Shown here piece after piece: positions 1 to 64,000 of a stretch of 64,000 nucleotides of DNA. A program made the position numbers and the translations under genes. The stretch is taken from NCBI GenBank assembly GCA_023375675.1, contig JALQBC010000052.1:124960-188959 (forward strand), given 5' to 3'. Below the pieces are notes generated by a model. That model ran no database searches. It saw nothing but the letters and a program-made list of their open reading frames with translations, and had not been told where the DNA came from. Positions within the stretch are counted from its first letter, which is position 1. Every line of letters starts with the position of its first letter. The stretch comes from Cytospora piceicola (taxonomy: Eukaryota > Ascomycota > Sordariomycetes > Diaporthales > Cytosporaceae).

Positions 1-612
1 CATGAAGTATCATTCCCAGGTGGACGAAGTCCACACTCCCCTTTAGATTCTGAAGCTGGCTGTTGGGATCGAGCACATCGGCCTGCATGAAGTGTGTCTT
101 GAGTGTGTCCTTATCCTGGAAAAGATCATAGCCCAGCTGAATAAAGTCCCCCATGAGCTCTGCGCCATACAGATTTTCAGAGGGTGCTCCATCAGCGACA
201 AGCTTCCGGATGTCCTGTCCAAGACAGCAACCGATGTCCACATACTTCGCCCCTTGTTGCAGGCGTTGAACCATGGACGAATACGATGGCTGCTTGTGGA
301 GGCTCAGGTTGAGGAAACGAAATTGGCCGATGCATGGATAGGGGTAGATATCCCATGCCTTGTCTCTCTGGTGCGCGTGTCAGTTCCGGCTTCTGGGTGG
401 ATGGAAATATGAGCGGGTAATACCATTTCGAGGACATAGCTATCAACATCCGGCCCAGGAACGTGGGCATATCCTTCCAGAAGCTCACGCGCATCTGGAG
501 TGACCCCGTGGAATGCCTTATCGTACCATCCTACACTCTTGTCCCTGGAGCCGATCTGGGGAGCAACCTCAGGGTGGCTACCATTTGACGAGATACCGGT
601 CTGCGTAGACAT
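1..612 (-). CDS. SAM-dependent methyltransferase of fungal secondary-metabolism type, 3' end cut by window edge
   Basis: The N-terminus carries a WYDKAFHGVTPDARELLEGY segment, and the second exon reads IYPYPCIGQFRFLNLSL followed by a class I methyltransferase motif I (YVDIGCCLGQDIRKLV) and ENLYGAEL / FIQLGYDLFQDKDTL. This order is typical of the small O/C-methyltransferases found in fungal polyketide and meroterpenoid clusters, which move a methyl group from S-adenosylmethionine to a pathway intermediate in the cytosol. Start is the ATG at 612-610. Exon 1 is 612-424 (63 codons), the intron 423-368 (56 bp, GT-AG), and exon 2 runs from 367 off the left end, still open. The frame is kept exactly across the join. 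The substrate cannot be told. The neighbours (rhodopsin-domain protein, MFS transporter) fit a cluster whose core enzyme would lie to the left of the window. The family call is firm and the pathway is inference. Confidence 0.85.
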
Positions 613-1128
613 TTTGAACTTGCTTACACGTTGGCCGCGGTGTTCAACATAGTTCTACGGAGAGGAACGCCAGTTCGGAAATGCAAATTGGTACGAGATG
701 GTCAATTCGGCCCGGGCTGTAAGACAATATGAACTGACTTATCTAACCCAATGAGTGAATTCAACATCGCAGGGGATGAGTGGCCTGGAAACCCTTGTAC
801 ACTAGATACTTCATCCCCTTCATGCACATCAAGGTGGGGTTCCAAGGGCCCACAAACAGCGGCGATAAGTGCCTAAAGATGTTACACCCCCGTTTAGGTT
901 GCCGCTGTTGGGTTTTATGTACTACCTGCATGTGAGAACGTCTTTCCGAAACGGAGGGGTGTCGACTTGGTTGGAACATGCCTATCAAAAGTGGTCCATT
1001 TCAACGTCCCGAGGTCCTCTATTCGCGATGTTGGAGGCCATAGAAGTCCGTATAATTATTTTAGGAAGCTCTACACGCGAATGGTCCCAGTCCTGTGCCT
1101 CCATCAGCAATATTCATTGCATGCCGCT
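613..1128. other. intergenic spacer, promoter side of the methyltransferase gene
   Basis: About 500 bp between the methyltransferase start and the stop of the next minus-strand gene. Short open frames exist but none shows a recognisable domain. It must hold the methyltransferase promoter and the rhodopsin gene 3' UTR; no specific motif stands out. Confidence 0.5.
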
Positions 1129-2468
1129 TCATACCCATGATATATTCTGCATTTCGTATGAGTTGGGATCAACGGGGCTCTTCGTCGAGCATCCGTAGTC
1201 CCTTTTGACCAAGGTAGTCTGGTCCCCCAGCTCCATGTCACGCAAGGAATCACCTCTGTGTTGCGGAGACAGGTCATCACTCATCCTCTTAGAGCCGTCG
1301 TTGCTCGTCAAGCGCGTAGACTTATGGTCATGACTGCCCCTTGGACCTCGTTGCCCATTTTTTGTCTGGCTTTGACCGCTAGCGTTGGGATAGGAAGGCT
1401 TAGTCTCTTTCTTGTTGTAGAGGAAGTGCCCGAACAAAGGTGTTAGACTTGGCAGATTGGCACTGAAGATGGCCACTTCCATCTCCATTGCTGTCCATGT
1501 TGAGGACTCGGCGTTTGTGTAGGGGAGGTCTGTTGGGACTGCCTTCCTGACCTCGACGATGCGGATGACGCTGGCAACGCATGTACTGGAATGAAAGAAG
1601 CGGTTAGTTTTGTAGATCGTTTCGGCTGGAACACACAAACGGCGACGAAAGCATCCTTACAAGGCCCCAAGGAAGAAGACTCCGCTCAATGCGATCTTCT
1701 TTCGCGTATTCAAATTCAGCCGGCGCAACATGAATAGGGGTAGGCTAAGAATCAGCACATCACCGAGAGCCCCGAGCGCCCCTGAGACAGCCCCAGTGAG
1801 TTGTTGGCTCGAACACTTGCCTCCCGGGAGAGTCTTGTCCCAGAAATATGAGACCGGAGTGCACACGGTGAGGTTGATGCACCACGTGACGACAGCCCAC
1901 ACGAGGGTGAAGATGATATTGGCCCAGGCGGCGACTTCGAAGGATCGTGTCACAAATATGCGCATGTAAAATACGAGGATGGAACACTTGATGAGGGCGA
2001 GGGCGATCTGGTTGGCTCGTTGCAAGGCGAAATAGGCCTGGATAATCAAGGAGCATCACGTCAGCCATGCGAATCCTCGAACCAAAGACATCGTCACCGC
2101 TACACATCACTTGCCTTGAGCCAATAGACCAAAGTATCATGGTCTAGATTCCATTGATGGTATCCTAGACCATAGGAAAGCACTAGGAGCTAGGTAAGCC
2201 GGGTGACTCTGCTCTGATGTATCAACACTCAAATATGTCAACACTAACTGATGTACAACGCAATGACTGGGTCCAAGGACACCATATATCCGGCAATAAT
2301 GAGATAGTCATCTACCTCCAGACCTCTTTGCAGTTTGATTCGCGCAAAAAGCCGTAACGCCAATGTCAAGGTGCTTAGGAAGATCATGATGGTTGTAGCG
2401 CTGTACGCGAAGGTACGCAAATATTGAACATCTGACGGAGGAGTACCATCATAAGTGATTGCAATCAT
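1129..2468 (-). CDS. fungal rhodopsin-domain integral membrane protein (satratoxin SC4-like family)
   Basis: A seven-helix membrane protein of the fungal rhodopsin-like family, often found in secondary-metabolite clusters and of unknown biochemical role. Signature pieces in order: ARIKLQRGLEVDDYLIIAGY after helix 1, YGLGYHQWNLDHDTLVYWLK, LIKCSILVFYMRIF, TPVSYFWD, then LSGVFFLGAF and VEMEVAIFSANLPSLTPLF near the C-terminal end of the membrane core, followed by a polar Lys/Ser/Asp tail. Exons: 2468-2249, 2182-2115, 2037-1661, 1585-1129, giving 373 residues with all phases agreeing. The second intron (2114-2038) needs a GC donor (GCAAGT), which restores the conserved YWLK-AYFALQRANQ join. Start ATG at 2468. 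The downstream 5' neighbour is an MFS transporter on the other strand, so the two share a 1.8 kb divergent spacer. Family assignment is strong; function is unknown. Confidence 0.88.
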
Positions 2469-4272
2469 GGTGATGCACGTAGAAGCGGTCTTGCAACCAT
2501 CAACCAGGGCACATAAGAGAGACAGTTGATAGGGAGCACGGCGGCAACATGGAACAAAATTGGCCAGCACTCCAAAGGAGTATCGATGGAAGCGTATATA
2601 TATCTCGATGTCGCGACATCCAAGTTCTACAGTTGAACGGCTGATTAGGTACGAAGAGTTCAAGGCCCCTTGCCGTGGATGACCACCATGTAATTTTCGA
2701 GTTGGTTCAGGGCCCCAGAATTGCGGTGACGACTTTCAACAGGTATATTATGACCACCACTAATATACTATAGCCAACTGAAAAAATTACCAACACAGTC
2801 GCAATTCCCGGGTGGAGTGATGATCCATGGCCCTGCCACAGCTTGGGATCTTGTTGTGGACTTTCACTTTGCGTCCAGAAACAGAAGCTCCCAGTCGCTC
2901 TAGGATACTTAGGAAGTGCAATTCTCACCGACGACTTTTCGTAATTTGCAGCTGGCTGCACCATCGAGATCAAAGGGCGGAACCCTTCCGTTATCACTCT
3001 GCACTTGTCACGCCACTCGCCGGCGATTTCTGTCTCATCTTAATGATTAAAGTATCTGACATATTTCAACTACTCAAAACCGAGCGATATCGGTTATGTC
3101 AGCGTCTGTGATGATGTATGCAGAGTCGTGGCAGCGGCTCGTTTGTATTGCCACTTAGAGACATTGGCCATAACTGCTGTCATCGTAGTTGTTATACAGC
3201 AGCACATCTTGAGGATAGAATTCGTTGGGAAGTCATACACGAGTATTCCATGCCTACCCTAGGGCATGGAAGCAACCCCTGATTGGGAGTTGTTCACTTT
3301 CTGACAATGACGGTGCCAGGAACAAAGGATTGAGTTAGACCCGAAGGCTTGATTAGCCCCTGTTCCGGGTAATCAATCGGAATGTTGCAGGAAGTTCCCC
3401 TACGGCCCGACTCATCACAGTAATGCTAAGATGATCAAGGGTTTATCCTATAATGTAGACATAATGTACACGTATATATGCAGAAAATGCACTATGTAGA
3501 TATACGAGGTGCGACTCCTCTATGTGACTCGTCATCAGCCATGATAAGTCAAGTATTCTTTGCCCTGAGACCCTGCATGCACTCAAATTAGCAGGTCGTG
3601 TCAAGAGCCCACCAAAGATATCTGAAATGACTGACCACTCAAATCCTTGCAGTTTTCACCAACATTGCTTCATGATAATTGAAAAGCCCGCTCATCGTAA
3701 ACATATCACGCCACCGCGGACCCGGAAATGCTCCCCGGCGGATATGCAGCCGAGATCGAAGTACTTCCACGGGCTGCGGGCCTCTGAAATGTATCATGTA
3801 CGCTGATTACTACTTAAGTACGTAGCACGCAACCTGCAAGCGAGCTGCGTCCCCGGGGCTTCTGCCATTTTCGAGGTGTTAATGCAGTGACACTTGTTTT
3901 CATTCCCCACTTGTCCACTGCATAAGGCCCAGGTGCCCTTTTCCGGCTGGGTCAGTACATAGTCTTTTGTGAGTCGAGAAGCACAGGAGACTCGAGCTCG
4001 AAGCGAGATATCATCTTCAATGTCACCCTTTCCGAGTGTCAACTCCAGGATATAGCCAGACTTGATAGACCGGGCCGATATTCATACGCTTTCCTGGCTT
4101 CTAAACAGGGACGGGTTTACAGATCATCGAGCCCCCCCCCCTCCTCGAGGTCAAAAATCCACCTACGGACCGGAGTATGCCTTGTTGATTGATCTATCCC
4201 TTCCCTCTTCCTCCCTTGGTCCAATGTGGCTACCCAGAGACTATTTACACGTTATTCAGAGGACCCTAAAAG
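2469..4272. other. divergent intergenic spacer between rhodopsin-domain gene and MFS gene
   Basis: 1.8 kb without a convincing gene. A minus-strand frame at 2707-2997 ends in a hydrophobic stretch but has no family signature or supporting exon. One exact TACTTAAGTA palindrome lies at 3811-3820. It should contain both promoters. Confidence 0.45.
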
Positions 4273-6102
4273 ATGGCGGCGTTCTTGACCAAAGTGCCAG
4301 ATTCGCCGGAGTCTCCCACTCGCCCACTTGAGAAAGCCACAATGACCGTCAAGACTGATGCTCAGGACAGCAAAGTTTTGTTAATCCCAACGCCGACTGA
4401 CGACCCTCGAGACCCACTGAACTGGCCTCTATCAAGAAAATTTCTTGTGTGTTTCGCTCTTTGTTTTGCTTTATTCGCCGGATTCAGCGCACCCTTCAAC
4501 GGCCAGATCCAGCTCGTGCAGCAAGCAAAGCTGTACGGCAAGACGACAGTCGAGATTACATATTTCGTAAGCACCACACGATTGTCCTCCAAGGATCAGC
4601 GTCTGACATGCACTCGCTCAGAATTCAGCGGCGTCAGGGGGTCTGCTCTCGGGTTGTTGGTTCTGGTGGCCTGTATCCAAGAAGATTGGCCGATCTGCAA
4701 CGATCCTATGGTAATTACTAGTCACCCTATTCTTGATTACACCTGTCGTATACTTCACCGCGTCTGAAGAGAATTCCACCAACGGCTGTCCCCAGAGACT
4801 CGTTCGTTATGACTGTTACGTTCCACTGACAAGGGGTTGTAAAGGTGCTTGGTAGGAACCTTGATCACCCAAATCTGGTCATGTTATATGCGAACCCCAG
4901 ACCAGTACAATGCCTTCATGGCATCCAAGTTCTTCGCAGGTTTCTTCGGGAACGTCGTTTCCGTACTTGGCCCCTTGTACCTCGTCGACTTGTTCTTCCT
5001 CCACCAACGTGGTCGCGCGTTCAATGCCTTGGGCATCGCCATGAATCTGGGTGCTTCCGCCGGACCGACCTTCTCTGGGTTCATCACTGTCCACCATACC
5101 TGGTATAACGAGTATTGGTGGACTATTGGGCTTGCCTGTGCCTCTATTATTTTGGTGTTCCTCTTCCTCGAAGAGACTTCGTGGAACCGCGTCGATAGTG
5201 CGGCGAACATTGTTTTCGAAGAAGAATGGTTCAAGCGTAAAGTGAGGACATTCTTTCCCGGAACGAAAGTCGTGCCGCGGCCTAGCCGGCAAGACATGGT
5301 TAGTTATACTGTTATTTGCACTTGGTATACATATCCTAATATTATTTGATAGGTCGAGTCCGTGATTGTTCCTATGAAACTCGCGGTCAGCCCAGTCCTC
5401 CTCCTCGTTGCCGGTTTTGACACTATCAGCTTCGGGTTTTGGGTCGCTCTGAACGCCCTGACACCAGTATGGCTTCAGAAGCCTGTTAAAGCCGGTGGAT
5501 ACGGTTTCTCTGTTCTGGATAATGCGGCCTTTACGACTGTACACTGGATGACTTTGATTGTCAGTCAGATCTACGGACACCTGATCTCGGACCGGATCCC
5601 ACTGTGGCTATGTAACCGACGAAACGGAGGCATCTGGCGCCCCGAGCTCCGTCTGCACGCCTTATGGTTCCCTAATTTCTTTCTGGCGCCCCTTGGACTC
5701 GGGTTTGTGGGCATAGCCATGCAGTACCGGCTGCACTGGATCCTCATGGCTATCGGAAACTTCCTCGTTACGTTTGGGGCGATGCAGGGGATCCCAGTGA
5801 CGATGAACTATATTGCTGAGTGCTTCCGCGAGACGACAACTGAGGCGACCATTCCGTTGACTTCATTTCGTCTTATTCTTGGCTTGACTATCAACTTCTA
5901 TATCAACTATTGGATCTCAGCGGTCGGTATTGGTTGGGTGTACGGAATGATGGCCTTTTTTAGTGTTTTCGCGTTCCTTTTTCTTGTTATACTTATGTGG
6001 AAGGGCCATCAGATTCGAGCCACATCTCCTTTCGTGAGCTCGTCGTCTGAGGAGGGGAAGGTGCTATACAAACAAAGACCAGAGCCCACAGCACTCGGAT
6101 AA
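4273..6102 (+). CDS. MFS transporter (DHA1 / HOL1-like)
   Basis: A major facilitator superfamily carrier, expected in the plasma membrane as a proton-coupled exporter or importer of a small molecule. The N-terminus has the DPRDPLNWPLSRK segment that precedes helix 1 in fungal DHA1-type carriers. NSAASGGLLSG and FWWPVSKKIGRS mark helix 2 and the loop after it, GFFGNVVSVLGPLYLVDLFF and GRAFNALGIAMNLGASAGP follow, and the second half carries NRRNGGIWRPELRLHALWFP and a long hydrophobic C-terminal block. Exons: 4273-4566, 4622-4710, 4845-5298, 5353-6102, giving 528 residues, normal for 12 helices. The four exons keep phase. The ATG at 4273 is used; a second in-frame ATG at 4342 is possible. Next to the methyltransferase and rhodopsin-domain genes it could export a cluster product, but that is inference. 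Confidence 0.88.
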
Positions 6103-6323
6103 GTTTTCAAGGATTGGGTGAGGGTATAATGGCCGTGTAGTATGTGCCCAGGTGGTGGAAAGTATACACATACCCAATTTCCAATACGCTCTGTGAGCAT
6201 CATCTCAGCGGACAAGGGATAAAAAATATGGATCCCGCCCAATGTGAGGCAACAAGAACAAAAGAGAGGTTGTTCTAGACCAGTAATCTATATATGCAGG
6301 GGCCTCGTGTTTAGTATCCGGTT

Positions 6324-7811
6324 TTACACGTCCTGCTTTTCATCAAACGACATCGGCTCTGCAGACAAACTGGGCCGGCGTGACACTCGCCTTTTCACAG
6401 TTACCACCTCCGAAGTCTCATCTGCTTCCTCAGAAGCAAATCTCTGCTGCAGCTGCTGAATCCATGGGGTAACCCTGCGTTTTCGCCATTTCGCCCCCCG
6501 AGGGGTAAAAGGTAACCATATGGCCAATATCGCAAGTGTGCTCGGCACCACAAAGGCCCAATATACCCAGAATTTCCCCTGGATGACGTTTGGCTGGCTC
6601 CAATCCAAGGAGGGCAAGGCAAAAAGCGTGGCGAAGAAGGTCGCCGGAAGAAACACCATCGTCATAATGGCTATAGCTTTCATGGAGGTACTGTCGTCTA
6701 AAGCAGCTTGGGCATCATTCCGAGCAATGGTGCTAGAGATCTAATGTGTTACGCTTGTAAGTCAGAGCTGGACCCGTTAACAGAATGAAAGCCTACAAGT
6801 ACTCACCGCAGAAACTTGGAATCGGCATTGTCCTTCAACATGTTCGATTCTCTTTGTACCGAATGTGCACTGTGTCCGAAGCACTTTGACCGCCCTGAGT
6901 ATCTCAGTATTGCTCTTGTATATGGCTTCTGCCCCTTCACCCCTTGCCCTATGCCCATATGAGCCAATGAGTTCTTCAATCGAAGCGAGAGTGGCCTCCG
7001 TCCGATGAAGATGCAGTGCGGCATCATGCACATTTGTCAAGGACGAATTCATGAGCCATGACCATTCCATCAGGGTGCTAGGACTCGCATCATCATTAGG
7101 TCGATATCCATCCTTGTGGCACCAGTTCTTCCACCCTGTTCTACTCTCCATATGTCGGGTGTTGATGCCTTCCTTGGTCAGCGTACTGTTTATGAATGTC
7201 AAGGACCGGGCTGCGCTGGCGAAGGCAAGGAGGTACGGGCTAGAAAGCAAGCGTCGATGGTCAACCAGGGCCTGCCGGAGCTCTGAGGATGCCTGCAGCG
7301 AGGCGATAGACTTTCGAGTTAGATGCAGAGCATTGACGGTATTGGTAGCCTCATTGTGCGTCCAAATAAGTTTGTAAGCCACGGTATCGACACAAAAGCA
7401 TGGCTCGCGCCCAGTAACATCATCGAATACGTAGAAGCCTTCGATGTCATGTCCGATCATGTACAGAAGGTACTCGTCAATACGGAAACATCGGAACACG
7501 TCCAGAAACAAGTCTCTCCGGGCGTAGATGAACTGTCTTCCCTTATTGCTGAAATCCGTGCCAAATTCGAAGGTCACCATCCGTAATATTGGCCCGGCTG
7601 GTGGCCTGAAGTGCTTAGACGAAGGGTTCCAGATGCTATGTGCGTTCTCCCCCAGTTGACGCGATGTCAGGTACTGCTGTCTTGGTGGGTCGTCAGGGTG
7701 GAGGAGTTCAAGCAATGAGTACACATCTCTCTGGTCAGGTGACGGGTGTCGTGCAAATGTCAACACGCCCTCACGTATGAGACGCTGTGCTTCAATTCGT
7801 AAGCCTTCCAT
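6324..7811 (-). CDS. CorA-like membrane protein (Mg2+ transporter superfamily)
   Basis: The C-terminal exon reads LISSTIARNDAQAALDDSTS-like sequence leading into MKAIAIMTMVFLPATFFATL and a second hydrophobic segment (FWVYWAFVVPSTLAILAIWL), the two-helix arrangement of fungal CorA-like proteins. The long soluble N-terminal part (about residues 1-335) with the helical stretch ahead of the first membrane segment fits the cytoplasmic funnel of that superfamily. Exon 1 is 7811-6807, the intron 6806-6741 (66 bp, GTGAGT...TTAG), exon 2 6740-6324; 473 residues, phase conserved. The pore motif GMN of true CorA is not seen after the first helix, so magnesium transport is not assured. Many such paralogues in Pezizomycotina have no assigned role. 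Start ATG at 7811 sits in a good context (CACAATGG). Confidence 0.78.
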
Positions 7812-9052
7812 TGTGAATATGCATGGTGTGGCGGCGAGACAAGATTGAAGTGAAGGAAACCCCCCTCGCGGTTGGTTCTTGGGGTTTTATTGAGATATCC
7901 TCTACGGGAGCTGAAGCTGACATGCATAAGCCCCTGCGTGGCGTGTTACATGTGCATGGCCAAGTACTTAGGTACATACTTAAGTACTTAAGTATGTACT
8001 CTACTTAAGTATGTACTCTACTTAAGTATGTACTCTACTTAAGTATGTACTCTACTTAAGTATGTACTCATATCTAAAATGTAACATGCTGACCAGACGG
8101 CGCGCAGACGTTTCCCAAGTCAACGGACCCATGGTATCGCATAAGAACCCCGATGAAGAAAACGAATGAATGATGTTGGAAAAGTTCAGGCGCTTGCGCC
8201 TGTGAGCACACTGACGTTCGAGCAAATGTCTTCTCGGTCTATTATCTACCTAGGTATCCCGATGTCTCCACCACAATGCGGTGTACCAGTTGACCAGTAC
8301 ACCCGAGCGGAGCAGTTGGCCCATGCCCTCCCTGCACGCCCTTCGCAGCTTGCATAGGTATGATGACGCTCCACAGGTGTATCTCTGCGAAAACAGCTTT
8401 TTGACATGGCCACACTCAGTTTACCCCTACAGTCAAGATATATCTTCCTCCCTTCATACACAGACCTATAAACATTTGTAGTCATTAACCACATTGCAAT
8501 TTGATATAAAGGACTTGGTACAGTCGAGGAGGGTAAGCTCACACAGTACTAATTACCTAGGTACCTAGGTAGGTCGAGAGTACTCGATCCGGTTTGCCGA
8601 AACTTTGTTATCCGGCGGGATCTTATCGGCGATAAGATAGAACCACATCAAAACTTTTAATTCTCTTCTCATTTTTATATATTGTCTATTATTTACAAGA
8701 TATAAAGGAACCCACTGGATAGGTACTGTGATAGGTGTTCACAGGTTACTTGATCCACCTACTTTACCGCTATTACTAGACTAGAAGGGCAAATTGGAAG
8801 CCTCTCCTTAAAACTTAGGTGGGTTATCCGGGTCCCGGGCGTTGACCTATACGGAAAAGTGCTATTCGCACACCACACATCATCATAAGTAATAAGTAAG
8901 CATGAATTAATAATCACATTCAAGGTTGAAACACAAATGCTTCGAAGACCGAGGTGCCTGCTTGTGTAGCTCTCTCTCTCCTCCCTCCTCCCTTAATATT
9001 ACGTAGTCTGGACCGCGCCATCCAAAGCCCACAAAACAACACATCCGACATC
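7812..9052. other. divergent intergenic spacer with tandem repeat and palindromes
   Basis: 1.24 kb between the CorA-like gene and the GST gene, both of whose promoters it should hold. It contains the 17-bp tandem array at 7986-8070 and exact TACCTAGGTA palindromes at 8247-8256, 8554-8563 and 8562-8571. No credible coding sequence. Confidence 0.5.
7986..8070. repeat. 17-bp tandem repeat, five copies
   Basis: Five head-to-tail copies of ACTTAAGTATGTACTCT, the last differing only in its final base. Each unit includes the palindrome ACTTAAGT and, with the preceding T or the flanks, TACTTAAGTA. Two further overlapping TACTTAAGTA words lie at 7977-7994. Confidence 0.95.
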
Positions 9053-9772
9053 ATGACGTCTCAGAAGATCGTATTCTTCGACCTCGCCAGCAAAGATGGC
9101 AACAAATGCTGGACTCTGAACCCATGGAAGACACGCCTCGTCCTGAACTTCAAGGGCGTGGACTACGAGACTGAATTCCTTGAGTACACTGACCTCGAGC
9201 CACGCCTCGGGCCTCATGTCCCCGGCTCGACCTACACCATCCCTACCATCCAGTACACCGATGGCAAGTACATCATGGATTCCAAGGCCATTGTCCAGGC
9301 CATCGAGAAAGGCACACCAGAGCCATCTCTGCACCTGGACTCGCCCTACCTCGCCAAGGTGGAGGAGATCCTCGAGAAAATCACGACTGCTCTGCAGCCC
9401 ATCTACATCCCCACCGTTCCCAAGCGCTTCCTTAACGATGCGAGTATCCCCTACTGGTACAGAACCCGGGAGGCAAAGTTCGGCATGAAGCTGGATGAAT
9501 TCGAGAAGACCAAAGGCGGTGACCTGAGCTGGAACCAGGCTGAGCCCCTGCTGAAGCAAATCACTGAGCTACTGAAGGAGAACCCGGACGGGCCATACTT
9601 CTCGGGAAAGACGGTCACTTACGCTGACTTTATCTGGGCTGGCTGTTTGATCTTCTGGCAGCGCCTTGGAGATGATTTGTTCAGTGAGCTGCTGAAGAGG
9701 ACCGGAGACGGCAAAGTCCACACGGATCTGCTGAAGGCTGTTGAGCCTTGGTCGAAGCGGGATAACTACTGA
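9053..9772 (+). CDS. glutathione S-transferase-like protein (UstS / beta-etherase-like)
   Basis: Single-exon gene for 239 residues. The first part is a thioredoxin-fold GST domain: FFDLASKDGNKCWTLNPWK at the N-terminus, TRLVLNFKGVDYETEFLEY, the cis-Pro region YTIPTIQYTDG and the glutathione-binding DSKAIVQAIE. The second half is the all-helical C-terminal domain, with GPYFSGKTVTYADFIWAG matching the conserved N-capping region. Such fungal enzymes resemble bacterial LigE/LigF beta-etherases and UstS of the ustiloxin cluster, and conjugate or isomerise with glutathione in the cytosol. The ATG at 9053 (CATCATGACG) is chosen because the family begins there; the open frame extends 33 codons further upstream without similarity. 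A detoxification or pathway role is unproven. Confidence 0.88.
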   Translation: MTSQKIVFFDLASKDGNKCWTLNPWKTRLVLNFKGVDYETEFLEYTDLEPRLGPHVPGSTYTIPTIQYTDGKYIMDSKAIVQAIEKGTPEPSLHLDSPYLAKVEEILEKITTALQPIYIPTVPKRFLNDASIPYWYRTREAKFGMKLDEFEKTKGGDLSWNQAEPLLKQITELLKENPDGPYFSGKTVTYADFIWAGCLIFWQRLGDDLFSELLKRTGDGKVHTDLLKAVEPWSKRDNY

Positions 9773-10116
9773 TTTCCAGGAGGCTAGGTCTCCCCGAGGG
9801 CAGTTCTGCTGGTGCCTCCGAGGTTCGGCATGATCTTCAGGTTTACGGCTGCTGATCAAAGCACACCGCAGGATTAAGACTGCTGCACAGAAGTCAACAG
9901 CTTGGTCAGACTGCTAAAGCATCAATATGACTTACATATGTATTTTGTTCGGTCACTCAAGGCTTCATGCAAACAAGGCCATCGTTCCAAGTGCTTCGCC
10001 TAGTAGAGCCGTCTGGGTCTCCTTCAGAGCGGGAGAGATGTGACTGGCTTCTGGAACATACTGAAGTATGTATCGGATATCTCAATTGCTCTAAAATGCG
10101 CACAAAATGCCTCGAT
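9773..10116. other. convergent intergenic spacer
   Basis: 344 bp between the converging ends of the GST and kynureninase genes; it should hold both 3' UTRs. No further feature seen. Confidence 0.6.
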
Positions 10117-11619
10117 CTACCGCCTAGGGATATCTAAGGCCCTCCTCAGGACCTCCATGAACCTCCACACATCCTCGAAACCGTTGTACATAGGGACAGG
10201 CGCCACGCGGATGACATCCGGCTTGCGCTTGTCGCACACGATAGCCTCCTCCGCAAACTCCTCCTGCACCTTGTCCAACAGACCCTCCCTCAGCAAGACA
10301 CTCAACTGCGCGCCACGCTGGGCGGGATCCGCCGGCGTCACGATCATGAAGGCCGGCTTCTCGGCGCCCTGCTCGTCCGCCAGGATCTGGTTCAGCATTG
10401 CCTCCGCGTAGCACGTCAGGATAAGGCTCTTATCCCGCAGGTTCCGGAAGCCCGCCTCGGTGAACATGCTCAAGGCGCCGCTCAGGGCCGCCAGGTCCAG
10501 AGCAGACGGGTTGCCGATCTGGAATCCGCCCGCGCCGGGCGTCGGCTGGAACTGCTTGGCCATCAGGAACCGCACGCTCTTGTCTCCCCCGTACCAGCCG
10601 CTGAGCCGTGGGCGGAACACCGGTCTGGGCTGGCCGTCGTCGCTCTCGGCCCCCGAGGTCCACTCCACCTTGCCGTGGCGTTCGTGTACGAAGGCGCCGG
10701 CGATGGACCCCGGGCCGGCGTTCATGTACTTGTACGTGCACCACATGGCGAAGTCGACGTTCCACTCGTGCAGCTTCAGGTCGACGTTGCCGGCCGCGTG
10801 GGCCAGGTCCCAGCCCACCACGATGCCGCGGTCCTGCGCGTACTTGGTGATCGTCGGGATGTCGAAGAGCTGGCCGCTGTAGTACTGGATGCCCGGCAGG
10901 AGGATCATTGCTGTGTCTTCTGCGTGCTCGTCGATGGTGGCGAGCACCTGGCTGGTGGAGATGTACAGGTTCTCCTCCTTGGGCCAGACCTCGACCATGG
11001 ACTTGGCCGGGTCCTGCTTGTGCCACTGGAGGTGGGAGCTGATGGCGTAGTAGTCGCTCGGGAATGGTTTCCACTCGAGAATGATCTTGTGGCGCTTCTC
11101 GGTTGGCTTGTAGAAGGCGGCCAACATCAGGTGGATGTTGGTCGTCAGGGTGTTCATGTAGACGATCTCGCTGGGCAGGGCGCCGACGATGTCGGCAGAC
11201 TGAGTGGCGCACTGGGCGGCCATGTCTTGCCAGTTCACCAGTGGTGAGTCCTCCAGATCTACGAAATGTCCATTGACGCCGATCGATGCCCATGTGTCGA
11301 GTTGAGAAGTAATGTATCTCCGGGTGGCTTTGGATTGCAGGCCCAGGGAGTTGCCACCGAAGTATATGGCTCTTTGCCGGCTTGCCTCGCCATCTCCACT
11401 GACTGCAGTGGTGCCATTATCGGTCGTTGTCGATGTTGAGACTGCTATAGCCTTGAGAGATTTGCTCTTCAGCGAAGACTTTGTGGGGAAAATGAACTCA
11501 TGTCGCATTCGCTTGAGTGAGTCTGAGTTGTCGATTGCTCGGGCATGCTCCAACGACTTGTCGTCGAATGTGGGTTTCTTGCCGGCCCGGATTTGGTCAG
11601 CAGTGGCAACGAAATCCAT
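10117..11619 (-). CDS. bna5: kynureninase (L-kynurenine hydrolase)
   Basis: A PLP-dependent fold-type I enzyme that splits kynurenine to anthranilate plus alanine and 3-hydroxykynurenine to 3-hydroxyanthranilate plus alanine, a cytosolic step of de novo NAD synthesis. Visible signatures: IYFGGNSLGLQ near residue 86, VNGHFVDLEDSPLVNWQD, VYMNTLTTNIHLML, the cofactor aspartate in VVGWDLAHAAGN (Asp271), the Schiff-base lysine in MWCTYKYMNAGPG (Lys297), and RPRLSGWYGGD followed by FQIGNPSALDLAAL. It is 500 residues, slightly over the usual 460-480 because of a Ser/Thr-rich insert at about residues 50-80. No intron. Start ATG at 11619 matches the family N-terminus. It stands head to head with an indoleamine 2,3-dioxygenase gene across 845 bp, which supports co-regulation within the kynurenine pathway. 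Confidence 0.97.
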   Translation of the reverse strand: MDFVATADQIRAGKKPTFDDKSLEHARAIDNSDSLKRMRHEFIFPTKSSLKSKSLKAIAVSTSTTTDNGTTAVSGDGEASRQRAIYFGGNSLGLQSKATRRYITSQLDTWASIGVNGHFVDLEDSPLVNWQDMAAQCATQSADIVGALPSEIVYMNTLTTNIHLMLAAFYKPTEKRHKIILEWKPFPSDYYAISSHLQWHKQDPAKSMVEVWPKEENLYISTSQVLATIDEHAEDTAMILLPGIQYYSGQLFDIPTITKYAQDRGIVVGWDLAHAAGNVDLKLHEWNVDFAMWCTYKYMNAGPGSIAGAFVHERHGKVEWTSGAESDDGQPRPVFRPRLSGWYGGDKSVRFLMAKQFQPTPGAGGFQIGNPSALDLAALSGALSMFTEAGFRNLRDKSLILTCYAEAMLNQILADEQGAEKPAFMIVTPADPAQRGAQLSVLLREGLLDKVQEEFAEEAIVCDKRKPDVIRVAPVPMYNGFEDVWRFMEVLRRALDIPRR

Positions 11620-12464
11620 CGTTGACAGTGGTGAGAGAGGTATCGTGTGAAATGAAACGAGGTGAGACGAGATGAGATGAGATGAGGACCTTATGATGAA
11701 GTTTCTTCCCTTCCTTTCCTTCTTCTTTTGCTCTATGCGGCCCTTTCAATACCACTTTGTAGTTGACGACATGGAGTCGAATTCACTTTCTAAACGATGA
11801 CTAATGACGTCCGGGACCCAAAAGCTTTTCGGCTGCTCCGCTTGGTCCCGAGAGCGGCGTTTGTCTAGTCAGTGTCAACCAGACGACGACATTCGAGTAT
11901 CCGAACTTCCGTCCTTCCGACATATCCTCATCCGCTTTTAATCGCCGTCCGGAAGCCGTCCTCTACATGCCTCCTTTTTGACCTCCGGGGCATGGCATAT
12001 GCTTGTTATCCCTTATGAAGGCCTTATGCGGAAGTATCGAGTATCTACGCACGCGGAAGCAGATACAATGGTTCGATCACGGAAGAGCGCCACTGTTGTC
12101 TCCCTCCCAGGAGCCTGCGTATCCGCGGTCCTCAGGGCAGTGGGCTTCCTCCTTCCAAAGCTCCCTCCCAGGATGCGACTGTACTGTGTACTGACCTTTC
12201 ATGGTCCCGGTAAGGTTTTATAGAGAAACATGGGTCACCATGGGGATCGCCCTCTCTTCATATCAAGGTTCCGATTCCGGGTTTAAAGAACCTGGTGTTC
12301 CGTCTTCCTGATTTACACGCAGTGATCCCAACTAAAGGCTAAAGCTTCTTTTCAACACCCAGATCTCGCCTGAACCACGACCGCATCTTCTTAGATACAC
12401 ATATACTCATCATTACTTCAGACCTTCTGCTTATTACGTATTTGTCCTAGTCTATTGTCTCGTC
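11620..12464. promoter_or_regulatory. bidirectional promoter between kynureninase and IDO genes
   Basis: 845 bp separating two divergent kynurenine-pathway genes, so shared control is likely. The kynureninase side has a GAGATGAGATGA-type simple repeat (about 11661-11687) and a pyrimidine-rich tract just beyond. A defined transcription factor site could not be recognised by eye. Confidence 0.5.
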
Positions 12465-13872
12465 ATGTCACCTCACGCTGTCACTGAACAGTCCCATGAT
12501 CAAGAGATTCTGTCTTCCTTCAATGTCACTAACAATGGCTTCCTTCCGTCGGAAGAGCCTCTTAAATTCCTACCAAATCCCTACTACGAAGCATGGGAGC
12601 TTCTCATACACAATCTCCAAACCCTCCTGGCCAGTGGAGCATTGAGATCAAGGGTCGAACAAACGCCAGTATTGTCAACAGAATTTCTTAGAACAGAACC
12701 AGAATGGAGGAGAGCATATGTTATCCTCACTCTTTTGACACACTCATACGTCTGGGGAGATAACAAGGCTGCAGAGGTATGCCTTATATTATGGGTCTTC
12801 ATCACACTCCAGCCCTAACCTCTGCATCATCTAGATCCTCCCACCCTCAATATCAGTCCCCCTTCTTGCGGCATCTAAGCACCTGGAAGTACCACCCGTA
12901 GCGACCTACGCAGCACTCAACCTCTGGAACTTTACATCCAACACCAACAACTTCACCGACCTCGACAGCCTCACCTCATGTCACACCTTCACCGGCACCG
13001 AAGATGAAGCCTGGTTCCTCTGCGTCTCAGTCGCCATGGAGGCACAAGGGGCCTACATCATGCCCATGATGCTCCGGGCCCTACGCGCCATCCACACGCG
13101 GGACTACGACACCATCGCCGCGGCACTGAACGAACTATCCAGCTGCATCAGGAAAGTAGGCGTCCTCCTGGACCGCATGCGCGACCGCTGCGACCCCATG
13201 GTCTTCTACCACAAGATCCGGCCCTTCCTCGCCGGGTCCAAGAACATGGCCGCGGCGGGCCTGCCGCGGGGCATCTTCTACGACGAGGGGGACGGCCGGG
13301 GGTCGTGGCAGCAGTGGCGGGGCGGCAGCAACGGGCAGTCGTCGCTCATCCAGTTCTGGGACGTCGTCTTGGGCGTCACGCACACGCCCGCGGGGAGCAA
13401 CAACCCGCACGCCAAGGCCGGGAAGCCCGAGGAGAAGAGCTTCCACGCGGAGGTGAGGGAGTACATGCCGGGCGGGCACCGGCGGTTCCTGGAGTACGTG
13501 GCGCAGTCGGGGAGTATCCGGGAGTTGGCCATGGTGCCGACGGCCGGGGAGGGGCATGCCCGGATGCAGGAGGCGTATGCGGCTGCGACGAGGACGTTGA
13601 CTGAGTTCAGGAATAAACACCTGGGGATTGTAACGACTTATATCGTCATACCTTCCAAGAAGCCGTGGACGGGTGATGTGGGCAGGAAGGCCGTCAACCT
13701 AGCGACCATGTCGACGAGGCAACAGAGCGAGAAGAAGGATTGTGGAAAGGATGGGGCGGATAAGGAGTTGACAGGCACGGGGGGCACGGCTTTGCTCCCG
13801 TTTCTAAAACAGGCCAGAGATGATACCCAATCTGCGGGAGAGATGGTGCGGGCAACCGCCATGGAGAGGTGA
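12465..13872 (+). CDS. bna2: indoleamine 2,3-dioxygenase
   Basis: Haem dioxygenase that opens the indole ring of L-tryptophan to N-formylkynurenine, the first step of the kynurenine/NAD pathway. Exon 1 12465-12776 ends after GDNKAAE, the intron is 12777-12834 (58 bp, GTATGC...CTAG), and exon 2 12835-13872 begins ILPPSISVPLLAASKHL; 449 residues. Family marks: LLTHSYVWG, a GGSNGQSSLIQFWDVVLG motif close to the IDO GGSAGQSS element, and YMPGGHRRFLEYV, whose histidine (about residue 319) corresponds to the proximal haem ligand. The C-terminal 80 residues are polar and variable. The gene pairs with kynureninase in opposite orientation. The kynurenine formamidase, monooxygenase and 3-hydroxyanthranilate dioxygenase genes are not in this window. 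The intact haem ligand argues for an active enzyme. Confidence 0.95.
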
Positions 13873-14455
13873 TGCATGTGAGACCTGATTACTATGAGAA
13901 CATGCAACGGTCAGGAGTTGGGAGTCTCATTCTATAATTACTTAGGTAGAGTCGGTGAAGATTTGGTTGAATCACAGCAACTTGAACACACAAGAGGATG
14001 GATATGAGATGGTACCTGGGGTGACTTGGAAGTTGTATCCCGGGATACATAGTAATCCAGCGAGAGGGAGCCTTTGCAACTGGAGCGTTGCCTCGAAGTT
14101 GTTGTGATTATTCCATGCTAGTAGCAAAGATGAGTGGCCCGGAGGATTTAAAAGTGCGTGCCCTACTACGGTGGATTGTAACACCCCATCGTCTTATGTG
14201 GAGAGGCTCTTTGGGGCATTATTGCAGCTATCTCGCCGGTAAGGCGGGGCGGTAGGATCGCTTCTTTTGGTTAGACGCTGCATTACGCTATTGTGAGTTG
14301 AATGTTGTTGGGTGGCACAGTCAGTCACCGTCACCTATTTGTTGTCAAAATTACCGTTTGAAGACGCCCGCCGTCTCTCGGTACTTTAGTCCTCATTCGA
14401 CTTCGCTCATGCATTCCTGCTAAACACCAAACAATCAAACCTACCGGTGGTCAGA
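13873..14455. other. intergenic spacer upstream of P450
   Basis: 583 bp holding the IDO 3' UTR and P450 promoter. No gene-like frame or named motif. Confidence 0.55.
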
Positions 14456-16378
14456 ATGGCCAACCTCTTGACTGGTCCTGTGCAGGCGATCGCTGTCTCA
14501 GGGCTGCTCGTCGCAGGCACCTATATTTACACTAAATTATACTACAGACGATTCAGGCAAAATGCCCACATCCCTCAACTCCCTTCCTCTCTCCTTTGGG
14601 GCCACCTCATGGTCTTCGATAAGTTCACCAAACAAGGCATCGCGGATCGTCACCCAGGCGAGTCTTCTTCCTTCCCCATTGCACCATAATCATTATAGCC
14701 ACCTGGGCAATTTCTGACACTGGCAAACTAAAGATACCATCTTCGCCGAAATGCATGAAGCGCTGGGCAAGCCGCCCATAATGTTGGTCGACAACTGGCC
14801 TATTGTCCCTCCTATGGTGATAATTGCTAGCCATGAAGTTGCCGAGCAAATATCGAGGCCTTCAAAAGAGTTACCGTACAGTGCTCCCAAATCGCGATCA
14901 GTGGACCGCATCACGAACTTGATCGGACCTAACTCAATTCTGTTCAAGCAGGTATGGCTATTGTTCTCTTTGTTCTCTATCGTAAAACATATCTCTGCTT
15001 GAAAGGTTTTCCGTTCAATATCGCTGATTTGCCCACAAGAATGAGGACTGGAAGCCAGTCCGGAAGAGATTCAATCCGGGCTTTGCACCACAGCATCTGA
15101 TGACTCTCTTGCCTGTCATTGTGGAGAAAGCCACGCCTTACCTGGACATTCTCGACGGGTTCGTCAGCACAGGAAAAGAGTTTCCATTCGATCTGCCCAC
15201 CACAAATTTGACTTTCGATGTAATTGGAGCCGTGACCATGGGTGAGGATATGAATGCCCAATACTTAGATCCTTCTCACCAGGGCCAACTCATCGTCATG
15301 CTCAAAGAGATGTTAAAGAGTATGTATTCGCCCAGAGTCTAATACTGGGTTCGGTGCTAAGTCCCAATAGCATATGCAGACGACAAACTTCAATTGCCTT
15401 GGTGGCTGATGCCTCGGGTCCACCTGAGACGGCGTCATCTCGGAACGCAAATCTCGCAACATTTAAGACGTATTGTCCGCCACAAATTTGATGAGATGCG
15501 AGCTGGGGCCCTCGATATCAAGTCCCGAACCATCCTGGCGCTCAGTCTGCAAGACATTGAGTCGCTCACGCCTGAGATTATGGAGGAGACGTGCGACCAG
15601 CTCAAAACATTTCTCTTTGCAGGCCACGACACCACAAGCACTACCATCATCTGGACTATGTATGAGCTCTCTCGAACACCACATGCTCTAAAAGCCGTCC
15701 ACAATGAGCTGGATGAACTATTTGGACCGGGAGGCGCAGCACGCAACCCTGCCGTCGTCCGCGAGAAGCTCCTGAGCCCCAACGGCGATGAGTTCGTCAA
15801 CCGCATGACCTACATCTCTGCCGTCATCAAGGAAGTTTTAAGGCTACATCCACCGGCCGGTTCTATCCGCTTGACCCAGCCCGGTACGGGGTTGGTACTC
15901 TCCACACCACAGGGCGACTACAACGTCGACGGAAATTGGCTCTACCTCAACCATAACATCATCCATCGTGACCGTGCCGTATTTGGAGACACAGCCGACG
16001 ATTTTGTACCCGAGCGCTGGCTGTCCGATAGTCCTGGTTTCCCGGCCAGTGCTTGGAGGCCATTCGAGCGGGGCCCGAGGAGCTGTATTGGACAGGAGCT
16101 GGCTGACATCGAGGCACGTGTTATTGTTGCCATGCTTGCACACAGGTACAAGTTCGTCAAAGTTGGTCTGGGAGAGATGGACTTGGGTGAGGACAGTCAG
16201 CCGATGGTTGATGACAAAGGCCGATTCAAGGTCAAGTCTGAGTTGTATTCTGTAAGTACGAGGACCTCCTCAATTCTGGGAAGAGCCCTCCAGTCTAATT
16301 TTGACGATACAGACGATACAGATTACTGGCAAGCCGGTCGATGGGATGATGATGAAGGTGAAGTTTCTTGAAAGCTGA
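14456..16378 (+). CDS. cytochrome P450 monooxygenase
   Basis: Membrane-anchored haem monooxygenase: an N-terminal hydrophobic helix (about residues 9-25), a basic-proline hinge, the I-helix oxygen motif AGHDTTSTT (from about residue 317), the K-helix ExxR in KEVLRLHPP (388-391), PERW, and the haem loop FERGPRSCIG with Cys472. Exons: 14456-14657, 14734-14951, 15040-15319, 15371-16251, 16313-16378; 548 residues, all phases agree. Intron 1 needs a GC donor (GCGAGT at 14658), which rebuilds the RHPDTIFAEMH join expected in this family. The last intron was placed because it restores YSTIQITGKPVDGM at the C-terminus; reading through it gives an unrelated tail. The substrate is unknown. It lies next to the tryptophan-catabolism pair, but a common pathway is only a possibility. 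Confidence 0.92.
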
Positions 16379-18946
16379 AAACCCACAAGAGGATTCCTAA
16401 AACCCAGCGGGACTCATAGTAATCGATTAAGGTGAAAGCTGTTAAGACTCGACTGCCAGCTGGCAAAGGTGGTGGTGATATACTATGCGCCATTCCGTCC
16501 AGTGTAAAGTAAAATATGGAGAAGGCTGGAAATATTATCTACTGCTCGATTTTCGGCTCCATTACATCAGTTGCACGAATTAAGTAATGTATAGTTGTTG
16601 ATAACATAAAGGTCCCCGATACGGACTGCCCACTTTCAGGCCCTTTCAGAACTTTCGGACCCTTTATGATCCCCTGAGTGTAATTAAATCAGTACCCAAG
16701 AAACAGAAACAACACACAACGCACAAGAGACCATCATTGCCTCAATTTCTGCCAAGACCGGGGGACCGTCGCAATCCAGTAAATCCTTCTCGATCAAGGT
16801 TTGGTCGGCCATTACATCGAAGAGTCTCGTCTTGCCAGCTCCAGCGGCGCCCATAAGGACTGTGGAACTACCAGGCTCAAGCCATCCATTGATTACCTTC
16901 ATGATTGTCCCGTGAGCCTCCAGCGCTCTTGACCTCGTATTTGACCCCATCCTAGTGGTAGACTGAGGCCTGCTGGCTCGCACCGGCGACAGCTGATGAT
17001 TGCGATGTACTGAAGTCTTTTGATTCACTTGACTGGTGTGGACTGATATAACTTGGGCCAAGATAGAAGATTCACCACTACTAACTATTATACGCTATGT
17101 ATAACAGGAATAGGGAGCTCCTTATAAATCAAGTTGAAGGAGAGCTCTATAATAAAGTAGGCCTGGATATGTACCAGTTGTCTCTAATTAAGGTAGGAAA
17201 GCAGGCTATTACTGTCGCATCAAGTCTAACCTTAAATGACAAAAGCTCACACCTAGCTATAATCACAGATTACCTATGTAGTACTACACCTCGTGATGTT
17301 CAACCCGGCTTGATCTGGTGTTACACAAGTTTCACCAATCTCGCGCCTCAAACGATTGATACGTGTGGCATCTTGAAGCACGTGGACTACAGATCAGGGC
17401 AAAGGGAACCATGGCCCCCAGTGCTCTACGATAAAGAAAGACATTTTCAGCAGACATGATCTCTATCAGGTATCAACACGAGCTGGATCTGACCAAAAAA
17501 ACAGGCACGCTTGCATGTATGGTACAGTCATTCAATTCCAGTGGGTGTGTTGTTATTGAAGGAGAGTAAACAAACAGGCCTAAGGCCTAAGGGAAGGGAA
17601 AGAAATAGGTGTAACTAAAGGAAAGGAAGTAACGCTGTAGGCCTGATTACGTAACAATCTCCATCCTTGGGAAGCGACATGTTTTAATACTTGCCCCCAC
17701 ACAACCGCAACATTATTGGACGCGAGCAAAGCGTCGTCAAACAAAATCCTGCAAATTTGATGTCGATACCTGTGTCCAGGCTGACACTTGGAAGGTATTG
17801 CCGCCACCGTCTTCGTGTATGCTCGACTCGGTGGCATGCTTCCTTGTGTATCAGGGCCAAGTCCTAAACTGGTACGGGATAGTGTGGCGGACACGGTCGG
17901 TTCTTCAAAAGGACGTCCAAGTACTTACTTGCAACGGGTGAGGGTACTACGGGTATCCCACAGTAACGTAACCATGCACTTGTCCACAGCTTCGAGATAG
18001 ATTTGCTCGGTAGGACTGAGAGACTTGGTAGACGTAACAATAAAATCACACTGCAGTGCTCATAGCTAGAAGAAGACGCCAGGTAAGCAGTTTTCCCCCT
18101 TGGCAAAAAAGGAGGGCTCCTCCACCACGATTCGATGGAGTGGACTAGAAGTCTTCGAAGGTAGAAACCGTGCTTTACGAATCAAAGATGCCGCAGGGCA
18201 AATGATAACGCTGCATCGGCAGATTAGGATTTTAACGGGCTCCGGCCCCCGGCCCCCAAATGCTTCGTAAACAAATGTCTCGAGTATATGGTTATATTTA
18301 AGTTGTATCATATTACCCCGACACCACCGTGTTCCATTCTCCAAATATGAAAGCGCAATTGGTCGAGAGATAAACGCCAGTGTCCATATTCAATAGTGGG
18401 GTGTAACATTGCACAGACTGTCACTAAATGCTGATTGTACGCAGTACATTGGGCATGTAGTTACAAGCGGCTGTAAGACGTGGCAACCGCCCCCAAATCA
18501 ACGCCACATGGTATCGTTAGTTGATAAACCTACATTTTTGCAACCTTAAACGAAGTTTATGTAGCCTAGGAGACAGCTATTCTGAACTGCAGTGTTGTGG
18601 TAGTTGCAACTCGCTTGCGGCACAGCCTGGTTTAATGTTGAATAATACTACATGCCCATTCGGCTAAGACTGCCCTCTCCATGCTTACCCAGGTGCTCCC
18701 AGCTGAATCTTGTCTCTGGTTTCTCTGGGGGCGATTTCATCACGGCGTGCTCATGATGTTTTCCATCAGCACTTAAGTAGTCATATATCCCCGCTGCCCT
18801 CGGAGTCTGCTGTGGACTCCCTAGCATTCCGTTCCAGGGTCCTCTATTGACTTCTGAGTCCCCGCATTGCCCATTTCTTCGTCTTGTATACATTTGCTCA
18901 AATAAGAAAGACCACGAAAACCATTACCGGTAACAATTCTACCACG
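16379..18946. other. gene-poor stretch around an ABC-transporter relic
   Basis: 2.6 kb with no intact gene apart from the relic described separately. Frames at 17097-17459 (+), 17580-17894 (-) and 18066-18344 (-) are open but have no domain, no exon partners and a composition unlike neighbouring genes. Parts are AT-rich. A decayed transposon or gene is possible but not shown. Confidence 0.45.
16684..17061 (-). pseudogene. remnant of a PDR-type ABC transporter nucleotide-binding domain
   Basis: Within an otherwise meaningless frame, about 40 codons (16782-16911) read IMKVINGWLEPGSSTVLMGA then AGKTRLFDVMADQT. This matches the start of the second nucleotide-binding domain in fungal pleiotropic-drug-resistance ABC transporters (WxxPGxxxxLMGxSGAGKTTLLDVLA), with the Walker A lysine and threonine kept. 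No Walker B, signature motif or membrane segments can be found on either side, so the rest has been lost or mutated beyond recognition. It is best read as a fossil fragment. Whether it came from a duplicate copy elsewhere in the genome needs a search. Confidence 0.6.
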
Positions 18947-20583
18947 ATGTCGGAGCAGAACAGCAACCCCATTGAGCCGCCCTCTCGGGCTTGGATGGCC
19001 CGAATTGCCATTTACACTACGCTGCCGGTAGCAATTGGGTGCATTCTCCTGCGAATATACACTCGTCTTCGGTTGAGGATCAAGCTTGGTTGGGATGATT
19101 GTGAGCATTGTGCTAGGTCTTCCCGCTTCTTTGTGCTGACTGTTCCAAGATTTATGTGTAGCTGCAGGAGTAAGTAAGCCTTGTATGATGCCAAGGGATA
19201 AGGTAGATCGGCTAGGGTGGCGGGTTATGATCTTTCATTCTAACTACCTTTGATAGTTCGCAAGCGCTGGATCATGTGGTTCACTGCTGTCACTTGGTTA
19301 GCTCCCAATGCAGATATCAACTCTTCCACCATATTACAAATACTCACTTTGTCATAGTCCGCGACGACATGTATGGGCGTCACATCTGGGAGATTCCACA
19401 GAGTATGGATGTTATTGTGAGCCTTAAGGTGAATAGCACACAGCTCCTTGATCCCATACATCTCGAATTCTCTATCTGGACCTGCTCAAGTGCTAGGTCG
19501 AAGGTTGGTGACTGACTGACTAGTAGGCACTCGTCGCTTCAACAGCACTGTACTGTGTTTCTTGTGCATTGATCAAGATATCTCTTTGTGTCTTGTTCTG
19601 GCGCATATTCTCCGCCTCTCCCCGCAGCAACATCATGATATGGGCTGGTATTGTCTTTACATCTATCTCCTATACAGCCATCCTCATTGCATGGATTGTA
19701 TGCAGTGTGCCACTTTCAGATGAATTAGGATGGTCAGATCCAGCTTTCAGATTAAGGAAGTCGTTTCAGGCGCCGATAGTCAGCCTTACATTGGGTGTTT
19801 GGGGCACAATCACTGATTTCTACACCATTACGATACCTTTGACCACAATCTCGAAATTGCATATATCAGTGGCCAGAAAGATTGGTCTTTCAGCGCTCTT
19901 TGCGACAGGATTAGTGTATGCAACATTCCCGTGCCCTTATCCCAGGTTCCATATACCACAGATTCTTATACTAATCTCTCTACATTATAGGGCTTGTAGT
20001 TTCTCAGCAGCAGGGTTGGCTTCACGCACTACGGAATATGTGATGGTTACCAAAGACCCATTATGGATCGCGATGCCAGCCTACGGACTGACGTAAGTGT
20101 CAGAATCAACCATCTGGTATTGCCCTTCTAACCTGAAATCATTGTCAAAGGGTTTCCGAGGTTAACCTTGCCATTATTTGTGCTTGTGTGCCAGTCACTT
20201 TCCCCCTTTTCAAGAGCATAGCCGAAAAGTCCAGCCACAGGTGGCATTCTTGGAGACCCTACCGCCCTAAATCAGGAGCGCCGTTAAAGTCTAGGCAAGA
20301 AACTAGCCAGGGAAAAGAAGATATGTCGGCGACCCAGCGAGGACTGCCAAGGATCCAGAAGGGCAAACTCAAAACCTTGCTATCCTTCATCCGGGGCTCA
20401 CAGAGCGCCTCGCGCAGAGAGAATACGCAGGGCGGCATCACCGTGACCCATGATACCGACGTCGAGATGGCACCTTACTCTGAGCTTCTATCAGTTGATG
20501 TAGACCATATGTACCACACGCACTTGTATCAACAAGCCCCGCAGCAAAACCTAGGTGTTCATGCGGATGCACAGCGAAGCTGA
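18947..20583 (+). CDS. fungal rhodopsin-domain integral membrane protein (second copy type)
   Basis: Same family as the gene at 1129-2468. Features in order: helix 1 then RLRIKLGWDD, MYGRHIWEIPQ, CALIKISLCVLFWRIFSAS, helices ending GLSALFATGLVACSFSAAG, LWIAMPAYGLTVSEVNLAII and a long polar tail. The exon model is 18947-19100, 19162-19169, 19257-19296, 19358-19428, 19527-19915, 19991-20092, 20151-20583; total 1197 nt, 398 residues, every junction in phase with GT-AG borders. Exons from 19358 on are well supported by family similarity. Exon 2 is only 8 nt (CTGCAGGA) and exon 3 is 40 nt; they are inferred because only this path restores the helix between GWDD and YGRHIWE in the right frame. Start ATG at 18947 (ACGATGT). 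Function unknown. Confidence 0.75.
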
Positions 20584-22163
20584 TTAATCAGCGTGGTTAG
20601 TGTTGCCAGCTGGCGGCAAATAGGCCTCAGGCGGTGGAAGTTGTTTCTGTGAGTATCGATAGGAGGGTCGAAGTGATAATCAGTTGTTAGGATCTCGAAC
20701 CAGTACACATGTGGGTTGACATAAGGTTTCGGCACTTTAGTGCGTTTTGCTGTTTGTACTTAGGTAGGCAGGGAAGGTATGTCATCCAGAGTTTGTCAAA
20801 TGATACAAGAATGTTGTTTGCTTGCTTCATTGGCACTCTTTCTTTGCTACGATTCCAGTCTAAAAGGTACCGAGCTACTTGGTCTTTTTCTGTTGCTTAA
20901 GGTACAGGAGAGCAATCACATAGGTAACTAGCATAGGAGTGTTTGTGCCCATCCGACTCTGGTAGAATACTTACCTTGCTATGTAATCGACCATTGGAAT
21001 CTACAACGTCTCCTCTGCAACAACCACCCACTCAGGGCTTCAAACGTTCGGGCGGTTAGCCAGGCGAGAGCTTGTCTGTACTCGATCTGGCTGTGATAAG
21101 GGCGGGGCCGTTTTCGGGTAAGCATGGAGAATGAACATGGAAAGGTCTAACGGAACATTCCCACAGCGCTTCGATGAGCAGGACCGTTTCGAAAAATGTA
21201 GAATGGCATTGCCGCAGTTCGGTCGCGATAGTTGTTCGTGTCTACCAACGTCAGCTCGGGCAGATGGCCATGGTCTTTCGGACTACGCTCGTGCCCATAC
21301 GTCCGTCCACTTGTGATCGTTCGAGCCAAACCATATGCGTCGCCGGTGTGTCTCAAAGGAATCGTTATCGGTACAACAACATTAACGGCCCCGGGGGGAG
21401 AATAACGGACGTGTGCCTGGTGTGCCACCAGAGGCTGATATTCTGGAACATGCCTTTAAGATTATGACAGGGAAGGTATTCATGTGCCTCGGCAGTACCG
21501 ATTTACTTAGTAGGTAGTACCAGTTCGTTATATGCGGTATGATCCATATGTATCAAAGTTGCGAGAGCCAGAATGTCAAGATGTCTGGTTCACTTCTAAA
21601 AGTATCACAGCAGGGCGGCAGAGGGACAGTTCGGGCGGGGTGCTGCCGAGTATTGCTGGACCGCCCACGGCCCGGCAGAATCATGTAAACTAGGTACCCT
21701 AGGGTGAGTAGCTAGGCCCCATGATGCACCTATCCCATATCTACCTAGGCAGGTAAGTACACTATACTGTAGTTCGTGGATCAAATACACAGTATGCCCG
21801 GGCGCCCGGGCGATTCAATGTTCCGTTGAGCGCCCTGACGTGTTACGGTTAAGGTTTCTGACCCACTTGCAAACTCCACCCGCACCTTTAGTGTTCACGT
21901 GCCGTAGTTGGTGACGAGCATGGCCCCATATAATCCCCACACATGGCTTGCGACATCTCCACCTCGACAGGAACACAAGTGCTCTTAATGAATCCTTAAT
22001 CGAATCCTTAATACAGTTTAGAAGAGTATGTATAGGAGAGACTAGGAGAGACTAGGAGAGACTAAACTATAAGTACTCAACCAGGCCTCGATCCCAGCTT
22101 CTGGGAAACGATCTCCCCATAAAATCCCAATCACCCGGTACAACATTGAAACCACCCATCGAA
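20584..22163. other. intergenic spacer
   Basis: 1.58 kb without a supported gene. Contains a small tandem repeat near its right end (22034-22063). Open frames at 21131-21467 overlap on both strands and show no family features. Confidence 0.5.
22034..22063. repeat. 10-bp tandem repeat, three copies
   Basis: Three perfect copies of AGGAGAGACT, about 100 bp upstream of the alpha/beta hydrolase start. Confidence 0.9.
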
Positions 22164-23336
22164 ATGGCAGGAAACAATGGCGCTGTGGCCGACAGGCCTG
22201 GCAAGCTACCAAACCTAGCCAAGCCCATCCTCACACGGATCTTCTGCGCCGTAGGCGTGTACGCAATTCAATACCTCGTCTTAGTTCCGCTCATGGCAAT
22301 ACGACACTGGCGGTGGCGCCGGAACCCCCCAGCGACATACCCCAGCATCATCAAGACGTACAAGTCGCGCCCTCGGCTCCCCGTCCGGATCTTCTTTCCG
22401 AAATCCTACCGGTACGACAGCGACCCTGCTAGCCCGGGGGGTAGTACCTTGCCGCCCCTGCCCACCCTCCTCAGCATCCACGGCGGCGGGTTCGTGATTG
22501 GCGACCCGTCCGACAATGACGCATTCAACCACGCCTTCGCCAACAAGACCAACTCCCTTGTCATCGCTCTCAATTACGCTAAAGGCCCCGGAAATCCCTT
22601 CCCGGGACCACTGTCCGACCTCGACGCGCAAATCACCGCCGTGTTCGCCGACCCGGACCTGGCACCATTCATCAGGCTCGACAAGGTCGGCATGATGGGG
22701 CTCTCGGCCGGTGGAAACCTTGCTCTAGCCGTGAGCCAGTTCCCGGCCGTCCGCGACAGGATCACTGCTGGTATCGTCCCTATCTATCCCGTCCTGGACT
22801 TCACCATCAGCAAGGAGCTGAAGAAGGAGACGAGGCGGTACAAGCCTGCCCTGGGCGGATTCCGCGGCCAGGATAAGGACTTCCTGTTGTCGGCCCAAGA
22901 GGCGTTCAACTGGGCATATGTCCACGTGGGCCAGGACACCCGCGACCCGCTTCTGTCTCCCCTCTTTGCCGAGAGAGGCTCCCTGCCAAGACGCATCTGG
23001 CTGATAGGCTGCGAGCTCGACATGCTCGGCCACGAGGCCTGGCAGATGGCGTGTAAGCTCACGGGGAGGCAAGTGCCAGGACTAGATCAGCCGATCGGGC
23101 AGGCGGAGCTCGAGAGCAGTGGCAAGCTGGGGGCTCTTATTACCGGTGGGGATGAGAGGTTCGCGTGGGAAGAGAAGGATCAGGATGGCGAGGTCAGGTG
23201 GCTGTGTATGTCAGATACGGCGCATGGGTTTGAAATGTCGTCCGTCTTAACGTCAGACGAGAAGACTATTGAGGACGGGATATTGAAGAGGGATACAATC
23301 ATCGAGATGATGGGAGAGTGGCTATATGGTCAGTGA
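22164..23336 (+). CDS. alpha/beta hydrolase, hormone-sensitive-lipase-like esterase
   Basis: Single-exon gene, 390 residues. A hydrophobic N-terminal segment (about residues 21-45, ending at RHWRWRR) suggests a membrane anchor. The catalytic domain has the oxyanion-hole HGGGF (residues 106-110), ALNYAKGPGNPFPGPLSD, and the nucleophile elbow GLSAGG with Ser181. Later come YPVLDFT, RDPLLSPLFA, the acidic region IGCELDMLGHEAW, and a probable catalytic histidine in SDTAHGFEM near the C-terminus. This is the HSL/arylacetamide deacetylase fold, which cleaves carboxyl esters. The substrate is not predictable; it could be a lipid or a xenobiotic ester. Start at the ATG of MAGNNGA (22164); further upstream in frame there is no ATG. 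It stands alone, with no obvious functional partner nearby. Confidence 0.9.
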   Translation: MAGNNGAVADRPGKLPNLAKPILTRIFCAVGVYAIQYLVLVPLMAIRHWRWRRNPPATYPSIIKTYKSRPRLPVRIFFPKSYRYDSDPASPGGSTLPPLPTLLSIHGGGFVIGDPSDNDAFNHAFANKTNSLVIALNYAKGPGNPFPGPLSDLDAQITAVFADPDLAPFIRLDKVGMMGLSAGGNLALAVSQFPAVRDRITAGIVPIYPVLDFTISKELKKETRRYKPALGGFRGQDKDFLLSAQEAFNWAYVHVGQDTRDPLLSPLFAERGSLPRRIWLIGCELDMLGHEAWQMACKLTGRQVPGLDQPIGQAELESSGKLGALITGGDERFAWEEKDQDGEVRWLCMSDTAHGFEMSSVLTSDEKTIEDGILKRDTIIEMMGEWLYGQ

Positions 23337-24273
23337 TTGCATATAGATAAGTAATATCGTGTACCTCGCGCTGTTTCTTTCGTGTGACATTCTCATCTTG
23401 GATGCTGGGGATCTGATATTGGGTGGTCGAGTACTGGGTTGATTCTGCATGTAAATTTAGAGCTCATATATCAAAGATTTAGAGACACATACCTACCTAG
23501 GTATACTAGCAAGATGCACTTCCTCTTTTGCTACCCTACTCCCTTGGCCAGGAACCACTTCTCCTTACTCAGAGCTGAAGCGGTAACAGCAACCAGTTGA
23601 CATTGACGTACGACGGTGCAGACTGTACATCAACCAAGCACAAATCCCGGTAACGGATTTGATCATTGGCTTGAGACCAAAGCCCTTCACAAGCATCCTA
23701 GGCCATTTATTCCCAGGGACGAGGAAGGGGTCAAATTTTGAAAAAACATGGAACTTAATACATCGGGTCACATACTGAAGCTTGTTTGAGAAGCTCGAGT
23801 GGAGGGAGATTGGGGTGGTGTGATCTTTTAATTAATGGTATACGTCACGGGACTGAGCACTACCACGTGCCGATAGCCCCCTTACTTACTTACTTCTTCT
23901 CTATTCGTCATGTTTTGGTCACTTCTCCAACAAAACAACAACGTCCCCGAGGCCACGTCGACACCTTCGGACTTCATCAGCCCGTTCCAAGGTTACTCTG
24001 AACACTGTCAACTGGTGATATCCATAGCCTCGGGATCAACTTATGGACAGGGAGGGTTGATTTCAACCCGTACACTCATTCCAATACGAAGCTGTACTGG
24101 AATTGCTGGACCGACGAGAAACCATCTCACGCTGTGTCACAAAAGAAGACGACCCCATGTGGTACGGTGAACTCATCGCAGTCGTACCCTTACTCAGCCA
24201 GGCCTAAACTTAAATTTCACAACCTGTACTCGTCTGTGTACCCATCGCAGTCTTACCAGTTGACTTATGCACC
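23337..24273. other. intergenic spacer
   Basis: 937 bp with no definite gene. A frame at 23910-24170 could be an upstream exon of the following gene but no clean splice path was found. One TACCTAGGTA palindrome at 23494-23503. Confidence 0.4.
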
Positions 24274-25110
24274 ATGGAGAATGATGACTGGCAGGATGCA
24301 GCCTTTAACACCCGTCATCTCCACAACCGTAACGACCGAGGTGGCCAGGGAGGGAACAGCCGCCACGAGTTCCAGCCTAGCAACACGTTCGGATCCCATC
24401 TTGTGAAGTGTGCTGCCCTGGAGAAGTTGCAAACGTCCGCTCCGGAGGCGAGTTCCAGTGGCTCCAAGGCGAAGAAGAGAAGGGGAAGCCGTGGCGAAGT
24501 AGTGCTGGAGGTCTACCGCCTCACCGACGATGAGGACGGCCTGTTGGGCTCGCTGGTGTGTGCTGGTGTCTTGGAGTCCAGCGTTGTATTTGCAGGGAGC
24601 AGGAAGCTACTCTGGAAGATCTGGCAGCAGTTGGGAGGGACCGGCACAGGAGAATCCTCGGCAGACCTGGACTCCACGGAATCCAAGGGGAAGGCAAAAG
24701 AGAAGGCGCATGCCGGAATCACTGATGACAAAAAGGCCCCCGGAGACGATGACAGCGACGATGAGGGAGACTCCTCCGACGTGGAAGATCTGCAGTCCCA
24801 GTCTAGCTCCCTGGATTCGGAGGAGCGTCAACGCCGCCGAGTCTCGACATTTGAAAAGAACTCGTTCCGTCATCCCAAGTTTTGGTTCCGCTGGCAAGGC
24901 GAGATGGCCGATGACAAAGCCAGCGACCCCAAGCCTGACGGCAACAAGGTCCACGGGTCGGGTTACATCGTGTTCTCGAGTAACGAGTGCAAGCGCTTCC
25001 AGGGCACCATCACATCTGAGCAGTTGGGATGGAACAATGTCAAGATGAGCGGGTGGAAGGCGAGGCCCCAGCCCGAGCGAGACTTTGAGGTCCAATGGGG
25101 AGAGTCGTGA
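24274..25110 (+). CDS. hypothetical protein, acidic low-complexity middle
   Basis: 278 residues from an ATG in good context (CACCATGG). The N-terminal part is Asn/Arg/Gly-rich; then EVVLEVYRLTDDEDG and VVFAGSRKLLWKIWQQLG look folded. A highly acidic Ser/Asp stretch (GDDDSDDEGDSSDVEDL) follows, and the C-terminal 90 residues contain FRHPKFWFRWQGEM, GYIVFSSNECKRFQGTI and GWNNVKMSGWKARP, a Trp-rich block with alternating polar and hydrophobic residues. This pattern resembles uncharacterised conserved fungal proteins, but no named domain can be assigned. Codon use (GC-rich third positions) is like that of real genes here. Upstream exons cannot be excluded. Function unknown. Confidence 0.65.
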   Translation: MENDDWQDAAFNTRHLHNRNDRGGQGGNSRHEFQPSNTFGSHLVKCAALEKLQTSAPEASSSGSKAKKRRGSRGEVVLEVYRLTDDEDGLLGSLVCAGVLESSVVFAGSRKLLWKIWQQLGGTGTGESSADLDSTESKGKAKEKAHAGITDDKKAPGDDDSDDEGDSSDVEDLQSQSSSLDSEERQRRRVSTFEKNSFRHPKFWFRWQGEMADDKASDPKPDGNKVHGSGYIVFSSNECKRFQGTITSEQLGWNNVKMSGWKARPQPERDFEVQWGES

Positions 25111-26392
25111 ACTATGGTGCCGATCATGCCGTGCCTTCTGTGACTGGCTCTGGTTGTAGCCTGGAAAGGCACGTCGCTGAAGACTAGCTTGAGGGAGGAA
25201 TGTGTCGATATGTTAGGGGCGCCTAGGAGTAACTGCCAGGGTGATCACTTCGAAGGCTGCTCCAGGGGCGGTAAGAGCATCGGAGGTCGCTGGGATGGGA
25301 TTAGGGGGTCTAATGGGGTGAGTCGATACGATGACAACATTTGAATGTTCGGAACTTCTCCAAAAGCTCAATGGAAGTAGGCTGATATGGATCGGTGGAC
25401 GGGAATGGCATCCTGAGTGGAAACTATTAGCGATAACTGGTCTGCGACAGGTGGGAGCCAGCGCTCAGGTATCAAACAAAAGGCAACACATCTGAACATT
25501 TCAAAGACTTCAATGCCCTAAATACCGGTGTTTTGACGTCATTAGGTCTATTCACTGCTAAGTGAGCTGCTTTGGACTGCTCCAGGGCTATATTGCCTCT
25601 CAAACAGGCGCCATCACAGCTGCCTGGGCATAGTTCAGCACCTGAAGTTATAACTACCAATCTTCGACTACAATTCACTTTCGTCGCATCTTCTTCGACA
25701 ACACCAAACCAAACAAACGACACTTCACAAGCAACCCATTTCAGTAGCAACGGAGACCCCGCCTTTCGTCGTGGCTTCCCTTGACTTCGACTTGTATCGA
25801 CTTCCCTCTTAGGTCGAAGGGCAGGTCTGCATTTACTATCTCCATCTTCCACATGCACAACACTACACCTGACAGCCTCCTCTCGTCGTGGCTTCCAGCA
25901 ACTAACACTGCTGTTTCCTACAGCTGCCAGCTCAAGGTTACAACATCACACGTCGCCCTCCCTCTTCGTCCACTTTCCAGTTAGCCGAATGCTGTTTGGG
26001 ACACCCTGCACAACACCAAGAAGTACCTGACCTTTTGTCGGTCAGCTACGTACATGTGCAAGGTCACTACCACGCCTAATCGTGACAACGTCTGCCTTTG
26101 TTTACTCACAGGTACGATATATCAGATTGAAGGCAAGTTAATCTCTATCTATTCTGTGATCACCAGAATTTCCGCGAATCCTATCAGCTATATCGCCTCT
26201 AAGGCTGCTTGCGCCACCTAACCTCCGCGTCTATCACCACCATGAAATACCCATTCCACCATATTTTATGGCCATCGGTTCTCGGTCACATTTGCCACTG
26301 TCAACCAAGTCCTTAAATCACAGACCAGCCTCATCCTCAATGTTACCGCACTGGTTACTGATCCAAGTGAGCAGCATTCAGCATCGCCTACT
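25111..26392. other. intergenic spacer
   Basis: 1.28 kb between two plus-strand hypothetical genes. Frames at 25472-25984 overlap on both strands and lack family features. It should hold the promoter of the coiled-coil protein gene. Confidence 0.45.
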
Positions 26393-28464
26393 ATGGATCG
26401 CATCCGTGACCTCGCGTCGCGTCAACGCGCCTCTCTCTCGTCACTCTCTACCTCGCTCCCGCACCGCAAAGCCAATGAAGGCAAGGAAAAGTCGACCACC
26501 AGTTCCAAGAGCGTCCCCTCTGAGCCCATGCAGCCTAGTCTCTCTTCACAGACCACTGCCCAAGCTCAGCCCACCCAGGCTCAAGTGACGTCTGCAAGCA
26601 CCACCGAGGCTTGCGAGGAAAAGAAGAAGAAGAAAAAGAAGAAGAGGAACAAGAGTGGATCGAGCAAGAAGAACAAGGCAGCCAAACAGCGAGCCTCTAT
26701 GGAACGTCGTGAAGCCGACCAGAAGCTCTTTGACATGGCTGAGGCTGTCGTCAACCAGAGCGACGGCATCTCCGACGCGGGCGGCGACGGCCTCTCCCTT
26801 CGTTTGAGAGAGGTTGCTCGTGATGTCCTGGAGGCAAACAAGTGCATCGAGCGCAAGGAACAAGAAATTGCCGAGATCAACAAGAAGCTGAAGATCATGG
26901 AGGAGAACTTCAGTGAGGTCAAGAAGTGCCTGGACGAAGCACAGCTCCTTACCAGCCAGGCCATTGAGGCCGGCTGTGTAGAGCAACTCAGGCACAAGAT
27001 GGAGGCGCAGCTGCATAAGAACTTTGCCTCCATGATCGAAGAGGCGAAGACGTCGGACATTGCTACATGGACCACGGAAAAGACTCATGCATACCTGAAG
27101 GTACGTTTTCCAGACTTCTTTTCCGCTTCCACTCATCCGCTCGAGGACAGACATACAGGCAATCTGTCCCCTCCCCTCTTGTGCTACACCAAACCATGTC
27201 TGCGGGCGTCCCAGTACCTGGTTCCCCAGGACCTATACTAATGGCTCTCTATTACAGGATCTCATGGGTGTACACCTCGTGGATGAGGAGATCCTCCATT
27301 CACCCATCATCACCCAGACCATCGTGTCCATAGCGAAACAGTTTACACAGCAAGGAAACTACGACGATGGCGATGCGATGCTGCTCTTCCACCTCGCCAA
27401 CGACCATGATCCAAAGGAGTTTCTGAGCAAGTGTCATGATGAGGATCACGAGGCGGCTTCCCGCTATCCCGATTATCACATGTACAAACACAGGCAACAG
27501 ATGAACAAGGAGGCCCCCCGCATGGGCAATACAATAACCAACCTGCCCGTGCAATATCCGAGTAGTCTCACCTGCGAGGAGACCATGGAGAACCCCACCG
27601 TCCTCACCTGCATGACTCTGAACACCCTCCCGACCGAGACGGTGAAAGAGATCCTGGCCAAGCCCAACCCCGAGACCGTTCCCGAGTGCGTGGTTCCTGG
27701 GTGCCACTGCGAGAGGCTGGAGAAAGGAGACTTCGGTGACTGGGCGAAGAAGCTGCAGGCCACTCTGGCACGCAACCAGTGCTGGGGGCCTGAGACGGAC
27801 AGGTCGCGACTCTTCAAAACTATAAAAGGCGTTGCCAGGGAAGCTGAATCTATTGGGATTGATGTCTTCATGAGTTTCGCGGAGGATAACAGAGTGCCTG
27901 TAAGTACACACATCCTGTCTGTGTTTCAACGTTTCAGCCTTGTAAGTGTTTTCTGTTGCTAACCTCTGTCTGTGGCTTACACAGGTGATCGCATTCACGT
28001 ACAAGGACGTAGGCCACCACCTCAAGTCCCCAGAGATAACCAGAAGGCTTCAGGCAATTTCTGAGGAACTCTGCTTCTGTTTCGGCACATGTCAACATGA
28101 AGGAAAGTTTGGCTACGTGATCACGCCTACTTACCGGACTGTTGACAATGAGGTCTTCCTCGAAATGCACACGCACGTCCGCATGGGGATGCTCCAGGTC
28201 ATCCATGAGGAGGTCACACTATTCGTCAATGAGATCTGGGTAACAGTCGCCAACGAGGCTGAGCAAAAGCGCAAGGACCACCTAATCAATATATTGGAGG
28301 CACTTGCCAGCGAACACTACTTCGAGCGTAGCTCGCAAATTTTGGCAGAGGACGGCTGTGTCGTGGAGAAATTGACAAAAGAAATCGCCTACATGCTCAA
28401 GAATCGGTTCATGAAGGATGCCATGCTGAAAGTCATCGAAGGCTCTAGCCAGAGGATGGCCTAG
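26393..28464 (+). CDS. large hypothetical coiled-coil protein
   Basis: Three exons with matching phase: 26393-27100, 27258-27899, 27985-28464; 609 residues. Introns are 157 and 85 bp with GTACGT...CAG and GTAAGT...CAG borders. Residues 1-75 are Ser/Thr/Gln-rich and probably disordered, followed by a poly-Lys tract (EEKKKKKKKKRNK) that could act as a nuclear localisation signal. Residues about 140-200 (LREVARDVLEANKCIERKEQ, EIAEINKKLKIMEENFSEVK) form a clear heptad-like coiled coil. The C-terminal 350 residues are folded, with several Cys (PECVVPGCHCERLE; ELCFCFGTCQHEG) that may bind metal, and long helices near the end. No known domain is recognised. Start is the ATG at 26393 (CTACTATGG). The exon structure and composition make it a genuine gene of unknown role. 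Confidence 0.75.
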
Positions 28465-29335
28465 GGAACGGCAGCTGAGAGGTTCAAGTGCACATGCAAC
28501 TTAAGGAGCCTGTGGCCAAACGAGGCCGCAAATGCGAGCAAGCTTGGTGGGAGAGAAAGATGAACTGGTTACTGAGCGTGTCGAGTCGTTGGGACGCTGG
28601 GGAAAGCAAATTATCCCAGAAAGAAGACTGAAGAAAATCTGGTGTGGGCTCCCTCCTTTCATTGGGGGCAGGGATGGAGGTGATATGGAATATGAACTTG
28701 AAGCCTTCACCGTGAGGCGATTTGGTCTTTTGGAAGGCCAGAGGCAATGGGCTGAACGATGATTCTCATCATCCATGCAGATGATTCATTCCTCGGCCTA
28801 ATGCCTATTTTCAAGCAGGAGCAGGGAACGTGTTGCTTGGCTGCGAGGTGGCTGGGGACTGCTCAGACCGAACCTGATGAAACAGTCACCCCTTATTGCC
28901 ACGACCTTTGGGCACATTGATAGGTCTTTGCCAAGCTGGAACGATTGAGGGGCTTGGCCTATGTGCCAGGGGGTTATGCTCCCTTGGACTGGACAGTTGG
29001 TTTTGTTTGAGTATGGAATTCTTGATAGCTACCCAATTGATGAACTTTTTTGAGCCACATCTCTGGTAGCCCGGGTGCTCTTCCTTTGGATCTGAGACTT
29101 CCAAGGCAGCCTCTTGCAGTATTAAGCACATTCAAACCAGCTGGACACCCTGCTACAGGGCCTGGGCCTAGACTCCCAAAGGTCAGCCACGTAGTTAGTA
29201 TATTCCAGATTGGCCCAAGATCGTCTCCATATTGTTGACAGTACATTCACTCCAGCTACACATCGAGGACAGCATGCAATTATGAGTAAGTATGGTTTAT
29301 TCCCTATTATCTGAACACATCTGATTATCACTCCA
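28465..29335. other. convergent intergenic spacer
   Basis: 871 bp between converging genes (coiled-coil protein and tyrosinase). Short frames on both strands, none with recognisable content. Confidence 0.5.
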
Positions 29336-30522
29336 TCACTGATCCGCCTCAATATACTCAGCGCATATCACGTTGCCCCTCAGATCCATAACATCCGCTA
29401 CCGTGACGTTGGGAAGTAGGTCCACCACCCACAAGACGTGGTTCATGGTGGTAACGTTGGCTGGGTCACCATCGTACTCAAGCACACTGTCCGAGGGGAA
29501 CAGCCATCCGTCGCTCTCCAGGTTGGAATCCGTGGGCGTGTTGCGGCCACTCATATCTGTGAGACGGGAGCTGAGGTTGGCCTCCTGCCACTTCCACCAG
29601 AGCCGGTCCAGGTTGGTGTGGTGCAGGAAGAAGAGCGGGTCGCCCGGGCTGGCGCTCTGGAGTTTCATCTGGTTGGGAAGTGTTAGAAGTGCCCCGGTGA
29701 TAATGAAGCTACCTACATACGTATAGGGTGGGTGGTCACATACCGTTCCAGCAACAGCCAAGTGTGCAGAGCTGTGTGGCTTGGCGATGTAGCAGTTCCA
29801 AGCGTCTTCGTAGTTTGTGGAGGCAAAGCACTCGTCGGAGTAAGTGCTGTTCGCCCATGGCCAGTACTCGGCAGTGAAGTTACGGCCCAGGCAGTACTCG
29901 GTGTTGTTGGTGACACCGAAGGTCATGTCAAACCTCAAGGTCGTGTTCGCGAAAGCGCCATCGACGATACATCCATCACTCTCACGGCCACCGCTGCCGA
30001 AGCTGAGGTCCCCGGTGCCCCAGACGCTGGCGTCCTCGATGGGGCCGGCGTCGGCATCCCGCTGCTCGTCCCAGTAGGGCTGTGCTCCGGTGTAGCCGCA
30101 CTCCTGCTGCAGGAGGACCTCGTGGGCACGCATGTAGTATCGGTGCCACGGGAGAAACTGTCCAACGCCGTGGATGTCGTTGGATTGGACGACATGTGCC
30201 CATTGGACCTCATCCCAGAGGTTCTCGGCTCCATCAATGTTGAGCTTGGTTGGGCGGGACATCAGGCACTTCTCGGCGCGGAGGTATTCGGTCTTCTCAT
30301 CATCTGTAAGAGTGTGCCTATGTGATGGACCCTGTCAGTCAGTAGTTACACTTTTAGGGCGAGATTCTAGCAGGCAAATTGCTTCGCTTACCAAGCCTTC
30401 CTCTGGTTCAGCGAAGTGCATGTACTGGTATCATTTCGACGGGGAATAGACGAGGCGCCGGTCAGACAAGAGAGCGACAGGAGGCCGAGGATGGCGGCGG
30501 ATGTGTTGAGAGAGGGACCCAT
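29336..30522 (-). CDS. secreted tyrosinase (type-3 copper oxidase)
   Basis: Dicopper enzyme that oxidises phenols to catechols and o-quinones. Exons: 30522-30392, 30317-29744, 29668-29336; 345 residues. The middle intron (29743-29669) is exactly 75 bp and stays open in frame, so it is easily missed; removing it brings AHLAVAGT next to SASPGDPLFFLHHTNLDR as in the family. CuA ligands: the histidines in AHVVQSNDIHGVGQFLPWHR (about 85, 93, 102). CuB ligands: KPHSSAHLAV (225, 229) and FLHH (252). The N-terminus (MGPSLNTSAAILGLLSLSC then LTGASS) is a good secretion signal, and several N-x-S/T sites occur, so the protein is probably exported. It lacks the long C-terminal lid of mushroom tyrosinase and resembles the shorter secreted ascomycete type. 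Role in pigment or phenol oxidation is inferred. Confidence 0.93.
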
Positions 30523-32701
30523 GGTGCTGTGCTATATTCCTGGCGGTATTAATTTGAAGACTACAGGTGATTCTTAGTCCATCAATATAGAACAAGTTAA
30601 TTAGTGCCTGCCCTTTCCATCTTATACAAAGAAGCTTCTTAGCCTCACTTCAAAGATTCTAGTCCCCTTTCGCAGCGATGCCCCGTATGCACGAACCTCA
30701 AGCTTCAGGAGGAATTCATTCTATTTGCGACCGGCTTATACCCACTCGGCCCGCAGGAATCATCCACAATCAGCCTCCTTGTCGGATGATGCATCCGGTT
30801 TTCATCAATCCTGGTTCCTCTGATCATACAATTTTCAGCCCCGATTCGGCATAGGGAGGATGCAACAAACGGGTATGACCGTTGAGAACTGGATACCTGC
30901 TAGGCCCCGATGTTGGTTAGAAGGGTCAGAACACAACGGCTGGTTGCACATGTGTATATGTGGCTACGTACACAGTGAATCCTCACCGTGGAGCCTAAAC
31001 TACTCACATTACTATACATAGTAATTAGGCTTTCCCCAATTGTACATACTTTATAGTGGACAATTATCCTCCATAGAGTGAACCCCGGACCCGCAAGTTG
31101 TAACTCGGCAAGCCTTGAGGCGTACACGCTACGCCGCAGGCTGCTGTACCAAGCCATGGAAAGCTCTCTTGAGAATATTTTCTTCTTGCAAACTTCAAGT
31201 CTGCAACAAATCCTTCCATATTTTGCCACCAGGTTGGTTATTCTCCTAGTTTTGTTAGGCGCTAACTTCTGCCGCCCGTGGCAAGCTATGATCAATCGGC
31301 TCAGGTCTCTTCAAGGTCTAACGCATAGTCCCACTTAAAGGATAATGCAAGCGTTTCCTTCCACTCGATCCTCTCGCTACCGTTATATATAAGCTGTTTG
31401 AGTTTTTTGATAAGTCAATGAATAATGTTCCATGTCCGAGTCAAGATGATGAGACCTCGGGACGTAATAGCAGATACCTGCCTAACTACTCTAGACACTA
31501 AGTATGTACCTGAAGTTTTTGTTCAAACACCTATCCTCCTTGAATCGTCTTCCGCGGGATTCGGCAATGTTCCCGGGGACTCGTTCAAGGAGATGTTATT
31601 CCAGATTGGTAAGCCTGGAATGTACTGGATTCAGTATGAAGTGTGTACTTGATCTGGACTGTCCGGGTTTGAGATCCAGACAATCCAATACATCACTCAT
31701 AATCCACTGCATATACTGATTACAGTATGAACCGGAATGTGGAGGGACCCGAGCGTGTAGGGCCTCCTCTTCATGCAGTCTCACGATACTCCACTGACGG
31801 CAGCATTACTTAACAATAGTATACGAGCACCCAAGTCCTACACAGATTTTACATACGGAGAGTGTGATGTCAAGTGCAGAGCCAAGAGCAGGAACACGAC
31901 GCATGTCACCCTTTTTGGGTATGTATTACCGTGGTCGCATTCGACATCAGCTGAAGATCAGAGTTCCAAGCACTTCAAATGTTGTCTAGTGATTTTCCGT
32001 ACTTCATACCACAGCAATACTGTAAATACATGAGGTCCAATCATATACGTCAGGCTGTGCAGATCATCAGTTCAACTCGATACCTAGGTACTAAGTAGAG
32101 AAAGACATCATAAGGCAATCGTGCCGTGTGGCAATCTCCTGGCAAGGCTTAGGAGACGAGCCAGGCAGATATCTGTTTGAAAAGTGACTGTAAAACAATC
32201 AATTTGTGACTGCAAAGACATCACTCATTCGGTTCCATGTGACTCGATGGTGGCCATGAGCAGCAGCTGACGTGTCTTATATATGACTGGAAAGGCCAAT
32301 ATAATCCAGACTTCTTTCTCATTCCTGACACTAAACCAAGCGGAGACTCTTCAAAACTCTGACGACAGAATGTCACGAAATAGAAGCCAAGGAACCAGAA
32401 CGGACCGAATATGGGCGCAAGTGCGCCCAGCAGTCGGATCCAGACACAACTCATCATGCGGGCCAGGGTAAGAACTCTTGACTTTGGTATTCATCACCCA
32501 GAATCTGCACGAATGGGATCAATCTAGCTGACCAGAGTTGTTCATTCTCATAGATATCGCTGGTTCCACTCGGACGGTCGCAGACGCCGCCATCCGCGCA
32601 CCGAAATGCACATCCAAGGACCACACAGGGTCAGAGGCCGGCATGCACGTTGTCATATCAATAACGAACGTTCCCGCTTTCGACCAAGGTCGCATGCTGA
32701 T
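30523..32701. other. gene-poor intergenic stretch
   Basis: 2.2 kb upstream of tyrosinase and of the Arg/Ser-rich gene, so both promoters should be here. Open frames (for example 31078-31338 and 31425-31652) have no domain or splice partners. One TACCTAGGTA palindrome at 32081-32090. Confidence 0.45.
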
Positions 32702-33610
32702 ATGGGTGGGACAGTGGTCGTATATGAGACGGAACACCCACCACCTCTGGTCCCCATAGTTGGGAATGCAGGCGAGCAAGCGGCTCAGGGCCCGGAAACC
32801 TCACCCGAGCCGCACAGAACCAATGAATCTGAGGAGGAGACTGTTAGGAATAGGGGTGAGTTGGCTACGGTCGACACCCGAGGTGGTGGCATTGGTCGTC
32901 GCTTGCGGAGGCTGTTTGGTTTGCGATCGCCATCACCAACAAGCGACGATATCGGGTCATCTGACACCCCAAGCGACCTGAGAGAGAGTAGGAGACGACA
33001 TTTGCCGAGGGATCCGGGGCACCATCAGAGACGGCGACACCGTAGGAGAAGCAGTGGAAGCAGCAGTGAATCGGCCGATTCCCGCAGGCGTAGGAGAAGA
33101 CGGCTATCCGAGCCTCATAGCAGGCACCGTAGTTCCAGACATCCGCAGTCATCCTCAGTGGAGAGATCGCGTAGAGACCTCCGTGGCAACAATGCTCGTT
33201 TTGAAAACAGGAATCCACGGAGGCGTGCCAGCGAAGGGGGGACTACGAGACACACGAGGGGTGCTGGCCACAGGGCGAGCCACCATGGCACGGGAAGAAC
33301 AGAATCGATTCGGTTTTTGCGTGACAGAGGAAGACATACGCGACATGCCGAAGCCGTTCAGGACAGCCTTGGTAGTAGACCCCATACCAGACCCCGACGA
33401 AGTCGAATGCCGCATACATCGCCTCGGCAATCGCGTGATACCTCGCCCGTGCCTCTGTCCGTGGCGGCACCAGGTCAAAGAGCAGGACCACCGAATTATG
33501 ATGAAATGTCCGAAGATGAACTGTTCAGCGTGATCCTTGCAGAGGAGCGAGCCATGGATCCATTTCTCGTGGATATGGATGCTAGAAGGACGCGGGGTGA
33601 GGATGTATAG
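32702..33610 (+). CDS. hypothetical Arg/Ser-rich low-complexity protein
   Basis: An uninterrupted frame of 302 residues from the ATG at 32702 (MGGTVVVYETEHPPPLVP); an upstream in-frame ATG at 32606 would add 32 Arg/His-rich residues. Residues about 70-270 are dominated by Arg, Ser and His (for example RRRHRRRSSGSSSES and SRRRRRRRLSEPHSRHR), like the RS tracts of RNA-binding or nuclear proteins. The C-terminal tail changes to an acidic helical segment (YDEMSEDELFSVILAEERAM) that is probably a short interaction motif. No globular domain is visible. The low-complexity frame also opens the other frames, so the protein reading depends on the conserved-looking ends. Function unknown. Confidence 0.55.
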   Translation: MGGTVVVYETEHPPPLVPIVGNAGEQAAQGPETSPEPHRTNESEEETVRNRGELATVDTRGGGIGRRLRRLFGLRSPSPTSDDIGSSDTPSDLRESRRRHLPRDPGHHQRRRHRRRSSGSSSESADSRRRRRRRLSEPHSRHRSSRHPQSSSVERSRRDLRGNNARFENRNPRRRASEGGTTRHTRGAGHRASHHGTGRTESIRFLRDRGRHTRHAEAVQDSLGSRPHTRPRRSRMPHTSPRQSRDTSPVPLSVAAPGQRAGPPNYDEMSEDELFSVILAEERAMDPFLVDMDARRTRGEDV

Positions 33611-35211
33611 ACTGGGGCTGGCTTGTAGAGAAACTGTGTTTCAAGAGAGCTACGTGATTTCAGAGTCTGTTGGTAATTAGATAAAGTAGACTAGTCTATC
33701 CAAGTACATACTTAAGTATAAAGTTATATGCTTGAGGGAAATGTTGACCCTTATCAACAGTGTCCATTCCTTTCAAGAGTCACCTCATATCAATCTCTCG
33801 TAGTGAAGCCCGGGACATATCTCATTTGGAAGCAGTCACCCCGCGGTCTTTCCAAACAACGAACTGATCAAATGTACCCACATCGAACCGATATGACACG
33901 AGTTGTAACAGACTCCCTAACCTGCTACCTCTATGGCGAGCATCTCTCGAGCACGTGAGCATGAGCAGTGGCGTATTTCGCTTCGGACTGATGAAAACTC
34001 CCCCTACAAAACAACGCAGACAGCCCAATTACCACACAACAAGTCTTGGTCGGCTGGGTGACAATGAATAAAAGAACCCTGGAGTTCAGCTCTCATTGAA
34101 TACAAGAGAGGCTATATAGGCACAGAGGTCATGGTAGGTAGCCATCATGTGCTTTACAATGGCTGTTATTCGATGTCTATCTCAGACTTTCACTGTGAGA
34201 TTCAAAACGGTCCGGTGCATGGTTGTGAACGTAGTCCCCGTGATGACGATCTTTTTGACCAAGTCCTCATCGGTGGTGAGGCTAGTTCTCAAAGGTTTCT
34301 TATACGTGGGAGACGGTTTGAGACCGGGAAAGCGAGTGTGCAAGATTTCCAAGCTCCCGGAGGAGCTGTTGGCGATGGGTGTCGGGGCATGACCATTTTT
34401 TACCATGTACTGAAACGGCAGAAGAGACACAGACGATCTGGGTTACATGAAGGATCGTGAACGATATGCACAATGCTGTAAAGAGGACTATAAGTATCCG
34501 CAGGGCTATACCCGGACAATTTGAAAGCTTTCCGGGCTCGCTCTTGCCGGGAAGGAAAAAGGACGGAAATGAGGATAAATAGACATAGGCGCAGGAACAC
34601 CCGAAGATCAACTACGAGGACTCGCCTGGGCGGGGACGAATAATGTGATGCCATATCTGGTCATGCCGGAGTCTCAGCCGGCGCTCCCAGGCATAGGGGA
34701 TGAGTAAGGATGATCCACGCCTACATGTCACCGATGCTCGTGGATCATCGCTCGTTCATGTCATAAATAATGTCTTCCAAGGTTGTTTTTGATTTGCCAT
34801 AGCTACCACACGAGAAATTGCAATCACCCATTAATCAGACCCCCATCGGCCCCGGGGGACACCCCCTGGCCCCTATCAGACTTAGTCCTCCATAAGCTTC
34901 ATTACCAAGTACCGGACTTGGGTGGGATGACGATCGAATTGAAGCAAAAGTACTGAGAAGATAATACAGCAAACCGGACCGGACCCTCCTGGTATCTTTG
35001 ACTGCTCCTTGCTCCGCCGCCAAGGGTGAATTGCCGGTCCACAGGTACAACGCCCCACCCCCCCCCCTTCCCCGCGCTTCAATTCTAATTGTAGTTGTAA
35101 AAATATGATGAGGGTAACAATGCCAGAAGTCTAGAGCAAATACACATTAAGGTTATTCTCCCGGCAGCAATGATACCTCAGGATCGTGCCCGTTGCCTCA
35201 ACTGCCAAGAC
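33611..35211. other. intergenic stretch
   Basis: 1.6 kb without a supported gene. Open frames at 34131-34654 overlap on both strands. TACTTAAGTA palindrome at 33709-33718. A C-rich run lies near 35054-35066. Confidence 0.45.
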
Positions 35212-36630
35212 TTATGCGCCGCCGGCAATTTCTTTCTCCGCAACCACTGGAGGTGTCGAGGGCGACGACACCGTTGCCTTCGGCTTCTCTGCAATAAGAC
35301 GGTAACTCGTAGTGATGAGCCTCATCTCGTCCATCTTCACAAAGGCCTTGCCATCCAAACACAAGCGGTCGATCAGCTTCTTGAAATGCGACGGAAGGAC
35401 ATGAAGTCTGACCAGGCCGTTGATGACCTGCCTCATGGATCGGAAATATAGGTCAACCTTGTCGATGAGCGGGCTTTGTAGGCCGTCTGTGTCGACGCTT
35501 GCATTGTCCGAGGTGGTCACTGTGAACCCGGCGTCGGTGAGTGCGTGTTCGAAGGACGCGGGAGTAGGTGTCCCGACGGCACCGATGAGTGGCTTCACAC
35601 GACGCATGAGCTCTGCATGTTGTGGGTTATTGTCGTCGTAGGCAGGGTACTTGACCCAGTCCAGAGAAGAAAAGCGAGCACCAGGTTTGAGGACTCGGTA
35701 GATCTCCTTGAACAAGGCAGGGTGGTCCTTGGCGAGACTGAAAGCCTGGATGTTGTAAAAAGCATCGAAGCTCTCGTCCTCAAACGGCAGTGGCAGGTCG
35801 TTGAAATCCTTAACAACAAATTGGTTGTCGAAGCCCAAGTCATCGTTGAAGGTTTGTGCCTGAGCGACTGAGTTGGGATCAATGTTGAGACCGGTAACAT
35901 GAACACCTGCGTACTTGGCCATGTGGGCGGCGACGCGACCCCGTCCACACCCCAGGTCAAGGACCTTCATGCCAGGCTTGAGACCGAGATCCCTTGCGAT
36001 TGACTCCTCATACAGCAGCTGGTTGTCTCTCACAGAGACCTTCATGTCCACGGCGGGAGGAATGTACATCTTCTCGACTTCACCCAGGGCGCAGAGATGG
36101 TTGAGGACGCCGTAATAGGACTTGAGGCAGTCACCGACCTTCTCCTGGTAGTTGGGGCCGAGAGTCTCAATCATCTGGGCCTCATCTTCCCAGTCCAGGT
36201 TGTAGATGACATAGGAAGCCATGAAGTCATCCACTTGTTTTGGGGTCAAGTTGCACAGGTACTTGAAGGACTTGGCGAAAGTCTTGACGCGACTTGTCGA
36301 GACGGAGCGATCGGGATCGGCATCGGCAGCAAGGTCCTCGGTCCCGGTCTTGGCCAGCTTGCTATTCCGGCGGAAGGACCTGAGCCTCTTGGACCTGGTG
36401 TCTCGAGGAGCCTGTGTTGCATCTGAAGACAACTCCTTTCCAACTGCGTCTACACGTGGAACATGTTGGGTCTCCCGCTCAGTCAGGGTCTCACTGGACC
36501 GGCCGCTGTCTGTGAGTCCCGGACTCTCCAGTGGTGCGGGAGTTGCTTGAGGCGAAGCTGTGGCCAGGACCGGCATGTTGGCGGTTGTGACAGGTGTGGG
36601 TGACGTCGATGCTACGGCGACAGTAGCCAT
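35212..36630 (-). CDS. SAM methyltransferase, sterol 24-C-methyltransferase (Erg6)-like
   Basis: Single exon, 472 residues. Residues 1-110 are Ala/Pro/Ser/Thr-rich and low in structure, absent from canonical Erg6 (about 380 residues). The catalytic part has MKVLDLGCGRGRVAAHMA (motif I, about 221-238), VTGLNIDPNSVAQAQ, FVVKDFNDLPLPFEDESFD and ALFKEIYRVLKPGARF, the usual class I methyltransferase order, with an Erg6-like lead-in (YEESIARDLGLKPG) and a C-terminal substrate-side segment beginning ADRTL-like helices (KVDLYFRSMRQVINGLVRLH). It could methylate a sterol or a related triterpenoid or fatty acid. Because the sterol-binding YEYGWG segment of true Erg6 is not seen, it may be a diverged paralogue rather than the ergosterol pathway enzyme itself. 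Start ATG at 36630; MPVLATAS at residue 19 is an alternative. Confidence 0.8.
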   Translation of the reverse strand: MATVAVASTSPTPVTTANMPVLATASPQATPAPLESPGLTDSGRSSETLTERETQHVPRVDAVGKELSSDATQAPRDTRSKRLRSFRRNSKLAKTGTEDLAADADPDRSVSTSRVKTFAKSFKYLCNLTPKQVDDFMASYVIYNLDWEDEAQMIETLGPNYQEKVGDCLKSYYGVLNHLCALGEVEKMYIPPAVDMKVSVRDNQLLYEESIARDLGLKPGMKVLDLGCGRGRVAAHMAKYAGVHVTGLNIDPNSVAQAQTFNDDLGFDNQFVVKDFNDLPLPFEDESFDAFYNIQAFSLAKDHPALFKEIYRVLKPGARFSSLDWVKYPAYDDNNPQHAELMRRVKPLIGAVGTPTPASFEHALTDAGFTVTTSDNASVDTDGLQSPLIDKVDLYFRSMRQVINGLVRLHVLPSHFKKLIDRLCLDGKAFVKMDEMRLITTSYRLIAEKPKATVSSPSTPPVVAEKEIAGGA

Positions 36631-37268
36631 GTTTCGTCCAATGGAACAGGAAGGCCTGATCCTTATTATGGTTGGGAATGAGAGGAACGTGAGGGAATGC
36701 TAAGAAGGGAGAGATGAGAGACGGTGTGGAACCAAGTCGTCTCTCAGGGGTGCGGACTGATCCAGGCTTATCCTTGAAGATCTAGACCGGTGAGGCTGTT
36801 GTAGTGACTGCCGAGGCTCCCCAATGTGACTAAACAAGAAGAATCCAACTGTGTTCAGGACTGGATATGCTAGACTGTCTGCCGTGTTGACAGATGGAGA
36901 CGCGTCCTGTAGGAGGGAGGGAGTAGGGACCGGGGCGCGTCAAGCTAGACTTGAAGGTGTCGTAGGAAGGAGTAGAGTGGTATGTAGCAGAGTAGCAGTA
37001 GTGGTTGGAGGTAGGAAGAGGTGTATGAGTCTCCGTACTGTGTAGAGTCTCGATGACTGGCAGTCACAAGATGATCGGGATAGAGAGTGTCTCGACTTTA
37101 CAAGTAGACAAACAAACAAGACAAGTCGAGTAAAGGAGGAAAAGGTGTGACGGGAGTGGATGGGATTCGACAAAAGGTCATGCCACTTTCGTTTTTCTCA
37201 GTACGGAGTACGGGGAGGGGGAAAGTACGGGGATTGTATTTGGCGGGGCGGAGAGACGTGCCCAGATT

Positions 37269-37311
37269 GTGTGCGTGTGTGTGCGTGTGAGAGAGAGTGT
37301 GTGTGTGTGTC
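37269..37311. repeat. GT/GA microsatellite
   Basis: Alternating GT with GC and GA interruptions over about 43 bp (GTGCGTGTGTGTGCGTGTGA then GAGAGAGTGTGTGTGTGT). Confidence 0.9.
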
Positions 37312-38027
37312 TCAAGGTTTGATATGCGATGGAGAAGGAGGAACTTGGCGAATACTCGGGCCAAGGTACCGTATTTATTTCGACGATCAATCACCGGAAA
37401 ACCCCATGCACCCAGCCGTATGTATGTGACAGTCTACCCAAGTAGTTTTTTAGTTCTGCAAGAGAGGCACGAGAGAGGCACGAGAGGCACGAAAGGCCGG
37501 AGCGGATTCGCGGAGATTTTAGATGAGTGAAAGGGCGAGCAAGCGAGGATGGGAAGAAAACTGACTGGTAGGCAGGTACCGTTGACCTCTCGGGTGCCTA
37601 TGTGTTATTCCCAGGTGCCATAGCAACCTGGGTAGGAGAGCATGTACCCAGATACTTGAGGAGGTAGGTACCTGGTACTAAGTAGACAGGTAACGAACGG
37701 AGAGGGAACCCCGGGAATACTAGAACACCTGCACCTGTAATTGTACCTGTACACATATGAAATGCCTGCACTCGACAGTCGTACTTGCACTTTGCAAGGT
37801 CGGCTTCGGCGAGTGACTAATCGCTTTCCGTTACAAACAAGGGAGGAAAAAGGCAGGAATGGGGTACCTAGGTACGTACTTGCGGAGGTAACGGAAGGGG
37901 CGTACCTTACGGACGAGATTGACACGGGCAAAGGGCGCGGAAGGGGGGAGAAAAAACAACAACAACAAAGCAACCTGCAGTCTATCAACCGTCGTTGAGT
38001 GCATCCATGTATTACCAAGGTACCCAC

Positions 38028-38105
38028 GTAGATACCTAGGTACGTACCTATATCATTATGATACAGATACATAACAACTACCTAGGTACCTAGGTACCTA
38101 CCAAG
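38028..38105. repeat. cluster of TACCTAGGTA palindromes
   Basis: Three exact copies of the 10-bp palindrome TACCTAGGTA (38033-38042, 38079-38088, 38087-38096) with GGTACGTACC and GGTACC around them. The last two overlap and extend into TACCTACC. Such stretches could fold as hairpins in single strands. Confidence 0.9.
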
Positions 38106-38584
38106 GTTGGTATACATACGTACCGTACTGCACACGTGCAAGATAAAACGTGGCAGTGTGGGGGAGAGGAGTAATTAATTGATGATCGACTGACTGGACG
38201 GACGCATTGGCAGCAAGCAGGCAGCAAGCAGATTGGAGGGTTGGAGGGTTGGCAGCTCTTGTTGTCAAGTCAAAATTTCCACTGTCGTTATTTCTCGGGT
38301 GTTGTTGCTTCATTCACCAATTCACAAGAAAAAGAATCTTGTTATTTGCAGTCGTCCGGGAGCTTCGGGTTGGCCAACGGGCGTTTTTAGCGGGGCGCCT
38401 TCTGAAGATCCCGCCGTTAACGGCCCCACCTGTCCACCGTCGCGACAACCTGCCAGGCCTGCCAGCAGCACCTGCCAGAGTGCAGTGCCGGCACGCCAGT
38501 GTCAGTGCAAGTGTCAGTGCAAGTGCAAGCAAATGCCAGCTTCTGGTATCATTCCGCTGCCATCAACATCCCATCAAATCCCGT

Positions 38585-38622
38585 CCACCCATCCACCCAT
38601 CCACCCATCCATCCTTCCATCC
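38585..38622. repeat. ATCCACCC tandem repeat
   Basis: 8-bp unit ATCCACCC repeated and decaying into ATCC units. Confidence 0.85.
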
Positions 38623-40500
38623 TTTGCTCACCCAACCTGCAAGCCACCTGAGCAGGGCAGCCTTCTTGCCTCTAGTTCTCACAGGAAGGAGTGATATTTG
38701 GTCTGATATGGCAGACCGGGTCATCCCCGGGTGCGTCCGGGAGAAAAGCCGGAAGGGAGAAGCGGAATTACAGCAGACTTTTCATACTTGGTAGCTTGTC
38801 GGTCTACACTATTGTATACCTAGGTCTACTAACTACTATGGATCAATTCTGATTTTCGCAAATCAGATTTTTTCTTTTGGTTTTTTCCTCTTTTTTTTCT
38901 CTCTCTCTTCTTTTCTTCTCTCTCTCTTTAATCTCAGATAGGTACGTATTAGGTACAAATCTCGTGATTTTTTCTCTCTTCTTTTTTCCCTTTTATTATT
39001 AACCCACCGCCAGAGATTGCCGTTTGGGTGTCTCGACCTTCTTTCTGCAGGGTTCATGCATGATATCATGTTTCCGGGGCTGCCGGACGTCAGATCGGAG
39101 CAACCATGTAACATTACGGTAGTGTAAACAACGGGGCGGACAGTGGACTGCCGACTGTTATTGTTTTCTCATCATCCGTCTCTCATCTAACAGTCACCAT
39201 CGCCCATCCATGCCAGTCTGCCAGTCTGCCAGCCTGCCAGTCTGCCATTCACCATTTTCTGTCTTAGTGCCCCCCTGCTTTGTAATCAGTATTCCGGATG
39301 GCTCGTGTAAATACTTAGTTAGGTATGTACCACAGTACTGCCCAGATGTATTGCATGCAGGCGTATAAGAACACAAACAAATCACAAACCACCAACCACC
39401 AATCACCACTTGTCACCGGTCACCATTTGTGGCCACCCTTTTTACCTTTTGAGTTTCGCCTCGATGCACGCACCTGGCTGAATCCAAAATCGTCGTCATA
39501 CAAAAATATCCCCCTCTGTACCATCCTCCTCCATCTATCGTCTACTACGGTACATGGGTACGTAGCGACGTGCATGTGACTGGGCAGGTCATATGTAACT
39601 TTGTGACGGCCATCTAGCCTTTCAGCAAACATCTACGGTATTGTACAGTACAGTACATACAGTACATACAATACAGTACATTAGGATGTGTGAGATGGCC
39701 AAGCAGCCAAAGTGACCTCCTGAGTAAATGGTGATCAACCCCAACCTTGGAACACACACAACATATATGGGCTGATGCTGATGGGCAGACCTTGGCCAAT
39801 CCTGCGGGGACGATCACCCCAGATGATCTCGCCAGGTTCTACCACGGGCAAATCTGTATACGTACACGCTGAATGGGGTACAGATCACCTACGAAACCTG
39901 ATCTACTGTGGTACTCGACCTTGTCGACCTCACCATTACAGAAACCGACCCAGATATCATCTCACTGCCGGGGGCTTATCCTGGACCCGGCGACAGGGTA
40001 TGTCGTGAACCTTGTTGTTTTCCCAATGAAAAACCGGTCAAAACTGACACTGTTCTTTTTGCTCTCAATATTCCGATATTGACATCTGGATTATTATTAG
40101 ATTACGTTCTTCAAGAGTTTAACGCTGAAGATTATAGACCCTCATCAAGTCAGTCCAAGTGCGTCATCGTCAGTGGACGTTGGACTCGTATGCGGCTCCA
40201 CCGGGTCAGATCACTTTAAAGTTTTAAGCTTTCAGGGTTCCCAGCTAATGCCCCCTGATCTTCGCTTCGCCTTGACCTACTGTGTATATGACCACCCGGG
40301 ACATGTCATCAACGTCCACCGGCCAGCCGGCACGCATCTTGATGCCATGGAGCTAAGCCACGGGTAAGCACGAGTGGGACAAGTCGCGAGACACAACACT
40401 GCTGGGCATTATTTAACCCTCCGCTATTGGTACCTCCCTACTTCATATCGAACCATGCCACACCTCAAGCGTGTACCTTGGTATCCAGGAGATCAAGACA

Positions 40501-40525
40501 CCCTTCCCTTCCCTTCCCTTCCCTT
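40501..40525. repeat. CCCTT tandem repeat, five copies
   Basis: Five perfect CCCTT units, a purely pyrimidine tract. Confidence 0.9.
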
Positions 40526-42081
40526 CCTCCATCTTCACTCTCCTCCAATGCAATCTGTAGTATCGGTCTTCTTTCACTTGGGTGTCATGGCTGAGGAGTT
40601 CCATATCTGAAGACCATACTGGTACACAGTAATACCTGGGCATGTACCAGTTAACAAGCGTCCACGATATGATACTCAAGTATGATGCCGAAGGTTTCCA
40701 CTCTGTTATCAGTGACCAAGACGACCCTGATGTTTCATCCAGCCAACCTTATCAGTTCCTATTTATATAGCCTCAGTACCACGGTACCTGCATACTAGTG
40801 TAGGTATCAACGAAGTTGACAACCTCGAAAATGTGTGGTGGCAGCTTCACTCCCATGTGGACCTCGGGACCTCAACCAGAACCCACACGGATCGATCTTG
40901 CATGATCTCTACATCTGCCTCAGGTCAAGCCTGGACAGGTACCTCACAGATACATACTTCCAAGTACCGCCCTCAGCCCCAGAGCCAACAGGCCCGCCCG
41001 CGTGCCAAAGATCCCGACCGGCAGATGCTCGCCTGCGCACTCCAGGGCGTACACGGGGTATTACGTAGACCTCCCTCCCTGCGGAGCCCTAGGGTCAAGA
41101 ATCAGCTCTGGTCTCAGTCAGAAGTACCAGCCTCGCCTCTGCAAGAACCTTCCTGTTGACTAAGACCGTCTGCTGGAAGCAGTGGCGGCAACTTCCAAGT
41201 ACATCCTTCAACTTTCACCTGTCATAAGTCTGCGATCCTGCTGTTTCCTTGGACTTCTGACGGAGCTAATAAGTATGGATGTATTCTCGGGGATCGTTGT
41301 CTGCTAGTACTATCTCCTATTGCCGAAATATTTCCCCCGCCTAATATTGCGTCCAGTACTTCTAGTGCTTGTCGTAAGTGCATTGTATTATTAGAGATCA
41401 CTTTCCCCGGGAAATCTCTCTTCCGTCCAAGCCAAAAGCTATGGTATCAGGAGATGGACTATAGTATCACGACACCACCTCAGGGCTTTGGTAGACAACC
41501 TTGTCGTTCGGAAACGCATTACTATCCCACAAGACGACCGGTTCATACATCAATGTTGCCCCTTGCACATCCTGTTGACTCCAGATATTTGCAGTCACTG
41601 GCAGCAGGGAAAACCATTATCCTTCAAGGTAGTTCATGCTCAACAGTAGACGTACCAGTTCACTTGGAAATATTAACAGAAGCTTGCAGTGTACGGAAAG
41701 CAAATGCATTTTCAATCGGGAGACTATCAACATTTGTCCTACTTGGATCGGACTTCGAACTTGCTTCCTGGAACCCTTCGTCCTCAGGCTTCGTAATACA
41801 CCCTAACCACAAAACCCGACTCCGCCATGCCACAAAACAGGCTTTTGCACCCAAGGTCAAGCCATGCACACCAAATTTTGATCGAACGCCGGGAATGCCG
41901 TCGTCGATACATCGTACACATATGACCTTGCTTTCCTTCTTACTTCTGAACACCTTCCTCCATCCTTCCTGACAGGCTCCCAGCTACCAGTTGAAGCTGG
42001 GTGGTAGACCCCAAGTCACAGCCCAGAACCTGCTTTTTGAGCCGGAAAAGGGTTTGACGCACCTGACACCTAGGAGGTATC

Positions 42082-44430
42082 TCACAGCTTCGCCTTGCCC
42101 ATGGTCAGGTCCTTCCAGTCCTCCCTGGTAAAGGGGACGTAAGCGTCGCCCTTGCCGCCCTGGATCCAGAGGACCTCATCGCCATTGGAAACCTTGTCGG
42201 GATCGACACCCTCGGCCTTGAGGGGAACCTTGTTCTGCTTGTGGTTGCCGGTAGTGAGAGGCTCGTCGACGAGACGGACGAAGACGGGAACCGCGTACTT
42301 GGGCAGTTCGGCTCGGCAGTGTCTGCCACGCACATACGAAATCAGTCAAGGCCCGTCCAAGTAAATCACCACAAACAAAAACACTATACACTTCTGAGGG
42401 CAGGATAAAGCACTTACCGCAAAAAGCCCCCAAAGTCAAAGCGCCGTCGGACAGCCTCGTCAAGGAGCAGCGCCACGGCGCCCGCCCGTCCCTCGTGGCC
42501 GGGGATCTGAACCCCGTAGACAACCGCCTCCACCACGCCAGGGTACGTCCCCAAGACGTCACCAACCTCCGTGGTGGACACGTTCTCCCCCTTCCAGCGG
42601 AAGGTATCGCCCAGCCTGTCGCAGAAGAACCACCGGCCGTCGCCGTCGCGCCGCAGGGCGTCGCCGGTGCGGAAGTACACGTCGCCCTTCGCGAAGACGT
42701 CCCGGGCCATCTTGTCCTCGGTGGCGCCGTCGTTGCGCCAGTACCCGCGGAAGGAGCGGCCGGGCAGCTTGGAGCCCGGGTCGACGCGGACGAGGATCTC
42801 GCCGCCCTCGCTGAGGGGCACGCGCCGCGCGAAGCCCGTGCCGGGCGGGTCGCGGACCAGCTCGCCCGTCTCGGCGTCGGTGGCGACGGCCACGTACTGG
42901 TTCCTCGACAGCAGGCGCTGGATGGCACCGTGGACCCCCAGCGACCTGGCGCTGAAGTCGCCGCGGCAGGGGTTGTTGAGGCCGAACATCATCTCGGTCG
43001 AGTTGTAGAACTCGTGGATCACCTCGATGCCGAAGCGCTCGCGGAAGGGGACCCAGACGTCGCCCCTCAGGCCGTTGCCGAAGATGGTGTGGACCGAGTG
43101 CGTCTTGTCGAGCGGCGAGGGGGGCTGGGCGAGGAGGTACCGGAGGGTCTCGCCGACGTAGATGAAGAAGGTTGCGCGGGACTCGTGGATGTCGAGCCAG
43201 AAGGTACGGGCGGAGAAGCGCGGGGCGATGAGGAGGGCACCGCCAGTCTTGTGGGTAACCGTGTCAGTTGGAGAATGGGAGAAGAGGATAAATAGCAAGA
43301 AGGATGGGGGTGAAGAAAGCAGATGCAATGTTGAAAGTATACGTACCAGGAGTTGCAGGACAGCCGAGAGACCACCAGTGAGATGGTAATAAGGCATACA
43401 ATTGTAGCACCTCTGACCTTCGCCTTGCACGGCACCAAAACCGTGTCTATTCGCCGTCGAAGAGAAGAAGCCCACAAGCATTGGAAAGATGATGGCCTTC
43501 GGAAGGCCGGTGGTACCGCTCGTGTAGGCCAACGCCATGGGCGCATCCATGTTCACAATCTTACGCAGCTCATCTGCGGGTCTCACGGGCTCCAAAGCCA
43601 AGATCTCCTGCCGCACATCACCAAGGCGGAAGATCTGATAACCGCTGGCCTCCAGGTCCGCCTTGACGCCATCCAGCCGGCCCAACATCTCATCATCTCC
43701 ATCGGCGAGGATCAGCTTCGCCTTTGCGATCTCGACACAGTGGACCAGTGCCTTGGACGCAAGGTTGGTGTTGATCAGCGCGGGCGCGGCGCCGATTGCC
43801 ATGAGTCCCATCCAAGCACAGAGCATGTCGGGTGAGTTGATCATGAAGATGGCGACAAGGTCGCCGGGCTTGACGCCCTGGGACAGAAACCATTGGGCGT
43901 ATTGGTGGACGCGGGCGTAGGTCTGGTTGTAGGTGAGACATTCCGTGCGGGACCAGAGAGCCTCAGAAGGGCCTTTGCGTTTGACAGAGTCTTCAAAGTG
44001 GTAGTATATGGAGATACTACCGCTGCTTCCTGTTGGTAATGTCAGACCCGGCAGGGTACATATGCTTTGCTTGTGAAGTGTTTGTCTGCTTGTTGGGGGA
44101 GGGAGCAGAGGGTGTCAATATTTCCACAGGGCAGACAAATCCGCAACTGCAGGTGGAAACCCCCAAGTGCCATGGGATGTCAGGTGAAATGTAGACAGTT
44201 CTTACCGGCTTTCATCAACCCCGCTAAAGCCGACTTGCGGCTCAAGAGAATGTCGATGTCCTGCCGCAGGTGGAGACGAGCGTCGAGGTAGGCGAGTCCT
44301 GCGACGGCGGCAGCAGCTTGACCCACAAGGGCAGGGACTGAAGTCGACAAATATTAGCATTGCTGCCAGTCATGATTATTGTGGAGGTCAAGATCTGGGA
44401 AAGGAATGGCCCACTAGAAGACGCCGGCAT
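42082..44430 (-). CDS. FATP/Fat1-type very-long-chain acyl-CoA synthetase
   Basis: AMP-forming enzyme that activates fatty acids to acyl-CoA, and in the FATP family can couple this to uptake; expected on ER, peroxisome or lipid-droplet membranes. The N-terminal region is hydrophobic (PALVGQAAAAVAGLAYLDAR). The AMP-binding P-loop is LAYTSGTTGLPKA (about residues 216-228), followed by CMPYYHLTGGLSAVLQLL, GNGLRGDVWVPF, EFYNSTE, and the FATP signature YFRTGDALRRDGDGRWFF / DRLGDTFRWKGENVSTTEV. It ends in the C-terminal lid domain (LPKYAVPVFVRL, NKVPLKAEGVDP). Exons: 44430-44415, 44337-44206, 44029-43347, 43247-42418, 42322-42082; 633 residues in phase, close to the family length. The first exon is only 16 nt with a weak donor (GTGGGC), so the N-terminus is the least certain part. 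Confidence 0.9.
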
Positions 44431-46234
44431 AGTCCTTGCTTGAATGGCTTCACTTTCTAAAGTGAGGCCGTGTCAAGTTCGCCGATGGAGAGTGTCCAGG
44501 TCGGTAGGCTGCTAAAGCCGGTAATTCTACTGGTAGGAGGTGTGCAGGGCTGAAAGGTAGTGGTCGATGTCCGGGGCCCCACAGTAAGGCAAGGTACCTG
44601 AAAGACCAAGGATAACTAGGTAGCCTAATTACAAGCTAAAAGTAAAGAGACTCTTGACAGGTACCTAGGTATATATATCTCAAGGGGCCTACGTCAGTGG
44701 GCCTTTGAGGGAAATAGTGTGGATAGATTATGGACTTTTGAAGGGGGGGGGGGGAGGTGAATTGTTGTGGATGAATGTAGGGAGCAGAAGGACTATCAAC
44801 AAGGTTATTCAACCACGTGCAGAGAGTCTTCACACGACAGAATTCATCTGCATCTCTCACCATATACAGTCCATATGTCACCTTGAATCATGCATATTCT
44901 CTTGAACAAGTCATGTTGATAGGGTGACTCTTGAAGCAAGAAGCAAGCATGTTGAATGAGACAAGCGGTTGAGACATGATAATCCCTCCAGAGGGGATGG
45001 AGGAGGAGATTCTGAGGGGGGGGGGTGGACAATGTTGCATGTTTCTTTCTTACTACTCTGTTCAGATCCGTATTTTAATGATCAGGATCAATAGTTTTAA
45101 CTCGCTTTTCCCCCCTTTGGCCTTTGGGGACTTGATGTCTGTCTGCAACTGCGACTGCAACCACAACTGCATCGGCAAACTGCAACAAGGGTCAAATGGA
45201 CATCTGGACCGAGGCACTTTGGACAGTTTAAGTGGAGATGGAGATCGGGAACATCTCCGCTTGGTCGGTTGGGAGCCACGGTTCCATGCACACGCCTTTT
45301 CAAAGGGCAGGCAGGATGACAGGGACTTTTATCCGTTGAACGATCACACAGGGGTATGGATTTTTAAGTCAATCACTGCCATCCATCCAGTGTTGTCCAT
45401 GGAACAATCCTACACAGTAACGGGATTGGTCAACTAGTAGGCATCAGAAACAGCCCAACGTTTTCAAAGAAGGTGGAAAAGTGAGAATCTGATTGACTAC
45501 AAGTTGCGATTGTCTTCCAGTGTTGCGTCTTTGGGAGTTCGAGATTTGAGTGAGTACCTACAGTACTTGGGTCAGTGGCTGAAACAACTGACTAATTCCA
45601 GGGTGAAGTAAATGATCAATAAATGATTATAGCAATGGATAATGGAGTGATTGAAGCTGACCGTGGCAAATAATAACAACCTTGGAAGTTCATATTGATC
45701 ACCACTGATCCGATCTGTTGGGATTCGGCATTCTGGCAGTCTGGCAGTCCACAGGTGTGTACAGAATACTGGGGCTGCTGGGCATATGCTGGGAAAGGGG
45801 CAATTTGGAAATCAAATACACAGTGAAGATGGATGGAGATCATGGAGTGGAGATGACTGAAGGGGTGAAGTTCAAGGTCGCCAACAAGCGTACTTATTGG
45901 TGGTAGGTATATGCCCCGGGTTATCTCACTGAAACGCCGGTTATCCTTCCAGCTGCCAGCTGGTAAATACTTGGCTGTCAGCTGGCAGACCCCCACACAT
46001 GGCCCACGCATGGCCTGGTCTGTGCGCACACAACCGACTTTCACAAAATTGCTAGAAGAGGCTTAGCGCCTCTTTAGCCTTTGGGAAGAAGAGCTGGGCA
46101 AAGTCCGCCAAAACTTTTCCCATACTTCTACCCATCTTCCTCCTTCTCCCGACATCCCACTGCGCTTCGACAGCAAACCGACCACCAACCCTTCCAGTCA
46201 ATCTCCCCAAGGAAATCCATCGAAATCATTCAAA
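44431..46234. other. divergent intergenic spacer
   Basis: 1.8 kb between the acyl-CoA synthetase and rps19. It holds two poly-G runs (about 44741-44753 and 45016-45025), a TACCTAGGTA palindrome (44662-44671) and, just before rps19, a pyrimidine-rich tract (about 46118-46160) as is common at fungal ribosomal protein promoters. No gene seen. Confidence 0.5.
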
Positions 46235-47134
46235 ATGGGTGGCGGTGTTACTGTTCGCGATGTTGATGTAGGTCTCACAACTCTCCCAATCTGAAGGAAA
46301 CGCTCGAATCCAGTCGACCTGGAACCCGAAAACAACGAACGACAAATCCACACACACATACACGATCGCACTCCATCGATGCCATGGACGAGAGAGAGAG
46401 AACGAAAGAGAACACAACAACTCGATCGACTCGATCGACTCTGTGCAGCACAATGGAGTGGCAACATATATACACACACACATGAAGATACCGTTAGAGC
46501 AGGCGTGAGGGAGTCGAAAGACTTCTGAAGACGGAATGGTTGCTGATGGTTTTCTTCTCGTATTCAGGCGCACAAGTTCATCAACGCATACGCTGCTTTC
46601 TTGAAGCGTCAGGGAAAGCTGCCCATCCCCGGTATGTGCCACCCCAATTTGTCCCCACTGCAGTGTCTGTTCCACTCCGAATGCTGACGAGTTCTCGATC
46701 ACCAGGTTGGGTTGACACGGTCAAGACTGGCCCCGCCAAGGAGATGCCCCCCCAGGACATCGACTGGTTCTACATCCGTGCCGCCTCCGTCGCCCGCCAC
46801 GTCTACATGCGCAAGACCGTCGGTGTTGGCCGTCTCCGCAAGGTTCACGGTACCGCCCGTAACCGTGGATCCCGTCCTTCCCACCACGTTAACGCCTCCG
46901 GCTCCGTCGACCGCAAGGCCATGCAGTCCCTTGCCAAGATTGGCATCCTCGAGATCGATGAGGACAAGGGTGGCCGCCGTATCACCCAGGCCGGCCAGCG
47001 TGATCTGGACCGTACGTTACACTTCCGAGATATTATCATGGTTGTTTTTTGCGAGGACGGAATACTGACATTTCTTTCCTATAGGCATTGCTGCCCAGAC
47101 CGTTGAGGCTGAGGAGGATGAGGATGACGAGTAA
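46235..47134 (+). CDS. rps19: 40S ribosomal protein S19 (eS19)
   Basis: Small-subunit ribosomal protein needed for 18S rRNA maturation and 40S assembly. Exons: 46235-46267, 46568-46631, 46706-47011, 47085-47134; 150 residues, all phases agreeing. The protein begins MGGGVTVRDVD, then AHKFINAYAAFLKRQGKLPI, WVDTVKTGPAKEMPPQDIDW, FYIRAASVARHVYMRK, VGVGRLRKVHG, RNRGSRPSHH and GRRITQAGQRDLDRIAAQ, with an acidic tail. This is the eS19 sequence nearly end to end. The first intron is long (300 bp) and follows only 11 codons, a common layout for ribosomal protein genes. Unlike the hypothetical genes around it, codon use is strongly C-ending, as expected for very high expression. It converges on mdm10. 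Confidence 0.98.
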
Positions 47135-47686
47135 ATGCTTCGCCCAAAGCTTGCAGGAATCGTAATGGCGTCCGGTTTGGACTTAATGGATTGGTCATAG
47201 GCGTCTAAAATGGATCATATCATATGGATTGATCAGGGTTTTCGTCTCGGATTTTGGGAAAATGATACCACGTCGACATGATCCGTTGCTTCCCGGTGTT
47301 GGTGAAATATACCACAAAGAGAAGCCCCAATCCAAGTCCGTCCGCGCCATCAAATCAACTTATGTTCGACCATCATACGGTCGTCCAGTCAAGTTTGCCT
47401 TTGTTGTCCATGTTGTCTTCGTTCTGCTACACCGCGACACAAGCTGAAGATGCTTGATTGATTGTACATTGCTCGCTCTAGCTTCAAGCGGTGCTGCCAA
47501 CGGCCGCCAGATCTCAGGGGTGTTTTAATAAGATCAAACCCGGCCCCCGTATCACCTCTCCAAGCAACCCTGTGCAAGGGGGGTATTCCCACTCGCCTTC
47601 CGCCATATTTTGGTCATTGGCCCATTTTTATTGCACGCCGCCCCGTGATACACGTCTAAATCGCCATTCCTCTGGCCCACCACCGC
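47135..47686. other. convergent intergenic spacer
   Basis: 552 bp between the converging rps19 and mdm10 stops, with no additional gene seen. Confidence 0.6.
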
Positions 47687-49251
47687 TCAGGAAGAGAACT
47701 GAACGGCCAACCCCACTCCCCGGAACGGCGCATCCAGCCTCTTTAAATCAATGTCCGACCCCAGACTGAACAGCAACGACTTGTACCGGCTCTCATACAG
47801 GAGCCCTAGCCTCATGTGCAGGTCGCAGCGACACTTGAGTACGCCCGCCGAGATTTCGTCCTCTGGCTCGTCCGCCTTGGTGATCTTCTCCCCTGTTGTA
47901 GGGTCGTAAGTCTCTTCTGGGGTGGTACTGTTGTCGCCGTTGCCGTCAAGTCGCCATTCCAACTTGGCTTGGAAGCTTCGCTCCCGGTATGCGGGCTGGT
48001 TGGGAGGAGAGACGGACGGGGCAGGTGTTGTCGTAGTCGAAATCAATGTCGTGTCGGTTGGTTCCAGGGGCGTCATGGCCGCCATGGAAGTCGGATCAAC
48101 CTCCTTGCGATCCACGAGTTCCCCCTTGGCAATACCATTCATCTCGTCCATATTCTTCAGGGCCGCCTCCGCTATGCCAGCCTCAGCCGCCGCCTCGGCC
48201 CCCTCGTCCTCGTCCATGGCCGCCCCAGGTGCCAAGGGGCCCCTCTTCCTCCACAACTCCATGCCCACGGCCCACTCGCTCTCGTAGCTGTACACGTTGA
48301 AGCCAAACATGCTCGCCAGCGTACAGTCCCCCGCCTGGACCGTGTACGTGGCGCTCATGTGGCCCAGCAGGTTAAACGTCAGCGTCGCGGCGAGCGGCGT
48401 CCCCGCGTGGGTCGGCAGCGTCTGGAACCGGCCCCCGATGGACATGCCGCCCGACTTGTTCAGCAGGCCGTAGTAGATCTCGCCGCCGACCGAGAAGCGC
48501 CCGTTGATGCGCTCCCTGTTGTTGTCCTCGGGGGGCGGGGGCGGCAGGGGCGGCAGTGCCGCCGGCGGCTCCGGGGGGCCGCCGGCCGGCGAGGCCGGGT
48601 TCGTCACGTTCCAGAGGCCCCGGAGGCCCAGCACGCCGCCGTCCGAGGACGCGAGCGTCTCCACGCCGAACCTGCCGTTGGGGTCGTCCCACTGGGCCAG
48701 CCCGAGCAGCGTCGCGCCGTGCCTCAGGCGCTCCTGGCTGACGGCCCTCAGCGACAGGTTGACCTGCCTGCTCACCCTGCACGCCACCAGGGCCTCCAGG
48801 CTGTTCTGCGGGAGGTAGAGTCGCCCGTACACCAGGCTGTGGCCCACGGCATGGTTGACGGCCCTCGTGCTCAGTTCCCTGTAGCACTGGAGCAGGTTCT
48901 GCAGGGGGATCTGGTCGGAGGATGTGGTCAAGGTTGGGTCCGTCAGGGGGCGGGTAGAGTACAGGTAAGATATCCAGCCATCCTTGATGCCGATGCTGTA
49001 GGACGTGCCGAACCGGGGGCGCACGAAGGAGCTGAGTGTTATCCGGCTCCCGGAGGGCGTGGGGAAGTGCAACAGGGAGCGGGAATTCAGGTCGAGGTTG
49101 GAGTACTGAGAGGTCGGGTATTAGTGGGAGTGAGAGATGATGTATGCTGGACCGGGGGGAGGTGCATTGAGCGTACACTGGTGTCGTAGGTGTTGCCCCC
49201 GCTGGCGGTGACGAAGGCTTCTTGCAGGTAATCTATGAAGTCGCGCATCAT
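47687..49251 (-). CDS. mdm10: mitochondrial distribution and morphology protein 10
   Basis: Outer-membrane beta-barrel of mitochondria, a subunit of the ERMES ER-mitochondria tether and a partner of the SAM complex in assembling Tom40. The N-terminus (MRDFIDYLQEAFVTASGGN) followed, after the intron, by YSNLDLNSRSLLHFPTPSGS and SFVRPRFGTSYSIG is the classic Mdm10 start. Further marks: YLYSTRPL, GRLYLPQNSLEALVACRVS, FSVGGEIYYGLLNKSGGMS, LTFNLLGHMSATYTVQ and the terminal barrel strand GVGLAVQFSS. Exons: 49251-49177 and 49105-47687 with a 71 bp intron; 497 residues. Two Pro/Ala- and Glu/Ala-rich inserts (about residues 185-205 and 300-365) lie between strands, as in other filamentous fungi. The ATG at 49251 is followed at once by another ATG; either could initiate. 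Confidence 0.96.
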
Positions 49252-50255
49252 GGGCGGCCCGGCCGAGACGCCGTCTCGGAAAGGGAAGGACGCGTTGAGA
49301 GGACGAGATGCGCGTGAGTGAGGATCGCGACGTGCACTCAGCAGCTGGTGAGTGTTGAGGGCCCGTGCGAGCCAAGCCAAGCCAAGTGTGTACTCTACCT
49401 ACTTAGTACACAGCAAATTCAGTGCTTAATTGCCCCTAAAACCGCCTGCTGGGATTCCCCCGCACGGGCCATAGTTTACTTGATGCTCTTTTGCTGGAGG
49501 CAACACAACCACTACTGAAGTACCTAGGTAGGTACTTAAGTCAGTAGGTACACGATTTCCAGCAAAGCGAAGCCTACCGTCTCACTGTTGTCGGAAATCT
49601 TGTGGTGTTCCTTGGTGTTTTGGTGTGTTTGAGGAGCCCCCTCCAAGGACCAAACATCGACCATATCCTGAGCTACGGAAGCCACATGCTCCCTAATATA
49701 AAGTAAGTTTATCCATGTGGTACTTTGCCCTCATAGATTGATCAATCCCTATTTTTTTATTTTCCGGTATCCTATTCGCAACTTTCATCAAAACTTTGTG
49801 ATCCGTGATCCGTGATCTGTATCAAATCGAACTCCGTGTCGGATTCCATCTTGATACCAAAATGAAAACCAAAAATACACTTTTCAACTTTTGATCCCGA
49901 CCTCGACAGTACGCACAACTGACACACCTCTCCCTGTATCGTTTCCGGCGTACCTCGAAAACATCTCAAAATACTGCAAGTCGTCTACCCTTGGACTAGG
50001 GCAACCCGCCTTCTGTCGGTAACGTCCCCGGTCATGATAAAAATCGTGAACAAATAGACCCCTCTGCAATAATGATGACCGGTAAGCACAAAATAAAGTC
50101 ATCCAGGAAAAGACCAAAACAAAATAGAGTAAGAACAGCCTAGAAAGCCACCACCCCCCAACCACTCGGTGCAGAAGACTGCACCAAACATGATGGCATG
50201 TAAGCCCTCAGTGCTTGGATTCATGCTGAAGTCTCGGGGATGAACGTCGGAGAAT
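49252..50255. other. intergenic spacer
   Basis: 1.0 kb; mdm10 promoter on the left and the 3' side of the ankyrin-deaminase-chromodomain gene on the right. TACCTAGGTA palindrome at 49521-49530 next to a TACTTAAG word. No gene seen. Confidence 0.5.
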
Positions 50256-52206
50256 TCAAGAATCGTCAGACAGCAGCTCCACATCTTCCATCCCATCATC
50301 TGCTTCGCAGGCTTTGATGGCTTGCCAGTACTCGTCAATGAGGCGCCGGCAGTTGGCCAGGTTCTTCACGGGCTCCCATGTACTGCGAGGCGACCCTTCC
50401 CTCCACTGGACTTTGTATTTTTTATCTTCCGGATTGTAGTCCACAATATTCTCGGCATCATACTCCGAAGATGACTCCCGCGACCGGTCATTCGCCGCAT
50501 TGTAGCCGTAACGCAATCGAAGTTGATCTCCGAAATCAGTCGGCGGTATGGGCCTCACGTTGAAGTCAGGCCAGCGGGGGAGGTTGTTCTGGGGAGGTTC
50601 GACAATCGGCGAGCGACCCTTGCGGTATGGATCCGAGGCATGTCGCCGAAGCCGTCGTCGAGGGTGGTCTCGGCGATGCGTTCCTTCGGACGCGGGCAAG
50701 GGTGGCGAAGGATCAGCGGCGGCATCTTCAACTGTCGCATCGGTATTGGCAGTAGCAGTGGCGGCGTTGTCGTCGTCGTCTTCTTGGTTGACAGTCACGG
50801 AACTATCGTAGGTTTCATCGTCGTACCCATCATCAACGATCTCATCTTCGTATTCGCAATCATCTTGGGTATTCTGGGCGTTTCCCGCGACTCTGCTGCT
50901 ATCATCGAAGATCCGCAGTCGTGGCCGCTGGCCTTCGGTAAACCACTCTCGAGACTTCCATTCGATGAGAAGACCAGCCTTCTTGTGAAGAAGCCGCAGG
51001 AACTAGAAAGGCGTGTTATTCATGTGCTGCAGGGGGACAGGTATTATAGTATACTCACATTGATACAAGATGGACACGGTTTGTGGTCCAACTCGATCAG
51101 GGTCTCCCTCAGCCTTGTAGGCAACTGAGGCGAGATCTCCTTCAGTCTCGCGATATTTTCCACAGTGACTTCGTCGGTGTCCAAGGCTTCAGCGAGCGCT
51201 TCCCTCAACACCCAAGCTCCCAGCTGCTTTTCGGCATGGCAACGGAAGAATGCGCCCGTTTTAAGCCTCGGTTCCCCGGACCATCGCTATTAAAATATCG
51301 TTATCAGTACTAGTTCTGTCGTAGTTGTGGAATGAAGAAGTCATAGAAACCTACGTAGTCAAGCCTGTGACCTCCAAGCGTAAACCCGTATATACTACAG
51401 ATACGGTGGACGAGACCTGTGTAGGACTTGTTGCAAAGGACGTCTTCACCCTTGACGCCAGCCCAGCCTGAAATCGCGAACTTGGAGATTTTGACCTCGT
51501 TCTTTCCGCGGATGATTCCACTGCTCTTGCGGCCTAGAACAATGTTGACTTCAGTTGCTCCGAGACGTCGGAGCTCCGCTACTTCGAGATGTTTGCCGCA
51601 TCGTAAAAATACTAGGCGGGGAAGGGGCGTGTCTGTTGGTGGCGTTTCTGCTGGTGGCGTTTCTGCTGGTGGTGTGTCTGCTGATGGCGTGTCTGCTGAT
51701 GGCGTGTCTGCTGACGGCGTGTCTTGGAGGACGGTCCCCGGGGGGCGCAAGTTCCTCGAACGTAGTATATTTGAGCGACGTCGGGGCCGTGAGGTCTTGT
51801 TGGCATATTTCAGAATTTTCAGCGAGTACTGAATAGTGTTTTGCCCACTTAGGCAAGGGCCGGCCGTAGCGATTCCTTGGTACCTAAGAATGAGGTCGCG
51901 AGTAAACGCGCCCTGGATGTAGTCTATGACAGGATGGCCTTGATGATCTCTGCTTTCCAAGGCAGCCCCGTTCTTCAACAGGTATTGGAAGATCTCGGCC
52001 CGACCGAAGAGAGTAGCCAGCATTAACGGCGTGGTACCCGTTGATGACCGGGCGTTTACTCCCAGCTCGCGCGACCGGAGCAGGGCGCGGACCTTCTGAT
52101 GATCATTTTCGAGTACGGCCGCGTGGAGAGCTGTAAGGCCGTCAGGGAGGGCTGCCTCCATCGCCATCGCATTGTTGCTACCAGCTACACGTGGCTGGTC
52201 AGCCAT
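50256..52206 (-). CDS. ankyrin-repeat / deaminase-like / chromodomain protein
   Basis: Three exons joined in phase: 52206-51355, 51286-51059, 51002-50256; 608 residues. Residues about 20-110 are ankyrin repeats (GLTALHAAVLENDHQKVRAL; GTTPLMLATLFGRAEIFQYL). Residues about 160-195 are a DTPSA-type pentapeptide repeat. Exon 2 holds RTGAF-like sequence then FFRCHAEKQLGAWVL (His301, Glu303) and, 50 residues on, HKPCPSC (Cys355, Cys358). HAE plus PCxxC is the zinc-binding, catalytic signature of the cytidine-deaminase fold, and FLRLLHKKAGLLIEW after it fits the next strand-helix. After an acidic linker, residues about 541-587 form a chromodomain (YDAENIVDYNPEDKKYKVQW, then STWEPVKNL and LIDEYWQ) of the histone-methyl-lysine reader kind. 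Nuclear location is inferred. The deaminase subfamily (SsdA-like, DYW-like or other) and substrate are unknown. Confidence 0.85.
51626..51715. repeat. 15-bp coding minisatellite
   Basis: Six 15-bp units of the GGCGTGTCTGCTGAT type inside exon 1 of the ankyrin-deaminase gene, encoding the DTPSA/ETPPA pentapeptide repeats. A seventh partial unit follows. Because it is a multiple of three, copy-number change would alter linker length without breaking the frame. Confidence 0.92.
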
Positions 52207-52920
52207 ATTCAGCAGAGGGTTGGTAAAATGTAGAAAGTTATGAAGTTAGAAGAAGAGAAAGGGTAACAGGATGGACGCATTCGAGACCAATATGACAAAG
52301 GCGTATATGATGAAGATATGTTCTGAACTCAGGAAGTGATAATGAGAGCCGACGACGCCGTGGAAGTTATCGAGGACTTCGAAGTGAGCCGTTGAGGTTG
52401 GAGATGTAAGACACGAAAAGGCGCGGTGGAATGAAATCAACGTAGACACCAGCCCTGCAGCCCTGGGAGAAACAGGCAGGTACTTAGTTGTGACACAACT
52501 TAAAAGTTTAAGTAGGTAGTCTAGGTACGAATAACTTTCTGCGCCAGTCTCCTTCAAGGACGTTGAAGTTTCTTCGAGCTCCCAACTCGAAAGTTTGCTC
52601 AAGGAGGTAGAAGGCATCGATCGCACTCGGCAACCGCAACACGCTGGGAAATATCAAGTGCCCACAGCCGACGGTGGAAGATGCTAATGAGAATGAATAG
52701 CCATTAGGCAGTAGTATTATTTGATGATTTCTAATTGATACAAGGAGGGCGGTGCATTGCAGCTGATCGTGACACCTACCTACTTAATTACATAGCCAGA
52801 CATGCCCTCATATATGTACTTAAGTATGTACCCTTGACAATAGACTATATCTCTGTCGGCGCCGCATCGAGTCGCGGCACCACGCCAGCGTCGAACGTTG
52901 CAGATGTAGGACCAGACTGC
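52207..52920. other. intergenic spacer
   Basis: 714 bp upstream of the ankyrin-deaminase gene and downstream of the permease. A minus-strand open frame (52246-52626) is most likely 5' leader. TACTTAAGTA palindrome at 52817-52826. Confidence 0.5.
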
Positions 52921-54528
52921 TTATCGGCCAATATACTTCAGCTCGAGGTACCTCAGAGGCACATACAAGACCAAGGTGAAGCCAAAGGCCAGCTCGTTCG
53001 CCAGGTCACCACCCGCACTCCCTACCAACTTGCCCAGTGGCCCAGTGAACCAGGTCTCGACCATCCCAAGCACCCAGCCGACAACCCCCACGAGGAACGC
53101 CACCAGCGCAGCGAGACCAATAGGCAGTCGCTTGGGGTCGTTCCAGCCTTCGAGGTCGTAGTTGTCGGCGGAGCCCTTACGGAATATGTAATGCTCGCAC
53201 CAGACGATCACGAAGAACGACGTGGCCCAGTACCCGAGCAGCGACAGGAAGTTCTGCAGATAGGCGTTCAGGTGCTCCCTTCCTCCGGCAGCGATTCCAA
53301 AGGTGATACCAAACAGAACCAGCGTCCAGACAAACCGAGGGACGCGGGCCAGAGGTCGCGCAAACTGTTGCACGGAGAGCGCGCAACTGTACAGGTTGAT
53401 GCAGTTCATACCGATTCCTGAAAGTACGAGGACCACAAGGACGAACTTGGCGAAGCCACGAGGGTAGAGCATCTTCTGGATCAGGAACCCGACGCCCTGG
53501 TCATTGTAAATATCCGCCAGGGCTGGCTCGGCGCCCATGGACGATCCGATGCAGCATCCGAGGACCATACCCACACAGGTCGAAAGGCCGATGCCCATAG
53601 TGGTCAAAGTGAAGATCTTGAGCTTGGAGCTATATTATTATCAGATTAGTAACAAACCAAGGTCTTCTGCGAAGAAGACATACGTATTGCGCGGGTGGAG
53701 GACATAAAAGTCAGCCGCGATGGTCGCCCACGAGACCGAGGAGCCGTACACAATCGCCAGCAGTGACAGCACGTTGCCGCTCAGGTCCGTCCCCTTCAAG
53801 GTGCTTTTGGTATGGATATCTGCCCGCGGTGCCATCTCCCCATACATAACCATAAAGAGCACAAAGAAGATGGCCCAGGCGTACTTCTGGTACTCCAAAA
53901 TAGCACGGAGACCACAGAAGTTCAGGACGGAACTGCAGACAGCGACGATGACGATGCCCACGATGGACGAGACCTTGCCGTTGGACACGGCCGAGAGGGC
54001 AGAGCCGGCCGTGATGCAGCCCACGGCACTCCATCCGATCTGGGAGATAACATTGAGAAACGCCACGATCTTGGCGGGGTACCAGCCGAAGCTGTACCGC
54101 GCCAGACTCATCTCGCGCAGACCCATGGGGCCCATGGTGGCGCAGAATCCGGCGACCATGGCCCCGAGGAGCGTGCCAAAGATGGTGATGGGGATGGTCT
54201 GGCTCAGGTCCAAGCCGAGCTCCCATCCCAGGAAGCCCGTCGACATGCACGACACGTTCATAGTGGCGCCCGCCCACAGCAGGGCCATGGTCGCCTGCTG
54301 GTGCCACGACTGCGGCTTCTGTTCCTCGGGCAGGACGCGCTGAATGGCTTGCGACTCGATGCCCAGCTTGCGATCCAGGGCGGCCTCGAGGATGAGGAGC
54401 CTGTCGAGGATGCCGGTACCCTTAGCGTGGGAGGTTTCATGGACCGAGGCGTTCTCCGACGATGATGACTCGGTGGTCTTCGCCGCCACCGCCACGTGGT
54501 CGAGCTGCTTCTCTTCGTCGTGAACCAT
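52921..54528 (-). CDS. NCS1 purine-cytosine permease (Fcy2-like)
   Basis: Proton-coupled nucleobase importer of the plasma membrane. Exons 54528-53684 and 53629-52921 with a 54 bp intron; 517 residues in phase, about 12 membrane segments. The cytosolic N-terminus ends in GIESQAIQRVLPEEQ, then comes helix 1 with WAGATMNVSCMSTGFLGWEL, the helix 2-4 motif GFCATMGPMGLREMSLARYS, FGWYPAKIVAFLNVISQIGW, SWATIAADFYV and, after the intron, FTLTTMGIGLSTC, then GIGMNCINLYSCALSVQQF. These are hallmarks of the Fcy2 branch (cytosine, adenine, guanine, hypoxanthine) rather than the uracil/allantoin branch, though substrate range cannot be read from sequence alone. The same strand carries the deaminase-like gene 714 bp downstream; co-operation between the two is speculation. 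Confidence 0.93.
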
Positions 54529-55625
54529 TTTGGCTTGGTGATTCCGCCGTGTCGATGTATGCGCTGGCGTTAATTATGCGATCTCCCCCCGGGCTGGGGA
54601 GAGAAAGAAAAAAGGAAGGAGAAGAAAGAAAAGAAGTCAAAGAGCAGTTCGACTGTTGCGGCGACATCTTTAAATTTTTCTTTAGTGCGGTGGGGGTGCA
54701 TGGCGTTGCAATCAGACGTCGTCCGTTACTCGCGTTATCGCCGTACGTAAGTGCTAGCTTTGCATTTCTCCTTCCAGACGTGGATCTGCGGCCCACATTT
54801 CCAGGGACAGAATACCAGGAATACTGATCCTGCTGGATAAGGCCATACTGTTTACCCAGTAGTAGATACTGGTAGATATATATATATGGGTAATCAGACT
54901 GCATATCAGGCGTGGCGACATGTCTCAAACGTTACATCGTTTATCAGTCACAAATCCTGCAAACCGTAATCATGTAACATGTAAGAGCAATCAAGAGAGC
55001 CGCATGCTGATGAAGTCCAGATGTCGTTGGGAGTCCGTCCATATTGCCTCGCCATATCAAGGGTCCATCCAGCCCTTTTGATGCTCATACTGGGCGCATC
55101 CCCCCCCCCTATGCTCTTTTTTCCTCCGGATGTCCAACACCAACCAGCTCACCACCACAGCGTGACGGGTAACGGAAAATATTCCAAGACAATGATCCAG
55201 ACTCTAGTTTTCATAGTGGATATCTGCATCTGGCATATCGTTGTCTCTCACCCTCGCATGCTCCATTCATCTGTGACTCTGAGCTGACCCAAGCTTGCGA
55301 TGTCGACTCACATGCCCGTGGAGGGTCGGTCACCAGGCATACGGCAGCCCTCATGACCGAATGATCAGTCTCAGCTGCCAGGTATCCACTCCGTCAGTTT
55401 CAACGGTCTTAAAAGGACAAATAAATCCTTTCTATCCTCCTGGAGGAAAACACTTAAGCCATGTTATTAGCATTCTTTCGTGTATTAACTCAACCGCGCA
55501 AAATTTAGCCCCCACCCTCCTCCCTTTTCTTTCATGGCAAGCGGAGCACAACAATATCGGAACAGTGAAATCAACAAGCAGCAGACCTCAAGACTCTGGG
55601 CGGACAACTTGATACGTATTCAACT
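54529..55625. other. divergent intergenic spacer
   Basis: 1.1 kb upstream of the permease and of the next plus-strand gene. Purine-rich tract at about 54600-54640 (permease leader). No other gene supported. Confidence 0.5.
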
Positions 55626-56330
55626 ATGCCTTCACAATCATCTCGTATATCATCCCGTCGTTCTAGGCCACAACAACAAGCCTGGCCCTCCTCTCGGCCA
55701 GTACGCCAGAGGAGCGATGTGGCTCAGCGTCTTGGCCGGCATGTCCTCAGATATGCAGCATCAAATTTTCTCGAAAACGAGTCGCGCAGTCGGGGAGAAA
55801 GTCCACAAGAACGCCGACACGGCCAGCAAAGTGAAGATTCGGGGAGGGGGCAGGTTGTCATGGACATCTTAGTCGGACAACTGCTGGAAGAGGTCATCCA
55901 GTACCTCGTCCGGCACAACTTCTTCCTGCGTCGGAGAACTGCCTCAAGGACTTCGGCTACGAGGGACTTGGACCAACAAGTAGATTGTCTTCATTCCCAG
56001 TCTTCATACGAGCAAAGGAGACGACATCGCCGTCAACGACGCACCGATGCGATGATGGTATCTTTAGACCGGCTATCCACGGAGCTGGAAACGACGAATA
56101 ATGCACTCCTGCGGGTTATCAATAACCCCAGGAACGGCTCTATTACCGAGAATGGACCCCTCCTCGCCGATGCAGGTGACCTCCGACGGGCAATTAACCG
56201 CTGCGTGGCCAGGATAGAATCGGTTCGGCATCACTATAGACGAACCTCGGGACAGGGAAGCTCGGCCCGGGGAGACGGTCGGTTCCTTTCGAGGTCGAGC
56301 TCTCAGCTTCGATCTCAGTCTTCCTATTGA
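55626..56330 (+). CDS. hypothetical Arg/Ser/Gln-rich protein
   Basis: Uninterrupted 234-residue frame from the ATG at 55626 (CAACTATGC). The ends are Ser/Arg/Gln-rich and probably disordered. The centre has two helical stretches: VVMDILVGQLLEEVIQYLV and AMMVSLDRLSTELETTNNAL, the second with coiled-coil character, and DLRRAINRCVARIESVRHHY. No domain is recognised. Overall composition resembles the Arg/Ser-rich protein at 32702-33610, but the sequences do not align by eye. Function unknown. Confidence 0.5.
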   Translation: MPSQSSRISSRRSRPQQQAWPSSRPVRQRSDVAQRLGRHVLRYAASNFLENESRSRGESPQERRHGQQSEDSGRGQVVMDILVGQLLEEVIQYLVRHNFFLRRRTASRTSATRDLDQQVDCLHSQSSYEQRRRHRRQRRTDAMMVSLDRLSTELETTNNALLRVINNPRNGSITENGPLLADAGDLRRAINRCVARIESVRHHYRRTSGQGSSARGDGRFLSRSSSQLRSQSSY

Positions 56331-58029
56331 GCCTTAATGGCGATGGCTCATCGAACACATATACGTATCGGCCAGACTTCCCCGGGGCCGAACCGTATTC
56401 AAGACCTACACATCCCAAACTTGGAGACGGGAGGTCGCAATCATCCAGTCTGTTCTTCTGCTATGAGAGTCATGGATCATGGCATGGGAAGACAGTTCCT
56501 AGAATGATTTTCATGTAATTATTCCACATATCTGGTCAAGCATTGGTTGATAACGAGGAGCCTTGGAGGTCGGCGAATGGCCCAGCGTCGCACAACGACA
56601 TGCCGCATTGAAAGCCTCACTCATCATGAGATAAAATTTCATTGAAGGGACAGTGATTCCGAGTAGAAGGATATGTGACGAACTTTCCTGACTGGCTATG
56701 CAACAGTGCACTTGCATCAAGTGGCTGCAGGATGAAATGCATACCGTGGTACATGTCCCGTTGGGCCGCAAGACCACCCTTTTCTTTTCTCCCCCCCCCA
56801 CCCTCAAGGTCATTATGTAGCAGTAATTACCCATGAAGCTCTCTAGCAAATCATATTACATTCAACATATTTTAAAAGGAACCGGGACTTCAAAGCGGAA
56901 TAGGCAGCGTCTCTGTCATGTTGCGCAAAGCGCTTGTAAGCCTATAACAAAAACATGTCAAGTCTGGCCTATCGACAGGCTTAATCAGGCTTTTTTTATG
57001 ACCGATCAGGTACATGTGTAATCATCTCGCATAACTAGAGGGGTAATACGTGCAGCGGGGAAAGGTGGCACAGCAGGTCCAACCGCCCACGGGAGCTCGG
57101 CGCATATTCGTACCTGGATGGTTAGTCCTGTAAGTCACATCAAAGGAACGACAAGATATGGGAGTTTACCACTGAATTCTTCTCACCTGTTCCCATATCC
57201 TTGATCTACGCACACTGTTTCCTGATCAAGTGGGCTTCTGGCGCGGCTTCAAGAAGTAGTGTCCCGTTGTCAACGATTTGGAAGACTGGAGGTGCCGGAC
57301 AACAACAGAGATTGCAAAATACAGGTCATTCAGTGTTGCATCCCGAGCTTAGCGAGTATGGAAAAGTCAAGCTGCACCAGCGCCAAGGTGTTGCGTGTCG
57401 TTGACATTCGATCCAGACAAAATCCTCGAGGCCTGCAGGCCTGTCGAATCAGTGAGAGACGCCACCAGGATTAGTGTAGCCTGTAGCACATACTGCTTGC
57501 CCCCGCTTGATTACTTTTTATGGTTTTCCGGCCTTTGATTGCACATACCGACTCTCCCGGTGCACGGTGTTGCCTGCGCGGGATCTATGGTGAGAGTTCG
57601 GTGTGTATATCCTTTGCAGAAGCATGTGATGAAAAAGGAATGGAAGACTCTTGCTCGCCTCACTTAGAGCTGCACACACCATTATTCTCTGCTAACCTTG
57701 CCAAAAGCAGCGGGTAAGTGCGCACGTCAGGATATCTGATCAATTTACAGTTCGGCCAGTAACACAGCATCGACCGGGTGCAGTAGCAGGCTCAAGTGCT
57801 GGCTCGGTAGAAAGTAGCTACGACTGCTAGATATTTGCCTGGGTATCCTGGAGTTCCTGGTCTGAGAGAACGGCTCGTTCGCTTTCTTGTCTTCTTGCTT
57901 CTTTGAAAGATTTTCGTTATTTTGTTCGGCTGTGATATTTCGTTCCTCTCCCTTTACATCATAGTATCATCTTCATGATCGGTACCTCCGCCCTGAACAG
58001 TAGCACATATCACACAATCATCGTCTTGA
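56331..58029. other. intergenic stretch
   Basis: 1.7 kb without a supported gene; short frames at 57201-57717 show no family features. Confidence 0.45.
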
Positions 58030-58395
58030 ATGTATACCCCGGTAGTATCCCGTTCACTTGCGCCCCTTTTCACCATCATCCCACGCGCCGCCCCGGCGCC
58101 GGTTCCGAGATCGAATGTTTCAAAATATATAACTACGGCGGTAGGGAGAAGGGGTGCTACCGCAAGCACGAATACGACAATTGGTATTGTAGTGGGGATT
58201 CTCGTCGGAATATTTGTCCTCGCCAGCGCTGCGTTCCTCTATCGATACCGTTACTCGGTCCGTTTTCATAAACGCAAACGAAGAAGGCATCGACACCACC
58301 ACTCAAAAGGCTCCAACACATCTTCTGAAGGGGCCGCTCAGCCGCCGCCACAGCCTCAACCACCTCCAGCAACGGCAGAAGATCCGCCGGCATAG
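58030..58395 (+). CDS. small single-pass membrane protein, SKG6-like topology
   Basis: 121 residues. A Ser/Thr/Pro/Ala-rich N-terminal half, then a clean transmembrane helix (TIGIVVGILVGIFVLASAAF, about residues 50-69), immediately followed by a strongly basic stop-transfer segment (RYRYSVRFHKRKRRRHRHHH) and a Pro/Gln-rich tail ending PPPATAEDPPA. Such short Ser/Thr - helix - poly-basic - Pro proteins recur in Sordariomycetes and resemble the membrane portion of SKG6/Axl2-type surface proteins. No signal peptide is evident, so the helix may act as a signal anchor with the N-terminus outside. Start ATG at 58030. The product is uncharacterised. Confidence 0.6.
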   Translation: MYTPVVSRSLAPLFTIIPRAAPAPVPRSNVSKYITTAVGRRGATASTNTTIGIVVGILVGIFVLASAAFLYRYRYSVRFHKRKRRRHRHHHSKGSNTSSEGAAQPPPQPQPPPATAEDPPA

Positions 58396-59259
58396 ACGAT
58401 CCGGCCTGGATATGCATAGACAGGGCTACGGACTGGACCGATTGGTGGCGTGGACAGGTTGGCCGTTGGCTCTTTGACATAGCTGGGTTCCAAGACATGT
58501 TTGTGAGGCTCTCACCATGGAGTTCGACTTATCTGTAAGTCAAGACCCGTGCAGTTGTTCTTGTTCCATTCGAGATCTGACCAAGCGGAAGATCAGTACG
58601 AGTATCTATGATTGAGCAAAAACCCATGATGGCATGGAGTGGGCATCAGAGTAGGGTGCACGGAGTTTGTGTTTCTCTTGCGCAAAGGAATTGTTTTTCC
58701 AAGTCGGAGCACGTAAATACGAAGTATTTCAGTATATGAGTGCTATTTCGGTGCCCTGCACAAGATCTTACAATGTATGCACATGGCACAATTTCGAGCT
58801 CTGCAGACTGCATTCTCGAATCATTCAATGTTCGAGTTAGAATTACCGAGGAATCTCGAGACCAATATCACACTTCTGACGACAGTTCTCCTTGATATGT
58901 ATCGATGGTCCACAGTAGGTGCTAACTTACGAATGCCCTCTTTAGGCTCAAAACGCCGGCATTAACACAGACGGTCTGTCTCACATTGATGTTCAGTTTA
59001 TTAGCTAGTGCCTCTCATATGGTAGGAGGCCATGCCCGTCCCCACTGCAAGTCTATCAGTTCTCTAAGCATCTGTCGTCGGCCGCGGGGTCCGGCGAGGA
59101 TCGATGTCAATATGGGGGCCGTATCTAACATCACATCACCCGGTTGCTGAAACGATGCAAAACGGGAAATATGTCAGGCTCCTAGAGGCAAATCAGGAGT
59201 CTAGTGACAATACATACAGGTTAGGGCCAGGGCCCGAGCCCAGTCCCAAGGAGCCGGAA
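58396..59259. other. intergenic stretch
   Basis: About 860 bp between the small membrane protein and the 3' end of the SDR relic. No gene seen. Confidence 0.45.
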
Positions 59260-60595
59260 CTACTTCCAATTCTTCAAAATAGTCTCGCCTTCCTCCAACT
59301 TAGCATACCGCACACTACTTTTCTATACTATATCTCTTTTCGAAGGATCCGTGGCCTCCACATTGTACGCCCTACGCTCCGAAATATTTAGGTACACGCT
59401 TTTTGGCCATTTACAGAGCGGCGGCGGACCATAGGTAAACCCGGCGGCGATTATAACGCGAGCGGACTTATCCAGCGTGCGAAACGAGCTATTAAATAAA
59501 ACCTTATCCTACAGGGCTGCTATAACAGGTACGAGGATCCCAAACATTGCGCCTCGAAGGAACTACGAGTTGCTTAGGGGAATGTTTCCGATGGATATAG
59601 CACCAGGGTTCAGAGTGTGGACTGATATCTGAATAAGGAGGGCGTTTTGGTCGAGACGACGTTGAAGTTCGTAACTGTCTTCGGGATTACTTTATTAGCT
59701 GGCTGGATGCTGAAAAAAAAAGTAAAGATGTCTATGGGCTAGTGTTGTATTGCGGACGAGCTAGCAGTAAGTTTATTAGAGGAGGACCTATATTATTATC
59801 ACGCCGTACAGTTTAGAGATGTTGTAACGCCGGTACCCGGCCGTTTGAAATGTTAAATCGTTTTTGTTTGCGTTCTAAGTGCTGTCGGCAATAGTTTGAA
59901 GGTTATCGTAGATGACTTCCTCATACTTGTCCTCATAAAACGTTCCGTTAATAGAGTTATGCTAATTTTGAGGGCTATCGAGAAGCAATGATTAGCGATG
60001 CACATCATGCGAGATGAACTTCCGGTAACCTCGAAGCTCTTTACGGGGACCCAGATCAGCCATATACTTGTGAGACTCACTGTCATCCAGAGATTACCTT
60101 CCCCTTCTGTCTGTCTATACTCCCAAGGTGTAACAAGGTTAAGAGCTAATGGCCGAGGTAGTTGGTGGCAAAGGTTATGTTTAGTCTATCTTCTTCGGTC
60201 CAGGTCTGTACCGTAAATTACTTAATGCTCGCATTAAGCACTATGGCGCGGATAGGGGGGATCACGCCGGTCGCGATACGCGAGTTAATAACCGCAGCTA
60301 CTTTCCGTACGCTACTAGGCCGTGACAGGTTAAGCGATATCTTTTCGAAGCGGTGTGGTAAGTATGGCGGCGGCGTTGGTATCGCAGAAGCAGAATCAGA
60401 TAAAACTTAGGGATGGGCTTTTCTGAGGGCAGCATCGAGGTCCCGCGTACACATAGGACTGTACGCCGTGTAGATGTCGTAAAAGGCTGCGAGTTCAGGA
60501 TCTAAGACGATATTAGACACGACGGCGCTCCCGAGTTTTCCATTCTCGCCCATCAAGACGATTGAGCCCTTGGGGTTGACCATAACTTGTGGCAC
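59260..60595 (-). pseudogene. mutated short-chain dehydrogenase/reductase relic
   Basis: Reading the minus strand across frames recovers a fungal SDR almost from end to end. The start is GSIVLMGENGKLGSAVVSNI (a GxxGxLG cofactor motif, first G altered), with PELAAFYDIYT after it. Then follow IRAIVLNASIK, FTVQTWTEEDRLNITFATNY with LGH, LLTLLHLGSIDRQKGKV, FYEDKYEEVIYDNLQTIADS, SYELQRRLDQNALL, LNPGAISIG, GILVPVIAAL, KSARVIIAAGF and the end VRYAKLEEGETILKNWK before a TAG at 59262-59260. Internal stops and frame shifts break it in at least six places. Several stops replace an expected Trp (LGH*LL, NS*FL), as a G-to-A change would. The region is TA-rich. The intact parent would reduce or oxidise a small-molecule carbonyl. 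It lies next to a flavin monooxygenase. Confidence 0.85.
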
Positions 60596-61054
60596 TTCTC
60601 AGAGAGTGCTATTTTATTTGTAGGTAGCAAAAAGAAGACACGTGAACAGGACTCCGTGTATGGTAACATCACTTGTTGGAATGTAAGAGCGAAACCGGCC
60701 AATCTACTGCTCTGCATCGAGGTGTTGGTTCAGCGCCAGGACGGTACGGCGTAAAATCCCCCATCCTTGCAGCTGCACGTCTCAAATTCAGGGGCCCAAC
60801 TGGTCAAGATCCGCTGGAGGTTCCCACCATTTCCAATGCTGTGCCTCCAGATGTCTTAGGTGCGTCTGCAGGGAACAATAAACCGCCGGACATACGACGA
60901 GGGTCCCGAGGGTCGTAGCGACGCTTGGATCTATCATCTAAACCTTGGTACATTTGTAGCTATGGGTGGAGACCATGCCCCATCACCCTTTGGTCCACAT
61001 AGACGTTACAGTGTTGTATAACAATCCGGATTGAAGCTATCAAAAATCAATATA
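60596..61054. other. intergenic spacer
   Basis: 459 bp between the start of the SDR relic and the end of the monooxygenase gene; no coding content recognised. Confidence 0.5.
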
Positions 61055-62624
61055 TTACAGCTTTGGCCTTACTCCGCCTCCCATCCCTTCCCTCGATCTC
61101 TTCCTTGCCTGCTCCCAGCCTTGTACATTCTCCGAGACTCTTCCCGTCCACACCTTCGCCCACTCCTTGTCGAATGATGGGAAAGGCCGCCCCGGCGTCC
61201 CAGGCCCTGGTTTACCCGCAATGTCACGCAGCAGCTCGAAGAACTCAGCATGGTGCGGAGCGATAGAGTAGTAGGCCTTCCCGCCTCGTAGTGCTGCCAC
61301 TCGCTTCCGCTCCCATTCTCGCTGCTCCTCCACCGGTGGCAGAGGCTTCGACCGTCCGGCAAAGAATCTTGCCACAGCGACTGCTTGCCATTCATAGACT
61401 CTGAACGTGAAGCCCCCGTTCAACTGCATTCATCAGTCGTGTCAGTCAAAGATACTGGATTGGGGAAGTCGACTTGCTTACCATCCCGATCAGTGCCAGT
61501 GTCGGATCGTCAATATTCCACGTGTGCTGCCAAATCCCCGGGATGCGTCGATGTGCCCGTTTGATCCTCTCCTGAACCACCGGCAAGAATGGCAGGCTGA
61601 AGGTATACCCCGTCCCAAATATAACGTGGTCCACGTTATCGAGGTACGAACCGTCTTCGAAGAAGATCCTCCCGGACTCGGAGTCCAGTCTCGTGATTTG
61701 CTTTTTGACGGTGATATGAGGATCTTTCCACGGCTTCCATCCAAACGCCGGGTCCGGGTCACCTCGCAGTGAGGCATATACCGGCTGTTGTGCGTATGGC
61801 AGGACCTCGCCGATGATTTCGTACGCAGACACAGAGCCGCCTACCACGATGACTCGCTTTCCGTGATACCTCGAGCCATCACGGAAGTGCTTCGCGTGAA
61901 GGATCCGTCCGGGGAACTTTGCATCGTACTCAACTAGGCCGTCGATCTTGGGCATCCAGGGGACATTGTAGTGGCCACTTGCCACGATCAAAGCATCGAA
62001 TCTCTCCTCCCACCAGTGATTCCTCTGGCCTAGCTCTTTCCGCAGAGTGAGTACCCACTTGTTGCCCTTCTTCTCAGCCCGCTCGACGGTGGTGTTCAGC
62101 TCCAGAAATTTCCGGAGCCCATTTCGGACGAATACGCCCTCGATCCACTCCCTAACAACCTCACGATGCTTGAATGGCGCCCCTGGCCCATCGCCTCTTG
62201 GTTCCGTAATGCCACCAAAAGATGAAGGGATATGGTTCCCGTGGAGGTGTTCGTGCAGTGCTGTGTCGGCGTAGCGAACTTCCTGGTTGTTTACTGCGTC
62301 GGACTTGGGGGTCTCTGTAGGCAGTTGTGATGGGACGGGGACTGGATTGTCTGCGTTTCCATCGAGAAGGTCCCGCAGATCAGGTATCTTGAGAGATGCA
62401 TCGGGTGTATAGACCCTGAAGGAAACAATTCATCAGTATCAGTCCGACTTTGCTGGCAGATACTTTCATATAAGTGTGATGGGGTGTCATTACCAGGTTC
62501 CCCCGGCCAATGATCTCCTGTCGAAGACACGGACTGTCTCGAATCTCTCCTCTTTTGCTAAAGCATCTGCAGCGGCGGCTCCTGCGGGACCGGCCCCGAT
62601 GACCGCCACACTTCTGACGTTCAT
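61055..62624 (-). CDS. flavin-containing monooxygenase (FMO family)
   Basis: FAD- and NADPH-dependent monooxygenase acting on N, S or carbonyl groups of small molecules. Exons: 62624-62494, 62415-61482, 61423-61055; 477 residues, all phases agree. The N-terminus has the FAD motif VAVIGAGPAGAAAADAL (Gly10, 12, 15) and the second flavin contact RSLAGGTW ending at the first splice. Next come the FMO fingerprint FPGRILHAKHF (about residue 211), the NADPH site VIVVGGSVSAYEI (236-241), and VIFGTGYTFSLPFLP. The third exon begins LNGGFTFRVYEWQAVAVARF, the conserved continuation of ALIGM. No stops or odd residues, so it looks functional, in contrast to the dead SDR beside it. Start is the ATG at 62624. 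A former tailoring pair (FMO plus SDR) is possible. Confidence 0.93.
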
Positions 62625-64000
62625 GTTCGTTACCGGCTTGTATGTAAGCAAGACAATGTCTGTCCCAGCGGTAATGCAGAGCTAGGTCGAGCGGCCGCGG
62701 AGGTTCGAATAAAATATAACCTGTCAGTTCTCGTGCGTCAAGGGCCCCAAGACTAAGGGGTTCTGATGAGGAGGGGCGGAGGGATATTCAAAGTACGACG
62801 CAACCTCAGTCCTTCCCTCCCCCCCTCCCCCTATGCGCCCCTTGGACTTGGTCACCGACTTATTCGCGTATGGCGGTGTTGCTGCCTTCCTCATACCGTC
62901 GCCGCTCTTTTCTGTTGCTTTTTATGCACCTAATAGTAGGCTGGTCGCACAGACGAGCATAGGGCCTCACGGGCTTCCAATGGGGCGGCGTCAACGGTCC
63001 CAAGTGGCCGAGAGGCGTTGATGGCACCCGCAATTGGTCAAAAAAACGTGGTTGAAGATGAGTCGGCAGGTTTTATTCATGAATTACCAAGCCACATTGT
63101 ACAAGTACTTGTGCCTGTCACGATCCAATCATCACCGGGTTAAAGCTGGTCACAGAGAACCTGACATGATTACAGAGATCATACCTGAGCGTTCCAGGTG
63201 CCGTCTTCAAATGTTGGTATGTTCAACAGCTTCAGATATCTGCTAGCGGAAGACATTCCAGAGGAACCACTTTCACCCCAGGATACAACTTTGTTCCCGA
63301 AATTTACCGGGACGTACTGTGAGGATTATAAGGGAGTTGGTACATGTTAGTAATTACTAATGGGTTGTAGAGCTATCCTGACATTTAGCTCAGACTCTCA
63401 GGGGCACCTCAACCGCCCGTAATCTTGTATAACCTCAAAATTCCATAACCTGTTATTCCTCGGCGCAGACGTTCGTATTAGGTTATAGCTCCGCACACGG
63501 CATGGCCTATATCAGCCATTAATTTTACTCTTCGAGATAATTACACAATAATGTCTCAGAAGGGGTCTATTCCAGATGGCCTTTTGTATGTTCCATTGGA
63601 AGGGTCGCATTAGGCTATTCGAAAATCACCATTACTTGTGTTGGCATGTCTGAATCCCGACCAGAAAAGCGCACATCAAATTAGGTGCATGTTTGTGCGT
63701 GCATATGTATGTAATACGGTATTTTTCCAAAAGAGACAATCTTTAGCGGTCAAGGCTTTGCTTCTTCCCGGCCTTCTTTTATCTGCCGATCTCTTCACCA
63801 CAACACTCAGCCTTGAAATTCCACGGCTATTGTTTCAGAAGTATTAATCTAAAAAAGATGACTGCGCCAGGATCACCTTTTCACTAGATCTGGCTGCAAA
63901 GTCATGGTGTCAGCGCCGAGCATATCATCCCAAGGCACATTGGCATATCAAATGTAGGAAGTTGTATTATCTATATTAACACCATGAGCAGTGATCCAGT
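62625..64000. other. right-edge region without recognised gene
   Basis: 1.4 kb beyond the monooxygenase start: its promoter, then AT-richer sequence. Short frames (62833-63021, 63034-63246, 63638-63847) show no domain. A gene continuing to the right cannot be excluded. Confidence 0.4.

Follow-up and report, generated by a model that had tools for sequence, protein, structure and literature searches.

A protein of 608 residues, encoded by three exons in a 64,000-nt window of the Cytospora piceicola genome (the whole stretch of DNA analysed; the genome searched totals 43.6 Mb), very likely unites ankyrin repeats, a deaminase core resembling that of the bacterial toxin SsdA and a C-terminal chromodomain in one polypeptide (Table 1). 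The reading preferred here, taken as one joint statement, is that of a nuclear, chromatin-tethered, SsdA-like cytosine deaminase that would act on single-stranded DNA (ssDNA), to which a probability of about 0.45 is assigned, somewhat short of even odds. The three-domain architecture had been read off the sequence in a first-pass annotation, and Ank_2, SsdA_C and Chromo all score above their curated Pfam cut-offs.

Table 1 Features of the ankyrin-deaminase-chromodomain gene (positions are those of the window).
Feature	Position	Strand	Description
Whole gene	52206-50256	minus	608 aa + stop, three exons
Exon 1, residues 1-284	51355..52206	minus	Ankyrin repeats, basic stretch, repeat linker, first part of deaminase core including SGW
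Intron 1, 68 nt, phase 0	51287..51354	minus	GTAGGT...TAATAG; spanned by SsdA_C profile
Exon 2, residues 285-360	51059..51286	minus	HAE 301-303 and PCPSC 354-358
Intron 2, 56 nt, phase 0	51003..51058	minus	GTGAGT...TTCTAG; spanned by alignment to second copy
Exon 3, residues 361-608 + stop	50256..51002	minus	Predicted last deaminase helix/strand, acidic and basic linker, chromodomain
Ankyrin repeats, residues 21-87	51946..52146	minus	Pfam Ank_2, 3.8e-11, above curated cut-off
Chromodomain, residues 547-587	50322..50444	minus	Pfam Chromo (PF00385), 1.9e-6
15-bp minisatellite, 6.6 copies	51626..51724		TRF score 142

The two short in-phase introns initially proposed, and with them the 608-residue frame, were reproduced (68 and 56 nt). 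Enumeration of intron pairs (set donor ranges, intron lengths 45-130 nt) gave frames of >500 aa from 36 pairs, among which the 608-aa frame is the longest and its splice sites were judged the most canonical; with 36 pairs yielding such frames, the open frame alone is weak evidence. Taken singly, exon 1 scores 24.1 bits against the SsdA_C profile (positions 2-39) and exon 2 16.1 bits (42-55), both below the cut-off of 27; the spliced protein reaches 43.4 bits (2-55). Alignment to a second genomic copy of the core extends past the exon 2/3 junction into the beginning of exon 3. Exon 2 contains no Met and exon 3 a single one, at residue 598, downstream of the chromodomain, for which this frame consequently offers no separate start codon. 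As homology spans both splice junctions and no Met precedes the chromodomain in exons 2 and 3, the fusion is very likely real, and a chance union of two separate genes, or an erroneous gene model, appears extremely unlikely in spite of the many intron pairs giving long frames and of a gene model drawn from sequence alone. Codon usage, scored after training on two neighbouring genes and given little weight, favoured the proposed frame over the other two same-strand frames in all three exons; for exon 3, one opposite-strand frame scored slightly higher (-0.038 vs -0.078).

SsdA_C matches residues 244-306 (5.3e-11; 43.4 bits for the whole protein, 45.7 for the domain, cut-off 27), and the core motifs SGW (246-248), HAE (301-303) and CPSC (355-358) follow in that order, supporting an SsdA-like core and bearing out the HAE (His301/Glu303) and PCPSC (Cys355/Cys358) signature first noticed, located at 301-303 and 354-358. 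According to a passage of PMC7901873, SGW lies near the active site and is unique, within the DYW group, to BaDTF2 (e.g. SsdA), RNA-editing DYW proteins being marked instead by PG and CxC motifs and a terminal DYW; a passage of PMC11789416 lists HAE, CxDC and SGW as hallmarks. Compared with SsdA (the BaDTF2 interbacterial toxin domain of P. syringae, PDB 7JTU), the fungal protein shares the SsdA_C profile, with SGW, HAE and CxxC in like order, but has CPSC in place of CxDC (both Cys kept, Asp replaced by Ser). The setting also differs from that of an interbacterial toxin: the gene is fungal and intron-bearing, the protein carries ankyrin repeats and a chromodomain, and none of its Pfam matches is a toxin trafficking domain. 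Placement near SsdA/BaDTF2 thus follows from the Pfam profile and the motifs, CxDC and the toxin association excepted, and the presence of SGW supports a predicted position closer to the SsdA/BaDTF2 group, which acts on ssDNA, than to the DYW RNA editors. The protein would most likely work like SsdA, without being a BaDTF2 toxin proper.

SsdA_C matches at two places in the genome, this gene and C21:358332. The second copy (L004, 1525-1872) carries CHAEKQL and CPDC, with an in-frame TGA upstream that falls within the SsdA_C match, and may be broken (a pseudogene) or split by an intron. The two cores align through CHAEKQL and CPxC, 27% of 99 columns being identical (E 4e-7, single comparison), and the second copy aligns with 7JTU at HAEKQ and CTDC (E 0.52, the second of two hits, with a spore coat protein ranking first at 0.35). 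Spacing from His to the first Cys is 54 here (H301-C355), 58 in the second copy and 21 in 7JTU (the last read off a printed alignment), so that both fungal copies have the longer stretch. The second copy also matches OTT_1508 weakly (21.9 bits, cut-off 27), and a plasmid tblastn search with it as query returned no match; OTT_1508 (PF14441) is absent from the Pfam matches of the fusion protein itself. OTT_1508-like matches occur at three places (C47:64001-68263 and C79:1073673), two of them <5 kb apart.

Sequence similarity to 7JTU is weak. A phmmer search of the PDB with the deaminase domain (E up to 10) missed 7JTU, its sole two matches being unrelated uteroglobin fusions (0.0088 and 0.048), and a two-sequence profile placed 7JTU first of ten matches, all non-significant, at E 0.73. 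Scanning with the two-sequence alignment gave 73 pattern matches in genome contigs and 26 in viral contigs, none confirmed in either. PADLOC and NCBIfam gave no match to the deaminase core, and the 11 NCBIfam matches to exon 1, mostly ankyrin-protein models, are all far below cut-offs. Single-sequence fold prediction of the exon-2 fragment alone was all helical (pLDDT 67.9), lacking the strands of a deaminase core and too poor for a fold search.

Outside the core, the minisatellite inside exon 1 encodes a Pro/Thr/Asp/Glu-rich linker ahead of the deaminase; its 15-bp unit is a multiple of three, and its length is likely to differ between strains. Arg-rich stretches at residues 140 and 469 are candidate nuclear signals. 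The chromodomain (PF00385, 28.2 bits, cut-off 25.1) has as best relatives of solved structure, in a sequence search of the PDB, Clr4 (1g6z, 9.5e-5) and CDYL2 (2.2e-4), and the YKVQW...TWEP core is common to it and to Clr4, CDYL2 and HP1-type readers. It differs from these at one of three positions that we take to form the aromatic cage: Tyr541 and Trp560 are present, but Gly563 replaces the third aromatic (alignment with locus L028); there is also no further chromatin domain among the Pfam matches. With one of the three cage aromatics missing, methyl-lysine reading is doubtful, and the domain may possibly bind another chromatin or nucleic-acid target. Of the chromatin-targeted deaminase envisaged at first pass, the deaminase-like core is supported by SsdA_C and the motifs, and targeting to chromatin stays plausible, weakened by the incomplete cage. 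AlphaFold modelled the contiguous chromodomain piece as two strands and a helix (pLDDT 56.8, too poor for a fold search).

Among ten other places in the genome with a chromodomain, the closest to that of the fusion is L028, a 154-aa open frame (score 78; 21 of 64 alignment columns identical; 0/300 shuffles reaching that score). The chromodomains of RIP-mutated copies L035, L036 and L037 score 26, 26 and 35, reached by 69/300, 48/300 and 4/300 shuffles, respectively, the first two values being background, as is that of L027 (123/300). Derivation of the chromodomain from a RIP-mutated retroelement is therefore not supported, L035 and L036 lying at background, the comparison being biased against such heavily mutated copies and the exclusion hence not clean.

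Of the Pfam-matched neighbours, MDM10 flanks the gene on one side and a member of the cytosine/purine permease family on the other (window 53641-54573, minus strand, Pfam 1.2e-14), the latter probably beside a cytosine deaminase by coincidence; a gene for ribosomal protein S19e is also nearby. With TpA/ApT of 0.75 and GC of 0.52 in the window, the locus resembles normal gene-containing sequence rather than a mutated repeat. Elsewhere in the genome there are two UDG-family matches, whose proteins could process uracil, and 8 places, grouped in 5 regions, that match DNA_methylase. Two DNA-methyltransferase-like genes (L040, 1486-2949; L041, 934-2901) presumably resemble RID; L040 reads PPCQ and L041 PNLQ, so the latter may be without the catalytic cysteine.

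In the proposed mechanism, for which we infer zinc binding, catalysis, an ssDNA substrate, nuclear location, a chromatin tether and the biological role, the protein would deaminate cytosine in the nucleus as a zinc-dependent member of the SsdA-like (BaDTF2-type) branch of DYW-like deaminases. As read from motif alignment, the metal would be coordinated by His301, Cys355 and Cys358, with Glu303 as proton shuttle, and the SGW loop together with the HAE/CPSC site would take cytosine in ssDNA, which is probably the substrate. Through its ankyrin repeats the enzyme would contact a partner protein, and through its chromodomain it would stay anchored on chromatin, directing uracil formation to a selected portion of the genome of the fungus itself; the likeliest purpose would be repeat defence or controlled mutagenesis. 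AID/APOBEC deaminases also deaminate cytosine in a polynucleotide. The enzyme proposed here would work alike but belong to another branch, SsdA being assigned to the C-terminal hairpin division of deaminases in a passage of PMC7901873.

Other functions were weighed against a chromatin-tethered deaminase. A toxin-derived conflict effector, in which the ankyrin repeats restrain a genotoxic warhead that is freed in cell death, nonself recognition or antagonism and the chromodomain aims it at chromatin or mimics chromatin, is unlikely yet has several points in its favour: the domain family is best known as toxin, deaminases are, after nucleases, the commonest nucleic-acid-targeting toxin domains of polymorphic toxin systems (a passage of PMC3482391), and the fusion occurs once in the genome, the 25 matches listed giving no second copy and the remainder being mostly ankyrin. 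Against it, the 12 neighbouring ORFs scanned contain no immunity- or NLR-type Pfam match (12 of 20 ORFs of >=190 aa at 34000-64000, the eight left out overlapping other ORFs). Reuse of a catalytically dead deaminase fold as a nucleic-acid- or protein-binding module in a chromatin scaffold would fit the change from CxDC to CPSC, the long insertion between HAE and CPSC and the incomplete chromodomain cage, and is nevertheless rather improbable, as the putative zinc ligands (H, C, C) and catalytic Glu are all intact, which is unusual for a dead enzyme.

Least favoured among the alternative functions, and very unlikely, is C-to-U editing of RNA in the manner of plant and protist PPR-DYW proteins, ankyrin repeats standing where those have PPRs. 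The HxE...CxxC core is common to the fungal protein and plant PPR-DYW editors, and the passage of PMC11789416 that bears on this reading cites two references titled as plant PPR-DYW work. SGW, however, is present here, which marks BaDTF2 as CxC, terminal DYW and PG mark RNA editors (PMC7901873, same passage), and DYW_deaminase (PF14432) matches neither the spliced protein nor the genome, the latter searched exon by exon (E up to 1 in both cases). A chromodomain would also be ill-suited to an organellar enzyme.

A link to RIP had also been raised at first pass, and what bears on it is circumstantial: a RIP signature, the DNA-methyltransferase matches and an excess of C/T differences at YCY in mutated repeats. 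Chromodomain-bearing repeat copies L035 (C52:82812), L036 (C55:49457) and L037 (C12:179148) have a strong RIP signature, with TpA/ApT of 1.60-1.65, (CpA+TpG)/(ApC+GpT) of 0.12-0.14 and GC of 0.21-0.24. In the repeat family to which these copies belong, the one family counted (at least 64 matches, 30 made into loci), C/T differences outside CpA are 0.672 at YCY vs 0.360 at RCY (30 loci, 781 alignments of >=400 columns), a count in which neighbouring loci may overlap and, as loci carry 1500-base flanks, some alignments extend past the query repeat. A first count on 22/30 loci gave 0.662 vs 0.356, a count restricted to sites whose three neighbouring bases on either side are identical 0.641 vs 0.360, and 15 disjoint pairs, using each locus once, 0.678 vs 0.380 (~1.8 times), the pairs not being fully independent since repeat copies share history. 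At CpG, C/T differences are lower with a like 5' effect (0.163 YCG vs 0.057 RCG, disjoint pairs). A transversion control rises at YCY too (0.161 vs 0.098 in disjoint pairs; 0.095 vs 0.060 with three matching flanking bases); for C-to-T loss m of 0.51 at YCY and 0.23 at RCY, transversion odds should rise 1.57-fold, compared with the 1.78-fold rise counted, so that the rarity of C at YCY explains most, not all, of this rise.

The YCY excess matches the context preference given for SsdA (5'-YCY, in a passage of PMC7901873), which is suggestive and does not link the signature to this gene; UV dipyrimidine mutation or an intrinsic 5' preference of RIP, for which no 5' context is given in the passage of PMC7296669 consulted, would fit as well. 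That a chromatin-tethered SsdA-like deaminase is a second heterochromatin mutator beside RIP, writing 5'-YCY C-to-T changes in repeats, is at present a long shot. If true, such a mutator would account for the CpT-to-TpT changes that a passage of the RIPCAL paper (PMC2621366) describes in RIP-affected repeats, with a relation to RIP called uncertain.

Fungal DYW-like deaminases fused to ankyrin repeats, mentioned in the first-pass annotation, are already in print, as stated in a passage of PMC11789416; ankyrin repeats and a DYW-like core are common to those proteins and the present one, which differs in its added C-terminal chromodomain. A literature term search, covering a minority of subscription papers and preprints, found no report of the chromodomain fusion. 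To our knowledge, it is not settled which enzymes deaminate DNA when fungal repeats are mutated. A fungal protein that joins an SsdA-type core to a chromatin-binding domain is a tangible candidate for a DNA deaminase directed to chromatin, and such a natural fusion is of interest for base-editing work. If the enzyme is active, the gene would allow the dependence of any repeat mutation signature on it to be tested directly by knockout.
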